Origin: Xanthomonas theicola
Lineage (GTDB): Bacteria; Pseudomonadota; Gammaproteobacteria; Xanthomonadales; Xanthomonadaceae
Length of the DNA: 64,000 nt
NCBI RefSeq assembly: GCF_014236795.1
Contig: NZ_CP049017.1
Location: 102,001-166,000 of the forward strand
Reading direction: 5' to 3'
Program-made: the position numbers and the translations under genes
Part shown: piece by piece, positions 1 to 64,000 of the stretch
Layout of the letters: each line of letters begins with the position of its first letter
Position numbering within the stretch: position 1 is the first letter of the stretch
The notes under the pieces: model-generated
Told to the model about the DNA's origin: nothing
The model's database searches: none
What the model saw: the letters and a program-made list of their open reading frames with translations, nothing else

Positions 1-122
1 GACTTGGGACTCGGGGCTTGGGACTGGCCGGAGCAAAAGCGGGCGCGACATGCCCAACGCTCCTGCGCGTCCCGGGTCCCCGGTCCCGAGTCCCGAACAC
101 CCCGTGTTCGGAACCCCATCCC
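1..122. other. Leader upstream of accC with short GGGACT-type repeats
   Basis: The stretch before accC is low-complexity and contains several variants of the words cttgggact and cgggtcccgg. Similar degenerate repeats are scattered between genes elsewhere in this window. No complete gene is seen here. The biotin carboxyl carrier gene accB normally precedes accC, and would lie just outside the window if the usual order holds. Confidence 0.5.
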
Positions 123-1490
123 ATGCTCGATAAAGTCGTCATCGCCAATCGCGGCGAAATCGCGCTGCGCATCCTGCGCGCGTGCCATACGCTCGGCATC
201 CGCACGGTCGCGGTGCATTCCACCGTGGACCGCAACCTCAAGCACGTGGCGATGGCCGACGAGTCGGTGTGCATCGGCCCGGCGTCCTCGGCCGAGAGCT
301 ACCTCAACATCCCGGCGCTGATCGCCGCGGCCGAGGTCACCGACGCGCAGGCCATCCATCCCGGCTACGGCTTCCTGTCGGAGAACGCCGACTTCGCCGA
401 GCGCGTGGAGCAGTCCGGCTTCATCTTCATCGGGCCCAAGGCCGACACCATCCGCCTGATGGGCGACAAGGTCGAGGCGATCCGCGCGATGAAGGCCGCC
501 GGCGTGCCGTGCGTGCCCGGCTCCGGCGGCCCGCTGGGCGAGGACATCGTCGCCAACACCAAGATCGCCCGCGAGATCGGCTACCCGGTGATCATCAAGG
601 CGGCCGGCGGCGGCGGCGGCCGCGGCATGCGCGTGGTGCATTCGGAGGCGGCGCTGAAGGCGGCGATCGAGACCACCAAGTCCGAAGCCAAGGCCGCTTT
701 CAGCAACGACCAGGTGTATATGGAGAAATTCCTGGAGAACCCGCGCCACGTGGAGATCCAGGTGCTGGCCGACGGCCAGGGCAACGCCATCCACCTGGGC
801 GAGCGCGACTGTTCGATGCAGCGCCGCCACCAGAAGGTGGTGGAGGAAGCGCCGGCGCCGGGCATCACCGAGCAGTTGCGCAACGAGATCGGCAAGGTCT
901 GTGTGGACGCCTGCGTGCGCATCGGCTACCGCGGCGCCGGCACCTTCGAGTTCCTGTTCGAGGACGGCCGCTTCTACTTCATCGAAATGAACACGCGCAT
1001 CCAAGTCGAGCACCCGGTCACCGAGCGCATCACCGGCATCGATCTGGTCTGCGAGCAGCTGCGCATCGCCGCCGGCCACAAGCTGAGCATCAAGCAGAGC
1101 GACATCGTGCTGCGCGGCCACGCGATCGAATGCCGCATCAACGCCGAGGACCCGGAAACCTTTCTGCCCAACCCGGGCCTGATCACCGGCTTCCACCCGC
1201 CCGGCGGCCCCGGCGTGCGGGTGGATACGCACATCTACAGTGGCTACAAGGTACCGCCGAACTACGACTCGATGATCGGCAAGCTGATCGTGCACGGACC
1301 GGACCGCGAGACCGCGATCGCGCGCATGCGCGTGGCGCTGAGCGAGATGGTGGTGGACGGGATCAAGACCAACATCCCGTTGCAGCAGCGCATCATGCGC
1401 GACAAGGGCTTCCAGGCCGGCGGTCAGAACATCCACTACCTGGAAAAGCGCCTGGCCGAACGCAAGAACAAGTCGATCGCGTTGGTGTGA
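123..1490 (+). CDS. accC: Acetyl-CoA carboxylase, biotin carboxylase subunit
   Basis: The 455-residue product is biotin carboxylase. It carboxylates biotin on AccB with ATP and bicarbonate, the first half-reaction of malonyl-CoA synthesis in the cytoplasm. The N-terminus [20 protein letters not shown] is the family signature. The ATP-grasp glycine loop [11 protein letters not shown] lies near residue 160, [12 protein letters not shown] near 240 and the catalytic [14 protein letters not shown] near 290. Length fits the E. coli enzyme (449 aa). The start at 123 is chosen because the conserved N-terminus begins exactly there; upstream in-frame codons encode repeat-like sequence. The stop is followed within 3 nt by a decayed DUF1643 gene, so the normal downstream neighbour has been displaced. 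Confidence 0.97.
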
Positions 1491-1492
1491 GG

Positions 1493-1889
1493 GCCGGGAA
1501 CCCAAGCACCGCGGACGCTGCGGTAGATGCCCCACAATCCGACGCTGTCGCGGCTTTGGGCGCAGCTGGCAGCGGTCCGGATTGCTGGTGGTCAACCTAT
1601 ATGCGCTTCGCAGCACCGATCCGGCGGCACTCTGGGAGCATCCGGACCCTGTCGGCCCGGACAACGACAAGCACCTGGCCGCGATCGCGCGCGCGGCGAC
1701 ATCGTTTGCGCTTGGGGCGTCGGCGCCCCGCTGGAGCGCGTGCGGGCCGTGGAGCGCCTGTTCGCCGCCGCGGGCGCACGCCTCTGGTGCCTGGGCACAA
1801 CGAAGCATGGTGCCCCGCGCCACCCTCTCTACGTTCGCGGCGACGTCGCGCTGACCGCTTGGCCTGGTGAGGTGCGTCGTGACGCATAA
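1493..1889 (+). pseudogene. DUF1643 protein remnant, several frameshifts, N-terminus missing
   Basis: Read across three frames, this stretch gives an ordered DUF1643-like protein. It shows GNPSTADAAVD (from 1496), then NPTLSRLWAQLA, then LLVVNLYALRSTDPAALWEH and DNDKHLAAIARA, and finally GDIVCAWGVGAPLERVRAVE with GTTKHGAPRHPLYVR to a stop at 1889. Shifts lie near 1530, 1580 and 1695, the last in a GC-rich alternating run. The part before the NPSTAD motif is absent, so the gene was cut where it meets accC. DUF1643 proteins are of unknown function and are often carried by phages and plasmids. Together with the next two features this looks like a phage-derived scrap. Confidence 0.7.
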
Positions 1890-2142
1890 TCCCGGCCGCC
1901 AGGTAACCGACCGCGATTTTCGCATGCCCGAGTTTCGCGACGCCGATCCAGCCGACTACGAGTTTCGCGCTGACGGCAGAATCGTGCGCAAGGACCGCTG
2001 GGAGTGCGGTATCCACCGGATCCGTGAGGCGCTCGGTGACATAGTCCGCCCGGAGTTCGAAATCGACGAGATTGTGGAGGCCGTGCGTGCGATAGTCGAT
2101 CGCATGCCGGACATGCCGGATGCGCCGGGAGGTGACATATGA
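1879..2142 (+). CDS. Small acidic hypothetical protein, possibly from a Mu-like phage
   Basis: This 87-residue protein starts at GTG 1879, giving [20 protein letters not shown]; a GTG at 1867 would add four residues. It is rich in Asp, Glu and Arg and has no recognised catalytic motif. The start overlaps the end of the DUF1643 remnant. The stop overlaps the ATG of the GemA-like stub in an ATGA arrangement, which is the packing expected of phage early genes. Function is unknown. The reading frame is undamaged, so it could still be expressed, but its neighbours on both sides are broken. Confidence 0.55.
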
Positions 2143-2306
2143 CCCGGCGCCTGCCCCGACGCCCCGACAACCGCAAGCGCGTGCTGGCCGCAATTCACGC
2201 TGGCGCCAAGCAGCTCGGCTCGGCCGGACGCGCCGCCACAAGGCTGCAGACGCACGCCGGTCGGCGGATAATCGGCGCTGCATTCGGCGACAGGGACAGG
2301 ACATGA
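2139..2306 (+). pseudogene. GemA/gp16-like (DUF1018) N-terminal stub
   Basis: The 55-codon frame begins [20 protein letters not shown] and continues AGAKQLG. This resembles the opening helix of Mu gp16/GemA proteins, where a basic stretch leads into a KxLLAxIHxAxKQLG-like pattern. After about residue 27 the similarity stops and the rest is unrelated Arg/Ala-rich sequence running to a TGA that overlaps the def start. I infer a deletion that fused the 5' end of a Mu-like gene to the upstream region of def. The similarity is short, so the family call is tentative. Confidence 0.45.
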
Positions 2307-2818
2307 TCCGCGACATCATCCGCATGGGCGACCAGCGCCTGCTGCGCATCGCGCCGCCGGTCGGCGATTTCGGCAGCACGCAACTGCATGCGCTGGTCGC
2401 CGACATGTTCGAGACCATGGACGCTGCCCGCGGCGTCGGCCTGGCCGCGCCGCAGATCGCGGTGGACCTGCAACTGATGGTGTTCGGCTTCGACAGCAAC
2501 GCGCGCTATCCCGATGCGCCGCCGGTGCCGCGCACCGCGCTGGCCAACGTGCAGCTCGAGCCGTTGTCCGACGATCTGGAGGACGGCTGGGAGGGCTGCC
2601 TGTCCATCCCCGGGCTGCGTGCGGTGATCCCGCGCTACCGCCATATCCGCTACCGCGGCATGGACCCGGACGGCGCCCCGGTCGTGCGCGAGGCCGAGGG
2701 CTTCCATGCGCGCGTGGTGCAGCACGAGCACGACCACCTGATCGGCCGGCTGTACCCGTCGCGGATCCGCGACTTCGGCAAGTTCGGGTTCGAGGACGTG
2801 CTGTCCTACGAGTTGTAG
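2303..2818 (+). CDS. def: Peptide deformylase
   Basis: The 171-residue metalloenzyme removes the N-formyl group from nascent proteins. All three family motifs are present: GVGLAAPQI near residue 45, EGCLSIPG near 100 with the metal-binding cysteine, and QHEHDHLIG near 143 with the two metal-binding histidines and the catalytic glutamate. The ATG at 2303 overlaps the stop of the phage-like stub, so the native promoter may be altered. Xanthomonads usually carry a second deformylase next to fmt, and this solitary copy may be the accessory paralogue. It converges with ettA across a 49-bp gap containing an imperfect GC-rich stem. Confidence 0.93.
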
Positions 2819-2867
2819 CGCAGCGCGGCCCGCATCGCACCGCACACACGGGCCGCGGTGCGGCCGC

Positions 2868-4529
<1,662 letters not shown>

Positions 4530-4713
4530 GGGAGCTCCGGAGGCGCAGGACGCCCGCCAGCCAGGGCCGGAAGGCGTCGAAATGGATGCCGTCGATTATA
4601 GCGGCACCGGTGCCTGCACGTCCGTGCCGGACCGGCGCGGCCATGAACGCCGACGCTCCGGCAGGGAGACGGCACGGCGCGGGCGGGCGCCTAGTGGGCC
4701 GTAACGTTTTAGA
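4530..4713. other. ettA upstream region
   Basis: This 184-bp stretch between ettA and the first IS fragment should hold the ettA promoter, read leftward. I see no gene and no convincing promoter hexamers. The right edge near gtaacgttttagaaggg may be the left end of the IS630-type element. Confidence 0.4.
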
Positions 4714-4929
4714 AGGGAAGTATCATTGCGCCTTTGTCGATGGAGAGCGCAATGGAAGCTGACCAAGACCGAAGTCATGGAACTGCAACGACAAACCAGC
4801 GCCCGCAACGCACGAGCCGGCTCGGCTCGCCCTGCTCGGTTGATCTTGCTGCTGCCCGATGGACTGACCTGGGCCCAGATTCGCACCCAGCTCGATTGCA
4901 GCGACAGCTATATCGATCGCTGGAGGGCG
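4714..4929 (+). mobile_element. IS630-family transposase, 5' fragment
   Basis: The frame read from about 4726 gives KLTKTEVMELQRQTSARNAR, then ARLILLLPDGLTWAQIRTQL and DCSDSYIDRWR. This is the N-terminal helix-turn-helix of an IS630-type transposase. It stops abruptly at 4930, where the terminal sequence of an IS30 element begins. The catalytic DDE domain is absent, so the fragment cannot transpose. Confidence 0.7.
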
Positions 4930-5540
4930 GTCTCAAGAATCAAGTGCAACACGTGATTTGAATGCCAGGATGTCCTTCTCCAAGGCCGCCGCCAGGGTCG
5001 CCCAGGCCAATGGCTGGCGCGGCCGTGCGTTCGTTCGCTTGCCCACGCGATCGAGGTACTCCTGACGGGCCTGCGACAGGTCCACCCCGTAGGGCAGGAA
5101 CTGGCGCAGCAAGCCGTTGGTGTTCTCGTTGCTGCCGCGCTGCCACGGCGCATGCGGATCGGCGAACCGGACCTGGCTGTTCAACCGCTGCATCCGTTCC
5201 TCGTAGCAGGTCCGTTCCGCGGTCGTCGGTCGGGCTCTCACCCAGGAAGGCCGGCCGCTGCTTCATCTGCCGGGGAAACCCCTCGACCGCCGCCTGCGCC
5301 GTGCCACCGTCCATCCTGCACAGCACCACCAAGCGGGTCTTGCGTTCCACCAGTGCGCCCACGCATGAACGGTTGAACGCGCCTTCGATCAGGGCGCCCT
5401 CCCCATGCCCCGGCGCCAGGCGCTGCTTCACCGGGTCCGGGCCATGCACGATGCGCAGTTCCTCCGGCGCCCACGAGCGCACCGCCGCTGTCGTGCGCCT
5501 GCCACCTGGTGTGGGCTGGCCACCTCTCCATGCATGGATC
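4930..5540 (-). mobile_element. IS30-family element, truncated copy A
   Basis: The minus strand encodes the C-terminal half of an IS30 transposase: AFNRSCVGALVERKTRLVVL, then [20 protein letters not shown], and a C-terminus ending [10 protein letters not shown]. The element end at 4930 begins GTCTCAAGAATCAAGTGCAA and is identical to the right end of copy B at 12580. A frameshift lies at about 5230, where two residues are lost after DRGT, and copy B has the same shift. The other side breaks off at 5540 inside an IS1595 remnant. The N-terminal half is absent. Confidence 0.85.
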
Positions 5541-6057
5541 ATGGCGTTGGCAAGTCGCAGCAGCAGCTCGCGCAACTGGAATCTGCGATTGAAGCGGTAG
5601 GCGGCTTCGGCCAGATACCCGCCTTGCGTATTTGCCTTGCGCGACGGCGTGAGACACGCCGCTCGGCCATGACCTGCATGATCTTGTGCTTCATCTGCCA
5701 GGCCGTCTTGTCGTTGACCGCCAGATGACGCATCAGCTCCAGCGCGGCCAGATTGGTTTTGGTCCAGGTCCACAGGGGCAAGGCCAGCATCCAGGCGCGC
5801 AGCGGCAGTTGGGCGCCGGCAAACAGCGTGCCTGCCATCAGACGGGTCCGATGCCGGCACGCGCTGCATTGGTCGTAGATCGCAGCACCACGCTTGCAAC
5901 GCGACCGCGCCCGCCCGGCACAGCAGGGACAGCGAAATCCCTGCGGCCACCGCCATTTGTACAGAGCGCGGTAGCACTTGGCCTCGGCGCCGTAGGACGC
6001 GAAAAACTCGGACATCGACAATCCCGCTTGGAACTGCACCGCATCGATGCTCATCAC
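5541..6057 (-). pseudogene. IS1595-family (ISXo2-like) transposase, internally deleted
   Basis: Starting at 6057 the protein has the zinc-ribbon N-terminus of IS1595 transposases. It shows MSEFFASYGAEAKCYRALYK, a CPCC..CKRG..CSAC cysteine set and the helix RHLAVNDKTAWQMKHKIMQV. The central DDE core is missing. A frameshift near 5640 leads straight to the C-terminal motif YRFNRRFQLRELLLRLANAM. That end runs directly into the IS30 fragment at 5540. The element is dead, and the junction is a fusion of two IS families. Confidence 0.8.
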
Positions 6058-6280
6058 GCCACCTCATTGTCTTCAGATGACGGCAGCATCAACTCAGGGC
6101 GGCGCAGATCCTGCGACGGGTGGCTGAAGGTCAGGGCTAAACCAACCTGAGAGTTCCCCCGGCTCTGCCGGGGATGCAGTAGAAGTTTGACGTATCCGGG
6201 AGTCCATCCCGGAGACTCCGCAACGTGAGCGGCCAAGCACACGAGACGGAGAAACCGAGATGGATGAGTTTGAGAGCTTA

Positions 6281-7442
6281 GGATGGTCTGAACAACTCCC
6301 TCTGATCCTGCGACAATCGTACAAAGCCCAACAGGACAACGACGATGCAATTGTCTTTCGGCGACGCGGAGTACAACGGCAAGCGCAAGCAGACGCGGCG
6401 CGAAAGGTTGCTGGCCGAGATGGATCAGGTGGTGCCGTGGAAAGACCTGCTGGCGCTGATCGCGCCGCACTATCCGAAGTCGGGCCATCCGGGCCGTCAG
6501 CCGTACCCGCTGGAGACAATGCTGCGCATCCACTTTCTGCAGCAGTGGTACGCACTGAGCGACCCGGGCGCGGAAGAAGCCTTGTACGACACGGCGTCGA
6601 TGCGCCGTTTCGCCAGGATCGGCGGGTTGGATGAGGTGCCGGACGAGACCACGATCCTCAACTTCCGCCGGTTGCTGGAGACGCACGATCTGGCGCGCAC
6701 GCTGTTCAACCGGGTCAACGCGCACCTATCGCGCAAGGGCCAGAGCCTGCGCGGCGGCACCATCGTGGACGCCACGATCATTGCCGCGCCCAGCTCGACC
6801 AAGAACAAGAACGGCGAGCGCGACCCGGAAATGCACCAGACCAAGAAGGGCAATCAGTACTACTTCGGGATGAAAGCGCACATCGGCGTGGACGATGAGT
6901 CCGGGCTGGTGCACCACTTGGAATGCACGGCGGCCAACGCCGCAGATATCACCCAGGCGCACAAGCTGCTGCACGGCAAGGAAGACACGGTATGCGGCGA
7001 CAGCGGCTACACCGGGCTGGCCAAGCGCGAGGAGATGGCGAGCAAGCGCAAGCTGCGCTATCTGATCGCGGAGAAGCCCTCGAAGCTGAAGCAGATCAAG
7101 AGCAAGCGCGAATTGAAGTGGGCACAGCGCTGGGAGCACGCCAAGGCCAGCCTGAGGGCGAAGGTGGAGCATCCGTTCCGGGTGATCAAGCGCCAGTTTG
7201 GCTACGTCAAGGTGCGCTATCGCGGCCTGGCGAAGAACACGGCGCAAGTGCTGACGCTGTTTGCGCTGTCGAACCTGTGGCTGAAGCGAAAGCAGTTGCT
7301 GCCTGTCGTGGGGAGGGTGTGCCTGTAATCCGGGAAATACCCCGGAAATGCGCCGGAAACGGCGAAAAACCGAGGGTCTGAGCGCCGTGGGCGTGGTCGA
7401 TATGGCTTGCCTCATCCTCCGACCGCGTTGATCAGACTATCC
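6281..7442 (+). mobile_element. Complete IS5-family element with CTTA target duplication
   Basis: The element is 1162 bp long. Its left end begins ggatggtctgaacaactc and the reverse complement of its right end begins ggatagtctgatcaacgc, imperfect inverted repeats. It is flanked on both sides by CTTA (6277-6280 and 7443-7446), a 4-bp target duplication typical of IS5 insertions. It carries one intact transposase. The clean duplication and undamaged gene suggest it is the most recent insertion in this region and probably still mobile. Confidence 0.88.
6345..7328 (+). CDS. IS5-family transposase (intact)
   Basis: The 327-residue DDE transposase starts MQLSFGDAEYNGKRKQTRRE. It shows the IS5 N-terminal segment ending HFLQQWYALSDPGAEEALYD, a first catalytic aspartate in GGTIVDATIIAAPSS near residue 145, a second in CGDSGYTG near 220, and the C-terminal Y(2)R(3)E(6)K-like block around KVEHPFRVIKRQFGYVKVRY near 285. 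It is full length for the family and has no frameshift. It is the only gene of the surrounding element. Confidence 0.93.
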   Translation: MQLSFGDAEYNGKRKQTRRERLLAEMDQVVPWKDLLALIAPHYPKSGHPGRQPYPLETMLRIHFLQQWYALSDPGAEEALYDTASMRRFARIGGLDEVPDETTILNFRRLLETHDLARTLFNRVNAHLSRKGQSLRGGTIVDATIIAAPSSTKNKNGERDPEMHQTKKGNQYYFGMKAHIGVDDESGLVHHLECTAANAADITQAHKLLHGKEDTVCGDSGYTGLAKREEMASKRKLRYLIAEKPSKLKQIKSKRELKWAQRWEHAKASLRAKVEHPFRVIKRQFGYVKVRYRGLAKNTAQVLTLFALSNLWLKRKQLLPVVGRVCL

Positions 7443-7957
7443 CTTAAGTCACACCAGGTGGGAGTGTCTGTACCACGTTGTGTTCATACCGAAGTGTCGC
7501 CGTAAGACACTGTATGTGGGTCTGAGGAAGCATCTAGGAGAGGTGTTCCGGCGATTGGCCGAGCAGAAGGAGAGCCGGGTCGAGGAGGGCCATCTGATGC
7601 CAGATCACGTCCATATGCTGTTGAAGATTCCGCCGAAGTAGGCGGTGTCGCAGGTGGTGGGCTATATCAAGGGCAAGAGCGCCATCCACCTAGCGCGGGT
7701 GTATGTGGAGCGGAAGCGGAACTTTGTAGGGCAGAGCTTCTGGGCGCGAGGTTACTTCGTTACGAGGGTAGGTCGGGATGAAGGGTTGATCGGGGCATAC
7801 ATCCAGAACCAAGAGGCGGAAGATCGGCGCTTGGACCAATTGCAGTTGCTGAGGTAGTCGGCCACCTTCAGGTGGCCCTAACAAGGGAGGCGCGTAGCGC
7901 TCCCGCAGCCGCTTTGAGCGGCTCACATCTCTAAAGCCCCCGGCTTTGCCGGGGGGT

Positions 7958-8802
7958 ATTTACTCAGGACGTCTTTTGAGCAGTACTGCCGGGAAAGCAA
8001 GATGGACGAACTGCAAGCTGGCGTTGCGTTTGCGCTCGCAGTTCTTCCACAGCCTTCGGTTCTTCTCTGGCCATGCAAAGCTGCGCTCGACGATCCAGCG
8101 CTTGGGCATCACCTTGAAGGCATGCAGTTCGTTGCGCTTTGCGATCTGCACTTCGACTTTCCTGCCAAACATCTCGCGCACTGCCCGTGCAAACGGAGCT
8201 CGGACATGGCCGCCATCGCAGAGCAGGTCTTCTACGCGCTTCAACCTCCGCTTGCTGCCCTGGAGCGCCGGCAGCGCACCCTTGCGATCGGTCGCCTCTG
8301 CCGTCGTCACCGCGATGGCATGCGGCAATCCTTGGGTATCGGCAGCGATATGACGCTTGATGCCTGACACTTTCTTGCCAGCGTCATCGCCCTTCCGGCC
8401 CGCAGCATCCGTGTTCTTCACGCTCTGCGCGTCGAGGATCAAGAACCTGCTGCAGGCGGTGCGCCCCGTTTCTCGCGGGCCGCGCCAACCCGATTTCTTT
8501 AACGCCCGCTCCAGCAGGCTCACGGCGCGCTCATCCACTTCGCTCCATATCTGGAAGTACGCGTGCACCGTGCGCCACTTCGGAAAGTCGCTGGGCAAAG
8601 CGCGCCATTGGCATCCGGTGCGCAGCAGGTCAAGCACCGCGCAGAACACCTCATGCCAATCGACCTTGCGCGGCGCGGTCTTCTTGCGCGCACCTTCAGG
8701 CAACGCGCGGATCTGCTCGAACGGCTCGCCGCTGATGCCAATGGGATAACGGGCTCTGCTCTCCATAGGATCGGATAAGTCGAGCAGACTTTGAACAGGC
8801 TC
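7958..8802 (-). mobile_element. IS5-family element, group 2, copy 1
   Basis: The element carries the transposase at 7960-8766. Its right end, read on the minus strand as gagcctgttcaaagtctg (to about 8802), resembles the termini of copy 2 at 14394-15246. The left end is degenerate and merges with the IS200 terminal region, so no target duplication can be defined. It is adjacent to the 3' end of rlmD. Confidence 0.6.
7960..8766 (-). CDS. IS5-family transposase, group 2 (single-frame copy)
   Basis: This 268-residue transposase reads in one frame. It has the DUF4096-type N-terminal domain LLRTGCQWRALPSDFPKWRT near residue 48. The first catalytic Asp is in FLILDAQSVKNTD, the second region in LCDGGHVRAPFA, and the C-terminal block is KRWIVERSFAWPEKNRRLWK. 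The second Asp motif is usually DSGY, so DGGH is a departure that may weaken activity. The junction around residues 88-108 is in frame here, unlike copy 2. Confidence 0.8.
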   Translation of the reverse strand: MESRARYPIGISGEPFEQIRALPEGARKKTAPRKVDWHEVFCAVLDLLRTGCQWRALPSDFPKWRTVHAYFQIWSEVDERAVSLLERALKKSGWRGPRETGRTACSRFLILDAQSVKNTDAAGRKGDDAGKKVSGIKRHIAADTQGLPHAIAVTTAEATDRKGALPALQGSKRRLKRVEDLLCDGGHVRAPFARAVREMFGRKVEVQIAKRNELHAFKVMPKRWIVERSFAWPEKNRRLWKNCERKRNASLQFVHLAFPAVLLKRRPE

Positions 8803-8863
8803 TCAGCCTCGCTATTACGAATCCCCACTCCCGAATCCCCACTCCCGGCTTGCCTACGAATCC

Positions 8864-10210
8864 CTACTGCCGAATCCCCACTCCCGGCTTCTCGAACACC
8901 ACGATGCTCTCCACATGCGCGGTATGCGGGAACATGTCCATCGCACCGGCCGCCTTCAGCACGAAGCCCTGCTCGTTGACCAGGTAGCCGGCGTCGCGCG
9001 CCAGCGAGCCGGGATGGCAGCTGACGTAGACGACGCGCTGGAAGGTGTCCAGCGGCAGTTGCCGCAGCACCTCGATCGCGCCGGAGCGCGGTGGGTCGAG
9101 CAGCAGCTTGTCGAAGCCCTGGTGCATCCATGGCGTCTGGCGCTGGTCCTGGGTCAGGTCGGCGGCGAAGAACTGCGCGTTGTCCAGGCCGTTGCGCCGC
9201 GCGTTGTCGCGCGCCCGCGCCACCAGCCCGGCATCGCCCTCCACACCCACCACCTCGCACACCGTGCGCGCCAGCGGCAGGGTGAAGTTACCCAGCCCGC
9301 AGAACAGGTCGAGCACGCGGTCGCCGGCCTGCGCATCGAGCAGCGCCAGCGCCTGCACGATCATCTTCTGGTTGAGCGCGGCGTTGACCTGGATGAAGTC
9401 CAGCGGGCGGAACGCCAGCTCCACGTCCCATTGCGGCAGCCGGAACGACAGCGCAACGTCCTGGGGATACAGCGGATGCACGCTGTCCACGCCGCCCGGC
9501 TGCAGGAAGACGGCGAAATCGTGGGCCTGGGCGAACGCCACCAGCGCCGCCCGGTCGCGCGCGCCGAGCGGTTGCATGTGGCGGAAGGTCAGTGCCACCG
9601 CGGCATCGCCGGCGATGAACTCGATCTGCGGGATGTCGCGCTTGCCGTCCAGGCTCTCGACCAGTTCGGCCAGCGCGCTCACCTTGAAGCCGATCTGCGG
9701 GATCACCGTATGGCACACCGACAGGTCGGCGACGAAGCGCGGGTCCTGCTCGCGGAAGCCGACCAGGGTCTTGTCCTTCTTCTCCACCCGGCGCACCGAG
9801 AAACGGCCCTTGCGCCGGTAGCCCCAGGGATCGCCGGACAGCGCCGGCAACACCGTCTGCGGGGTCACGTGGCCGATCCGCTCCAGGTTCTCGGTCAGCA
9901 CCCGCTGTTTGGCCAGGATCTGCCGGTCCTCGGCCAGGTGCTGCAGCACGCAGCCGGCGCAGACCCCGAAGTGCGGGCAGCGTGGTGGCACCCGCTGCGG
10001 TGAGGCGTGCAGCACCTGCAGGGTGCGCGCCTCGTCGAAATGGCGGCTGCGCGCGGTGGGCTCGGCGATGACGGTCTCGCCCGGCAACGCGCCGGCGACG
10101 AAAGCGACCTTGCCGCCGGCGCGGCGGGCAACGCCGCGACCGTCGTGACTCAGGTCGGCGATATCAGTCTGGAACGGGGTGCGGTCTAGGCGGTTTCTGG
10201 ATCGGGCCAC
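8864..10210 (-). CDS. rlmD: 23S rRNA (uracil-1939-C5)-methyltransferase RlmD
   Basis: This 448-residue iron-sulfur enzyme methylates U1939 of 23S rRNA with SAM. The cluster ligands are visible as CPHFGVCAGCVLQHL near residue 75 plus a later cysteine in SVCHTVIPQ. The SAM motif VLDLFCGLGNFTLPLA is near 300, and the catalytic cysteine lies in SCHPGSLARDAGYL near 400 (family pattern SCNPxTLARD). The GTG at 10210 gives the best TRAM-domain start, with FQTDIADLSHDGRGVARRAG. The last ten codons run into a repeat made of gaatccccactcccggct units, so the C-terminal tail may differ from relatives. It is divergent from the REC-HPt gene. Confidence 0.95.
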   Translation of the reverse strand: MARSRNRLDRTPFQTDIADLSHDGRGVARRAGGKVAFVAGALPGETVIAEPTARSRHFDEARTLQVLHASPQRVPPRCPHFGVCAGCVLQHLAEDRQILAKQRVLTENLERIGHVTPQTVLPALSGDPWGYRRKGRFSVRRVEKKDKTLVGFREQDPRFVADLSVCHTVIPQIGFKVSALAELVESLDGKRDIPQIEFIAGDAAVALTFRHMQPLGARDRAALVAFAQAHDFAVFLQPGGVDSVHPLYPQDVALSFRLPQWDVELAFRPLDFIQVNAALNQKMIVQALALLDAQAGDRVLDLFCGLGNFTLPLARTVCEVVGVEGDAGLVARARDNARRNGLDNAQFFAADLTQDQRQTPWMHQGFDKLLLDPPRSGAIEVLRQLPLDTFQRVVYVSCHPGSLARDAGYLVNEQGFVLKAAGAMDMFPHTAHVESIVVFEKPGVGIRQ

Positions 10211-10500
10211 GTGGCGGCAGGCTGCGGGCGGAAAAGGGCGGCCATTGTCGCAGATGCGCCAGGGGGCCTGCCGACGCGCCCAGGCGCGGCCCGCAACCGC
10301 AGCGGCGCGGCGCCGCGGCAACTGACCGCCCGTCCAGGCCGCACGGCGACCGTGGCGGTGAGCCCGGCAACCACGCTGCCGGTCGGGGCGACGCCGCTGG
10401 CGGCACGGACCCGCTTGCAGTCGGGGCGACGGCGGCGCAAAGTGGTACGACGCATCATCGCAGCCGCTAAGATGCACCCAGGCCGCATGGAGGCATCAGG
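10211..10500. other. Divergent intergenic region, rlmD / response regulator
   Basis: The 290-bp GC-rich gap must contain both divergent promoters. I see no gene and no clear sigma-70 hexamers. The segment just before the response regulator (about 10440-10500) is less GC-rich and is the likely promoter area. Confidence 0.4.
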
Positions 10501-11211
10501 ATGGCATCGACCCAGGACCCTGTGACGCGACTCTTGCTGGTCGAGGACGACCCGATCAGTCGCGCGTTCTTCCACGTCACGCTGGAATCCCTGCCCGCGC
10601 AGGTCGATCTGGCCGACACCGTTTCCGCCGCACTGGCCAGCGCGCAGGCGCGGGAACACGACCTGTGGCTGATCGACGTCAACTTGCCCGACGGCAGCGG
10701 CGCCGAGCTACTGCAACGGCTGCGGCGGCAGCGCCCGGGCACCCTGGCGCTGGCGCATACCGCCGAGGCCGACGGCCCGGTTCGCGACCAGCTGCTGGGT
10801 GCCGGCTTCGCCGAAGTGCTGCTGAAACCGCTGAGCCCCGAGCACTTGCTGCAGGCGGTGCGCCGGCTGCTGGCGCGTGGCCGCGTCGGCGCGGCGCCCG
10901 GCGCAGCGGGGGCGGCGGTGGACTGGGACGAGACCGCCGCGCTGATCGCCCTCAACGGCGAGCGTTCGCACCTGATCGCGTTGCGCGAACTGTTCCTGGC
11001 CGAGTTGCCGGGCACCCGCGACGCGGTCGCCTCGGCACTGCAGCTCAGCGACGAGCAGGCCGTGCGCAACCACCTGCACCGGCTGCAGGCCAGCTGCGGC
11101 TTCGTCGGCGCGGCGCGACTGGCGCGCGCGGTGCGCCAATTGCAGAGCAACCCGGCCTCGTCGCAGGCCCGCCACCAGTTCAGCGAGGCGGTGGCGGCGT
11201 TGCTGCATTGA
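10501..11211 (+). CDS. Response regulator with REC receiver and C-terminal HPt domain
   Basis: The 236-residue protein has a receiver domain (residues 10-125). It shows the acidic pair VEDDP, the phospho-acceptor aspartate in LWLIDVNLPDGSG near 58, the threonine in LAHTAEA and the lysine in LLKPLSPE. A low-complexity Ala/Gly linker follows. Residues 145-236 form an HPt-like four-helix segment with the candidate phospho-histidine in HLHRLQASCGFVGAARLARA. There is no output DNA-binding domain, so it is probably an intermediate in a multistep phosphorelay. No histidine kinase gene is adjacent. Confidence 0.85.
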   Translation: MASTQDPVTRLLLVEDDPISRAFFHVTLESLPAQVDLADTVSAALASAQAREHDLWLIDVNLPDGSGAELLQRLRRQRPGTLALAHTAEADGPVRDQLLGAGFAEVLLKPLSPEHLLQAVRRLLARGRVGAAPGAAGAAVDWDETAALIALNGERSHLIALRELFLAELPGTRDAVASALQLSDEQAVRNHLHRLQASCGFVGAARLARAVRQLQSNPASSQARHQFSEAVAALLH

Positions 11212-11317
11212 GGCCGAGACTCCAGGATGCTGTCCGAGTGCAAATCGCTGTCAAGCGATTTAATGCCGTCATTCGAAGAAAAATGGCTCTCTCGCGATCG
11301 GTGTGGAACGGAGCTGA

Positions 11318-11520
11318 TCATGCCGCCGTCGGGCGCAACCATGGATTGCGGGGCAAATGCCTGAGCTTGGCGCACATCAGATAGCCGATCGTGATCAGGT
11401 TGTCGTCAGTGGCGTCGCCTTTCGCCCGTGCCTTGGCGGCCTGGATCTGCGCGTTCATCGCCTCGACGCCGCCGTTGCCCAGTCCACTGCGGAAGTGTTC
11501 GATGATCCCGTCCCTGCTTA
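11318..11520 (-). pseudogene. ISL3-family transposase, C-terminal fragment
   Basis: The minus strand gives HFRSGLGNGGVEAMNAQIQA, then AKARAKGDATDDNLITIGYL and a C-terminus near LRHLPRNPW. This is the final catalytic region of ISL3 transposases, with the conserved glutamate in VEAMN. The fragment is cut at 11520 by the left end of IS30 copy B. Everything N-terminal is missing. Confidence 0.75.
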
Positions 11521-12580
11521 GACTCAAGTTCCCAGTGCAACACCTCACAGAGCGCAGGAGGTTGCGCTGGGCAAACAGTCCAGTCATCTGCGTGTTGAGG
11601 AACGCGCGGTGCTGCAGGTGGAGCGCGATCGAGGAACGCGCTTGCGCAAGATCGGTCGCCGGTGGGGATGCCGTGCATCGACGCTGGGCCGCCAGGTCGG
11701 TGGTCTGCAAGGGCCGGTGTCCTGTGCGCACGCGGCGGCGGCGGCCTATCGCTCGCGCCGCTCGCGCTGCGTGCGCCCTCGCCGGCCCCTGGAAGGTTCG
11801 TCGTTGTTCCCGTGCGTCGATGAGCGCCTGGTGTACGAGCGCTGGTCGCCACAGCAGATCGCGGCCGCACGGCGGGACAGGCATCCGGACGCTTCCAGCC
11901 AGCGGGTCAGCCACGAGAGGATCGCTGCGGCGATCGACACGCAGCGGGGGGTGGTCTGAACAAGGCGCTGATCCATGCATGGAGAGGTGGCCAGCCCACA
12001 CCAGGTGGCAGGCGCACGACAGCGGCGGTGCGCTCGTGGGCGCCGGAGGAACTGCGCATCGTGCATGGCCCGGACCCGGTGAAGCAGCGCCTGGCGCCGG
12101 GGCATGGGGAGGGCGCCCTGATCGAAGGCGCGTTCAACCGTTCATGCGTGGGCGCACTGGTGGAACGCAAGACCCGCTTGGTGGTGCTGTGCAGGATGGA
12201 CGGTGGCACGGCGCAGGCGGCGGTCGAGGGGTTTCCCCGGCAGATGAAGCAGCGGCCGGCCTTCCTGGGTGAGAGCCCGACCGACGACCGCGGAACGGAC
12301 CTGCTACGAGGAACGGATGCAGCGGTTGAACAGCCAGGTCCGGTTCGCCGATCCGCATGCGCCGTGGCAGCGCGGCAGCAACGAGAACACCAACGGCTTG
12401 CTGCGCCAGTTCCTGCCCTACGGGGTGGACCTGTCGCAGGCCCGTCAGGAGTACCTCGATCGCGTGGCCAAGCGAACGAACGCACGGCCACGCCAGCCAT
12501 TGGCCTGGGCGACCCTGGCGGCGGCCTTGGAGAAGGACATCCTGGCATTCAAATCACGTGTTGCACTTGATTCTTGAGAC
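11521..12580 (+). mobile_element. IS30-family element, copy B (both ends present)
   Basis: The left end gactcaagttcccagtgcaa and the reverse complement of the right end gtctcaagaatcaagtgcaa are matching imperfect inverted repeats. The element is about 1060 bp, slightly short for IS30. No target duplication is evident, so at least one flank has been rearranged. From 11971 to the right end (and about 4 bp beyond) it is essentially identical to copy A in inverted orientation. Confidence 0.8.
11570..12577 (+). pseudogene. IS30-family transposase, two frameshifts
   Basis: The N-terminal HTH part reads HLRVEERAVLQVERDRGTRL, KIGRRWGCRASTLGRQVGG and WSPQQIAAARRD..VSHERIAAAI up to about 11945. A shift in a run of G residues (11945-11955) then opens the frame GGLNKALIHAWRGG and AFNRSCVGALVERKTRLVVL. 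A second shift near 12290, after DRGT, returns to the first frame for [20 protein letters not shown] and the C-terminus ALDS at 12577. All domains are present, but the protein is interrupted twice. Confidence 0.85.
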
Positions 12581-12640
12581 CGCCAGGCCTGCGCGCTGGC
12601 TTATGCTTTGACCAATCCCGAATCTCCAATCCCCAATCCC

Positions 12641-13168
12641 ATGCCTGTAGAAATCGAACGCAAATTCTTGGTCGTCGGCGACGGCTGGCGCGCTGCGGTG
12701 CATCGGACGATCCCGATGGCGCAGGGCTACATCAACGATCAGGCGGCGGTGGACCGCGGCGCGCAGAAGGTTTCGGTGCGGGTCCGCATCCAGGAGCAGG
12801 AAGCGTTCCTCAACCTCAAGTCGCGCGAGCTCGGCCATACTCGCCAGGAGTTCGAATATCCGCTGCCGCTGGACGACGCGCGCGGGCTGCTGGCGCTGTG
12901 CGTGGGCGGCTTGATCGACAAGCGCCGGCACCTGGTGCAACACCAGGGCCATCTGTGGGAAGTGGACGAGTTCCTCGGCGACAACGCCGGGCTGGTGGTC
13001 GCCGAGATCGAGTTGGACAGCGCCGACCAGGCCTTCGCCAGGCCCGATTGGATCGGCGCCGAAGTCACCGACGACGCACGCTACTACAACCTGGCGCTAG
13101 CCTCGCGTCCGTTCTGTGACTGGCCGGAAGGCTGGGATGACCAGCCATTGGGCTGTGGCAAGCTGTGA
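12641..13168 (+). CDS. CYTH-domain protein (triphosphate tunnel metalloenzyme)
   Basis: The 175-residue protein starts MPVEIERKFLVVGDGW with the hallmark ExExK motif (EIERK). Further alternating charged strands follow, VRVRIQEQEAFLNLKSRE and WEVDEFLGDNAGLVVAEIEL, as expected for the eight-stranded tunnel. The family hydrolyses inorganic or organic triphosphates, and some members are class IV adenylate cyclases; a short stand-alone form like this is most often a triphosphatase. It lies 60 bp beyond the IS30 end, so its original upstream region has probably been replaced. Confidence 0.9.
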   Translation: MPVEIERKFLVVGDGWRAAVHRTIPMAQGYINDQAAVDRGAQKVSVRVRIQEQEAFLNLKSRELGHTRQEFEYPLPLDDARGLLALCVGGLIDKRRHLVQHQGHLWEVDEFLGDNAGLVVAEIELDSADQAFARPDWIGAEVTDDARYYNLALASRPFCDWPEGWDDQPLGCGKL

Positions 13169-13248
13169 TGCGGGATTGGGAATTCGTAAAAGCGGGTCGA
13201 GCGCGACGATCGAGCTTACTGCTTTTGCCAATCCCGAATCCCCGCCCA

Positions 13249-13653
13249 TGCGCATCGACATCTGGTCCGAGGTGGTCTGCCCCTGGTGCCGGATCGGCAA
13301 GCGCCGGCTGCAGCAGGGCATCGCGGCGCGCGGCGCGCACGCGCCGACGCTGGACATCCCTGGCATCCCTGCCGGCTCGATCCCGACGCCGGCACCGCGC
13401 TGCTGCCGCTGCCGCTGCGCGAGGCTATGCGGCCAAGTTCGGCGGCGCGGCGCGCACCGAGCAGATCCTGGCGCAGACCCAGGCCACCGCGCGCGCCGAG
13501 GGCCTGCCATTCGATTTCGATCGCGGCCAGGTGCGGGTGAGCACGCTGCCGGCGCGCGTTGCTGTGGCTGGCCGCGCGCGAGGGCGATGCCGGGGCGGTG
13601 GCCGAGGCGCATTTCGCCGTGGGGCGCAATTTGGCCGAAACGGAGGCTGTTGA
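13249..13653 (+). pseudogene. DsbA-family FrnE-like oxidoreductase, copy 1, frameshifted
   Basis: The start MRIDIWSEVVCPWCRIGKRR has the thioredoxin-fold CPWC active site of FrnE-like proteins. After residue 35 the frame is lost. Homologous peptides continue in other frames: YAAKFGGAARTEQILAQTQA, TARAEGLPFDFDRGQVRVST, then AREGDAGAVAEAHFAVGRNL. The gene ends where a VOC-family gene starts at 13654. The missing C-terminal part seems to survive only as the GPDGCAV tail fused to that gene. A partial second copy exists at 21764. Confidence 0.8.
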
Positions 13654-14127
13654 ATGTTCGCTTATGCCATGCTGGGCACCAACGATCTGACGCACGCCCT
13701 GCGGTTCTACGATCCGCTCATGGAGTTGCTCGGCCAGCCGCGCTGCTGGACAGGGGAAGCCGGGGCGTCGTGGGGATCGCTGGACGATTATGCCGTGCCG
13801 GGCCTGTGCGTCGGGCAGCCCTTCGACAAGGCGGCGGCGACGGTCGGCAATGGCGGGATGCTCGCCTTCCGCGCGCCACGCGTCGCGCTGGTCCGCGCGC
13901 TCTACGAGACCGCGCTGGCGCATGGGGGCACCAGCGAGGGCGAGCCGGGCCTGCGCCCGCAATATGCGCCGGGCTTCTACGCAGCCTATGTCCGCGACCC
14001 CGACGGCAACAAGCTTGCCTTCGTCTGCTACGAGGCCGACGAGGCGGTCGACGATCGGGCCTGCCAGGGCGCGCCGCCGCCGCAGGCGGCGGCCCGGGAG
14101 TGCGGTCCCGACGGCTGCGCGGTATAG
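13654..14127 (+). CDS. VOC-family (glyoxalase/bleomycin-resistance fold) protein
   Basis: The 157-residue protein reads MFAYAMLGTNDLTHALRFYD at its start and FYAAYVRDPDGNKLAFVCYE near residue 115, the paired betaalphabetabetabeta motifs of the VOC superfamily. The substrate is unknown; related stand-alone proteins are annotated only as glyoxalase-like. From about residue 133 the sequence DDRACQGAPPPQAAARECG ending PDGCAV does not look like VOC. It matches the C-terminal tail of the frnE copy at 22170-22192. I infer that the gene was inserted into frnE and now ends in the frnE tail. Confidence 0.85.
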   Translation: MFAYAMLGTNDLTHALRFYDPLMELLGQPRCWTGEAGASWGSLDDYAVPGLCVGQPFDKAAATVGNGGMLAFRAPRVALVRALYETALAHGGTSEGEPGLRPQYAPGFYAAYVRDPDGNKLAFVCYEADEAVDDRACQGAPPPQAAARECGPDGCAV

Positions 14128-14240
14128 CGCCTGACAGGTCCCGGCCGCAGTGCAGCGCCGCTGCGGCCCGCCGTCGGTACCCGCATCTGCGACAATGCCG
14201 CCCAGGCGTGTCGACTCGCGCTGGCAGGGGGAATCCCCGC

Positions 14241-14327
14241 ATGCTCGCGATCGGCATCGCCGGTACCGAACTCACCGCACAGGAACGAGACTGGCTGCAG
14301 CACGACGCGGTCGCCGGCGTGGTGCTT
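14241..14327 (+). pseudogene. nagZ 5' fragment (duplicate)
   Basis: Starting at the ATG at 14241, 29 codons read MLAIGIAGTELTAQERDWLQ and then HDAVAGVVL, nearly identical to the start of the intact nagZ at 22335. At 14327 the match ends and the frame runs into unrelated sequence before an IS5 element. The upstream 40 bp, including catctgcgacaatgccgccc, are also shared with the intact locus. This is the broken left copy of a duplicated junction. Confidence 0.9.
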
Positions 14328-14393
14328 CGTGGTCTTCATCATCCTCATGCTCGGCAATGCTGCTTCCATACTCAATAGTTCATAATATGCTCT

Positions 14394-15246
14394 AAGAACC
14401 TATTCACGATCTTTTGAGTAGTAGTGCCAGGAAAGCCGGATGGATGAACTGCAAGCTGGTGTTGCGTTTGCGCTCGCAGTTCTTCCACAGCCTTCGGTTC
14501 TTCTCCCGCCACGCAAAACTGCGTTCGACGATCCAGCGCTTGGGCATGATCTTGAAGGTGTGCAGTTTACTGCGCTTGGCGATCTGTACCGTGACCTGCT
14601 CGCCCAGAACCTCTCGCATGCCTTCGGCGAACGGTTCTCCGGTGTAGCCGCTGTCGCCCAGCAGGCTTTGTACTTGCCCCAAGTTCGACTTGCAGCGACC
14701 CAGGGCTTGCAATGCACCTTTGCGGTCGGTCACCTCCGCCGTTGTCACCGCGATGGCATGCGGCAAGCCTTGGGTATCGACTGCGATGCGGCGCTTGATT
14801 CCCGACACCTTTTTGCCGGCGTCATACCCCTTCTGGCCGGCCGTGTCCGCGTTCTTCACGCGCTGCGCGTCCACGATCAAGAACGTGCTGTCGGCGCTCG
14901 GCTCCTGTGTCTCGCGGGCCACGCCAACCTGATTTTTTGAGCGTCCGCTCCAGCAGGCTCACTCCTTCATCGTCCAGTTCGCTCCACTTGGCAAAGTACG
15001 AGTGCAACGTTCGCCACTTCGGGAAGTCGCTGGGCAGGGCGCGCCACTGGCAGCCCGTTCGCAAAAGGTACAGTGCTGCGCACCACATTCCGTACAGATC
15101 CACGCTGCGGGGCTTGGTGCGCTTGCGCGCCTGCTCCAGGACCGGGAGGATCTGTTCGAACCGGTCACGGCTCATGTCGCTTGGATACGTTTTCTTGTGC
15201 ATCCACATAGTCTGCACTGCTCTGGAAAGATCGTGAACAGGTTCTT
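14394..15246 (-). mobile_element. IS5-family element, group 2, copy 2 (both ends)
   Basis: The ends are good inverted repeats. The left reads aagaacctattcacgatctt and the reverse complement of the right reads aagaacctgttcacgatctt. The length is about 853 bp. The bases outside the repeats differ on the two sides, so the target duplication has been lost or the flanks were exchanged. The right end lies inside another, older IS5 remnant. Confidence 0.8.
14404..15202 (-). pseudogene. IS5-family transposase, group 2, split in two frames
   Basis: The first frame starts MHKKTYPSDMSRDRFEQILP at 15202 and runs through LLRTGCQWRALPSDFPKWRT. Near 14930 the frame changes after LLERTLKK at a run of six A residues. 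The second frame gives VARETQEPSADSTFLIVDAQ, then GDSGYTGEPFAEGMREVLGE and KRWIVERSFAWREKNRRLWK. Copy 1 is one base shorter between the A run and the FLI motif and stays in one frame. Some IS5 subgroups use programmed frameshifting, so this could be a natural two-ORF arrangement, but a simple indel is equally consistent. Confidence 0.75.
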
Positions 15247-15249
15247 GGG

Positions 15250-16076
15250 GCGGCGAACAGAACTCTGGAAGAAGCCGTAGGCAGATGATGGAGCAAGCGA
15301 GTGACAGCGACGCCAGATGGGGATCGATCCGGCGTTCGAAGCGGATGCGCAGCTTGCCCATGCCTGCGAACCGCATGGGTGCGCTCGACGCCCAGCGATG
15401 ACGGCCCAACCGGTCATTGCGCTCGATCCCTTTGCGAGCAATGCGCGCCATGATGCCGCGTTGCTTGAGATGGTCGCGGCAGCGGTCGATGTCATCGGCC
15501 TTGTCGGCGTGGAGCTTGCCTGGCCAGCGTCGTGGACGCCCCGGCTCGCCGGTGATCGGCGGCAGCGCATCGACCAACTCTCGAACACGACCACATCGTG
15601 CCGATTGGCTCCGGTGACGCACCCTGCCAAGGGCACGTCGTTGCGATCGACGATCAGATGCCGCTTGCTGCCGAGTTTGCCGCGATCGGTCGGGTTTGGC
15701 CCGGTGTAGGAGCCCCCGGTGGGAGGCCACGCTGGCTGCATCCAGGTTGGCTCGGCTCAGGTCCAGTTTTCCGGCCCGGCGCAGTTCGGCCAGCAAGACC
15801 CGATGCAGACGGTGCCATACACCGCGCCAATCACGCCGCCGCCAGCAGGTCATGCCGCTGCCGTACCCAGTTCCAGAGGCAGTTCCTCCCATGGGATACC
15901 GGTGCGCAAGACATAGACGGTGCCGTTGAGGGCCTGTTGATAGCTGATGCGTGGCCGCCCTCCTTTGGGCGAGGGCTTCACTTGCGGAATCAGCGGCTCG
16001 ATGCGCTTCCACAGCGCGATGGGGATCTTGCCATGTCTGCAATGTTGCCATCATCGATATGATGGCCAAGATGGCT
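15250..16076 (-). mobile_element. IS5-family element, group 3, decayed
   Basis: On the minus strand, peptides from several frames follow the order of an IS5 transposase: RIEPLIPQVKPSPKGGRPRI, ALNGTVYVLRTGIPWEELPL, then GKLGSKRHLIVDRNDVPLAG and RKGIERNDRLGRHRW, then FGKLRIRFERR-like sequence. At least four frame changes are needed. The right end near agagcggccaacaaagcc matches the end of the fragment at 21486-21690. The left end is destroyed by group 2 copy 2. Confidence 0.75.
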
Positions 16077-16249
16077 TTGTTGGCCGCTCTAAGCAGTGTC
16101 GTCGCCAGGTAACGGGATGCGATCGAACAACGGCTACCAACGCCATGACTGGCGCCTGTTGTTGCAATCCTTTGGCCACCACGACCTTTAGGATCGATAT
16201 TGGGCACTGCTCGAACCCATCTGCCAGGCCACGCCGGGCAATGGGGGCG

Positions 16250-16590
16250 TCGTCGTCGATGGGATCGCCTTGCAGCACTTCGACCGGCCACAGGTAGGCG
16301 AGGTTGTGGTCGAGGCTGGCCGTGGGCCGCTGCCCGGTTTCCTGGGTCGGATGTGCCGGGAGCTTCAGCGCACTGCCGCCTGCTTTGCGAATGCCGCCGC
16401 GTACGCGTTCGGCCAGGACGAGGTGGGGCGGTTGCATGGCGACGGATCGCTGCCCGTCTGGGCGATGCCATGATCGGCTTGCCTGAGCGCGGCTCTTCCA
16501 GCGAAAGCCCGAAGTTTAGCTGCCGCTTCAGGTACAGTGCGCTCATGTCGATGTTTGGGGGGGTGTGGAACCAGGCGCGCGAGTGAAGCG
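16250..16590 (-). pseudogene. IlvD/Edd-family sugar-acid dehydratase, N-terminal fragment
   Basis: The first frame gives SRAWFHTPPNIDMSALYLKR, then [18 protein letters not shown]. After a shift near 16470 the next frame gives [20 protein letters not shown], then [20 protein letters not shown] and [11 protein letters not shown]. This order matches the N-terminal 110 residues of arabonate/xylonate-type dehydratases, where the block [20 protein letters not shown] is conserved. The Fe-S ligand region and the rest of the enzyme are gone. It is divergent from the sugar transporter genes, which suggests a former sugar-acid catabolic operon. Confidence 0.75.
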
Positions 16591-16645
16591 CAGGGGCGGC
16601 ATGTTTCACGGCGAGCGGGATTTTTGGAAGGAGACGGGGCAACCG

Positions 16646-16674
16646 TTGACGCGCGATGTTTGCGTGGATAGTCT
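16646..16674 (+). promoter_or_regulatory. Candidate promoter for the chvE-gguAB operon
   Basis: TTGACG at 16646 and TAGTCT at 16669 are separated by 17 bp, close to sigma-70 hexamers. The following 60 bp (tattactcaagctatataga) are unusually AT-rich for this genome, consistent with a regulatory leader. It lies about 190 bp before the chvE start. No operator could be assigned. Confidence 0.35.
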
Positions 16675-16860
16675 ATTACTCAAGCTATATAGAATAGATG
16701 ATACGCGCGCCGGTAAAGAAATTTTCGGAAGTAATTGTTGTCTGGACGAAGCCTTCGGAACGACCTGCCTGCAGCACGTTCATGAGTCGCCATTCAGATG
16801 ACTGCCTACCTGTCCAGGGATGGACATAACGTCCAGCACTCAACTGAAAGGTATTTCACA

Positions 16861-17988
16861 GTGAACGCACGCAACCTGTATCTCGGCCTCGCCACCATCG
16901 GGTTCGCCTTCTCGCTGGCTGCCTGCTCCGGCGGACGCGGCAATGGCGACACGGCCGCCGCATCCACCGACAACAAGGGCGCGCTGGTCGGCGTCGCCAT
17001 GCCCACCAAGGTGTCCGAACGCTGGATCAAGGACGGCAATGCCGTCAAGGAAGAACTGGAAAAACTCGGTTACAAGGTCGACCTCGAGTACGCCGACAAC
17101 AAGATCCCGCAGCAGGTGCTGCAGGTCAGCAACATGATCACCAAGGGCGCGAAGGTGCTGGTCATCGCCTCGATCGATGGTGGCTCGCTCAGCGACCAGC
17201 TCGACGCGGCGGCAAAGGCCGGCATCAAGGTCATTTCCTACGATCGCTTGCTCACCGGCAACAAAAACGTCGATTACTACGTGTCGTTCGACAATTACAA
17301 GGTGGGTGTCGACCAGGCCAACAGCCTGCTCACCGGCCTGGGTCTCCTCGGCGAGGACGGCAAGAAGACCGACAAGAAGGGGCCGCTCAACGTCGAGATA
17401 TTCGCCGGTAGCCCGGACGACAACAACGCCACCTTCTTCTATAACGGCGCGATGGACACGCTCAAGCCCTACATCGCCGACGGCACCCTCGTCGTCAAGA
17501 GCGGCCAGACCGGCTTCACCCAGGCGGCCACGCTGCAGTGGGACCCGGCAACGGCAAAGGCCCGCATGCAGAACCTGGTCGCCAAGTCCTATTCCGCCGG
17601 CGCCAACCTCGACGGCGTGCTGTCGCCGTACGACGGCATGTCGATCGGCATCATCTCCGCCCTGCAGGGTGCAGGCTACGGCACTGCCGCGAAGCCGCTG
17701 CCGGTCATCACAGGCCAGGATGCCGAGGCCGCGTCGGTCAAGTCGATCATCGCCGGCCAGCAATACTCCACGATCTACAAGGACACGCGCAAGCTCGCCG
17801 ACCAGGCGGCCGTGATGGCCAACGACCTGCTGAGCGGCAAGAAGCCGCAAACCAATGACGACAAGACCTACAACAACAAGGTCGTGGTCGTCCCGACCTA
17901 CCTGTTCCAGCCGACGGTCGTCACCAAGGCCAACTACAAGCAGGTGCTCGTCGACAGTGGTTACTACACGCCGGCGCAGCTGCAGTAA
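16861..17988 (+). CDS. chvE: Sugar ABC transporter, periplasmic binding lipoprotein (ChvE/XylF-like)
   Basis: The 375-residue protein begins with a lipoprotein signal ending FSLAAC, with lipidated cysteine about residue 21. It then has the type I periplasmic-binding fold of the multiple-monosaccharide group: [28 protein letters not shown] near 130, [20 protein letters not shown] near 185 and [17 protein letters not shown] near 265. ChvE homologues bind aldoses such as arabinose, xylose, glucose or galactose; the ligand cannot be read from sequence alone. The GTG at 16861 is chosen because it starts the signal peptide. It leads an operon with gguA (17-bp gap) and gguB. Confidence 0.9.
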
Positions 17989-18005
17989 GCCGCGCCGGAG
18001 GACAC

Positions 18006-19562
18006 GTGACCAGCCACATTCTCGAGATGCAGGGCATCACGAAGACGTTTCCCGGCGTGAAGGCGTTGCAGAACGTTTCGCTCGCTGTCGAAAGCGGTCA
18101 TATCCATGCCATCTGCGGCGAGAACGGCGCCGGCAAGTCGACGCTCATGAAAGTCCTCAGCGGGGTCTACCCCGCCGGGACGTTCGACGGACAGATCGTC
18201 TTCGAAGGCAAGCCGGTCGACTTCAAGAGCATCAACGATTCCGAAGCCGCCGGCATCGTCATCATCCATCAGGAACTGGCGCTCAGTCCCTACCTGTCCA
18301 TTGCCGAGAACATCTTCCTCGGCAATGAGCAGCAGAACCATGGGTGGATCGACTGGAACAAGACCAACCTGGAAGCGGCCAAGCTGCTTGCCCGGGTGGG
18401 CCTGAACAACAATCCGATCACCAAGATCACCGATCTGGGCGTGGGTCAGCAGCAACTCGTGGAGATCGCCAAGGCGTTGTCCAAGCGGGTGAAGCTGCTC
18501 ATCCTCGACGAGCCCACGGCGGCCCTCAACGATGCCGACTCGGCTCACTTGCTCGGCTTGATCAAGCAGTTGCAGGAACAGGGCATCACCTCGATCATCA
18601 TCAGCCACAAGCTCAACGAGATCGAGGCGATCGCGGACGAAGTCACGATCATCCGCGATGGGCGGGTCATCGAGACCCTCGACATGCACGTGGGCCAGGT
18701 GACCGAGGAACGGATCATCAAGGGCATGGTCGGGCGCGAGTTGGAAAGCCGCTACCCGGAGCACACGCCGACGATCGGCGAGGAATTGCTGCGCATCGAG
18801 CACTGGAACGTGTTCCATCCGATCGACGTGGGCCGCCAGATCATCACCGACGCCAGCATCAGCGTGCGTGCCGGCGAGATCGTCGGCATTGCCGGACTGA
18901 TGGGCGCAGGGCGTACCGAACTGGCGATGAGCGTGTTCGGCAAGAGTTACGGCGTGAAGATCACCGGCAAGGTGTTCAAGCGCGGCGTCGAGATCGACAT
19001 GAGCAGCGTACCCAAGGCGATCCGCAACGGCGTCGCCTACGCGACCGAGGACCGCAAGCGCTACGGGCTGAATCTCATCGACGACATCACCCGCAATACC
19101 TCCGGCTCGGCCCTGGGCAAGCTGGCGGACATGTTCGGCTTCGTCGACGGCTACAAGGAAGCCAACGTGGCGGGCAGCTACCTCAAGAGCCTCAACATCA
19201 AGGCGCCAGGTGTCGATGCGATCACCGGCAAGCTCTCGGGCGGCAACCAGCAGAAGGTCGTGCTTTCCAAGTGGATGTATGCCGACCCGGACGTGCTGAT
19301 CCTCGACGAGCCGACCCGAGGCATCGACGTGGGCGCCAAGTACGAGATCTACGCGATCATCGATCGGCTTGCCGACGAGGGCAAGGGCATCATCATGATC
19401 TCGTCGGAACTGCCCGAGCTGCTCGGCGTCTGCGACCGTATCTATACCCTCGCCCAGGGACGCATCACGGCGGATGTCCCACGATCCGAGGCGACAGCCG
19501 AGATCCTTATGCAGCACATGACAAGAGAACCGGAGAAGGTCGCCAGTGACAACGTCCAATGA
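18006..19562 (+). CDS. gguA: Sugar ABC transporter, duplicated ATPase subunit
   Basis: The 518-residue protein contains two ABC domains, as usual for monosaccharide importers of the CUT2 class. Domain 1 has GENGAGKST near residue 40, [15 protein letters not shown] and [13 protein letters not shown]. Domain 2 begins near 265 with a degenerate P-loop [10 protein letters not shown] and has [20 protein letters not shown] with [16 protein letters not shown]. It powers uptake of the sugar captured by the upstream lipoprotein. The GTG start at 18006 precedes [20 protein letters not shown]. Its stop overlaps gguB by 17 bp, suggesting translational coupling. Confidence 0.93.
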
Positions 19563-20751
19563 ATCGACGCCGTCGGCCAGCCCGGCCAGGATGGCGCTGC
19601 GTTACCTGACCGGGCAGCTGCGTCAGGTCGGCCTGTTCAGCGCCCTGATCGTGATCGTGCTGTTCTTCCAGTTCGCCACCGGCGGCATCACGCTGCGCCC
19701 GATCAACGTCTCCAACCTGGTCATCCAGAACAGCTACATCCTGATCCTGGCGATCGGCATGGTCATGGTGATCATCGCCGGGCACATCGACCTGTCGGTC
19801 GGCTCGCTCGTGGCGTTCGTGGGCGCGATGGCCGGCGTCATGATCACGCAGTGGCAGATTCCCTGGCCGCTCGCCGTCGTGCTGTGCCTGGTCATCGGCG
19901 GACTGGTCGGCGCATGGCAGGGCTTCTGGATCGCCTACTTCAGGATTCCTGCGTTCATCGTCACGCTGGCAGGCATGTTGCTGTTCCGCGGCGCCGCGCA
20001 GATCGCATTGCAGAACCAGCAGATTTCGCCTTTCCCGGAAGCGTTCCGGCGGATGGGATCGGGGTTCCTGCCGGCATTCGGCACCAGCGGCTACGAGCCC
20101 CTGACGCTCGTCCTCGGCGCGGTGGCCGCCATCGTGCTGCTGTCTGGTTCGCTCCGCCAGCGAGCGGTGCGGCACAGGTACGGGCTCGAATCCGAGCCGC
20201 TGTGGTACTTCATCCTCAAGCTGGCGTTCTCGGTGTTCCTGATCGGTTGCATGGCGTTCCTGCTTGCCAGCTACAACGGCACGCCGATCGTCCTGGTGAT
20301 CCTCGGGGTGCTGATCATCGCGTATGCGGCGATCATGGCGCGTTCGGTGTTCGGTCGGCACGTCTACGCGATCGGCGGCAACCTCAGCGCGGCGGCGCTC
20401 TCGGGCGTGAAGACCAAGCGGATCACGTTCCTGCTGTTCGTGAACATGGGCGTCATCTCCGCCCTTGCAGGGCTGGTGTTCACCGCCCAGCTGAACTTGG
20501 CGAGCCCCAGCGCGGGCACGGGTTTCGAACTCGATGCGATCGCCGCGGTGTTCATCGGTGGTGCCGCGGTGACGGGCGGCATCGGCACCGTGACCGGCGC
20601 GATCATCGGCGGCCTCATCATCGGGCTGCTCAACAACGGCATGTCGATCCTGGGCGTGGGCACCGAATACCAGGCGCTGATCAAGGGACTGGTCCTGCTC
20701 GCCGCCGTGGCCTTCGACGTCTACAACAAACGTCGCACCGGGGGCCGCTGA
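19546..20751 (+). CDS. gguB: Sugar ABC transporter, permease subunit
   Basis: The 401-residue inner-membrane permease has about ten hydrophobic segments. It includes the CUT2 signature [20 protein letters not shown] near residue 80 and the cytoplasmic EAA-like loop [20 protein letters not shown] near 280. The C-terminal part is glycine rich, [19 protein letters not shown]. It forms the channel partner of GguA. The longer loop between helices (about residues 155-230) is typical of GguB/XylH rather than RbsC. The reading frame is intact, so the transporter appears functional although the neighbouring metabolic genes are dead. Confidence 0.93.
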
Positions 20752-20786
20752 GCCGGGCCCGGGATCACCGGCAGAGTCGATGCGGC

Positions 20787-21340
20787 CTACGGCTGCATCG
20801 ACTGCGGCGTATCCTCCAGCGCCAGTTCCACCAGCATTCGCATCGCATCGCATTGCTGGCAGCGGCAGGGGCGCGTGGTGATGGTCGGAAAGGGATTGCG
20901 GGGCCAGGGCACGCTGGCGATGGTTGAACTGCGTCGTCCAGCTGACCGCGGCACAGATACTCGCATTTCAACAGGATGAGCGTATCGTTGCCGGTGGCGT
21001 GCAGGATCGGGCTGTGGAAGTGGCGCTCCGCGGTGCGGCCGGCTTCCGTGGCGAAGGTATGGCGCGTCATGCCGGCGATGGCGTCGCACAGGCTCTTGAG
21101 GCGGGTCTTGTCGCGCCGCTCGGCTGCCAGCGCCGCGGCGGCGGGCTCGGCGATGGCCCGCCGCTCGAACAGGACGCCAATGAAGGCCGTGTCGTTGGGC
21201 TGTCCGGCGAATGCCCAGCCCAGTGTCTCGGGATCGAGCAGGTTCCAGCGGCTCCTCGGCAGCACGCGCGAGCCGGCCTTCGGCCGGCTCTCGATCAGGC
21301 CCTTGGACGCATGCGACGGGATATCGAGCAAAAGCATGCA
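20787..21340 (-). pseudogene. GntR-family (FCD domain) regulator, frameshifted, DNA-binding domain lost
   Basis: Read leftward, the first frame gives ASKGLIESRPKAGSRVLPRS, then WNLLDPETLGWAFAGQPNDT, AIAEPAAAALAAERRDKTRL and HSPILHATGNDTLILL. This is the wing of the winged helix followed by the FCD ligand-binding helices. A shift near 20945 leads to VPWPRNPFPT..MRMLVELALEDT at the C-terminus. The recognition helix region before residue ASKG is gone. Regulators of this subfamily commonly control sugar-acid catabolism, which fits the dehydratase remnant on the other side of the transporter operon. Confidence 0.8.
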
Positions 21341-21485
21341 TGCATGCATGGATGCAGCGGCATCGAATTGGCGGAGTGCCTTCCGGTTTGTGAATGTCTT
21401 GTGGTTCAACGGTTTGGGCAAATTTCGATTGACCCCCCCTTCCACAGGAAACGGTCGAGTCGAAACCGCAAAAAGCCGTTTTTCC

Positions 21486-21690
21486 TTATGCCGGTGCGCA
21501 GGACCTGGACGATGCCGTCGAGGGCCTGCTGATCGCCGATGCGCGGTCGCCCGCCCTTGGGCGAAGGCTTCACTTGCGCAATTGGCGGTTCGATGCGCTT
21601 CCACAGCGCGGCAGGGATCTCTTTGCGACGCGCCATGCGTGCAATGTTGCCATCACAGATAAAGTACTCAAGTAGGTTTTGTTAGCCGCT
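21486..21690 (-). mobile_element. IS5-family element, group 3, N-terminal fragment
   Basis: The minus strand starts MARRKEIPAALWKRIEPPIA at 21636 and continues QVKPSPKGGRPRIGDQQALD to VQVLRTGI before losing similarity near 21490. The outer end, agagcggctaacaaaacc at about 21690, is the same terminus as the decayed copy at 16076. It marks the right border of the island inserted between the two frnE-nagZ copies. Confidence 0.75.
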
Positions 21691-21763
21691 CTTAATGCTT
21701 TTACCAATCCGGAGACGTTTCACCGGGGGAGTAAGCTAATCCCCCATCCCGAATCCCCGCCCA

Positions 21764-22193
21764 TGCGCATCGACATCTGGTCCGACGTGGTCTGCCCCTG
21801 GTGCCGGATCGGCAAGCGCCGGCTGCAGCAGGGCATCGCGGCGCGCGGCGCGCACCGAGCAGATCCTGGCGCAGACCCAGGCCACCGCGCGCGCCGAGGG
21901 CCTGCCATTCGATTTCGATCGCGGCCAGGTGCGGGGGAGCACGCTGCCGGCGCACGTTGCTGTGGCTGGCCGCGGCCCGTGTGCAGGCGCTGCTGGACGG
22001 CGACGAGGGCCTGGCCGAGATCCAGGCGCAGCTGCAGCAGGCGCAGGCGATGGGCATCCGCGCGGTGCCGACCTACGTCATCGACGGCCGCCACGCGATC
22101 CAGGGTGCGCAGCCGCCCGAGGTGTTCGCCGCGACCTTGCGCGGCCTGCTGCCGCCGGCGCCGGACGCGGCCCCGACGGCTGCGCCGTCTAGC
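21764..22193 (+). pseudogene. DsbA-family FrnE-like oxidoreductase, copy 2, internally deleted
   Basis: It starts MRIDIWSDVVCPWCRIGKRR like copy 1. About 97 bp present in copy 1 are missing at 21853, and the junction carries the repeated word cggcgcgcac, so a deletion between short direct repeats is likely. A second loss lies near 21985. The C-terminal half is better preserved than in copy 1: LDGDEGLAEIQAQLQQAQAM, GIRAVPTYVIDGRHAIQGAQ and PPEVFAATLRGLL. In another frame it ends GPDGCAV at 22192. Both copies share a lost base after CTGCCGGCGC, implying damage before duplication. Confidence 0.8.
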
Positions 22194-22334
22194 GGCTGTC
22201 GCAGCGCGGCAACCTGGCCGACACACACCGCGGCTTGGCCACCGCATGCCGTCGCGGCCACCTGCCGCCGACGCCGGCATCTGCGACAATGCCGCCCAGG
22301 CGCGCTGAACAGCGCTGGCAGGAGAATCCCCCGC

Positions 22335-23342
22335 ATGCTCGCGATCGGCGTCGCCGGTACCGAACTCACCGCACAGGAACGCGACTGGCTGCAGCACGAT
22401 GCCGTCGCCGGCGTGGTCCTGTTCAAGCGCAATTTCGCCTCCAGGGCGCAGCTGGTGGAACTGACCGCGGCGATCCGCGCCGCCGCGCCGCGGCCGCAGC
22501 TGATCTGCGTGGACCAGGAAGGCGGCCGCGTGCAGCGCTTCCGCGAGGGCTACAGCGCGCTGCCGCCGCTGCACGGCTTCGGCGCGCTGTACGCGCGCGA
22601 CCGCGATGCGGCGCTGGCGCTGGCCGAGCAGCATGCTTGGCTGATGGCCAGCGAGGTGCGCGCCAGCGGCGTGGACCTGAGCTTCGCCCCGGTGGTGGAC
22701 CTGGCGCGTGGCAACCGCGCGATCGGCGACCGCGCCTTCAGCGACGATCCGCAGGTGGTGGCCGCGTTCACCGCCGCCTACGTGCGCGGCATGCACAGCG
22801 TCGGCATGGCCGCCACGCTCAAGCACTTCCCCGGCCATGGCACGGTGCTGGAAGATACCCATGTCGACAACGCCGAGGATCCGCGCCCGCTGCAGGAATT
22901 GCGCGAGCAGGACCTGCTGCCGTTCGCCGCCGGCATCGCCGCCGGCGCCGATGCGGTGATGATGGCGCACGTGGTCTATCCGCAGGTGGCGCCGGAGCCG
23001 GCCGGTTACTCGTCGCGCTGGATCCAGCAGATCCTGCGCCAGGAGCTCGGCTTTCGCGGCGTGGTGTTCTCCGACGACATCGGCATGGCCGCCTCGTTCG
23101 CCGCCGGCGGCGTCGCCGCGCGCGTGTCCGCGCACCTGGATGCCGGCTGCGACGTGGTCCTGGTGTGCCATCCCGAACTGGTCGAGGCATCGTTGCAGGC
23201 GGTGCGCGACCGCCCGCTCAATACCGCCGCGCTGCTCGGCCTGATCGGCCGCGGCGCCCTCGGCTGGGACGGCCTGCTCGCCGACGCCCGCTACGGCCAC
23301 ATTCAATCCCATCTGCTCGCAACCTTCGGGAAAACCGCCTGA
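22335..23342 (+). CDS. nagZ: Beta-N-acetylhexosaminidase NagZ
   Basis: This 335-residue GH3 enzyme removes N-acetylglucosamine from anhydromuropeptides during cell-wall recycling in the cytoplasm. It shows CVDQEGGRVQRF near residue 60, the acid/base histidine loop KHFPGHGTVLEDTHVDN near 165 and the nucleophile aspartate in VVFSDDIGMAASF near 245. Length fits short proteobacterial NagZ. The ATG at 22335 gives MLAIGVAGTELTAQERDWLQ, also seen in the truncated duplicate at 14241. The stop overlaps the hpt start by one base, so the two genes are co-translated. Confidence 0.95.
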   Translation: MLAIGVAGTELTAQERDWLQHDAVAGVVLFKRNFASRAQLVELTAAIRAAAPRPQLICVDQEGGRVQRFREGYSALPPLHGFGALYARDRDAALALAEQHAWLMASEVRASGVDLSFAPVVDLARGNRAIGDRAFSDDPQVVAAFTAAYVRGMHSVGMAATLKHFPGHGTVLEDTHVDNAEDPRPLQELREQDLLPFAAGIAAGADAVMMAHVVYPQVAPEPAGYSSRWIQQILRQELGFRGVVFSDDIGMAASFAAGGVAARVSAHLDAGCDVVLVCHPELVEASLQAVRDRPLNTAALLGLIGRGALGWDGLLADARYGHIQSHLLATFGKTA

Positions 23343-23896
23343 TGTCCACTCTCACCATCGCCCAGGCCCTGGCCCAGGCCGACCTGCTGGTCGATCGTCC
23401 GCACCTCGACCAGGCCATCGCGCGCATGGCCGACGCCATCGCCGCCGACTACCGCGGCGAGATCCCGGTCTACCTGACCATCATGCACGGCGCGTTGCCG
23501 TTCGCCGGGCAACTGGCGCTGGAACTGGGCGCGCGCGGCCAGGACCTGCAACTGGATTACCTGCACGCCACCCGCTACCGCGGCGAGACCGTCGGCGGCG
23601 AACTGGCGTGGAAGCACCGCCCGGCCACCGCGCTGTACGCGCGCCGCGTGCTGCTGCTCGACGACATCCTCGACGAAGGCCTGACCCTGCTGGCGGTACG
23701 CCAATGGTGCCTGGAGCAGGGCGCTACCGACGTGCGCATCGCCGTGCTGGCGGTCAAGCGCCACGACCGCTGCGTGGATGGGGTCAGCGCCGACTATGCC
23801 GGCGTGAAGGTGCCCGACCGCTACGTGTTCGGGTTCGGCATGGACGTCAACGAAAGCCTGCGCAACCTGCCGGCGATCTATGCGCTGAAGGACTGA
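23342..23896 (+). CDS. hpt: Hypoxanthine-guanine phosphoribosyltransferase
   Basis: The 184-residue enzyme converts hypoxanthine or guanine plus PRPP into the nucleotide. The PRPP-binding motif VLLLDDILDEGLTL is near residue 102, the flexible-loop region LDYLHATRYRGETVGGELAW near 65, and the C-terminal base-binding segment VPDRYVFGFGMDVNE near 160. It is translationally coupled to nagZ and followed after 67 bp by mtnP, giving a small salvage cluster. Confidence 0.93.
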   Translation: MSTLTIAQALAQADLLVDRPHLDQAIARMADAIAADYRGEIPVYLTIMHGALPFAGQLALELGARGQDLQLDYLHATRYRGETVGGELAWKHRPATALYARRVLLLDDILDEGLTLLAVRQWCLEQGATDVRIAVLAVKRHDRCVDGVSADYAGVKVPDRYVFGFGMDVNESLRNLPAIYALKD

Positions 23897-23963
23897 GGCG
23901 CCAGCCCGTTCCTGCCCCGGCGCTGAGCGCCGGCGTCGCTTCTTTTCCTGATCGAGGATCCGC

Positions 23964-24710
23964 ATGGACAACATCGCACTGGCCGTGATCGGCGGCACCG
24001 GCGTCTACACGCTCGCGCAACTGGACGACGTGGACAGCCGTCAGGTCGATACCCGCTACGGCAGCCCGTCCGGCCCGGTGCGCGTCGGCACGCTGCTCGG
24101 CCAGCGCGTCGCGTTCCTGGCCCGGCACGGCGAGGGCCATTCGCTGCCGCCGCACAAGATCAATTACCGCGCAAACCTTGTGGCGCTGCAGCAAATCGGT
24201 GCCGCCCGGGTGCTCGCGCTCAATACCGTCGGCGGCATCGGCGAGCGCTTCGGGCCGCGCGTGCTGGCCTGCCCGGACCAGTTGATCGACTACACCTGGG
24301 GCCGTGTGTCCACGCTCAGCGAGGAGCCGGGCAGCGAGGTGTTGCACGTGGACTTCGGCCACCCGTATTCGCCGATGCTGCGCAGCAAGGTGCTGGCCGC
24401 TGCGCGCGTGACCGGCGTCAGCCTGGTCGACGGCGGCTGCTACGGCGCCACCCAGGGGCCGCGCCTGGAAACGATTGCGGAGATCGCCCGGTTGCGCCGC
24501 GACGGCTGCGACCTGGTCGGCATGACCGGCATGCCGGAAGCAGGGCTGGCGCGCGAACTGGGCCTGGACTACGTGTGCCTGGCGATCGTGGCCAACTGGG
24601 CCGCCGGCTGCGGCGATGCCCAGGAGATCACCCTGGCCGAGGTGCTGGCCAACGTGGAGGCGGCCGCGGCGGGGTTGCCGGAGCTGATCGGCGAACTGGC
24701 GCGCGGGTGA
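23964..24710 (+). CDS. mtnP: S-methyl-5'-thioinosine (or thioadenosine) phosphorylase
   Basis: The 248-residue PNP/MTAP-family protein has the phosphate-binding IGGTGVY near residue 9 and FLARHGEGHSLPPHKINYRA near 50. The substrate pocket is GGCYGATQGPRLETIAEIAR near 160 and VGMTGMPEAGLARELGLDYV near 190. In Pseudomonas a close relative acts on methylthioinosine, formed by deamination of methylthioadenosine. Its position after hpt, which takes the released hypoxanthine, supports that substrate, but this is inference. ATG 23964 follows an unremarkable leader. Confidence 0.9.
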   Translation: MDNIALAVIGGTGVYTLAQLDDVDSRQVDTRYGSPSGPVRVGTLLGQRVAFLARHGEGHSLPPHKINYRANLVALQQIGAARVLALNTVGGIGERFGPRVLACPDQLIDYTWGRVSTLSEEPGSEVLHVDFGHPYSPMLRSKVLAAARVTGVSLVDGGCYGATQGPRLETIAEIARLRRDGCDLVGMTGMPEAGLARELGLDYVCLAIVANWAAGCGDAQEITLAEVLANVEAAAAGLPELIGELARG

Positions 24711-24799
24711 TTGTCTTCACTGTGCAAGCTTTGCATACTCCGCCGCTGCGGGATGCCGCACAACCACCACCCATTCATTGCGAAAGGTCTTGCATCACC

Positions 24800-25006
24800 A
24801 TGCCGAACGGTACCGTCAAGTAGTTCAACGACGCCAAGGGATTTGGCTTTATTTCACCGGAAGACGGCAGCGCCGGTGTATTCGCGCACTTCTCCGCGAT
24901 CAATTCCAAGGGCTTCGGCAGCCTGCAGGAAGGACAGCGTGTCAGCTATGACGTGACCCAGGGTCCGAAGGGCGCGCAGGCCTCCAGTATTACACCTGTC
25001 GAGTAA
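24800..25006 (+). pseudogene. Cold-shock protein (CspA family) with amber stop at codon 8
   Basis: The frame reads MPNGTVK, then TAG at 24821-24823, then [40 protein letters not shown] and a stop at 25006. The conserved sequence has Trp at codon 8 (TGTVKWFN), so one TGG-to-TAG change explains the stop. The RNA-binding motifs KGFGFI and VFAHF are otherwise intact and a strong terminator follows, so the loss looks recent. A sequencing error or suppressor tRNA cannot be excluded. No usable internal start precedes the RNP motifs. Confidence 0.85.
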
Positions 25007-25036
25007 GAAGCTGCGCTCGGCTGTGCTTTTTTGAAC

Positions 25037-25057
25037 CCCGCTTCGGCGGGCTTTTTT
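25037..25057 (+). terminator. Rho-independent terminator after the cold-shock gene
   Basis: A CCCGC/GCGGG stem with a TTCG loop is followed by six T residues. It lies 30 bp after the csp stop codon and before the monooxygenase start. Confidence 0.85.
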
Positions 25058-25103
25058 ATGGAAGGCGATGCCGCTGCGGCAGCGCCCGCAACCAGTGGAT
25101 GCG

Positions 25104-26360
25104 ATGAAGCAACGGATGCAGATCGGCATCGTCGGCTACGGCACGGCGGGCCAGGCCCTGGCGCTGCTGCTGGCGCGCGACGGCCATCGGGTACAGGTGT
25201 TCGAACGCGCGCCGCAGCCGGGTCCGGTCGGCGCCGGTTTCCTGCTGCAACCAACGGGGTTGCAGGTACTGTGGCGGATCGGCCTGCTCGATCAGGCGCT
25301 GGCGCACGGCGTGCCGGTGCGGCGCCTGTACGGCGAGACGCCGTGCGGCCGCGCGGTGATGGACATGCGCTACCGCGACCTGGATGCGCGCCTGTTCGGG
25401 CTGGGCATGCAGCGCGGCGCGTTGTTCTCGCTGCTGGCGCAGGCGTGGGACGGCTATGCCGAACTGCGGCGCGACACGCGCATCGTCGCCATTGACGACG
25501 GCCTGCGCCGGGTGCAGGACCAGCACGGGCGCTGGCATGGCCCGTTCGACCTGGTGATCGCCAGCGACGGTTCGGCCTCGGCGCTGCGCGCGCAGGTGCA
25601 GGGCACGCGCCTGGACCGGGTCTATCCGTGGGGCGCGCTGTGGTGCCTGCTGCCGCGCGGCGACTGGGCCTTCGCCGACGAACTGCGCCAGCGCTACGTG
25701 GCCGCGCGCAAGATGATCGGCCTGCTGCCGGTCGGCACCCGCCCGGGCGATCCCGAGCCGCGCATGAGTTTCTTCTGGAGCCTGCCGACTGCCGATTTCG
25801 ATGCCTGGCAGGCGCGCGGCATGGACGCGTGGCTGGACGAGGTCGCGCAGCTGTGGCCGCAGGCGCGCGAGCGCCTGGCGCAGGTGTGCGCACCGGCGCA
25901 GCTGGCGCGGGCCAGCTATCGCGATGCGGTGCAGCAGCGCTGGTGCCGCGGCCGCCTGGTGCTGGCCGGCGACGCGGCGCATTCGATGAGCCCGCAGCTG
26001 GGGCAGGGCGTCAACATGGCGCTGATGGATGCCTGGGCGTTGAGCGAAGCCTTGCGCGAGGCGCCGGACCTGGACGCGGCGCTGGCGCGCTACCAGGCTC
26101 AGCGCCGTGCGCACGTGGCGGTCTACCAGTTCTGGAGCCGCTGGCTGACCCCGCTGTTCCAGTCCGAACGCGACCTGGTGGCGCGGGTGCGCGACATCGG
26201 CCTGCTGCCGGCCGGACGCATGCCCGGCGGTCGCGGGCACATGCTGCGCGTGCTCAGCGGCACCCAGCACGGCTGGTTCGGCAAGTTGCCGCTTGCGCCC
26301 GGATTCCTGCAGGCGCTGGCGGATGCTGCGGCTGCGCCGGTGCAGGAACAACTGCATTAA
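25104..26360 (+). CDS. FAD-dependent aromatic-ring-type monooxygenase
   Basis: The 418-residue class A flavoprotein has the N-terminal dinucleotide fold IGIVGYGTAGQALALLLARD (GxGxxG near residue 12) and an acidic residue ending strand 2 (VFERAP). It has the DG-type motif DLVIASDGSASALRAQV near 155 and the second FAD motif RLVLAGDAAHSMSPQLGQGV near 290. These place it with UbiH/PHBH-type hydroxylases; the substrate is unknown. No catabolic neighbours help. ATG 25104 is chosen, though the ATG six bases earlier is possible. It converges with pdeM over a large inverted repeat. Confidence 0.88.
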   Translation: MKQRMQIGIVGYGTAGQALALLLARDGHRVQVFERAPQPGPVGAGFLLQPTGLQVLWRIGLLDQALAHGVPVRRLYGETPCGRAVMDMRYRDLDARLFGLGMQRGALFSLLAQAWDGYAELRRDTRIVAIDDGLRRVQDQHGRWHGPFDLVIASDGSASALRAQVQGTRLDRVYPWGALWCLLPRGDWAFADELRQRYVAARKMIGLLPVGTRPGDPEPRMSFFWSLPTADFDAWQARGMDAWLDEVAQLWPQARERLAQVCAPAQLARASYRDAVQQRWCRGRLVLAGDAAHSMSPQLGQGVNMALMDAWALSEALREAPDLDAALARYQAQRRAHVAVYQFWSRWLTPLFQSERDLVARVRDIGLLPAGRMPGGRGHMLRVLSGTQHGWFGKLPLAPGFLQALADAAAAPVQEQLH

Positions 26361-26393
26361 GCACAGGACGCCGCGGCGCCGGCGCTTCCTTGT

Positions 26394-26451
26394 GGGAGGG
26401 GCTTCAGCCCCGACGCGTTACCGATGACGCGTCGGGGCTGAAGCCCCTCCC
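26394..26451. repeat. Perfect 24-bp inverted repeat between convergent genes
   Basis: Arms at 26394-26417 and 26428-26451 are exact reverse complements around a 10-bp loop (ttaccgatga). Each arm contains gggaggggcttcagcccc. Repeats of this kind are scattered between genes in Xanthomonas. It lies between the 3' ends of the monooxygenase and pdeM genes, so it may act as a bidirectional terminator or RNA-stabilising hairpin. Confidence 0.9.
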
Positions 26452-26480
26452 GGGCGATCGGTGTATCCAGAAGCGGCGCG

Positions 26481-27131
26481 TTATTTCATTGCCGCCGGCA
26501 ACGCCAGCGTCGCGCCCTCGACGCAGGCGACCAGGCGTTCGCCCGCATTCAGGACCGGCGCCACGCCGGCGGTGAAGTGCGAAAACGCCGGCAGCACCGT
26601 CATCCCGTCGCGCAGCCAGAACGCCGGCCAGCGCTGGCGCATGCCGGGCAGCTTCGCCAGCGGATGCAGGTGTCCGCACAGCACGTGCAGGTGCGCGTGC
26701 GGCGCCGGATCGTGGCGCAGCGCGAACGGGGCGTCTTCCACCTGCTCGCCGAGCAAGGCGATGTCCAATCCGGCAGTGGCCAGCGTGCGGTCATGATTGC
26801 CGGCGATCGCGGCCACGCGCAGTTGCGGATGCGCTTCGCGCCAGGCGCGCCAGTCGCGCTGCCAGGCGGCCGCAGGTGCGGCGCCGTGCAGCACGTCGCC
26901 GAGGATCCACAGTTCCCGTGCCGCCTGCGCCTGCAGCAGCGCGGCGAGGCGTTGCAGGTCCAGCGCGGTGCCGCCGCTGGGCAGGCCGATGCCGGCGCGG
27001 CGGAACACGTCGGCCTTGCCCAGGTGCAGGTCGGCGATCAGCAGCCGCCGGCGCGCCGGCCAGTACAGCGCGCGCGCGCCGAGCAGCGCCATCGGCTCGC
27101 CGGCCAGGGTCCAGGCCAGCTCAGCGCGCAT
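26481..27131 (-). CDS. pdeM: Ligase-associated DNA-damage-response endonuclease PdeM
   Basis: The 216-residue calcineurin-like phosphoesterase has the metal-binding blocks LLIADLHLGKADVFRRAGIG near residue 31, LWILGDVLHG near 75, AIAGNHDRTL near 108 and CGHLHPL near 150. It is the fourth gene of the conserved repair operon found in many bacteria and overlaps the helicase gene by 11 bp. The family is named for its association with ligase, helicase and exonuclease; the physiological substrate is not settled. Confidence 0.92.
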   Translation of the reverse strand: MRAELAWTLAGEPMALLGARALYWPARRRLLIADLHLGKADVFRRAGIGLPSGGTALDLQRLAALLQAQAARELWILGDVLHGAAPAAAWQRDWRAWREAHPQLRVAAIAGNHDRTLATAGLDIALLGEQVEDAPFALRHDPAPHAHLHVLCGHLHPLAKLPGMRQRWPAFWLRDGMTVLPAFSHFTAGVAPVLNAGERLVACVEGATLALPAAMK

Positions 27132-29664
27132 GGCGCTGTTCCAGCTGCGCGGCGGCGCGCATCACCCGCGCCTTCCAGTCCTCGGTGCTGAGCTGGCCGC
27201 GCAGGCTCTCGGCCCACAGCGGGAACGACAGCGGGGTGAGGCTGCGCGGCGCGTGCAGGGCCAGGTCGCGCCCGGCGCAGTCGTGCAGCGTGGCGGCGAG
27301 CCGGGTCAGTTCCATTTCGCCCTGCAGCACTTCGCGCTCGGCCTGCGCCAGCAGCAGGTGCCCGGGATCGAAGCGGCTCAGCACGTCGTACAGCAGGCCG
27401 CTGGAGGCTTGCAGCTGGCGCAGGCTGCGCGGCGTGCCGCCGGGCAGGCTCGGCGGCAGCAGGCCGGACACGCGCGCGATCTCGCGGAACTGACGCCGCG
27501 CCAGTTCGCCCAGGTTGAGGCTTTCGCGCAGGTCCTCGAACAGCCGCTCGGGGCTGAGCAGTTCGCGCAGCAGGGTTTCGTCGGCGACCACGTCCTGCGC
27601 CGGCGACAGCACCAGGCCGTAGTCGTTGGCGGCGAAGCTGAAGGTATTGCGCTGGCGCCGGCCCCAGCGCAGCGCCAGCAGCGCGGCCAGGCCTTCGTGC
27701 ACCTGGCGCCCGGCGAACGGGTATACGAACACGTGGCGGCCATCGCGGGCGCGCACGCTTTCCACCAGCAGCCGCTGCGGCGACGGCAGCGCCGACAGGG
27801 TGCGCTGCAGGCCGAGCAGCGGCGCCAGCGCGCGCAGTTCCTCCTCGCCGCGCGGCTCGGCGAACACCGCTTCCACTTCACGGGCCAGGGCCGAGGACAA
27901 GGGCATGCGCCCGCCCATCCATTTCGGCACGCTGCCGTCGCCGCCCTTGGCCAGGCGCACGTAGGCGGTCATGTCTTCCAGCCGCACCAGCTCCAGTAGG
28001 CGACCGGCGAACTGGAAGCGGTCGCCGCGGCGCAGGCGACCGACGAACTGCTCTTCCACCGCACCGAGCCGGCCGCCGCGCAGGAAGCGCACCGCGACGC
28101 TGCCGTCGCTGGTGATGGTGCCGATCGACAGCCGGTGGCGCAGCGCGATGCGGCGGTCGTGCACGCGGTACGTGCCGTCGTCGTCGAGCACCACCTTGCG
28201 ATAGTCCGGGTATTGCACCAGCGCGCGCCCACCCTGCACGACGAAGTCCAGCACCGCGGCCCAGGTCGGCGCGTCGAGCGCGGCGAACGCCGCGGTGCCG
28301 CGCACCTCGGCGAGCAGCGCATCGGCACGGAAGCCGCCGCCCAGCGCGCAACTCACGCAGTGCTGCGCCAGCACGTCCAGCGACAGCCGCGGAGATGGGC
28401 GCGATTCGATGTGGCCATGGGCGATGGCGCGGCGCGCGGCGGCGTACTCGACCAGTTCCAGCGCGTGCGAGGGCACGCACAGCACATGGCCGGCCTCGCC
28501 GGGACGGTGCCTGGCGCGGCCGGCGCGCTGCAGCAGCCGCGCCACGCCCTTGGGGCTGCCGATCTGCAGCACTTGGTCGACCGCGGGAAAATCCACGCCC
28601 AGGTCCAGGCTCGAGGTCGCCACCACGCAGCGCAGGCTGCCGTCGCGCAGGCCTTGCTCGGCGGCGCGGCGCAGCGCCGGATCCAGCGAGCCGTGGTGCA
28701 GGGCCAGGCTCCGCGCGTCCTCCGGCCACACCGAGTCCAGCGCCTGGTGCCACAGTTCGGCCTGCGCGCGGGTATTGGTGAACAGCAGGCTGGTGCGCAC
28801 CGCGAACAGTTTTTCCAGCACCCGCGGCAACTGCGCCAGGCCGAGGTGCCCGGCCCACGGGAAACGCTCGCCGCTGGCGGGGGCCAGTGTCTCCAGGGTC
28901 AGCGTGCGCGGCCTGACCCCGGCCACGATCGGCGCATCGGCCACCTGCGGCAGCAGCACGTCGCGCGCCTCGTCCAGGTTGCCGAGCGTGGCCGACAGCC
29001 CCCACGTGCGCAGCGCCGGCGCCCAGGCGCGCAGCCGCGCCAGGCACAACTGCAGCAGCACGCCGCGCTTGTTGCCGAGCAGTTCGTGCCATTCGTCGAC
29101 GATCACGCAGCGCAGCGCGGCCAACTGCGGCGCGGTGTCCGGATAGGACAGCAGCAGCGCCAGCGATTCGGGCGTGGTCACCAGCACGTCGAGCCTGCCG
29201 CTGCGCGCCAGGCGCTTGTCGCGCGCGCTGGCGTCGCCGGTGCGCAGGCCGATCTGCCAGTCCAGATCCAGCGCCTGCGCCGGTTCGCGCAGCGCGCGCA
29301 GGGTGTCGGCGGCGAGCGCGCGCAGCGGGGTGATCCACAGCACCTTGAGTGCGCGCTGCGCCTGTCGGCGCGAGCGTGGCGCGGGCATGGCCGTGCTCGC
29401 GCCGGGCGCGGCCTTGCCGCGGCGTTGCGCCTTGCGCGCGGCCGCCTGCAGCGCGGCCTGTTCGCGCAGGCCTTCCAGCAGCGGGCCGCCGAACGCGGCC
29501 AGGGTCTTGCCACTGCCGGTGGGTGTGTGCAGCAGCCCGGAGCCACCGTCCAGGTAGCGCCGCCACAGCGCGCGCTGGAACGGCAGCGGCTGCCAGCCCT
29601 GCGCGGTGAACCACGCGTACAGCGTCGCATCGGCCGGGCGCCTGCGCGCCTGCGGCGCGGTCAT
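27121..29664 (-). CDS. Ligase-associated DEXH helicase (Lhr-like)
   Basis: The 847-residue superfamily 2 helicase has LLHTPTGSGKTLAAFGG (motif I) near residue 43, VLWITPLRALAADTLRAL (Ia) near 105, LVTTPESLALLLS, IVDEWHELLGNKRG (DEWH, motif II) near 180, GLSATLGN (III) near 215 and LQRAGRARHRPG (VI) near 370. The C-terminal half carries the Lhr-core and winged-helix region. It is the second-largest component of the four-gene repair operon and probably unwinds DNA with 3'-to-5' polarity like other Lhr proteins. ATG 29664 overlaps the ligase stop in a TGATG arrangement. Confidence 0.93.
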   Translation of the reverse strand: MTAPQARRRPADATLYAWFTAQGWQPLPFQRALWRRYLDGGSGLLHTPTGSGKTLAAFGGPLLEGLREQAALQAAARKAQRRGKAAPGASTAMPAPRSRRQAQRALKVLWITPLRALAADTLRALREPAQALDLDWQIGLRTGDASARDKRLARSGRLDVLVTTPESLALLLSYPDTAPQLAALRCVIVDEWHELLGNKRGVLLQLCLARLRAWAPALRTWGLSATLGNLDEARDVLLPQVADAPIVAGVRPRTLTLETLAPASGERFPWAGHLGLAQLPRVLEKLFAVRTSLLFTNTRAQAELWHQALDSVWPEDARSLALHHGSLDPALRRAAEQGLRDGSLRCVVATSSLDLGVDFPAVDQVLQIGSPKGVARLLQRAGRARHRPGEAGHVLCVPSHALELVEYAAARRAIAHGHIESRPSPRLSLDVLAQHCVSCALGGGFRADALLAEVRGTAAFAALDAPTWAAVLDFVVQGGRALVQYPDYRKVVLDDDGTYRVHDRRIALRHRLSIGTITSDGSVAVRFLRGGRLGAVEEQFVGRLRRGDRFQFAGRLLELVRLEDMTAYVRLAKGGDGSVPKWMGGRMPLSSALAREVEAVFAEPRGEEELRALAPLLGLQRTLSALPSPQRLLVESVRARDGRHVFVYPFAGRQVHEGLAALLALRWGRRQRNTFSFAANDYGLVLSPAQDVVADETLLRELLSPERLFEDLRESLNLGELARRQFREIARVSGLLPPSLPGGTPRSLRQLQASSGLLYDVLSRFDPGHLLLAQAEREVLQGEMELTRLAATLHDCAGRDLALHAPRSLTPLSFPLWAESLRGQLSTEDWKARVMRAAAQLEQRHAR

Positions 29665-31253
29665 CGCGCCAGCGCCTGCAACATGTCCAGCCGGTCGGCC
29701 TCGGCGAACGGCTTGTCGTGGCGCCAGCGCAGGATGCGCGGGAAGCGCACCGCGATGCCGGACTTGTGCCGGCTGCTCTTGTTCACCGCCTCGAAGCCGA
29801 GTTCGAACACATGGTATGGCGTCACCGCGCGCACCGGGCCGAAGCGTTCGGTGGTGTGCGCACGGATCCAGCGGTCCAGCGCCAGGATCTCGCCGTCGTC
29901 CAGGCCCGAATACGCCTTGGCCACCGGCACCAGTTGCGCGCCGTCCCACAGGCCGAAGGTGTAGTCGGTGTACAGCGTGCTGCGGCGGCCGTGGCCGGCC
30001 TGCGCGTACAGCAGCACCGCGTCGATGGTCAGCGGTTCGATCTTCCACTTCCACCAGTCGCCACGGCGGCGCCCGGACTGGTATGGCGAGGTGACGCGCT
30101 TGAGCATCAGCCCTTCCACGCCACGCGCGCGCGCGTCCTCGCGCAGCGCCGCGGCGGCTTCCCAGTTCGCGGCCTGCACCTGCGGCGACAGCACCAGGCG
30201 CGGATCGGCATGCGCCTCCAGCAAGCGCTGCAACCGCGCGCGGCGCTGCGCCAGCGGCTGTTCGCGCAGGTCTGCGCCGTCCAGTTCCAGCAGGTCGTAG
30301 GCGAGCATGCGCGCCGGCGTGTCGGCGAGCGTCTTGGCACCGGGCTTGCGCCGCTGGATGCGGGTCTGCAGTGCGGTGAACGGCAGCGGCGCGGCAGCGC
30401 CGTCGCGCCAGCCCAGCAGTTCGCCGTCGATCACCGCATCGCGCGGCAGCGCGGCCGCGGCCGCCTCGATCTCCGGGAAGCGGCCGTCCAGGCGTTCCTC
30501 GCCGCGCGACCACAGCGCCACTTCGCCGGCGCGGCGGATCAGTTGCAGGCGGATGCCGTCCCATTTCCATTCCAGCTGCCAATCGCCGATCGCGCCCAGC
30601 GTGGCGGCTTCGTTCTCCAGCGGCGAGGCCAGGAAGAACGGGTAGGGCTGCTGGCGGTCGCTGGCCAGGATCTCCTGCGACAGCAGGTCGTGCAGTGCGG
30701 CCGGGGTCGGCGACCACGCGCCGAGCATGCGCTGGGCGATGCGCGCGATGTCGATGCCCGACATCGCCGCCAGCGCCTGTTGCACCAGCCGCTGTGACAC
30801 GCCCACGCGCAGCGCGCCGGTCAGCAGCTTGTTGAACAGCAGGCGCTCGTCGAAGGCCAGGCTGCGCCAGCCGGCCAGCACCGCCGCGTGGCGCGCGGCC
30901 TCGTCCTGCGCGGCGACCGGCAGCAGGCGGTCCTCGATCCAGTCGCGCAGCGGCGCCGGGTCGGAGGCCGCGGCCGGGTCGTCGAGCAACAGGGTCAGGG
31001 TCTCGGCGAGGTCGCCGACGTGGTCGTAGCTGTCGTCCACCAGCCAGCCGGGCAGGCCGCTTTCCTGCGCGATCCACTCGCGCAGTTCGCGGGTGTTGGC
31101 GATGCGCCGCAGCTTGCCGCCGCACAGCAGCCAGATCGCCCAGGCTGCGTCGGCCGGCGACGCCTGCTCGAAATACGCGACCAGCGCGGCGCGCTTGTCC
31201 AGCGTCGCGGTGCTCTGGTCCAGCTGCCGGTACAGCGCGGCGAAGCGCTTCAT
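29661..31253 (-). CDS. ATP-dependent DNA ligase
   Basis: The 530-residue ligase has an N-terminal helical DNA-binding domain (FNKLLTGALRVGVSQRLVQQ near 130). The nucleotidyltransferase motif I is EWKWDGIRLQLIRRAGEVAL near 215, where the lysine is adenylated. Motif III is LPRDAVIDGELLGWR, motif IV AYDLLELDGAD, and motif V follows GVEGLMLKRVTSPYQSG as WWKWKIEPLTIDAV. This is the ligase that defines the ligase-associated repair operon, distinct from NAD-dependent LigA. Its ATG overlaps the exonuclease stop by 4 bp. Confidence 0.95.
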   Translation of the reverse strand: MKRFAALYRQLDQSTATLDKRAALVAYFEQASPADAAWAIWLLCGGKLRRIANTRELREWIAQESGLPGWLVDDSYDHVGDLAETLTLLLDDPAAASDPAPLRDWIEDRLLPVAAQDEAARHAAVLAGWRSLAFDERLLFNKLLTGALRVGVSQRLVQQALAAMSGIDIARIAQRMLGAWSPTPAALHDLLSQEILASDRQQPYPFFLASPLENEAATLGAIGDWQLEWKWDGIRLQLIRRAGEVALWSRGEERLDGRFPEIEAAAAALPRDAVIDGELLGWRDGAAAPLPFTALQTRIQRRKPGAKTLADTPARMLAYDLLELDGADLREQPLAQRRARLQRLLEAHADPRLVLSPQVQAANWEAAAALREDARARGVEGLMLKRVTSPYQSGRRRGDWWKWKIEPLTIDAVLLYAQAGHGRRSTLYTDYTFGLWDGAQLVPVAKAYSGLDDGEILALDRWIRAHTTERFGPVRAVTPYHVFELGFEAVNKSSRHKSGIAVRFPRILRWRHDKPFAEADRLDMLQALAR

Positions 31254-32254
31254 TCCTCGGCACCGTAGTCGGTGCGGAACGCTTCGGCGGCCACGCCGCG
31301 TTCGTTCAGCGCGTGGATGATCGCGTCGGTGTTGCCGTGGGTGGCGATGACCCGCTGCGCGCCAGTCTCGGCGATGGTGCGCAGCAGGTCCGGCCAGTCG
31401 GCATGGTCGGAGACCACGAAGCCGCGGTCGTAGTTGCGCCGGCGGCGGTTGCCGCGCAGCCGCATCCAGCCCGAGGCGAAGCCGAGTTGCGCGTGGCGGA
31501 AGCGGCGCAGCCACGGACTGCCGGCGGCCGACGGCGGCGCCAGTACCAGTTGCCCGGCGTAGTCGGCGCGCTTGTCCAGTTCCGCCACCGGCCGCGTCTC
31601 CAGCATCGCTACCCCGGCCTCGCGGTACACCGCCACCCCGGCGGCGACCGCGCCATGCAGCAACGCCGGCTGGTCGTCCCAAGGCTGCAATTCGGCCAGC
31701 ACCCGCTGCGCCTTGCCCAGCGCATAGCAGAACAGCACCGCGGCTTCGCCGCGCGCGGCGCATTCGTGGCGCCAGGCGACGATCTCGCGCGCCACCGCGG
31801 CGGTGTCCGGCCAACGGTACACCGGCAGGCCGAAGGTGGCCTCGCTGATGAAGGTATCGCAGCGCACCACTTCGAACGCGGCGCAGGTCGGGTCGGGCTG
31901 GCGCTTGTAGTCGCCCGAGGCCACCCACACTTCGCCGTCCACGGCGATGCGCACCTGCGCCGAGCCGAGCACGTGCCCGGCCGGATGCAGCGACACCTGC
32001 GCGGCGCCGAGCGCGAAGCGTTCGCCGTAGTCGTAGGCGCGATACGCCTGTTCGCCAAGCCGCCAGCGCAGGATCGGCAGGCTCGCCGCGGCGCAGTGGT
32101 ATTCGCCCATGCCGACGCGGGCGTGGTCGCCGTGGCCATGGGTGATGACCGCGCGCGGCACCGGGCGCCAGGGATCGATATGGAAGTCGCCGGCCGGGCA
32201 GTACAGCCCTTCGGGGCGCAGCACGACCAAGTCCTGGGAAGCGGGTGTCGGCAT
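31250..32254 (-). CDS. Ligase-associated DNA exonuclease (metallo-beta-lactamase/beta-CASP fold)
   Basis: The 334-residue protein has the HxHxDH motif THGHGDHARVG near residue 40, HPAGHVLGSAQVRI near 92, VASGDYKRQPDPTC near 110 and the C-terminal SDHADW and ATHGNTD blocks. These match the SNM1/Pso2-like exonuclease that opens the repair operon. The ATG at 32254 is preferred, with MPTPASQDLVVLRPEGLYCP following. It is the promoter-proximal gene and faces aidB across 99 bp. Confidence 0.92.
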   Translation of the reverse strand: MPTPASQDLVVLRPEGLYCPAGDFHIDPWRPVPRAVITHGHGDHARVGMGEYHCAAASLPILRWRLGEQAYRAYDYGERFALGAAQVSLHPAGHVLGSAQVRIAVDGEVWVASGDYKRQPDPTCAAFEVVRCDTFISEATFGLPVYRWPDTAAVAREIVAWRHECAARGEAAVLFCYALGKAQRVLAELQPWDDQPALLHGAVAAGVAVYREAGVAMLETRPVAELDKRADYAGQLVLAPPSAAGSPWLRRFRHAQLGFASGWMRLRGNRRRRNYDRGFVVSDHADWPDLLRTIAETGAQRVIATHGNTDAIIHALNERGVAAEAFRTDYGAEE

Positions 32255-32353
32255 GGCCGCCACTGTGTCCAAGGCGGTGTGCAGGAGATGAGAATCCGCC
32301 GGGACGCACGCGGATCGGCCACAATGCGGCACGCGCTTCTGGGAGGCAGATGC

Positions 32354-33994
32354 ATGCAACGGGACCTGCCCGCATTCGCCACGCATGTGGTCGACAACCA
32401 GCCGCCGCCGTTCGAGCCGCGCGACCTGTGGGCCGACGATGCGGTGCTGCGCGCGGCGGTCGCGCGCGAGGGCGGTGACGCGTTCGCCGCGCGACTGGCG
32501 CAATACGGCGCGCTCGCCGGCGACACGCTGTACCGGCTCGGCTTCGACGCCAACCGCGACCGGCCGCGGTTGCGCACGCACGACCGCTATGGGCACCGCA
32601 TCGATACGGTCGAATTCCATCCGGCTTACCACCAGTTGCTGGCGGCGGCCAAGCGCCACGGCGTGGCCGGCCTGTCCTGGCACACGCCGCAGCCGGGCGC
32701 GCATGTGGCCCGAGCGGCGTTGAGTTATCTGCACCACCAGGCCGAGGCCGGTACCAGCTGTCCGCTGACCATGACCCACGCCGCGGTCGCGGTGTTGCGC
32801 CAGGAAGCGGCGCTGCGCGACTGGGCGGACAAGGCCGCCGCGCCGCACTACGACCCGCGCGACGTGCCGATCGTCGACAAGGCCGGCATTACCCTGGGCA
32901 TGGGCATGACCGAGAAGCAGGGCGGCTCGGACGTGCGCAGCAATGCCACCGTCGCCACGCCGCTGGGCCGCGATGGTGCATACGCGTTGGTGGGGCACAA
33001 GTGGTTCTTCTCCGCGCCGATGTCCGACGGCTTCCTGGTGCTGGCGCAGGCGCCGGGCGGACTGAGCTGCTTCCTGCTGCCGCGGCGCCTGCCCGACGGC
33101 CAACTCAACGCACTGCGCCTGATGCGGCTGAAGGACAAGCTCGGCGACTGGTCGAACGCGTCCGGTGAGGTGGAATTCGCCGGTGCCTGGGCGCAACGCA
33201 TCGGCGAAGAGGGGCGCGGCATGGCGCGCATCATCGGCATGGTGATGCTGACCCGGCTGGACTGCATGCTCGCCGCCGCCGCGCAGATGCGCATGGCGCT
33301 GGCGCAGGCGCTGCATCATGCGCGGCACCGCCTCGTGTTCGGCAAGCGCCTGGTGGAGCAGCCGTTGATGCGCAACGTGCTCGCCGACTTGGCGATCGAG
33401 TCCGAGGCCGCCACCGCGTTCGCCTTGCGTGTGGCGCGCGCGATGGATGCGGCCGAGCGCGATCCGGTCCAAGCCGCGTTCGCGCGCATCGCTACCGCGC
33501 TGGGCAAGTATTGGCTGTGCAAGCGCGCGCCGGCCTTCGTCAACGAAGCGCAGGAATGCCTCGGCGGTGCCGGCTATGTCGAGGAATCGATCCTGCCGCG
33601 GCTGTACCGGCAGGCGCCGTTGAATTCGATCTGGGAAGGCAGCGGCAACATCCAGTGCCTGGACGTGCTGCGTGCGCTGGCGCGCGAGCCGGGCAGCGCG
33701 GCGGCGCTGCTGGGCGAATTGGAAACCGCGGCCGGCGCGAGCGCGGACTACGATGCCGCGCTGGATGCGCTGCGCGTGCCGCTGGCCGGCGACGGCGGCC
33801 TGGACGAGTACGCCGCGCGGCGCCTCGCCGAGCGCCTCGCGCTGGCGCTGCAGGCCGCGTTGCTGCTGCGCAGCGCCAGCCCGGCCGCGGCCGCATTCGT
33901 GCGCAGCCGCCTGGCCGGTGCGCACGGGCTGGCGTTCGGTACGCTGGAGGCGGATGTGCCGGTCGAGGAACTGCTGGCGCGTGCATTGCCGTAA
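32354..33994 (+). CDS. aidB: AidB-like acyl-CoA dehydrogenase
   Basis: The 546-residue flavoprotein has the extended N-terminal region typical of AidB (VVDNQPPPFEPRDLWADDAV) and the FAD-binding segment LGMGMTEKQGGSDVRSNATV near residue 180. The C-terminal substrate/FAD block VNEAQECLGGAGYVEESILP near 395 is followed by LYRQAPLNSIWEGSGNIQCL. AidB is induced by alkylating agents in E. coli and binds DNA. Its divergent placement next to the DNA-repair operon supports a repair link, though fatty-acid catabolism remains possible. Confidence 0.88.
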   Translation: MQRDLPAFATHVVDNQPPPFEPRDLWADDAVLRAAVAREGGDAFAARLAQYGALAGDTLYRLGFDANRDRPRLRTHDRYGHRIDTVEFHPAYHQLLAAAKRHGVAGLSWHTPQPGAHVARAALSYLHHQAEAGTSCPLTMTHAAVAVLRQEAALRDWADKAAAPHYDPRDVPIVDKAGITLGMGMTEKQGGSDVRSNATVATPLGRDGAYALVGHKWFFSAPMSDGFLVLAQAPGGLSCFLLPRRLPDGQLNALRLMRLKDKLGDWSNASGEVEFAGAWAQRIGEEGRGMARIIGMVMLTRLDCMLAAAAQMRMALAQALHHARHRLVFGKRLVEQPLMRNVLADLAIESEAATAFALRVARAMDAAERDPVQAAFARIATALGKYWLCKRAPAFVNEAQECLGGAGYVEESILPRLYRQAPLNSIWEGSGNIQCLDVLRALAREPGSAAALLGELETAAGASADYDAALDALRVPLAGDGGLDEYAARRLAERLALALQAALLLRSASPAAAAFVRSRLAGAHGLAFGTLEADVPVEELLARALP

Positions 33995-34032
33995 GCGTGC
34001 GGCATGGCTGCGCGCCGTACCCTCACCCCAAC

Positions 34033-34053
34033 CCCTCTCCCGGTGGGAGAGGG
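34033..34053. repeat. Hairpin repeat between convergent genes
   Basis: A 9-bp stem (ccctctccc / gggagaggg) with loop ggt lies in the gap between aidB and the zinc-ribbon gene. It sits in the common repeat ccctcaccccaacccctctc. It may act as a weak terminator; no T-tract follows. Confidence 0.7.
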
Positions 34054-34082
34054 CTAGGCTGTTCGAGTCCCGAGTCCGCGCC

Positions 34083-34451
34083 TCAATGCCGCGTGCCGCG
34101 CCTGCCGCCGGCCTTGGCCTGGGTCGCCTCCACCGACAGGGTAAAGCTGCGCTCCTCGCCGTCCAGCATTGCGCCGACGCCGACCAGTTGCCGCTTGATC
34201 TCCTCGCCACGGCCGTTGCGGATCGTCACCAGCACGCTGTACTCCCATGCGGTGCCGTCGGCGGGAGGCTGGATGGTGCCGTGCACGCGCAGCGGCACCA
34301 TCGCGTTCGGCGCCGATTGCTGCAGCGCCGCCGAGTCGAAGCGCAGATGGTGCTTGCAGGCCGGGCAGACGCTGGCGCTTTCCAGGATCGTCGCCTTGCA
34401 GTGCGGACAGGTCCGGGTCGCCCCCGGTGTACCGGGACGCGGCGTGCTCAT
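34083..34451 (-). CDS. Zinc-ribbon hypothetical protein
   Basis: The 122-residue protein has an N-terminal zinc ribbon with two CxxC knuckles (TCPHCK and VCPACK, residues 15-34). A beta-rich domain follows, containing AWEYSVLVTIRNGRGEEIKR and GVGAMLDGEERSFTLSVEAT. It overlaps the bactofilin gene by 4 bp, so the pair is co-translated and may work together in the cell envelope or cytoskeleton. No catalytic function is suggested. Confidence 0.75.
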   Translation of the reverse strand: MSTPRPGTPGATRTCPHCKATILESASVCPACKHHLRFDSAALQQSAPNAMVPLRVHGTIQPPADGTAWEYSVLVTIRNGRGEEIKRQLVGVGAMLDGEERSFTLSVEATQAKAGGRRGTRH

Positions 34452-34984
34452 GCGCCGGCGTCTGGCTCCGCCGGCTTGCCGCCCTTGCGGGCCTTGTCGT
34501 CGTCCCAGCCGAAGTCGGCCTGGCCGCGCATCCGCGCGCCCGCGGCCACGGTCAGCGTACCGGCCTTGACGTCGCCGATCAGCACGCCGGACGCCAGCAG
34601 CTCCACCCGCGACGCCGATTCGATGTTGCCTTCCAGCTCGCCGGCGATGATCACCTTGTCGGCGCGCACGCCGCCGCTGAGCTTGGCCCCGGTCTCGATG
34701 GTCAGGTCGCCCTGTACATTGACGTCGCCCTTGAACTTGCCGGCGATGCGGATGTGGCCGGCACCTTCGATCTTGCCCTCGATGGTGATGTCGGCGGCGA
34801 TCAGCGACTCTTTCGCCGCCGCCGGCACGGCGCGCACGGGGGCGGGAGGAGCGGCCGCGGCGACGGGCCCGCCGGCCACGGCATCGGCGGCCGGGCGCGG
34901 TTCGGGCACGGCTGTGCCGGCGGGCGCGGCGGACGGCGGCAGGCCGTCCTTGCGCGGGGTACCCTGATCTTTCCAGATGGACAT
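34448..34984 (-). CDS. Bactofilin (polymer-forming cytoskeletal protein)
   Basis: The 178-residue protein has a disordered Pro/Ala-rich N-terminus (1-60). The bactofilin beta-helix follows: LIAADITIEGKIEGAGHIRI, GDVNVQGDLTIETGAKLSGG, VIIAGELEGNIESASRVELL and GVLIGDVKAGTLTVAAGARM. Bactofilins polymerise without nucleotides and localise cell-wall or surface machinery. The upstream 105 bp (34985-35089) are AT-rich, with a tatattttgtgatatt stretch that may be the promoter. Confidence 0.93.
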   Translation of the reverse strand: MSIWKDQGTPRKDGLPPSAAPAGTAVPEPRPAADAVAGGPVAAAAPPAPVRAVPAAAKESLIAADITIEGKIEGAGHIRIAGKFKGDVNVQGDLTIETGAKLSGGVRADKVIIAGELEGNIESASRVELLASGVLIGDVKAGTLTVAAGARMRGQADFGWDDDKARKGGKPAEPDAGA

Positions 34985-35089
34985 GCGCGGACCTCTCCAG
35001 TCGGGGGAATGCGGACTATCGCCGCTCTACTGCATATATTTTGTGATATTAGTCTCTAATTTGGCCTGGCGCGTGGGATGCGCACCGAT

Positions 35090-36796
35090 TCAGCCCATAC
35101 CGTCCAGCGCCGGGTCGAACTGCTGCACCCGGTTGCGGCCGCTGCGCTTGGCCCGGTACAGCGCCGCATCGGCCTTGCGCAGCAGGGTGGTGGCGACCAC
35201 TCCGTCGCGCGAGTAGCTGGCCAGCCCGATCGAGACCGTCGCCCCGGGCAGCGCCTTGCCGTCCAGCGTGGCGCTCATCTGCTGCGCGGCGCCGCGCAAC
35301 TGTTCGGCGATCTCCAGCGCCATCTCCGGAGCGGTCTCCGGCAGGATCACGGTGAACTCCTCGCCACCGTAGCGGCAGGCGATGTCCTCGCCGCGCAGCC
35401 GCGACGCCAGCATCTGCCCGACCGCGGCGAGCAGGTTGTCGCCGCCGCTGTGGCCGTGCAGATCATTGAACCGCTTGAAATGGTCCACGTCCAGCATCAG
35501 CAGCGACAGCGGCATCGAGCGCCGTGCGCAGCGCGCCAGTTCGTGGTTGAGCGATTCTTCGAGATAGCGCCGGTTGTACAGCCCGGTGAGCGGATCGCGG
35601 ATCGATTGCAGGCGCAGCGATTCACGCAGGCGCAGGTTGCTCAGCGCCAGCGACAGCTGCTCGGCCGCGGCTTCGGCGATGGCGATGCGCGGCAACGGCC
35701 CGGGTCCGGGACCGGTCAGGAACACGAAGCCCAACTGGGTGCCCTGCGCCGACAGCGGGATGCACGCGGCGGCGGCGGCCGTGTGCGGGTCGACGACGAT
35801 ATGCGGGCAGGCCGGATCGCGGCGCAGGTCGTGAACCGAATGCGTCTTGTCGCGCCGCAGCGCCCAGCAGTCCCCGGGCGCCACCGTCGCTTCGCTGCGC
35901 ACCGCGGCCTGGCCCCAGCTCACGATCGCTTCGGCGCGGTCCCTGGACGCGCGCAGCAGGTAGACGTGGCCGCCGGCGACGGGCATCAGCGCTGCGAGCA
36001 TGCGCGCGGTCACCGCCAGCGCCTCCTCCGGATCCTTGCAACTCTGCAGCAGGCCGGCGTAGCGGGTGAGCGCGTTGAGGTCGGCGGTGCTGCGCTCCAG
36101 TTCGACGATGCTGACGCCGAGCCGCTCGTTGGCCACCGACGCGGCCTGTTCGGCCACCTCTCGATTGTGCAACTCGCGGAACAACAGCGCGTAGACCACG
36201 CCGACGCTGCCCAGTCCGAACGGGATGCCGGCCAGCGCCAGCAAGCGCAGCAGATCGGCGCTGCGGCGGTTGGACAGGTCGCGGCTCACCAGCAGACCCT
36301 TCTCCACGTCGATCATCTGCTGCACATGCTCGCGCACCGAACTGGAACTCTGGAACACCGCCGGCGACATCGCTTTGCGCAGCTGCTCCAGGCCGTCGCG
36401 TTGGTAGATCTCGAGCAGTCGGTGCAACTGCGTCAGGCGCGCGTCGACCAGCTTCTGCAGGCTGGCGAGATTGCCCAACTGCACCGGATTGTCGGAGACC
36501 AGCGCCCGCAGACGCTCGAACTGCCCCGGCAGGCGCTCGACGCCATCGCGGTAATTGCTCAGGTAGGCGAGGTTGCCGCTGAGTTCATAGCCGCGCGCGG
36601 AAGATTCCGCGACCAACACGCTGGCCTGGATTTCGTCGATGCGGTTGATCACATGGTGGGTATGCGACACCAGCGCCGCGTCCGCGATCGAGCGCTGGGC
36701 CACGGCGAACACGGCGATGCCGATCAGGACGAAGACCAGCGCGGAAAAGACCAGGCAAAGGCGCGTCTTGCGGCGCAGGCTTGCGGAATTGGGCAT
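35090..36796 (-). CDS. Membrane diguanylate cyclase with CHASE3-like, GAF and GGDEF domains
   Basis: The 568-residue protein has a first transmembrane helix (CLVFSALVFVLIGIAVFAVA, about 13-32) and an extracytoplasmic helical domain of CHASE3 type (about 33-180). A second transmembrane helix lies near 185-207, a GAF-like domain at 235-390 (CKDPEEALAVTARMLAALMP) and a C-terminal GGDEF domain (DPLTGLYNRRYLEESLNHEL near 400, active site RYGGEEFTVILPE near 480). The GGEEF form should be catalytically active in making cyclic di-GMP. The RxxD inhibitory site is not obvious. It is transcribed alone. Confidence 0.9.
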   Translation of the reverse strand: MPNSASLRRKTRLCLVFSALVFVLIGIAVFAVAQRSIADAALVSHTHHVINRIDEIQASVLVAESSARGYELSGNLAYLSNYRDGVERLPGQFERLRALVSDNPVQLGNLASLQKLVDARLTQLHRLLEIYQRDGLEQLRKAMSPAVFQSSSSVREHVQQMIDVEKGLLVSRDLSNRRSADLLRLLALAGIPFGLGSVGVVYALLFRELHNREVAEQAASVANERLGVSIVELERSTADLNALTRYAGLLQSCKDPEEALAVTARMLAALMPVAGGHVYLLRASRDRAEAIVSWGQAAVRSEATVAPGDCWALRRDKTHSVHDLRRDPACPHIVVDPHTAAAAACIPLSAQGTQLGFVFLTGPGPGPLPRIAIAEAAAEQLSLALSNLRLRESLRLQSIRDPLTGLYNRRYLEESLNHELARCARRSMPLSLLMLDVDHFKRFNDLHGHSGGDNLLAAVGQMLASRLRGEDIACRYGGEEFTVILPETAPEMALEIAEQLRGAAQQMSATLDGKALPGATVSIGLASYSRDGVVATTLLRKADAALYRAKRSGRNRVQQFDPALDGMG

Positions 36797-36942
36797 CGAC
36801 TCAGTGTAGCGGCTGCGATGCGCCTGCCTGGCGGCGAATGCCGGCATTGGTGACGACGATTACGTTCTGCCGATGGGGCGCGTCGTCGGCGGACCGGCCC
36901 AGGAATGCGCCCGCGCCGTGCGGCACGGACGCCCGGTTGCGC

Positions 36943-37296
36943 TCAGCGCTTCTCTATGTCGCCATTGTGCGGATCCTGGTCGGCGTTCTCGCGGGCCTTG
37001 TCGGCGAGCTTCTGCGCCGCGCTGGCGGTGGCCTCGCTGGCGTCGGCAGCCGCTTCCTTGGCCGCAGCCGAGGCATCCCGCACGGCATCGGAGTTGGCGG
37101 CACGGTGCGCGGCGTCGCGGGCGTCTGCGGCGATTTCGCGGCCGGTCTGCGCGGCCCGGGCCGCGGCTTCCCTGGCCGCTTCGCCGGTCTGCTCGGCGGC
37201 GATCTTGGCATCGCGCTGCGCCTGCTGTGCTTCCGGACCCTGGCAAGCCGCCAGCGCCAGAGCGCTCAGCAGGGCCACGAGCTGAGTCTTGTTCAT
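36943..37296 (-). CDS. Small alanine-rich lipoprotein 1
   Basis: The 117-residue protein begins with a lipoprotein signal MNKTQLVALLSALALAAC and continues as a continuous Ala/Glu/Lys helix with heptad-like spacing (AKIAAEQTGEAAREAAARAA). This resembles Lpp-like or LEA-type helical proteins of the periplasm. Function is unknown. The gene at 37706 encodes a similar protein in the same orientation, so the two are probably paralogues. Confidence 0.75.
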   Translation of the reverse strand: MNKTQLVALLSALALAACQGPEAQQAQRDAKIAAEQTGEAAREAAARAAQTGREIAADARDAAHRAANSDAVRDASAAAKEAAADASEATASAAQKLADKARENADQDPHNGDIEKR

Positions 37297-37705
37297 GCGG
37301 ATTCTCCGTCGACGATGGTGTCATGGCGCAGCCTAGGCGGCCACACATGCAATCGGTGTCAACGCACGCGGCCGATGCGGGCCGGCGTTCAGGAACACCA
37401 ACGCCTTGCCAAGCCGGCTGCCGCCGCTGCTCCCCAGGTGCCGTGCGCGCCGCCGCACAGCGGAGCAGGGCCGGAGGGGGTGATGGCGGCATGCGTCCCG
37501 GCGCGGCGCCGCCACCGGTTTGCATGCGCGTTGGCGAGGATGCGCAATGGCACCGCTCGGCATGCCGCTGGTCTGCCAGCCTCTGCCGCCGCCACTGGCG
37601 CAACGGCCGGGCATGCTGCGCTCGCGTGCGCCTGCGGATCGCAGGCGAAGAAAAAGCCGCTGGCGAACCAGCGGCTTCTTCAGACGGGCCTGAAGCGAGA
37701 AGTGA
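37297..37705. other. Intergenic region between the two lipoprotein genes
   Basis: This 409-bp region holds a terminator for the gene to its right (37650-37680) and presumably the promoter of lipoprotein 1 near 37300-37340. I see no other gene. Confidence 0.5.
37650..37680 (-). terminator. Rho-independent terminator of lipoprotein 2
   Basis: On the minus strand a 10-bp stem (aagccgctgg / ccagcggctt) closed by a TTCG loop is followed by TTTCTT. It starts 26 bp after the lipoprotein 2 stop codon. Confidence 0.85.
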
Positions 37706-38047
37706 TTACTTCTTGGCTTCTTCGGCGGCATCCTTGGCCTGAGCGGCGGTGTTCTCCGCAGCCTTGGCGGTGTCGGCAGCCTTGTCGGCAGCGGCGTCGG
37801 TCGGGGCAGCGGCAGCGGCCTGCGAAGCGTCGGCAGCGGTGTTGGCGGCGGTCGCGGCGGTGTCGGCAGCAGCCTGGGCGGAATCGGCGTTGCCGGCACC
37901 GGCGGCCGAAGCCTGGTCGGCAGCAGCCTGCGCGTCGGTGGCAGCTTCGTTAGCGGAAGCAGCGGCGTCCTGCGCCTGCTCCTGCTTCGAGCACGCGGCC
38001 AGGGCCAGGCCCAGGGCCATTGCGATCAGCAGCTTGTTGATGCTCAT
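37706..38047 (-). CDS. Small alanine-rich lipoprotein 2
   Basis: The 113-residue protein has a signal ending LALAAC with lipidated Cys near residue 19. A highly repetitive Ala/Asp/Gln helix follows (DAAASANEAATDAQAAADQA) up to a charged C-terminus EEAKK. The composition resembles LEA and apolipoprotein-like helices. The likely location is the outer membrane or periplasm. Function is unknown. Confidence 0.75.
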   Translation of the reverse strand: MSINKLLIAMALGLALAACSKQEQAQDAAASANEAATDAQAAADQASAAGAGNADSAQAAADTAATAANTAADASQAAAAAPTDAAADKAADTAKAAENTAAQAKDAAEEAKK

Positions 38048-38171
38048 GATGTGTCTATCCTCGTCGTTTAGTTAGGCAACGCGCTATTGCGCGCCCCGAC
38101 CATGATGACGAGCCAACGTCGGCTGTCAAGCGCACGCGCATTCATTTTCGTGTTCCATGGGTGAATCGCAA

Positions 38172-39347
38172 TCAAATCAGCTCGATGGCGATCGCCGTCG
38201 CCTCGCCGCCGCCGATGCACAGGGTCGCGATTCCGCGTCCGCCGCCGCGTGTGCGCAACGCGTTTAGCAATGTCACCAGCAGCCGCGCGCCCGAGGCGCC
38301 GATGGGATGGCCGAGCGCGCAGGCGCCGCCGTTGACGTTGACCTTGGCAGGATCCAGGCCCAATTCCTTGATCGGCACCATCGGCACCACCGCGAACGCC
38401 TCGTTGATCTCGAACAGGTCGATCTGGTCCAGGCGCCAGCCGATCTGGTCGAGCAGCTTCTTGATCGCGCCGACCGGGGCCGTGGTGAACCATTCCGGCG
38501 CCTGCGAGAAGGTCGCATGGCCGACGATCCGGGCCAGCGGCGCGATGCCGCGGCGGGCCGCGTCCTCGGCACTGAGCAGCACCGTGGCCGCAGCGCCGTC
38601 GGAGATGCTGGAGGAACTGGCGGCGGTGACCGTGCCGTCCTGCTTGAACGCCGGCTTCAGCGTGGGGATCTTGGCGATATCGGACTTGGCCGGTTGCTCG
38701 TCGCTGGCGTACACTGCCTGGCCCTTGCGCGTGGCCACGCGCACCGGGACGATCTCCGCATCGAACGCGCCGCTGCGCTGCGCGGCCTGTGCACGGGTCA
38801 CCGACTCGATCGCATATGCGTCCTGATCCTGGCGGCTGAAGCCGAATTTCTCCGCGGTGGCCTCGCCGAACACGCCCATGGCTTGGCCATCGTCGGGATT
38901 GGTCAGGCCGTCCCAGGCCATGTGGTCGACCGCCTGGAAGCTGCCGTAGCGGTTGCCGGTGCGCGAGTTCGGGAGCAGGTGCGGCGCGTTGCTCATCGAT
39001 TCCATGCCGCCGGCGACGACGATGCTGGCCGAGCCGGCCTTGATCAGGTCGTGGCCGAGCATGATCGCCTTCATGCCCGAACCGCAGACCTTGTTGATGG
39101 TGGTGGCGCCGGTCGCATCCGGCACGCCGGCGGCGCGTGCGGCCTGGCGCGCAGGCGCCTGGCCGAGGTTGGCCGGCAGCACGCAGCCCATGATCACCTC
39201 CGACACGTCGGCGCCGGCGATGCCGGACTGTTCCAGCGCGGCGCGGATGGCGGCGGCGCCGAGTTCGGGCGTGGGCACGCCGTTGAACTGGCCCAGGAAC
39301 GCGCCGATGGCGGTGCGCTTGGCCGCGGCGATGACGATCTCGGTCAT
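38172..39347 (-). CDS. phaA: Acetyl-CoA acetyltransferase (biosynthetic-type thiolase)
   Basis: This 391-residue thiolase condenses two acetyl-CoA into acetoacetyl-CoA, or the reverse. The nucleophilic cysteine lies in TINKVCGSGMKAIMLG near residue 89. The catalytic histidine is in NVNGGACALGHPIGASGARL near 348 and the second cysteine in ATLCIGGGEATAIAIE near 378. All catalytic residues are intact. The gene is alone, without phaB or ctf neighbours, so the direction of its use cannot be inferred. The symbol atoB would be equally acceptable. Confidence 0.93.
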   Translation of the reverse strand: MTEIVIAAAKRTAIGAFLGQFNGVPTPELGAAAIRAALEQSGIAGADVSEVIMGCVLPANLGQAPARQAARAAGVPDATGATTINKVCGSGMKAIMLGHDLIKAGSASIVVAGGMESMSNAPHLLPNSRTGNRYGSFQAVDHMAWDGLTNPDDGQAMGVFGEATAEKFGFSRQDQDAYAIESVTRAQAAQRSGAFDAEIVPVRVATRKGQAVYASDEQPAKSDIAKIPTLKPAFKQDGTVTAASSSSISDGAAATVLLSAEDAARRGIAPLARIVGHATFSQAPEWFTTAPVGAIKKLLDQIGWRLDQIDLFEINEAFAVVPMVPIKELGLDPAKVNVNGGACALGHPIGASGARLLVTLLNALRTRGGGRGIATLCIGGGEATAIAIELI

Positions 39348-39409
39348 GGCATACCCTTACGAAAGATTGGCAGCGATTATCTGCCTCGGAACGGCTTCTG
39401 CCAATCGCG

Positions 39410-40101
39410 CCCGACGGCTGGATGCTGGGCCAGGACCTGCGCCTGGGCGAGCACGCGGTGGCCGGGTTCGCCTTCGGCGAGACCCACGCCGACGGCGGGC
39501 CCGACGGCGGCCTGGACCGCAGCCAGGATCGCCAGGTGCAAGGCCACGCCTATGTCGGCGCGCTTGCCGGCAGCGCCTACCCGCTGGCGCAATTGGGAAC
39601 CGGCCGCTACCAGCGCCAGCTCGACCGCAGCCTGCTGCTCGGCGATATCATCGTCGTCGCCTCCAGCCGTTACGACGGACGCTTCCTGGCCAGTGGCTGA
39701 CGCCGTATGCGGGCGCCGACCACAGCCGCATCGACAGCGACGGATTCCGCGAGCGGGGCGGCGACGGTTTCGGTCTCATGGCCGCGGCCGCGGCCGCCTC
39801 GCGCTGCCAGGCGCTGGCAGGCCTGCGCGCCGGTTACGGCTGGCCCGGCTGGGCCCTGCGCGGCGATGCCGAATGGCAGCAGACCCTGGTCGCGCAGGGG
39901 CTGGACCGGCAGGCCAGCTTCGTCGGCGTGGATGCCTGGGCGCCGCTGGTCGACCTGCAGCCGGCGCGGTCGGGCGGACTGTTCGGCGTCGGCATCGACA
40001 GGCACTGCAGAGCCGGCGCGCTGGGCGTCGGCTACGACCGGCGCTTCGGCCCGCGCGGCGGCGACCACGCGGTATCGCTGCGCTACCGTCCGGGGTTCTG
40101 A
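39410..40101 (+). pseudogene. Autotransporter beta-barrel, C-terminal fragment with frameshift
   Basis: The first frame gives DGWMLGQDLRLGEHAVAGFA, then GRYQRQLDRSLLLGD and ASSRYDGRFLASG. A shift near 39700 opens LTPYAGADHSRIDSDGFRER, AGLRAGYGWPGWALRGDAEW, then VGYDRRFGPRGGDHAVSLRY ending in RPGF, a terminal aromatic as in outer-membrane barrels. This is the membrane domain of a type V autotransporter. The passenger domain is absent upstream, where the thiolase promoter lies. Confidence 0.75.
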
Positions 40102-40276
40102 GCCGGGCGGCGCAAGCGCAGGGATCGTCCAGCCTGGCGAAGCTGCGCCAGATCCTGTAGGCGGGGCTTCAGCGCCGACGGGTGTTCGGCGCTCGCCGGA
40201 CGTGTCGGGGCTGCCGGTCGCGGCTGCAGCGGCTCGTGCAGGCGCACGCGTGCGCCGTGACCTCCGGAGCCCAGGC

Positions 40277-40578
40277 ATGACCCGACGTTCCGGCAGCGCT
40301 GATCTGTCCTTGCGCGGCGGCCGTGTGCCGCACTGGCTGGGCGAGCGCATGACCCGGCTCGGTGCGTGATGTGCCAGGCCATCGTGTACGGCGATGGCCG
40401 CGACGCGCTGCTGCGACGCCTGGCGCATCCGTTCTGGTTCCAGTCGCTGGGCGTGGCGATGGGCATGGATTGGCGCTCCTCGGGCGCCATCACCAGCGTG
40501 CTGGGCGCGCTGACATGCGGGTTGACGCCGTTGTCCGGCGAACTGGGCATCCACGTGTGCGGCGGCCGGGCACGCTGA
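40277..40578 (+). pseudogene. DUF763 protein, N-terminal fragment with frameshift
   Basis: The first frame starts MTRRSGSADLSLRGGRVPHW at 40277 and ends at a TGA at 40369. The next frame continues MCQAIVYGDGRDALLRRLAH, PFWFQSLGVAMGMDWRSSGA and LGALTCGLTPLSGELGIHVC before a stop. The order fits the start of DUF763 proteins, which are normally around 400 residues. The remaining three quarters are missing. Confidence 0.75.
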
Positions 40579-40767
40579 GCCGGGCGTCGCCGGTCGCAGC
40601 GCAAACAGGCCCGCGTGCGTGGAAGGCTGTGGCGCGGGCCATAGCGCGTCGGCGCGTCGAAGGCGGCCGGCTGCGGTCTTTAGGAGGGGGTCGGCGTTGC
40701 CGGTACCATGTTCGCGTTCGATGCCATGCATCTGGCCCACGTCCGCGCCAACGCGCATTCCAGAGGA

Positions 40768-41466
40768 ATGTCCATGTGGTCTGCCATCAGTAACTTCGGC
40801 GACGCGGCGCTGACCCTGCCGTTGGCCGCGACCTGTTGCCTGTGGCTGGCGATCGGCGGGTCCGGGTGGCGGGCCGCGTGGACATGGCTGGGGCTGTTGG
40901 CCGCGGCCGCGTTGCTGGTCGGTGCGACCAAGATCCTCTATGCGGGCTGCGGCGTGGAATGGCGCGCCATCGATTTCCGGGTCATCAGCGGCCACACCAT
41001 GCTCGCCGCGGGCGTGTGGCCGATGGCCTGCATGCTGGGCACGGACGGCAGCGGCAGGCCGCTGGCATCGCGGCTGGCGCTGGCATGCGGCTTCGTGCTC
41101 GCCACCGCGATCACCACCGCGCGCGCGTTCGACCGGGCACATAGCGTGTCCGAGGTGATCGTCGGCCTGGCGGTCGGTGCGCTGGTCACCGTGTGTTTCC
41201 TGCGTTGGCGCGGCGTGCCGAGCGTGGTGCCGGGGCGCCGCCCGTACGCGCTCGCTTCACTGCTGTTGGTGAGCGTGGCCATGTACGGGCAGCACGCGCC
41301 GATCCAGAGGGCGATCCAGAAGTATTCGCCGTACCTGTGCCGCGGCGCCGCGTCCACATCGGCTTCGCTCGTCCTATGCCCGATCTTTACCGGCGCGCTG
41401 CTGCACCCGTGGCGTTGGCCGCCGTGGCCGCTTGCAGGAGCACGTCATGCCAGAGCAATCCAGTAG
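40768..41466 (+). CDS. PAP2-family membrane phosphatase
   Basis: The 232-residue membrane protein has five to six hydrophobic segments. It contains the PAP2 blocks DFRVISGHTMLAAGVWPMAC (SGH, near residue 75) and ARAFDRAHSVSEVIVGLAVG (RxxxxxH, near 115). Such enzymes dephosphorylate lipid phosphates such as undecaprenyl pyrophosphate. The usual first motif KxxxxxxRP is not evident, so activity is uncertain. ATG 40768 is chosen; an in-frame ATG at 40708 would add 20 residues that do not resemble a signal. Its 3' end overlaps the next gene by 20 bp. Confidence 0.8.
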   Translation: MSMWSAISNFGDAALTLPLAATCCLWLAIGGSGWRAAWTWLGLLAAAALLVGATKILYAGCGVEWRAIDFRVISGHTMLAAGVWPMACMLGTDGSGRPLASRLALACGFVLATAITTARAFDRAHSVSEVIVGLAVGALVTVCFLRWRGVPSVVPGRRPYALASLLLVSVAMYGQHAPIQRAIQKYSPYLCRGAASTSASLVLCPIFTGALLHPWRWPPWPLAGARHARAIQ

Positions 41467-42079
41467 CAGGCGCGCCGCGCGCGCCAAGCGCGAGGGCAAG
41501 GCCGGCAGCACGCAGGCCGGCGCATTCGTCCGCGAAGAGATCGAACGCGTCCGCGCAGGCAAGACCCAGGTGAAGTCGGCCAAGCAGGCGATCGCGATCG
41601 GCTTGTCCAAGGCGCGCCGCGCCGGGGTCAAGACCGGTGCGTCCAGGACCGCCTCCACCTCCACCCGGAACAAGGCGGCGCAGGAAGAAGCGCAGGGCGC
41701 GACGGCCGCCAAGCCGTCGCCGACCCGTTCGCGCGGTGCCAAGCAGGCGCTGAAGACCGCCAGCAAGGGCGCCACCGCCACCGTTGGCAAGCAGGCCTTG
41801 TCCAGGCAGGCCAGGCAGGCGGCGGGCAAGCGGTCCGCGGCCTGCCGCTCGGCCGCGGCGAAAAAGGCCGCGCAGACCAGGCGCGGTGCCGTGCGCAAGG
41901 CTGCGGCCAGGAATGCGGCCAGCAGCCCCGGTGGTGGTGCGGCGAAGACGGCCGCGCGGCGCTCGCCGGTCGGGAAACCGGCAGCCAGGAGGACCGCGGC
42001 GCAGCGGGCGGCCGCGGACAAGGGCACGGCCAGGCAGGCGACCGGCGTCGAGCGCGCACGCGGGAAGGCCGAGGACTGA
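41447..42079 (+). CDS. Lysine/alanine-rich histone-H1-like protein (DUF6496-like)
   Basis: The 210-residue protein is strongly basic, with many SRxAxxAKR and [16 protein letters not shown] units. Its more ordered N-terminal part contains [20 protein letters not shown] followed by [17 protein letters not shown], which resembles proteins annotated as DUF6496. The C-terminal two thirds look like the tail of bacterial histone-H1-like DNA-compaction proteins. A GGAG ribosome-binding site at 41437 supports the ATG at 41447. A role in nucleoid structure is inferred from composition only. Confidence 0.75.
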
Positions 42080-42155
42080 AGGCGGGGAGACGGTGGAGGC
42101 CGGCGACCGATGCGCTGGCGGCCGGCCGGCGCCGCGGGTCGGCGCGGTCGCGGGC

Positions 42156-42506
42156 TCAAAGTTCGGTGTACTTGGTGATGCGGCCCTTGGCGCGCTCCAC
42201 CGGATATCTGGCCGCGTTGACCTGCAGCTTGCGCTGCGCCGCGTCGATCGGATCGATGCCCAGCTTGTCGCACAGCTGTACCAGATACAGCAGCACGTCG
42301 GCGATCTCGCTGCCGACCTGGGCCTTCTTGTCGTCGGCGAGCCGCCGGCTCTGCGCGTCGTCCAGCCACTGGAAATGCTCCAGCAGTTCCGCGGCCTCGA
42401 CCGCCAGCGCAGCGGCCAGGTTGCGCGGGCTGTGGAACTGGCCCCAGTCGCGCGCCTCGGCAAAGGCGCGCTGGGCGGTCTGCAGGTCGTGGAGGCTGTC
42501 GGGCAT
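42156..42506 (-). CDS. MazG-like nucleotide pyrophosphohydrolase
   Basis: The 116-residue all-alpha NTP pyrophosphohydrolase has the EExxE-type magnesium site [13 protein letters not shown] near residue 36 and the ExxD site [20 protein letters not shown] near 65. It is close in length to RS21-C6/dCTP pyrophosphatase-type enzymes, which remove modified or excess dNTPs. The C-terminal motif [20 protein letters not shown] is typical of this small group. It is a single gene. Confidence 0.92.
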
Positions 42507-42589
42507 GGGCGGCGGACTCGCGGGCGGGAAGCCGCATGGTAATGCAGCGCCGGTGCGGCTTCAGCGGGCGAGGGCGCGAGGGGCCGCGT

Positions 42590-43010
42590 CGCCGTGGTCG
42601 CGGATGCGCGCTGGATGCGGCGGCCAGCGGCCGCTACAAGGTCGCCTCCTACGCGCTGGCCACCGATCTCTACGCGTGGCGCGGCACGTGGGACGCGGCG
42701 GCTGGACCTGGCACACCGGCCTTGGCCGGCTGGATGCACCGGTTGCTGGTCGAATCGCTGCTGGGCCTGCAGCGCGAGGGCGACAGCCTGCCGTTGCGCC
42801 CGTGCCGGCCGGCTGGGCGCACTGCCAAGTGCAGGACCGCCACGGCGCCAGCACGTACCCCATCGGAACTGGTGCAGGACGCCGCCGAGCAGGCGGATGT
42901 CCAGGCCAGCGGCCTGTGCGTGGACGGCCTGCGGCGGCAGGACCGGCGCATCGCGCTCGCCGAGGATGGGCAGGTACATCGCGTGCAATGGCGACAGCCG
43001 CGCGCGCCGG
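42590..43010 (+). pseudogene. GH94-type (cyclic glucan synthase/phosphorylase) C-terminal remnant
   Basis: Pieces in several frames match the C-terminal end of GH94 glycoside phosphorylases. One frame gives [20 protein letters not shown]. Another gives [14 protein letters not shown] third gives [20 protein letters not shown] followed by [11 protein letters not shown]. In intact proteins these join as a VEPYV..ADVY segment, GGWTWYTGSAGWMYRL, and LGLRLEGD..L.P. At least three frameshifts are needed. The main catalytic domain is missing. This is probably a leftover of a beta-glucan gene. Confidence 0.65.
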
Positions 43011-43011
43011 C

Positions 43012-43200
43012 ATGAACACGCACGCGCGGATCCAGGCGGCGCTGGCGCACCTGGCCGCGATGCTGCCGGAATGGACCGCGGATCTGCGTCACCCCGCTGA
43101 GTTCCTGCCGCAGTCCGAGGCGTTCGCGCTGGCGGCGATGCTCGCCAGCGACGCGATCGACGCGCGCCTGCTGCCTCCCCGAGCGCCGCGCCGAACGGTT
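43012..43200 (+). pseudogene. Short hypothetical reading frame, probably truncated
   Basis: The frame starts [20 protein letters not shown] and reads [20 protein letters not shown] before losing a protein-like character near 43185. There is no stop before the alcohol dehydrogenase start at 43303, so the frame runs on into it. A frame change near 43175 gives a more plausible continuation, suggesting an indel. No family is recognised. Confidence 0.35.
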
Positions 43201-43302
43201 CTGCGCCGCGCCGCCACGCTGGGCTCACCGCATGGTCACCCTGGTTGCACGGCGCTTGCGGTCACACTGCGCCATACGCCGCTCGCCAAAGGACCCGCCC
43301 CG

Positions 43303-44466
43303 ATGCAAGCACTCACCTATCACGGCACCAAAGACGTGCGCGTGGAAACCGTTCCCGATCCGGTGCTGATCGAGGCCGACGACATCGTGCTGCGGGTCAC
43401 CGCCACTGCGATCTGCGGTTCCGACCTGCACCTGTACCGCGGCAAGATTCCCGACCTGCACAGTGGCGATGTGCTGGGCCACGAGTTCATGGGCGTGGTC
43501 GAGGACGTCGGCCCAGACGTGCAGCGGGTGAAGAAGGGCGATCGCGTGGTGATCCCGTTCGTGATCGCCTGCGGCGAGTGCTTCCACTGCCGCCTGACCG
43601 AATACGCCGCCTGCGAGACCTCCAACACCGGCAAGGGCGCGGCGCTGAACCAGAAGGGCATCCGCCCGCCGGCCGCGCTGTTCGGCTACAGCCACCTGTA
43701 CGGCGGCGTGGCCGGCGGCCAGGCCGAGTACGTGCGCGTGCCCAAGGCCAACGTCGGCCCGCTGGTGGTGCCGGACGTGCTGCACGACGAACAGGTGCTG
43801 TTCCTGTCCGACATCCTGCCCACCGGCTACCAGGCCGCGCTCAATGCCGGCGTGCGCCAGGGCAGCACGGTGGCGATTTTCGGCGCAGGCCCGGTGGGGC
43901 TGATGACCGCCGCGTGCTGCCGCATGCTCGGCGCCGAGCGCATTTTCATGGTCGACCGCTATCCGTACCGGCTACAGTTCGCGCAGAAGACCTATGGCGT
44001 GCTCCCGCTCAATTTCGAGGAGATCGACGATCCGGCCGACATCATCGTCGGCCAGACCGACGGCCGCGGCGTGGATGCGAGCATCGACGCGGTCGGCTTC
44101 GAGGCCAAGGGCAGCACGGTGGAGACGGTGATGGCCACGCTGAAGCTGGAAGGCAGCAGCGGCACCGCGCTGCGCCAGTGCATCGCGGCCACGCGCCGCG
44201 GCGGCACCATCAGCGTGCCCGGCGTGTATGCCGGCTTCATCCATGGCTTCCTGTTCGGCGATGCCTTCGACAAGGGGCTGAGCTTCAAGATGGGCCAGAC
44301 CCACGTGCAGCGCTTCATGCCGGAGTTGCTGGAGCATATCGGTGCAGGCCGGCTGGCGCCGGGCGAGATCATCTCCCATCACATGCCGCTGGCGCAGGCC
44401 GCCGATGGCTATGCCGTCTTCGACAAGAAGGAGCAGGACTGCCGCAAGGTGGTCCTGACCCCGTGA
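43303..44466 (+). CDS. Zinc-dependent alcohol dehydrogenase (FDH-like group)
   Basis: This 387-residue medium-chain dehydrogenase has catalytic-zinc ligands in [11 protein letters not shown] (Cys near residue 38) and [20 protein letters not shown] (His-Glu near 62). The structural-zinc-like segment is [15 protein letters not shown], and the Rossmann motif is [20 protein letters not shown] near 190. The long insertion after the zinc loop, with [20 protein letters not shown], is typical of glutathione-independent formaldehyde dehydrogenase-like proteins, but the substrate cannot be assigned. ATG 43303 matches the conserved start [20 protein letters not shown]. Confidence 0.9.
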
Positions 44467-44524
44467 CCGGCGCCGGTATGGCGCGCGCCGCCGGCGCTGT
44501 CGCCGCCTCTTCCGAGGGACTTCC

Positions 44525-45510
44525 TTGATCGACCTGCTTGCTCCTGCCGGACAGGGTGGCGCCTGCGCGCTGCGCGGCGCCGCCCTGGAGGGGCTCGCGC
44601 GCCATCCGCAACTGCCGCTGCCCGGCCATGGCGATACCCTGGAGCGCTGGCGGATCCTGGCCGGGATCGCCGCCACCGACGTGTGCCTGGCCAAGGTGCT
44701 GGAAGCGCACTACGACGCGCAGGCGATCCTGGCCGAACTCGGCGCGCCGCCGGCGTCGCCCGCACAGCTGTTCGCGGTCTGGGCGGCCGAAGCGCCGGAC
44801 GCGCGCCTGGCCTACCGCGGCGACACGGCGCAGCGCGGTCAGGTGCACGGCCGCAAGGCCTGGTGTTCGGGCGCCGGCATCGTCGACGCGGCGCTGCTCA
44901 CCGCGCACGACCAGGATCGCCAGCAACTGGTGCAGGTGCAGTTGCGCCAGCCGGGCATCGCGATCGACGCGCAGGCGTGGGCGGCGGTCGGCATGGCGCG
45001 CGTGGTCAGCGGGCCGGTGACGTTCGCCGCCGTGCCTGCGACCGCGCTCGGGGCGCGCCGGGCCGGTACCTGTCGCGTCCGGGCTTCTGGCACGGCGGCG
45101 CCGGGATCGCCGCCTGCTGGTTCGGCGCGGCGACGGCGGTGGCCGAGCGCCTGCGCGCGCACCCCAAGCTGCCGCGCGACGCGCATGCCGCCATGCACCT
45201 GGGCGCGATCGACCAGCAGCTCGGCGCCGCGCGCGCGCTGCTGCGCGAACTGGCCGCGGCCATCGACGCTGCGCCCGCCCAGGATCACCGGCACGCGGTG
45301 ATCCGGCTGCGTTCGTTCGTGGAGCGCGCCGCGACCGACGTGCTCGATCGGGTCGGCCGCGCGCTGGGGCCGGCGCCGCTGTGCAGCGATCGCGCGCACG
45401 CGCTGCGCTGCGCCGATCTTGCCGTGTTCGTGCGCCAGAGCCATGCCGAACACGATTGGGCGGCCCTGGGCCAGGCGCTGGGCGAGCAGGTGCAGCCATG
45501 GCGCCTGTGA
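44525..45510 (+). pseudogene. Acyl-CoA dehydrogenase-like protein, one frameshift
   Basis: Frame 1 (from TTG 44525) gives LERWRILAGIAATDVCLAKV, LAYRGDTAQRGQVHGRKAWC and MARVVSGPVTFAAVPATALG. Near 45055 the frame changes to GRYLSRPGFWHGGAGIAACW, GAIDQQLGAARALLRELAAA and RHAVIRLRSFVERAATDVLD to a stop at 45510. A single indel in ggggcgcgccgggcc explains it. The combined protein is about 328 residues with the acyl-CoA dehydrogenase fold, shorter than catabolic enzymes. It is the first gene of a four-gene operon whose other three genes are intact. A sequencing error is possible. Confidence 0.75.
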
Positions 45511-46259
45511 CCGCGCCGCCGATCCACGGCGACGGCACGCCCGAGTCGGCATGGCAGCGCTCGCCATGGCTGGCGGCGTTGCCGCAGCGCCGGGTCGAGG
45601 ATCTGATCGCCGGTGCACGGCGGTTGCTGGTTGTGTCGCCGCATCCGGACGACGAGGCGCTGGGCTGCGGCGGTGCGGTCGCCTGCGCGCGGCGGCTGCG
45701 CGTGCCGGTGCGCCTGATCGCGGTGACCGACGGCGAAGCCTGCTATCCGGACGATCCGTACTGGACGCCGCAGCGCCTGCGCGCCGTGCGCCGCGCCGAA
45801 CTGGTCGCCGCGGCGCGCTGCCTGGGCCTGGACGCCGCTGCGATCTGCCACCTGCGCGTCCCCGACGGCCAGGTCGGCCAGCGCGAGTTCGTGCTCGCCG
45901 AGCGCATCCATGCGCAGCTCCACGCCGGCGACCTGGCGCTGACCACCTGGTGCGGCGACGGCCACCCGGATCACGAGGCCACCGCGCGCGCGGTGCGCCG
46001 CGCCGTCGCCGCCAGCGACGCGCGCATGGCCGAGTTCCCGGTATGGGCCTGGCATTGGCTGGATGCCGATGCCCGACAGCCGGCCCTGCACGGCGCGGTC
46101 CGCTACACCCTGGACGCCGCCGACTGGCAGGCCAAGCAACAGGCGCTGCGCTGCTTCGCCTCGCAACGGGGCACGGCACCACCGCCGGTGCCGGCGCCGA
46201 TCCTGCCGCCGCAGGTGCTGCAACGCTTCGCCCGCCGTTTCGAGGTCTTCCTGGCATGA
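45498..46259 (+). CDS. PIG-L family N-acetylglucosamine-type deacetylase
   Basis: This 253-residue zinc hydrolase has the metal site LLVVSPHPDDEALGCGGAVA near residue 43 and the third-ligand block WCGDGHPDHEATARAVRRAV near 155. PIG-L enzymes remove acetyl groups from GlcNAc-linked lipids, mycothiol or bacillithiol precursors and related glycosides. The 12-bp overlap with the dehydrogenase and the 4-bp ATGA overlap with the methyltransferase indicate one transcript. Its substrate is presumably made by the GT2 at the end of the operon, which is inference. Confidence 0.9.
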   Translation: MAPVTAPPIHGDGTPESAWQRSPWLAALPQRRVEDLIAGARRLLVVSPHPDDEALGCGGAVACARRLRVPVRLIAVTDGEACYPDDPYWTPQRLRAVRRAELVAAARCLGLDAAAICHLRVPDGQVGQREFVLAERIHAQLHAGDLALTTWCGDGHPDHEATARAVRRAVAASDARMAEFPVWAWHWLDADARQPALHGAVRYTLDAADWQAKQQALRCFASQRGTAPPPVPAPILPPQVLQRFARRFEVFLA

Positions 46260-46852
46260 ATCCGGTCCAGCAGTATTTCGCCGACATCTACCGCGGTGAC
46301 GATCCGTTCGGCTACCGCGAACGCTGGTACGAGGCGCGCAAGCGCGAGTTGTTGCTGGCTTGCCTGCCGCGCGCGCGCTTCGAGCGCGCCTGGGAACTGG
46401 GCTGTTCCAACGGCGAGCTGACCGCGGCGCTGGCGCCGCGCTGCGCCACGCTGCTGGGCACCGACCTGTCCGCGCGTGCGGTGGCCCTGGCCGCGCGGCG
46501 CAATGCCGGCAACGCGCACGTGCGCGTACAGCAGGCAGAGCATCCGCGCAGTTGGCCCCAGGGCCGCTTCGACCTGATCGTGTTCAGCGAGGTCGGCTAC
46601 TACCTGCCGTTGCCGCTGCTGCAGGAATGCGCGCAGCGCCTGCGCGATTCGCTGACTGCGCAAGGTGTGCTCGTCGCATGCCACTGGTTGCATCCGTTCG
46701 CCCAGGCGCGCATGGGCGGGCGCGCGGTGCACGCTTGCCTGGCGCAGCGCCTGCAGCGACCGCGGCTGCTGCGCTACGAGGACGACGACGTGCTGCTCGA
46801 AGCCTGGGCCACGACCGCGTATTCGGTCGCTGCCGCGGAGCAGCTGCGGTGA
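46256..46852 (+). CDS. NodS-like SAM-dependent methyltransferase
   Basis: The 198-residue class I methyltransferase opens MNPVQQYFADIYRGDDPFGY, with RERWYEARKRELLLACLP next. It has the SAM motif AWELGCSNGELTAALAPRCA near residue 45 and motif II/III LLGTDLSARAVALAARRN. FDLIVFSEVGYYLP, near 105, replaces the usual post-motif. The opening and the ELGCSxGELTxxLAxRC pattern are those of NodS-type proteins, which N-methylate a glucosamine residue of Nod factor. Pairing with a deacetylase fits methylation of a freed amine, but the substrate is unproven. Confidence 0.9.
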   Translation: MNPVQQYFADIYRGDDPFGYRERWYEARKRELLLACLPRARFERAWELGCSNGELTAALAPRCATLLGTDLSARAVALAARRNAGNAHVRVQQAEHPRSWPQGRFDLIVFSEVGYYLPLPLLQECAQRLRDSLTAQGVLVACHWLHPFAQARMGGRAVHACLAQRLQRPRLLRYEDDDVLLEAWATTAYSVAAAEQLR

Positions 46853-47544
46853 TCGCGGTCCTGGTTCCGGCGCACGACGAGGAAGCCCTGATCGGCGCCT
46901 GCCTGCGCTCGCTGGCGCTGGCGGCGCAATGCACCGGCCTGCGCGGCGAGGTGGTGCAGGTGTTCGTCGCACTGGACCGGTGCAGCGACGGCACCGCCGC
47001 GATCGTCGCCGCCCACGGGGCGCAGGCGATCGCGCTGCACGCCGGCAACGTCGGCAGCGCGCGCGCGGCGGCGGCGCAGGCCGCGCTGGATGCCGGTGCG
47101 CGCTGGCTGGCCTGCACCGACGCCGATTCGGTGGTGCCGGCGAACTGGCTGTCGGCGCAACTGGACTGCGCCAGCGACGCGTTCTGCGGCATCGTCGCTG
47201 TGACCGATTGGGACGACTACGACACGGCGATGCGCGACGCCTACCATGCCGGCGCATGCCGCAGCGACGACCACCCGCACGTGCACGGCGCCAATCTGGG
47301 CGTCAGCGCCGCGCTGTACCGGCGCTGCGGCGGGTTCCTGCCGCTGGCCGCGCACGAGGACGTGGCGCTGGTGGAGGCGCTGGTGCGCGTGCATGCGCGC
47401 ATCGCGCGCCGCGCGCAGCCGGTGGTGGTCACCAGCGCCCGCCGCGTGGCGCGCGCGCGCGGCGGCTTCAGCGATTACCTGAAGCAGATGGAACGCAGCC
47501 TGGCCGTGTCGCTGTTGCCGGCGCCGGGCGACGCGCTGGCCTGA
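46849..47544 (+). CDS. Family 2 glycosyltransferase
   Basis: The 231-residue soluble GT-A enzyme starts at GTG 46849 (VIAVLVPAHDEEALIGACLR). It has the nucleotide-binding acidic site VFVALDRCSDGTAAIVAAHG near residue 40, the DxD metal site CTDADSVVPANWLSAQL near 88 and an acceptor-side block GGFLPLAAHEDVALVEALVR near 160. There are no transmembrane helices. The start overlaps the methyltransferase stop in a GTGA arrangement. It is the last gene of the operon and would attach the sugar that the deacetylase and methyltransferase then modify. Confidence 0.9.
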   Translation: MIAVLVPAHDEEALIGACLRSLALAAQCTGLRGEVVQVFVALDRCSDGTAAIVAAHGAQAIALHAGNVGSARAAAAQAALDAGARWLACTDADSVVPANWLSAQLDCASDAFCGIVAVTDWDDYDTAMRDAYHAGACRSDDHPHVHGANLGVSAALYRRCGGFLPLAAHEDVALVEALVRVHARIARRAQPVVVTSARRVARARGGFSDYLKQMERSLAVSLLPAPGDALA

Positions 47545-48277
47545 GCTGTCCGGCGGCTTTGCACCATCGCGCGGTCCGCGCGCGGCAGCGCGGCCGCTGG
47601 CCGGACCCAGCGCGGCCGCCGTGCTGTGCGCGGCCACCGTTCGCCGCCGCGCCGCCGCGGCCGGTGCCTTCGCGGACGGCAGCTGCCGGGCGACGGCAAG
47701 CGCGGCCATGTCCGTCTCATGACGCCCCTGCGCACACGCGACCCGCGGCCAGGGCACTGCGCATTCAGCCGTGCGCGTGGAACCGGCGTCGCCGCGGTCG
47801 CGCCTCGGGATAAGTTTTGTCGCGCAGTGCTGCAGGACAGCAACGGGTGCGGACGCAGCTCGGCGCCTGTCAACGGGCTGCCAGCACATTCTATTTTGTT
47901 TCAATCACTTGGCTCGCAGCGTCGGTCGCGGCGTGGGCGCCGATGTTGTCCACAAGAGGTGTGGATGACATCTGCATAAGGGTGTGGATAAGCCTGTCGC
48001 AGCCGCGTGCCACAAGACTGTCAAGAGGGATGGCGAAAAATTAGGCAGGGCGATGCCGCTGCCCGCGCGCGCCGCCGCCGTCGGGGCCGCGGCGCCCACC
48101 TGCGTCGGCCGCGGACCGGGCACTTCGCCTGGCGCCGCGGCCATCCCGCGGGGCCACGGCGCTCGGCTGCCGGCGCAGTCCGGGGACCGCTACCGCCGCA
48201 AACGAAAACCGCGCCATGCGCGAACCATGCGCGGACATGGCGCGCTCGGGTCGCGCATGCCGCCGGCGCGGCGCAGA
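47545..48277. other. 733-bp intergenic region with DnaA-box-like sites
   Basis: No convincing gene is seen on either strand. The segment 47930-48000 is less GC-rich and holds three DnaA-box-like 9-mers, described separately. The part adjoining katE (48040-48277) is very GC-rich and without recognisable signals. Confidence 0.5.
47946..47991. promoter_or_regulatory. Cluster of three DnaA-box-like sequences
   Basis: TTGTCCACA at 47946-47954, TGTGGATGA at 47960-47968 and TGTGGATAA at 47983-47991 match or nearly match the consensus TTATNCACA on one strand or the other. The last is a perfect box. The genes usual around a gammaproteobacterial oriC (dnaA, dnaN, rpmH, gidA) are absent, so a DnaA-titration or regulatory site is more likely than an origin. 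Confidence 0.5.
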
Positions 48278-50383
48278 TCAGGCGAGCAGGCGCAGCTTCG
48301 GCTCGCGGTCCCATTGGCGGGTCTTGGCCGCCTCGACGAAGCCCTTGCTGTTGCCGGCGTCGAGCACCCCGGCGTCCTTGGCCACGTTGCCGGCCTTCAG
48401 CAGCGGCTGCGCGCCGGCGTCGGCGGCGATCGCCTTCAGGTGCGCGAACGCGTTGCTGACGAAGTCCACTGCTGCCGACTCCTTGCTCAACTGCTTGCCG
48501 GCCTCGGCCGAGAGGATCACGCCGATCGCGTCGAAGATGAAGGACGGGGTGCCGGCCAGTTGGCCGTCGGCCGGCAGCTTCTTGCCGTCGCTGAGCGTGG
48601 CGCCGCCTAGCTTGGGCGCGACGATCTTCACCGTGGCGCCGGCGGCCTCGGCGGCCTTGCGCAGCGCCTTGATCGCGGCCGCGTCGGAGCCGTCGTGGAT
48701 CAGGATGCCGACCGTGCGGCCCTTGAGCGTGTCCTTCATCTTGCCGATGATCTGCAGCGCCGGCGACGGCGGCTGGTCGGTCGGGGCCACCGTGGCCGGC
48801 GGCGCCGGCGGCAGCGCGTCCAGGCCGAGGCCGTCGGCCACGCGCTGGGCCAGCCCGGGGTCGACGTGGCGCAGGTGGCCGACCACGGCCTCGCGCACGT
48901 GCGCGGTCTCCACCTTGGACAGCTCGAACACCAGCGCCGAGGCGATGTGCGCCTGCTCCGGCTTGGTCTGGCTGCGGAAGAACTGGCGCGCCTGGCTGTA
49001 GTGGTCGGCGAAGCGCTCGGCGCGGATGCGGCCCTTGGCGCCGTCCTCGGCCGGGGTGGCGTGGCTGCGGAAGCCGCGCGGCGCCTCGCGCGGCGAATCG
49101 GCCTGCAGCGAGCTCGGCTCGTAGGCCACGCGGCCCCTGGGCTGGCCCATCTGCATCTTGCCGTCGCGCTGGTTGTTGGCGAACGGGCACTTGGGCGCGT
49201 TGACCGGGATCTGGTGGAAGTTCGGCCCGCCCAGGCGGATCAGCTGGGTGTCCAGGTAGGAGAACAGCCGGCCCTGCAGCAGCGGGTCGTTGCTGAAGTC
49301 GATGCCGGGCACGATGTTGGCCGGGCAGTACGCCACCTGCTCGGTCTCGGCGAAGAAATTGTCCGGCCAGCGGTCCAGCACCATGCGCCCGACGATCCGC
49401 AGCGGCACCAGTTCCTCGGGGATCAGCTTGGTCGCATCGAGATGGTCGAACGGGAACTTCTCCGCCTCGGCCTCGGTGAACAGCTGCACGCCGAACTCCC
49501 ATTCCGGGAAGTCGCCCTGCTGCACCGACTCGAACAGATCGCGGCGGTGGAAGTCCGGGTCGGCGCCGGCGATCTTGACTGCCTCGTCCCAGACCGTGGA
49601 CTGCAGCCCGAGCTTGGGCCGCCAGTGGAACTTCACGAAGGTGCTCTCGCCGTGCTCGTTGATCAGGCGGAAGCTGTGCACGCCGAAGCCCTCGATCATG
49701 CGCAGCGAGCGCGGGATCGCGCGGTCGCTCATCGCCCACATGATCATGTGCAGCGATTCCGGGGTCAGCGAGATGAAGTCCCAGAACGTGTCGTGCGCAC
49801 TGGCGGCCTGCGGGAAGCCGCGGTCCGGCTCCATCTTCACCGAGTGGATCAGGTCGGGGAACTTGATCGCGTCCTGGATGAAGAACACCGGGATGTTGTT
49901 GCCGACCAGGTCCCAGTTGCCTTCCTTGGTGTAGAACTTGACCGAGAAGCCGCGCACGTCGCGCGGCGTGTCCACCGAACCGGCGCCGCCGGCGACGGTG
50001 GAGAAGCGGGTGAACAGCGGCGTCTTCTCGCCGACCTCGGTCAGCAGCTTGGCGGTGGTGTACTTGGCCAGCGACTTGGTCAGCTCGAAGTAGCCGTGCA
50101 CCGCGCTGCCGCGCGCATGCACGATGCGCTCGGGAATGCGCTCGTGGTCGAAGTGGGTGATCTTCTCGCGCAGGATGAAGTCTTCCAGCAACGTCGGCCC
50201 GCGCGGGGCGGCGCGCAGCGAGTTCTGGTTGTCCGCCACCGGGATGCCCTGGTTGGTGGTCAGCGGCGGATGCGCGCCGCCGGCGTTCTGGTGCAGTTCG
50301 TCGCCGCTGCCGCGCGACTCCTGCGAGGCGCCGCGCGGCGTGGCGGAGGACGGGGCGTGCGTGCGGGGCTTGCTGGCGGCCAT
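48278..50383 (-). CDS. katE: Large-subunit catalase (HPII/KatE type)
   Basis: The 701-residue clade 2 catalase decomposes hydrogen peroxide. It has a long N-terminal extension (1-60), the active-site histidine in [20 protein letters not shown] near residue 90, and the conserved asparagine in [20 protein letters not shown] near 160. The haem-ligand tyrosine lies in [20 protein letters not shown] near 375. A C-terminal flavodoxin/DJ-1-like domain follows (about 540-701; [20 protein letters not shown]). The start [20 protein letters not shown] is chosen at 50383; upstream in-frame codons lack a better start. It is a single gene. Confidence 0.95.
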
Positions 50384-50525
50384 GGGAATGCTCCGGGTGG
50401 CGGGATGCGGGCGTTGGACCCATGATCCTTGCCCGCGTGGCGTGAATGCACCGTCGTGCTCGCGCACGCCGCCGCGGGCATGCGATGCGCGTGGGCGTTA
50501 TCGCATCACACGATCGGACACGCGA

Positions 50526-51385
50526 TCAAAGCACGTCCAGCGGCTGCCTTGCGCGCGGCGGCGGAAACGCGCGATCGAGTTCGGTGAGATCGGCGGCGTC
50601 CAGCCGCAGGCTCGCCGCCGCGGCACTGGCGCGCACGTGGTCGACGCTGCCGGATTCGGGGATGGCGATTACCCGGCCGCTGCGGATCGCCCAGGCCAGC
50701 GCCACCGCCGGCGCGGCGACGCCATGGCGCGCCGCCACCGCCTCCAGCGCGGGGTGGCCGAGCAGCGCGCGGCTGCCCCGCGGCGAGTACGCCATCGCCG
50801 TCACCCCGTGCGCGTCGCACCACGGCAGCAGGTCGTACTCGATGCCGCGGCTGCCGGCGTGATACAGCACCTGGTTGACCAGGCAACGCGCGCCGCCGTC
50901 CACTCGCCACAGCGCCTGCATGTCGTCCACGTCGAAGTTGGACAGGCCCCAGCCGCCGATCCGGCCGGCCTCGCGCAGCGCCTCGAAGGCGTTCACCACC
51001 TCGGCCAGGTCGCTGCCGCCGCGCCAGTGCAGCAGGTACGGGTCCAGTCGCGCCACGCCCAGGCGCGCCAGGCTGGCCTCGCAGGCGCGCGCGATGCCGC
51101 GCGCACTGGCGTGCGCGGGCAGCATCTTCGACACCAGGTAGGGCGGTTGCGCGGGATCCAGCGCCTCGGCGATGAGCCGCTCCGAGCGGCCCTGGCCTTA
51201 CATCTGCGCGGTATCGATCAGGTCATGCCCAGTGCCTGGCCCTCGCGCAACGCGGCGCGCTCCTGCGCCGGTGCGCGCCGCTGCCGGCCGAGGTTCCACG
51301 AACCCAGGCCGAGGGCCGGCAGGAAGCGTCCGTCACGCAGCGCGACCTGCGGGACGGGAGCGGGCGCAGCGGGGGACACGGTCAT
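50526..51385 (-). pseudogene. Aldo/keto reductase, frameshift plus stop at the catalytic tyrosine
   Basis: From 51385 the frame reads MTVSPAAPAPVPQVALRDGR, then FLPALGLGSWNLG and EGQALGM, where a shift near 51225 ends it. In the next frame DLIDTAQM is followed by TAA in place of the catalytic Tyr codon, then GQGRSERLIAEALD. From about 51134 the protein continues YLLHWRGGSDLAEVVNAFEA, RIGGWGLSNFDVDDMQALW and MAYSPRGSRALLGHPALEAV to the stop at 50526. Two lesions make this a firm pseudogene. Close relatives are monomeric NADPH-dependent AKR enzymes of broad specificity. Confidence 0.88.
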
Positions 51386-51942
51386 CGGCCGCTCCGGGAA
51401 GCGGGGATGTCCCACGCTACGCAATGCGCGTTGACCGGCGTTGCTCGCGCGCACCCGCACGACCGCGCGCGGCCGTGCGGGTGCGCGGGTGCGCGCGGGG
51501 GCGCAGCGGGCTCACCGCGCCTGCGCACCCTGGAAGCCGCAGCGGTGGACTTGCGCGAAGCCGGTGGCCACGGCGATGCGGCCAGCGCCAGCGCCAGCGG
51601 CGTGTGGCCGTTGGAGCGCGGCCACGCTGGGCGCCCTGCGCCGTTCGGATCGCCGGTGTGGGCGAACGCGGCCTGTATCGCACGCGACAGCGCCTGCTGG
51701 CGGGTGTCCAGCGAGCGGTGCCGCTGCGCACCCAGGGCGCTGAGCAGGTACACCGGCTCGGCGGCATGCAAGCGGCGCCGCGGCGCCGCTTGCATGCCGC
51801 GGCAGCCGAACGGCGCGCCGGGGTCGTTGCGTTGGACTCCGCGCAGCGCGGCCTGGCGGTCGAGAAGGGTGTGTAGGCGCCCACGCCGGGGCCGCGGGGT
51901 GCACGCGGCCGGCGCGAGCAGGGCGGCAAGCGCCGCCGCCAT
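51382..51942 (-). CDS. Putative ankyrin-like lipoprotein (doubtful, possibly decayed)
   Basis: The 186-codon frame starts MAAALAALLAPAACTPRPRR, which has a lipobox-like LAPAAC. It includes RHRSLDTRQQALSRAIQAAF and HTGDPNGAG..NGHTPLALAL, reminiscent of an ankyrin repeat helix pair. Its stop overlaps the start of the dead reductase gene by ATGA. A 40-bp perfect palindrome lies in the middle, and the C-terminus is Arg/Pro-rich and hairpin-encoded. I regard it as a damaged gene for a small periplasmic ankyrin protein, with low confidence. Confidence 0.35.
   Translation of the reverse strand: MAAALAALLAPAACTPRPRRGRLHTLLDRQAALRGVQRNDPGAPFGCRGMQAAPRRRLHAAEPVYLLSALGAQRHRSLDTRQQALSRAIQAAFAHTGDPNGAGRPAWPRSNGHTPLALALAASPWPPASRKSTAAASRVRRRGEPAAPPRAPAHPHGRARSCGCARATPVNAHCVAWDIPASRSGR
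51448..51487. repeat. GC-rich inverted repeat (14-bp stem, 12-bp loop)
   Basis: Arms at 51448-51461 and 51474-51487 are exact reverse complements (core gcacccgcacg / cgtgcgggtgc). The stem lies in the 3' part of the ankyrin-like frame and just upstream of the reductase pseudogene. No T-tract follows on either strand, so it is not a standard terminator. Confidence 0.8.
51761..51800. repeat. Perfect 40-bp palindrome without spacer
   Basis: The left half GCGGCATGCAAGCGGCGCCG is followed immediately by its exact reverse complement. No mismatch occurs over 20 base pairs. It interrupts the ankyrin-like frame. The sequence could extrude as a cruciform or form a very stable RNA hairpin. Confidence 0.95.
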
Positions 51943-52255
51943 GTTTCCGGATCCGATTCGCCGCTGCCGCCTCGCCTGGTCTGTCGTCGGGCGACCATCA
52001 GCGCGATCGTGCGCATACGCCGGGACAACGCACTGCTGCAACGGCAGCGGCTGTCGCGCCACGGGGACGGGGACGGGGGCGCTGGCCATGGCGAGTGCGG
52101 CGACGGGAAATCCGCAACGCCGCGCGGGCGCAAGGCCTGGCCCGCGCCGAGCGGCGCGCGCGGGTCGCCGCGTCCGTGTGCCGGCGGCAGGGCGCCGGGA
52201 CGAAAGACCCGGCCCGCGCACGCGGGTCCGCGACGCGGCGCGCCCGGGCGCGACC
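51943..52255. other. Region 3' of gcvP without a clear gene
   Basis: This 313-bp stretch lies between the gcvP stop and the ankyrin-like start. All frames are Arg/Pro/Ala-rich and unconvincing. No terminator with a T-tract is visible after gcvP. Confidence 0.4.
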
Positions 52256-55261
<3,006 letters not shown>

Positions 55262-55363
55262 GGCGGTCGTCCGGCAGAGGAGGGCACGAAGGGCGGGGGA
55301 CGCACGAACGCCGCCCTCGCCGCAGCGGCGGACACGGCCGGCGGGAAGCGCGCGTCTTCCCCA

Positions 55364-55545
55364 TGCCCCTCTGTCCTTTTGCCTGAGAGTTTGGAAGCGG
55401 CGGCGGGCTGCGCTGCGCTTCGTGCCCCTTCGGCGCCGGGTTGGACCGGTCTCTCCAGAGTCTTGGTGCGGGTGGTATCGGGCCTGAGCGATTGCGGGCG
55501 TTTGCGCCTTCGGCAGCGGGTCGCCCCGCTTCTCCCACCATGCTG
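55364..55545 (-). promoter_or_regulatory. Tandem glycine riboswitch upstream of gcvP
   Basis: On the minus strand the 5' aptamer starts ggtgggagaagcgggg and has the core gctgccgaaggcgcaa and cgctcaggcccgatac. A short linker follows, then the second aptamer ctctggagagaccgg, cgccgaaggggcacg and ctcaggcaaaaggacagagg. These are the conserved GGAGA, GCCGAAGG and CTCAGG blocks of two cooperating glycine aptamers. The element ends about 100 bp before the gcvP start. Glycine binding normally turns expression of the cleavage system on. Confidence 0.95.
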
Positions 55546-55819
55546 CCCGGCGAGTATAGCGTGACCGGCGGCGCCCACGGCGTCCGTGCGGGCAGTCCCG
55601 GCGGCGTCCACGACCGGCTTGCTGAACATGGCGGGTTGCCGGTTCGGCAGCGTGGCCGATCCTGCTGGGGCCGCCGGCCCGGCCGCCGCTTAACGCGGCG
55701 CCCGCCAGGGCTTATCATGTCCCCACTCCCTTTCCCCAAGCGCCGTCCCCCTGCCGGGCGGTGCCGTCGCGCGTTCGCCCGCCGCCCGGCTGGCGCGACC
55801 GGCCTTCCAGGATCCCCGC
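55546..55819. other. Divergent promoter region gcvP / Bcr-CflA gene
   Basis: The 274-bp segment should hold the promoters for the riboswitch transcript on the left and the exporter gene on the right. It is GC-rich, and I see no reliable hexamers or further gene. Confidence 0.4.
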
Positions 55820-57070
55820 ATGACGCTCCCGACGATCTCGACCCGCCGCCTGGCACTGCTGCTGGCCGGGCTGGCGATGTTCGGCCCGTTCTCGATCGAC
55901 ACCATCTTCCCGGCGTTCCCGCAGCTGGCGCAGCGCCTGCATGCCGATCCGGTGGCGATCCAGCAGACGGTCAGCGTGTACCTGCTGGCCTATGCGCTGA
56001 TGGGCCTGGCGCACGGGCCGCTGTCCGATGCCTGGGGCCGCAAGCGGGTGATCGTCGGCGGGCTGGTGGTGTTCGTCCTGGCCTCGGCCGGCTGCGCGCT
56101 GTCGCGCGACCTGAGCACGCTGCTGGCGTTCCGCGCGCTGCAGGGAGTGTCTGCCGGCGTGGGCATGATCGTCGGCCGCGCGGTGATCCGCGACCTGTAC
56201 CACGGCCACGACGCGCAGCGGCTGATGAGCCAGGTATCGATGATCTTCGGCATCGCCCCGGCGATCGCGCCGATCATCGGCGGCTGGATCCTGGCCACCG
56301 GCGCCGGCTGGCCGACCATTTTCTGGTTCCTGGTCGGGTTCTCGCTGCTGCTGCTGGTCGCCACGCTGCGCTGGATGCCGGAGACGCATCCGCCGCAGGC
56401 GCGCACCTCGCTGGCGCCGCGCCGGCTATTGCGCGACTACGTGTCGATCGCGTTCAATCCGCGCTTCCAGCGCCTGGCCGCGGCCGGCGCGTTCAACTTC
56501 GGCGGCGTGTTCCTGTACATCGCCTCGGCGCCGGTGTTCATCATCGACCTGCTGCACCTGAGCGAGCGCGACTTCGCCTGGCTGTTCATCCCCACCATCG
56601 GCGGCATGACCCTGGGCTCGTTCCTGTCCGGACGCATGGCCGGCCGGCTCGGGCCGATGCGGCAGATGCGCATCGGTTTCATATGCTGCGGCGTGTCGAT
56701 GGTCGGCAACATCGCCTATACCGCGATCGCGCCGCAGATCGCGCTGCCGTGGGCGGTGCTGCCGATTTTCGTCGCCGGCGTCGGCATGGCGCTGATCTTC
56801 CCGATCCTGGCGCTGGCGGTGCTGGACATGTACCCGCGCCAGCGCGGGCTGGCCTCGTCGCTGCAGGCCTTCACCCAACTGACGGTCAACGCGGTGGTGG
56901 CCGGGGTGCTGTCGCCGCTGCTCAGCGCGCGGCCGATCCATCTGGCGCTGGGTTCGGGCGCGTTCTTCCTGCTCGGCTGGGCGTTCTGGCGCTGGGAGCG
57001 GCGCAGCGGCAGGCGCCTGCCGCGGCAGGGCAGCCAGGTGCCGCGGCTGGAGCCGTCCGACCCGGTGTGA
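55820..57070 (+). CDS. Bcr/CflA-family multidrug efflux MFS transporter
   Basis: The 416-residue inner-membrane protein has twelve hydrophobic segments. The Bcr/CflA signature is FGPFSIDTIFPAFPQLAQRL near residue 22, the MFS loop motif GPLSDAWGRKRVIVGGL near 66 and the drug-proton antiporter motif C region MIFGIAPAIAPIIGGWILAT near 140. It exports drugs such as bicyclomycin or chloramphenicol in relatives; the substrate here is unknown. It is followed after 53 bp by a conserved hypothetical gene. Confidence 0.92.
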   Translation: MTLPTISTRRLALLLAGLAMFGPFSIDTIFPAFPQLAQRLHADPVAIQQTVSVYLLAYALMGLAHGPLSDAWGRKRVIVGGLVVFVLASAGCALSRDLSTLLAFRALQGVSAGVGMIVGRAVIRDLYHGHDAQRLMSQVSMIFGIAPAIAPIIGGWILATGAGWPTIFWFLVGFSLLLLVATLRWMPETHPPQARTSLAPRRLLRDYVSIAFNPRFQRLAAAGAFNFGGVFLYIASAPVFIIDLLHLSERDFAWLFIPTIGGMTLGSFLSGRMAGRLGPMRQMRIGFICCGVSMVGNIAYTAIAPQIALPWAVLPIFVAGVGMALIFPILALAVLDMYPRQRGLASSLQAFTQLTVNAVVAGVLSPLLSARPIHLALGSGAFFLLGWAFWRWERRSGRRLPRQGSQVPRLEPSDPV

Positions 57071-57123
57071 GCGGCGCCGCCGCGGTTGGGCTATCGTCGT
57101 CGGGTCACCGTCGGGGAAACCGC

Positions 57124-57534
57124 ATGTCCATCCAGTCCAAGCAGCGCCGCGAGGTGCACAAGAAGCTTGCAGAACGCCTGCGCCACCGCGGCGAGACCGC
57201 CGCCGTGGCCAGCCCGATCGAGCCGCACGCCGAACTGCGCGACCAGCGGCGCACACTGCTGGCCGGCATCGTGCGCCGCGACGGCGAGTGGGTGCTGGGC
57301 ATGGACGGGCGCATCGCCGGGCAGAGCGAGAGCGCGGCGCAGGTGCTGTCGCTGATCATGCAGGCGGCAGAGTTGCACGAGCGCGCCGGCACGCCGGTGC
57401 GGCTGGTGTATTCGGAGGCGCTGAAGGACGCCGCGCACGCCGATGCGCTGGCGCGGGGGTTGAGCTTCGACGAGTTCAAGGCCCGCCACGCGCAGGCCAT
57501 GCAGCGCGGCGACAGCGCGGCGCTGCCGGGGTGA
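57124..57534 (+). CDS. Conserved hypothetical protein (136 aa)
   Basis: The soluble, charged protein starts MSIQSKQRREVHKKLAERLR and has LLAGIVRRDGEWVLGMDGRI and AAQVLSLIMQAAELHERAGT. The alternation of helices and short strands suggests a compact alpha/beta fold, but I recognise no family. It is separated from the GNAT gene by only 4 bp, so the two are probably co-transcribed. ATG 57124 is the first sensible start. Confidence 0.7.
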   Translation: MSIQSKQRREVHKKLAERLRHRGETAAVASPIEPHAELRDQRRTLLAGIVRRDGEWVLGMDGRIAGQSESAAQVLSLIMQAAELHERAGTPVRLVYSEALKDAAHADALARGLSFDEFKARHAQAMQRGDSAALPG

Positions 57535-57538
57535 GGCG

Positions 57539-58069
57539 ATGGGCCAGAGCGCGCTCCAGGCCGCGACCGCCGCGGTGTCGCTGGCGCGGGTGCGGCGCCG
57601 CGATGGGCTCGCCCTGATCCAGGCGCACCGCGCCAGCGTCGCGCTGCACCATCCGTGGACCCATCCGTTCACCGACGTGCCCGGCTTCAACGCCTGGTAC
57701 GCGCAGACCCTGGACGGCAGCAACGTGGCGCTGCTGGCGCGCGCGCGCGACAGCGGCGCCGTCGCCGGGCTGTTCACCTTCAGCCAGGTGGTCGGCGGCT
57801 GCTTCCAGAGCGCCTACCTGGGCTATCACGCGATGGCCGGCTGCGAGGGCCGCGGGTTGATGACCCACGCGCTGCGGCTGTGCGTGGCCCATGCGTTTTC
57901 CGAGTTGGGCCTGCACCGCGTGGAAGCCAACATCCAGCCGGACAACGCGCGCTCGCTGGCGTTGGTGCAGCGCGTCGGTTTCCGCCGCGAAGGCTACTCG
58001 CCGCGCTACCTGCGCATCGGCGGGGTATGGCGCGACCACGAGCGCTGGGCGCGGTTGGCCGACGACTGA
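57539..58069 (+). CDS. GNAT acetyltransferase, RimJ/RimL type
   Basis: The 176-residue protein shows the GNAT order. VALLARARDSGAVAGLFTFS is strand 2-3. LGYHAMAGCEGRGLMTHALR carries the acetyl-CoA-binding R/QxxGxG/A-like turn (CEGRGL) near residue 108. GLHRVEANIQPDNARSLALV and RVGFRREGYSPRYLRIGGVW fill the C-terminal half. This is the pattern of ribosomal-protein N-terminal acetyltransferases such as RimJ. The true substrate is unknown. Confidence 0.88.
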   Translation: MGQSALQAATAAVSLARVRRRDGLALIQAHRASVALHHPWTHPFTDVPGFNAWYAQTLDGSNVALLARARDSGAVAGLFTFSQVVGGCFQSAYLGYHAMAGCEGRGLMTHALRLCVAHAFSELGLHRVEANIQPDNARSLALVQRVGFRREGYSPRYLRIGGVWRDHERWARLADD

Positions 58070-58246
58070 GTCGGTGGTTGCGCAGCCGCCCCTGCTGCCA
58101 AGGCGTTGGGCGACGACGGTACCGGTTCCGACGATCGCCATGGCCTGCCGGCCAACGCCACTGATCGTCTTGGCGCGTGTCATGAGCTTTGGGTCGGTGC
58201 GGCGATGGTACTCGGACGACATCCCGCAAGCCGTCTCCGGGCGACG

Positions 58247-58345
58247 TGTCCGATGAAGAATGGGCGTTTGCCGCGCCCTATCCGACCTCGACGACCGAGC
58301 AGGCGCCGCAGCGCAATACGACCTGCGCGCCATGTTCAACCAATC
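58247..58345 (+). pseudogene. IS5-type transposase N-terminal scrap
   Basis: The frame reads DVSDEEWAFAAPYPTSTTEQ and APQR, then continues in another frame as YDLRAMFN. This matches the start of an IS5-family transposase, where SDEEWAFVAPYL is followed by a helix with DLRxVFNALRW. Only about 30 codons survive. The rest of the 335-bp gap between the GNAT gene and the haemagglutinin stop (58070-58404) shows no gene. Confidence 0.55.
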
Positions 58346-58404
58346 AATGGCCGCAGCATCGTGACGGGCGCAATGATTGCCGGCGCACGTAAGATTCGCT
58401 GCCA

Positions 58405-61400
58405 TCACTCCTCCAAGCGGATGTAGTCATGCGCCACCACCAACGGCAGATTGATTGCTGGCTGCGGTGACGCGGCATTGTTCAAACCAGCGCCGAGCCG
58501 CGCCAAACCTTCGCGCGCCTGGATATCCTGACGCAGCGGCCGCTCGATGTCCCCCGCCGCCGGTATACCAGCCGTCGCCGGTGCGATCATCAGCAGGCGC
58601 CCATCCACGTAGTCCAGCCGATAATTGGCGGCCTCCAAGCCCGACGCGACGATGCTGTATTCCCCGGGCACCACGGCACCTTGGGCCGAGCCGCCGTAGC
58701 GCAGCTGGCCGCCGAGCACGGACTCGTTCTCGCCGTTGACAAACCCCGAAAATCGCACGCCGTTGCCCCCTGCATAGGGCTGGCCATCGGCGATCCTCCG
58801 GTCGTCGTCGGTGGTGACCGCAAGCCTTGCCCGTTCGATATTCGCAGTGAGGCCGGCGGTGTCGACCAGGGTGTAGTTGCTGGCCCGGCCGCTGCCATCG
58901 GCCAGGGTGTATTGGGCGGTGGCACTGCGCGTGCCGGCATCGGCACGGTCGAACGTGCCAGTAGCGCTCACGCCCAGCGTCTCGTTGCCGACCAGTCCGG
59001 CCACGGTGCCGGCCTGGATGCTGGCGGCGGTGGTGCCGTCGTAGGTCTTGCCGTCGGCACGGCTGCCAGTGATGCTCAGCGCCTTGCGGGCGATGGTGGC
59101 GGTGAGGCCGGTGGTGTCGGCCAGGGTGTAGTTGCTGGCCAAGCCGCTGCCATCGGCCAGGGTGTACTGGGCAGTGGCCGTGCGGGTGCCGGCATTGGCA
59201 GTGTCGAAGGTGCCGCTGGCGCTCACGCCCAGCGTCTCATTGCCGACCAGTCCGGCCACGGTGCCGGCCTGGATGCTGGCGGCGGTGGTGCCGTCGTAGG
59301 TCTTGCCGGTGGCGCGGCTGCCAGTGATGCTCAGCGCCTTGCGGGCGATGGTGGCGGTGAGGCCGGTGGTGTCGCCCAGGGTGTAGTTGCTGGCCCGGCC
59401 GGTCCCGTCACTGAGGGCGTAGCTCGCCGTGGCAGTGCGGGTGCCGGCATTGGCATTGTCGAAGGTGCCGCTGGCGCTTACACCTAGCGTCTCATTGCCG
59501 ACCAGTCCGGCCACGGTGCCGGCCTGGATGCTGGCGGTGGTGCTGCCGTCGTAGGTCTTGCCGGTGGCGCGGCTACCGCTGATGCTCAGCGCCTTGCGGG
59601 CGATGGTGGCGGTGAGGCCGGCGGTGTCGGCCAGGGTGTAGTTGCTGGCCCGGCCGCTGCCATCGGCCAGGGTGTATTGGGCGGTGGCCGTGCGACTGCC
59701 GGCATCGGCAGTGTCGAAGGTGCCGCTGGCGCTCACGCCCAGCGTCTCATTGCCGACCAGTCCGGCCACGGTGCCGGCCTGGATGCTGGCGGCGGTGCTG
59801 CCGTCGTAGGTCTTGCCGGTGGCGCGGCTGCCAGTGATGCTCAAGGCCTTGCGGGCGATGGTGGCGGTGAGGCCGGCGGTGTCGGCCAGGGTGTAGTTGC
59901 TGGCCAAGCCGCTGCCATCGGCCAGGGTGTATTGGGCAGTGGCCGTGCGACTGCCGGCATTGGCAGTGTCGAAGGTGCCGCTGGCGCTCACGCCCAGCGT
60001 CTCATTGCCGACCAGTCCGGCCACGGTGCCGGCCTGGATGCTGGCGGCGGTGGTGCCGTCGTAGGTCTTGCCGTCGGCACGGCTGCCAGTGATGCTCAGC
60101 GCCTTGCGGGCGATGGTGGCGGTGAGGCCGGTGGTGTCGGCCAGGGTGTAGTTGCTGGCCAAGCCGCTGCCATCGGCCAGGGTGTACTGGGCAGTGGCCG
60201 TGCGGGTGCCGGCATTGGCAGTGTCGAAGGTGCCGCTGGCGCTCACGCCCAGCGTCTCATTGCCGACCAGTCCGGCCACGGTGCCGGCCTGGATGCTGGC
60301 GGCGGTGCTGCCGTCGTAGGTCTTGCCGGTGGCGCGGCTACCGCTGATGCTCAGCGCCTTGCGGGCGATGGTGGCGGTGAGGCCGGCGGTGTCGGCCAGG
60401 GTGTAGTTGCTGGCCCGGCCGCTGCCATCGGCCAGAGTGTATTGGGCGGTGGCCGTGCGACTGCCGGCATCGGCAGTGTCGAACGTGCCGCTGGCGCTCA
60501 CGCCCAGCGTCTCATTGCCGACCAGTCCGGCCACGGTGCCGGCCTGGATGCTGGCGGCGGTGCTGCCGTCGTAGGTCTTGCCGGTGGCGCGGCTGCCAGT
60601 GATGCTCAAGGCCTTGCGGGCGATGGTGGCGGTGAGGCCGGCGGTGTCGGCCAGGGTGTAGTTGCTGGCCAAGCCGCTGCCATCGGCCAGGGTGTATTGG
60701 GCAGTGGCCGTGCGACTGCCGGCATTGGCAGTGTCGAAGGTGCCGCTGGCGCTCACGCCCAGCGTCTCGTTGCCGACCAGTCCGGCCACGGTGCCGCCCT
60801 GGATGCTGGCGGTGGTGGTGCCGTCGTAGGTCTTGCCGGTGGCGCGGCTGCCAGTGATGCTCAGCGCCTTGCGGGCGATGGTGGCGGTGAGGCCGGTGGT
60901 GTCGCCCAGGGTGTAGTTGCTGGCCCGGCCGGTCCCGTCACTGAGGGCGTAGCTCGCCGTGGCAGTGCGGGTGCCGGCATTGGCATTGTCGAAGGTGCCG
61001 CTGGCGCTTACACCTAGCGTCTCATTGCCGACCAGTCCGGCCACGGTGCCGGCCTGGATGCTGGCGGCGGTGCTGCCGTCGTAGGTCTTGCCGTTGGCGC
61101 GGCTGCCACCGATGCTCAGCGCCTTGCGGGCGATGGTGGCGGTGAGGCCGGCGGTGTCGGCCAGGGTGTAGTTGCTGGCCCGGCCGCTGCCATCGGCCAG
61201 GGTGTATTGGGCGGTGGCCGTGCGACTGCCGGCATCGGCAGTGTCGAACGTGCCGCTGGCGCTCACGCCCAGCGTCTCATTGCCGACCAGTCCGGCCACG
61301 GTGCCGGCCTGGATGCTGGCGGCGGTGCTGCCGTCGTAGGTCTTGCCGTTGGCGCGGCTGCCGCTGATGCTCAGTGCCTTGCGGGCGATGGTGGCAGTGA

Positions 61401-64000
61401 GACCCGTAGGCAACACGAGGGTGTAGTTGCCCGCATCGGTACCAGTGAGCGTAAAGCCGCTGACGACGACCGCTTTGCCGGTACCGGCATTCTTGTCGGC
61501 GAAGCTGCCGGTACCGGTGCCACTCACTTGGACTTGGTCGCTGCCGAAAGCAGCGACGCTGGCTGTGCCGTTCACGTTGGCGGCGGCGGTGCCGTCGTAG
61601 GTCTTGTTAGCGGCAGTGACACCGCTCAACGCCAGATTCGCTTTGGCGATGTCGGCAGTGAGACCCGTAGGCAACACGAGGGTGTAGTTGCCCGCATCGG
61701 TACCAGTGAGCGTAAAGCCGCTGACGACGACCGCTTTGCCGGTGCCGACATTCTTGTCGGCGAAGCTGCCGGTACCGGTGCCACTCACCTGGACCTGGTC
61801 GCTGCCGAAGGCAGTGACAATGGCCGCACCGCTCAAGTTAGCTGAAGTCCTACCGTCGTAGGTCTTGTTGGTGGCGGTGATGCCGCTCACCGTAAGGTCG
61901 GCCCGGTTGATGAGCAGCTCTGTCTGGCCGTAGCTGATATCGTAGCCCTGCTGGTTGGACCACAAGCCGGATAGGACAAGGCTACCGTCTGTGGCCGTAT
62001 ACATCCCCGCATTCTTCGAGCTGCTGCGGTAATTGAGCGTACCGCTCAACGTTGCACCGGCAATGCTCGTACCGTAGGTGCCGAGTACGCCGCCTGCGAT
62101 TCGGCCGTCGTAGGTCAACGTGTCCACCAGGCCGGCGGTCACCGTAATGGGGCGAAGAAGATTGCTGAGTAGCGGCGTGCTGTGGCCTTCGTAAATGCGC
62201 CAGATTGCACCACGGTTTCCCCCGCTGTTGATGCTCCAGGAGGAAAAGGTCGCCGCGCTCATCAGCTCCGCCAGGCTTTTTCCTGTTGCGCCACCATAGG
62301 CACCGCTGGCATTGATGGTGGTTCCATCGCTGCGGGTGGTGGCGTAGAACGTATTGGAGGTCGGAGAGGAATTCTTTCCAACCGATCCGCCTGCGTCGGT
62401 GCCTGTCGCTGCGCCCAGGGAATATGCGTTGGAGACCGTTCCGCCGTTGATGCCGATCAGTCCTCCAATGGAGTAGCCCTTGGAGTCGTTTGCCCCACTC
62501 ACATTGCCCAGGCTGTAGGAGTTGCTGATCGTGCCGCGGTTACTGCCCGCTAGTCCACCCAGTACGGCCTTTCCATTCACTGTTCCCTGCGCGTAGGAAT
62601 TGCTGATCGTCCCTTCGTTGTTGCCCACCAAGCCCCCGCCTGAGTTATTGGCACTCACATCAAGGGTGCTGAATGAGTTGTGTATTCTTCCCTTGTTTTC
62701 CCCTACCAGTCCGCCGCTATACAGATTCCCCGAAACAGACCCACCACCCGCCACGCCCAGGTCCCGGATATAGGCCGAGGCCGAGGTCGCCGCAAACAGC
62801 GCCGACCAGTTCGAGGCAAATCCCCCCCGAGAGATGGTCAGGTTCCTTATGACATTGCCGAGCCCGGCAAACGTGCCTTGGAACGGGACAGCGCCACCGC
62901 CAACCAACGAATGGCCGTAAGTCGTCCCGCCGCCATCCAAGGACGTAGCCAGCGCGAAATAGCCGGAAACCGAATTCACTGGACCAGTGTCCGACACGTT
63001 TCCATCGAGCGCATCCAGTTGAGCCAGGCTATGAATCAACGTGTATTGCTGTCCGTTGACGGCGAAGGATGCATTGGTTCCGCTGAGCGTGACCGGGGCG
63101 CGCACGTGATAGTCGCTACCGGCCGCCGCCGGTGCAGTGATATCGCCGCGGGTATCGCCGTAGTTGAGCTTGAGCCCTGCATTTTGTCCCGTCGCCGTAA
63201 TTGCCGCATCGATATAGATGTTGCGCTGGGCTTCCAGCGTCAGTGTGGTGCCGCTGGACCAGGCGACATTGTCCCGGACGAAGATGTCGCCGTTCCCGTT
63301 TGGCTGGACGCCGCCGTTGTCGCTTTGCAAGACGACGTTGCCGTTGTCCAGGTTGCTGGACAGCGTGGCGCCGGTGATGTCGCCGCCGCTGGCCGCCACG
63401 ATGAAATCGGCCGGATCGATCAGCCAGGTGCCGGTCTGCCCTTGAGCAGCACGGGTGGTGACATGAGCGCCCTCGGCGATCTTGACGTGGGTGCCGCTGG
63501 TCTCGATGAAGCCGCCGTTGCCGACGGTGGGTGCACGGGCGTCGAGCGTGCCGGCCACCTGGGTCGTGCCACCGTGATCCAGATCGGCCAGCAGCAGGAT
63601 CTTGCCCTCGCGTTGGGCGACGGTCTGCGCCTGCAGGGTACCCGTGTTACTGACCACGGCGGCGGCCAGCGCATTGGCCCCCTGGGCGTTGAGCACGATC
63701 TGCCCGCCGTCGGCCTGGATGGCGCCGCCGTTGCGCACGGCCAGTTGCAGTGCCGAGGCCGCCACGGAGAGGTGCAGGTGGCCGTTGGCGCCGGCGGCGA
63801 AGCTGATTTCCTTGCCGGCGGCCAGGATGGCGTTGCCGCCGGCGGCGGTGAGGGTGCCTTCGTTGCGCACCGTGGCGCCGAGCAGCGCCACGGTGCCACC
63901 CGTGGCGTTGATGCGGCCTTGGTTGACGACCTCGCCGGTGCTCTTGTCGGTGAGGGTGAAGCGGTCTTTGCCGGCGAGGAAGTCCTGGTCGGTGAGGTTC
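58405..64000 (-). CDS. Filamentous-haemagglutinin-type adhesin with MBG/YDG repeats (3' part)
   Basis: About 1865 codons are in the window; the frame is open at 64000, so the N-terminal secretion domain lies outside. The first part is beta-helical: GGTVALLGATVRNEGTLTAA, GGFIETSGTHVKIAEGAHVT and GTWLIDPADFIVAASGG, as in two-partner-secretion exoproteins. Next come GLUG-like motifs (GGLVGNNEGTISNSYAQGTV). Two 87-residue units with NKTYDG..AFGSDQVQVSGTG follow, then ten 85-residue YDG units. The protein ends with an MBG-like domain and a conserved tail, LNNAASPQPAINLPLVVAHD. It is probably a secreted adhesin exported by a TpsB partner. Confidence 0.92.
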   Translation of the reverse strand, partial: NLTDQDFLAGKDRFTLTDKSTGEVVNQGRINATGGTVALLGATVRNEGTLTAAGGNAILAAGKEISFAAGANGHLHLSVAASALQLAVRNGGAIQADGGQIVLNAQGANALAAAVVSNTGTLQAQTVAQREGKILLLADLDHGGTTQVAGTLDARAPTVGNGGFIETSGTHVKIAEGAHVTTRAAQGQTGTWLIDPADFIVAASGGDITGATLSSNLDNGNVVLQSDNGGVQPNGNGDIFVRDNVAWSSGTTLTLEAQRNIYIDAAITATGQNAGLKLNYGDTRGDITAPAAAGSDYHVRAPVTLSGTNASFAVNGQQYTLIHSLAQLDALDGNVSDTGPVNSVSGYFALATSLDGGGTTYGHSLVGGGAVPFQGTFAGLGNVIRNLTISRGGFASNWSALFAATSASAYIRDLGVAGGGSVSGNLYSGGLVGENKGRIHNSFSTLDVSANNSGGGLVGNNEGTISNSYAQGTVNGKAVLGGLAGSNRGTISNSYSLGNVSGANDSKGYSIGGLIGINGGTVSNAYSLGAATGTDAGGSVGKNSSPTSNTFYATTRSDGTTINASGAYGGATGKSLAELMSAATFSSWSINSGGNRGAIWRIYEGHSTPLLSNLLRPITVTAGLVDTLTYDGRIAGGVLGTYGTSIAGATLSGTLNYRSSSKNAGMYTATDGSLVLSGLWSNQQGYDISYGQTELLINRADLTVSGITATNKTYDGRTSANLSGAAIVTAFGSDQVQVSGTGTGSFADKNVGTGKAVVVSGFTLTGTDAGNYTLVLPTGLTADIAKANLALSGVTAANKTYDGTAAANVNGTASVAAFGSDQVQVSGTGTGSFADKNAGTGKAVVVSGFTLTGTDAGNYTLVLPTGLTATIARKALSISGSRANGKTYDGSTAASIQAGTVAGLVGNETLGVSASGTFDTADAGSRTATAQYTLADGSGRASNYTLADTAGLTATIARKALSIGGSRANGKTYDGSTAASIQAGTVAGLVGNETLGVSASGTFDNANAGTRTATASYALSDGTGRASNYTLGDTTGLTATIARKALSITGSRATGKTYDGTTTASIQGGTVAGLVGNETLGVSASGTFDTANAGSRTATAQYTLADGSGLASNYTLADTAGLTATIARKALSITGSRATGKTYDGSTAASIQAGTVAGLVGNETLGVSASGTFDTADAGSRTATAQYTLADGSGRASNYTLADTAGLTATIARKALSISGSRATGKTYDGSTAASIQAGTVAGLVGNETLGVSASGTFDTANAGTRTATAQYTLADGSGLASNYTLADTTGLTATIARKALSITGSRADGKTYDGTTAASIQAGTVAGLVGNETLGVSASGTFDTANAGSRTATAQYTLADGSGLASNYTLADTAGLTATIARKALSITGSRATGKTYDGSTAASIQAGTVAGLVGNETLGVSASGTFDTADAGSRTATAQYTLADGSGRASNYTLADTAGLTATIARKALSISGSRATGKTYDGSTTASIQAGTVAGLVGNETLGVSASGTFDNANAGTRTATASYALSDGTGRASNYTLGDTTGLTATIARKALSITGSRATGKTYDGTTAASIQAGTVAGLVGNETLGVSASGTFDTANAGTRTATAQYTLADGSGLASNYTLADTTGLTATIARKALSITGSRADGKTYDGTTAASIQAGTVAGLVGNETLGVSATGTFDRADAGTRSATAQYTLADGSGRASNYTLVDTAGLTANIERARLAVTTDDDRRIADGQPYAGGNGVRFSGFVNGENESVLGGQLRYGGSAQGAVVPGEYSIVASGLEAANYRLDYVDGRLLMIAPATAGIPAAGDIERPLRQDIQAREGLARLGAGLNNAASPQPAINLPLVVAHDYIRLEE
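58840..61395 (-). repeat. Ten tandem 255-bp coding repeats (85 aa each)
   Basis: The word gtaggtcttgccg recurs at 59041, 59296, 59551, 59806, 60061, 60316, 60571, 60826, 61081 and 61336, always exactly 255 bp apart. Each unit encodes KALSIxGSRAxGKTYDGxTA, then a GTVAGLVGNETLGVSASGTF block and a SNYTLxDTxGLTATIAR end. Units differ at only a few codons, so they arose or were homogenised recently. Two upstream units of 261 bp (marks near 61597 and 61858) are related but distinct. Confidence 0.97.

Follow-up and report, generated by a model that had tools for sequence, protein, structure and literature searches.

The synthesis of mycothiol and bacillithiol begins with a glycosyltransferase and a PIG-L enzyme, which act on a small GlcNAc glycoside, and the glycosyltransferases concerned, MshA and BshA, belong to family GT4. 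NodS and the gentamicin N-3'' methyltransferase both methylate sugar amines. Trehalose operons have been studied for their role in desiccation and osmotic survival of Pseudomonas. In P. syringae, a deletion of the glgA-treZ-malQ-treY-glgX operon ends at glgX, and in the main text of that report, as far as available, the terms "deacetylase", "acyl-CoA", "methyltransferase" and "glycosyltransferase" do not appear (PMC8982409). Among the matches listed in literature searches, including the available parts of PMC13232832, PMC8982409 and PMC8084333, no description was found of the four-gene cassette reported here.

The window analyzed is a 64,000-nucleotide stretch of contig NZ_CP049017.1 of Xanthomonas theicola. 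The compact four-gene operon of the original prediction was confirmed in its genes and overlaps and recurs as a unit in other genomes. It consists of genes for an acyl-CoA dehydrogenase (ACAD)-like protein, a PIG-L deacetylase, a methyltransferase and a GT2 glycosyltransferase. The successive overlaps in the sequence are 13, 4 and 4 bp, so that the predicted 4-bp values were retained and the predicted 12 bp was corrected. The locus and its immediate neighbors are as follows.

43303 to 44466, plus strand: zinc alcohol dehydrogenase, FdhA-like with a score under the equivalog cut-off, a neighbor ending 58 bp upstream of the cassette
44525 to 45301, plus strand: ACAD-like gene, part 1, with homology to about 45055 and a frame stop at 45299-45301 (tblastn against seven intact relatives; PF02770 at 5.1e-5, under cut-off)
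45049 to 45510, plus strand: ACAD-like gene, part 2, in another frame, with homology spanning about 45052-45507 (tblastn matches to Xanthomonas relatives at 90-93% identity)
45498 to 46259, plus strand: PIG-L family N-deacetylase (PF02585, 82.6 bits, 4.4e-23; motif residues invariant in 36 sequences)
46256 to 46852, plus strand: class I SAM methyltransferase of the wider NodS superfamily (PF08242 as best Pfam match at 1.1e-11, PF13649, PF05401 at 3.6e-9; PDB 4isc at 3e-41)
46849 to 47544, plus strand: small GT2 glycosyltransferase (PF00535, 41.7 bits, 1.5e-10; model pLDDT 93.7; GT-A folds in Foldseek)
48278 to 50467, minus strand: long HPII/KatE-type catalase, a convergent neighbor (PF00199, 601.6 bits; HPII model 946.6 bits, below the cut-off of 1102)

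An anti-phage defense system was also considered; the only PADLOC match was a partial one of the methyltransferase to mad2 (50.6 bits, 3.3e-14), and the other three proteins gave none.

Co-conservation of the four families, proposed in advance as a test of the operon, was strongly borne out. Of the best 80 of 240 confirmed loci retrieved with GT2 as the sole query, 73 carried all four genes, and in these complete loci the gene order was identical in 71/73 and the 4-bp overlap of the methyltransferase and GT2 genes, with starts called mechanically, was kept in 69/73. Among 398 genomes of the same phylum, GT2 occurred in 21, every one of them within the 22 genomes with a strong ACAD match, defined for ACAD and PIG-L as E <= 1e-60 after a gap in the list had been seen. 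In G257 and G269, GT2 was on a different contig, still co-occurring. The methyltransferase was found in 22/22 of the ACAD genomes and, beyond these, in a single further genome of the same class, and PIG-L at the same cut-off in 19/22. PIG-L was not found in L035, L072 and G342, and only a divergent copy was present in G275. The four genes are a conserved cassette and not a chance association. Alignments of 46, 38, 36 and 44 rows were built from a selection of the 80 loci, with L025 and L085 removed from the GT2 alignment and L044, L076 and L081 added to it.

The frameshift predicted in the first gene was upheld, with homology split over two frames and the same two pieces present in the assembly. 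In 7/7 other loci (L002-L006, L008 and L009, of the same genus or titled Xanthomonas), the two halves share one frame as read from tblastn coordinates. Because each piece evolves like its intact relatives (pN/pS 0.11-0.34), the break is either recent or a sequencing or assembly error. PIG-L looks broken in G005, another genome of the same genus, and with the ACAD-like gene broken here, the pathway may therefore be dispensable in this genome.

The ACAD-like protein has the overall fold of acyl-CoA dehydrogenases. It was rejected as a true member, as the catalytic Glu column, set by the YEGT of one classical ACAD from the same genome aligned to distant sequences, is Gln in 46/46 family members, and the segment bearing the alternative Glu is absent from the family. 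Tailoring of an acyl chain by this enzyme, as originally suggested, is unlikely for the same reason. The top PDB profile matches were DszC/MsuC-type monooxygenases (TdsC, DszC and MsuC first), at 1.6e-11 to 6.2e-8 with partial coverage and dehydrogenases close behind; nitrososynthases matched weakly. The fold search of the model did not separate dehydrogenases from monooxygenases, and true acyl-CoA dehydrogenases were among the matches of both the profile and the fold search.

The PIG-L protein scored well above the PF02585 gathering threshold of 28.2 bits, and residues H49, D51, D52, H156, D158 and H159 were invariant in the alignment. Its PDB relatives include diacetylchitobiose deacetylase, teicoplanin deacetylase and MshB. 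The GT2 protein likewise exceeded its PF00535 threshold (23.3 bits) and has a GT-A fold with DXD and ED motifs, of which TDAD and ED were invariant in 44 sequences. No PDB match to the GT2 sequence was found at 0.01; the top Foldseek matches of its predicted structure were TarS, solved with UDP-GlcNAc.

The methyltransferase, which had been called NodS-like and on whose grouping with NodS-type enzymes the Nod parallel had been staked, falls outside that group. It scored 52.5 bits with the NodS model NF041650, compared to a curated cut-off of 300 and to 333-352 bits for four true NodS proteins from three genomes of another class. In the tree, where the deepest split is weak (49/82), the bootstrap had not settled and only part of row L140 was extracted, the four NodS form a 100/99 clade and 39 cassette methyltransferases a separate 99/99 clade. 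Three distant cassette methyltransferases, from Komagataeibacter, Nostoc and Legionella, lie outside the latter. The PDB relatives include both NodS and the gentamicin N-3'' methyltransferase.

The neighborhoods of the cassette suggest stress survival, with the catalase in this genome and LigD/Ku, DtpC-like proteins and two unrelated trehalose pathways elsewhere. Any of ten stress markers, chosen after other loci had been seen and with the catalase query taken from this window, was found near 12/22 cassettes compared to 1/40 control regions (P = 3e-6), and near 11/21 without the window's own locus. Trehalose genes were near 9/22 cassettes and 1/40 controls (P = 2e-4). The 22 neighborhoods include the window, three are shorter than 19 kb and four of the 22 genomes belong to one genus; the positions of the 40 controls were picked manually across 11 genomes from the same sample. 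Markers were counted from an aligned part of at least 35% in this comparison and of at least 20% in the survey of the 73 complete loci (from the best 80 of 240), 20 of which had no marker in the flanking DNA examined. LigD/Ku counts came mainly from Pseudomonas, and L001 and L007 were excluded from the neighbor tables.

The cassette lies between OtsA and OtsB genes in L017 and L095, and the GlgX stop is 12-26 bp ahead of the called ACAD start in L036, L051, L053 and L067; the GlgX match in L166 is just 22% identical. Plasmid islands of Acinetobacter carry an HPII-type catalase, a PF14518 protein, the cassette and otsBA. In the genome of the window, OtsA, TreY and TreS are far from the cassette. 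Genome-wide presence of OtsA or TreY was rejected as a marker of carriers (21/22 cassette genomes and 12/14 without the cassette), and TreY alone separated the two weakly (17/22 vs 4/14, P = 0.005, uncorrected for kinship). TreS was left out of this comparison, as many of its matches were partial or below the cut-off.

We infer the product, acceptor, substrates, reaction order, function and any flavin chemistry as follows. The GT2 would transfer a HexNAc residue, GlcNAc from UDP-GlcNAc being the likeliest, to a small acceptor, PIG-L would then strip the N-acetyl group, and the methyltransferase would methylate the freed amine. The ACAD-fold protein, with the dehydrogenase base lost and most like flavin monooxygenases by sequence profile, would oxidize either an intermediate or the final compound. 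The product would be a small glucosamine-type glycoside, probably N-methylated, made by an uncharacterized route. The preferred reading, held tentatively and at somewhat short of even chances, is that it is soluble, made alongside or from trehalose, and aids survival under desiccation or oxidative stress. A narrower version, in which GlcNAc is added to trehalose, deacetylated, methylated and oxidized by the ACAD-fold flavoprotein to an undescribed amino-sugar protectant such as N-methyl-glucosaminyl trehalose, is doubtful; if true, such a molecule would be a widespread, unnoticed desiccation solute encoded on chromosomes and plasmids. If the four conserved genes found right after glgX, inside the otsA-otsB pair, or next to katE or ligD/ku make a protectant, they would fill a gap in how bacteria survive drying and oxidative stress, and would exemplify an acyl-CoA dehydrogenase fold turned to another use.

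The association with trehalose may instead reflect shared regulation only, the product of a stress pathway being unrelated to trehalose. This is possible though rather unlikely: KatE or LigD/Ku adjoin the cassette in the window and at most Pseudomonas loci, and genomes lacking the cassette often have trehalose genes as well (12/14), but each of two non-homologous trehalose pathways occurs collinear with the cassette and shares its strand. Modification of the cell envelope, with GT2 glycosylating a lipid or glycan and the other three proteins modifying the sugar so added, would agree with the teichoic-acid and polysaccharide transferases TarS, TarP and WrtF among the Foldseek matches. It is unlikely, with no flippase, polymerase or lipid-carrier gene within the four-gene unit and with mostly stress and trehalose genes as neighbors.

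The remaining alternatives each liken the cassette to a described system. A low-molecular-weight antioxidant built in the manner of mycothiol or bacillithiol, by GlcNAc transfer, PIG-L deacetylation and decoration, would fit the adjoining catalase and the pairing of glycosyltransferase and PIG-L shared with MshA/MshB and BshA/BshB. The nearest NCBIfam models of PIG-L are BshB2 and BshB1, but the scores are far below cut-off (56.2 vs 195.25 and 43.8 vs 182.5 bits), so that a bacillithiol deacetylase was rejected, and the MshB cut-off was also missed. The cassette further differs in having GT2 rather than GT4, no cysteine ligase within the unit for cysteine addition, and an additional methyltransferase and ACAD-like protein, and this alternative is improbable. 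A Nod-factor-like lipo-chitooligosaccharide pathway is scarcely credible. From the original prediction, sugar transfer, N-deacetylation and amine methylation remain plausible for these enzyme classes, and the PF05401 match and the possible order of steps resemble rhizobial nodB-nodC-nodS; the specific parallel failed. The deacetylase is PIG-L and not of the NodB type, the GT2 is small, the methyltransferase belongs to another clade, no NodA-type acyltransferase is present in the four-gene unit, the ACAD-like protein lacks the catalytic base, and the neighbors are stress genes. The unit recurs in many other bacteria, often beside trehalose, catalase or DNA-break repair genes, and this points to a small protectant not yet described, and not to a signal for root nodules.

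The same three activities are physically linked in the GT2-NodS-polysaccharide deacetylase fusions of L139 and L159, an independent linkage from another class. In contrast to the cassette, these are single long polypeptides with a PF01522 deacetylase, a methyltransferase of another clade and no ACAD part. In comparison to the trehalose operons (glgA-treZ-malQ-treY-glgX and otsAB), some genomes have the cassette placed after glgX or flanked by otsA and otsB, whereas its own enzymes are not trehalose enzymes.

The four genes of the cassette lay on one strand with successive overlaps of 13, 4, and 4 bp, in a source assembly of 4.79 Mb and two contigs:

44525 to 45510, + strand, acyl-CoA dehydrogenase (ACAD)-like gene, split over two frames
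45498-46259, + strand, PIG-L
46256-46852, + strand, class I methyltransferase (MT)
46849-47544, + strand, small GT2

On the upstream side, 58 bp separated the ACAD-like gene from the end of a zinc alcohol dehydrogenase gene; downstream, an HPII-type catalase gene lay in convergent orientation. Upstream of the alcohol dehydrogenase (40708-42506) were genes for a PAP2-like phosphatase, a DUF6496 protein, and a MazG-like protein, and a second ACAD match with the classical C-terminal domain was located at 33212-33679.

The cassette was conserved as a unit. A genome scan with GT2 as the sole query confirmed 240 stretches, and the best 80 loci were kept, with titles including Xanthomonas, Stenotrophomonas, Luteimonas, Pseudomonas, Variovorax, Acidovorax, Roseateles, and Achromobacter; among these 80, Xanthomonas bonasiae was the closest named relative of the window GT2 (88%), in keeping with a Xanthomonas-like source genome. 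Within the retained DNA, all four genes were present in 73 of the 80 loci; ACAD-PIGL-MT-GT2 was the order in 71, and of the other two, one had GT2 first and one had PIG-L last. In the retained DNA around GT2, ACAD was not found at L022 nor PIG-L at L035 and L072, and no other cassette gene accompanied GT2 at L044, L076, L081, and L084.

In a sample of 398 genomes of the phylum, ACAD matches were found in 32 (22 at E<=1e-60), GT2 matches in 21, all among these 22, MT matches in 43, among them the full set of 22 and a single further genome of the same class (G348), and PIG-L matches in 41 (20 at E<=1e-60, 19 of those among the 22). The co-occurrence of GT2 with ACAD gave a Fisher p = 5e-34, without kinship correction. 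The start distance between the two was at most about 2.5 kb in 19/21 genomes; in G257 and G269 they were on different contigs, so co-occurrence outlasts linkage. Genome G275 had no strong PIG-L match, but a divergent PIG-L gene adjoined its GT2 (PF02585, 36.6 bits), and no PIG-L motif was seen in 19 kb around the cassette of G342. The only strong-ACAD genome without a GT2 match, G158, carried a variant cluster (L164) of MT and ACAD-like gene with two other glycosyltransferase-like genes upstream. In four genomes of one genus (L168, L173, L176, and L178), a second PIG-L lay close downstream of the cassette. The remaining ten ACAD matches, weaker at E 1e-24 to 1e-38, came from other classes, with MT within 1.7 kb of ACAD in all ten and PIG-L in nine, nearby in seven; the cassette GT2 was found in none of the ten at E<=1e-30, with weak matches near two. 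Within the genus the distribution was patchy, with a PIG-L match in the source genome and 5/12 others, and in 0/8 genomes of the same order outside it.

The break in the window ACAD is either recent or an assembly error. The two halves shared one frame in 7/7 other Xanthomonas loci, and pN/pS of the pieces, each taken in its own frame against five relatives, was 0.11-0.34, compared to 0.10-0.37 among intact relatives. In G005 (L006), another genome of the genus, the cassette PIG-L match consisted of two out-of-frame pieces with a stretch missing, a hint of occasional decay.

Plasmid records with a PIG-L match numbered 33, and nine were inspected. The four genes were in line on plasmids of Pandoraea (two, one GT2 detected by tblastn only), Acinetobacter (two), and Comamonas (one). 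ACAD-PIGL-MT with a differing or doubtful glycosyltransferase occurred in records of Kitasatospora, Komagataeibacter, and Nostoc, and in Legionella lytica an ACAD-like gene that tblastn alone detected, lacking a Pfam match, came after PIGL-MT-GT2. On both inspected Acinetobacter plasmids (L089 and L094), the cassette and otsBA shared a stress island with genes for catalase and an iron-containing redox enzyme (a PF14518 protein in L089); DUF421, an MFS transporter, exonuclease VII, a Y-family polymerase, and an SOS peptidase were also encoded there. In two records filed as phages (H31 and H32, named Acinetobacter phage MD-2021a), the ACAD-like gene adjoined an LmbE-like gene.

Stress and trehalose genes, example proteins of which were compared with curated models, recurred around the cassette. 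At least one such marker was present in 53 of the 73 complete loci and none in 20, counts that are not independent because most loci are from Pseudomonas. LigD was near 41, in 40 of them encoded on the same strand no more than 600 bp upstream, followed by Ku (31), DtpC-like PF14518 (16), YbdK (13), GlgX (5), KatE (4), TreY (4), OtsA (2), and OtsB (2). In the phylum sample, any of ten markers occurred in 12/22 neighbourhoods (up to 19 kb) versus 1/40 hand-placed regions (p=3e-6), and trehalose genes in 9/22 versus 1/40 (p=2e-4).

The most economical reading is that the cassette would make a small N-methylated glucosamine-type glycoside, which may serve under drying or oxidative stress. OtsA-ACAD-PIGL-MT-GT2-OtsB was contiguous in Acidovorax (L017) and on the Comamonas plasmid (L095), and at L036, L051, L053, and L067 the called ACAD start followed the GlgX stop by 12-26 bp. 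Two unrelated trehalose pathways in line with the cassette suggest trehalose as partner or acceptor, but OtsA, TreY, and TreS are sited away from the cassette in the source genome, and shared regulation would account for the arrangement equally well. A P. syringae treY/Z operon deletion ends at glgX, and the main text of that report makes no mention of a deacetylase, acyl-CoA, methyltransferase, or glycosyltransferase (PMC8982409).

The PIG-L motif residues did not vary in 36 aligned sequences, and its PDB relatives included diacetylchitobiose deacetylase, teicoplanin deacetylase, and MshB. The GT2 model had a GT-A fold (pLDDT 93.7). The DAD and ED motifs of the protein were invariant, and H142, H144, and H146 were conserved; Foldseek placed TarS on top and also matched WrtF and TarP. 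The ACAD-like model (326 residues, pLDDT 90.8) showed a full ACAD fold. With a single classical ACAD from the source genome as alignment reference, the catalytic YEGT glutamate column was Gln in 46/46 ACAD-like sequences, and they lacked the segment bearing the alternative Glu. The profile matched TdsC, DszC, and MsuC best, with dehydrogenases close behind. Judged by its sequence, the protein is not a functional acyl-CoA dehydrogenase, and a monooxygenase-like role is possible.

The best PDB match of the MT was 4isc (titled just Methyltransferase), presumably from P. syringae, followed by NodS and gentamicin N-methyltransferase. Fusions of about 1000 residues joining GT2, NodS-type MT, and PF01522 deacetylase (L139:1-2898 and L159:592-3480) grouped with true NodS in a 63-row tree. 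A chitin-synthase-like (NodC-like) gene lay upstream at one true NodS locus. In this tree, the cassette MTs of Komagataeibacter, Nostoc, and Legionella were placed outside a 99/99 clade of 39 cassette MTs, Kitasatospora among them, which was separate, with a weak deepest split (49/82), from the 100/99 clade of four true NodS joined to GT2-NodS-deacetylase fusion proteins (98/92).
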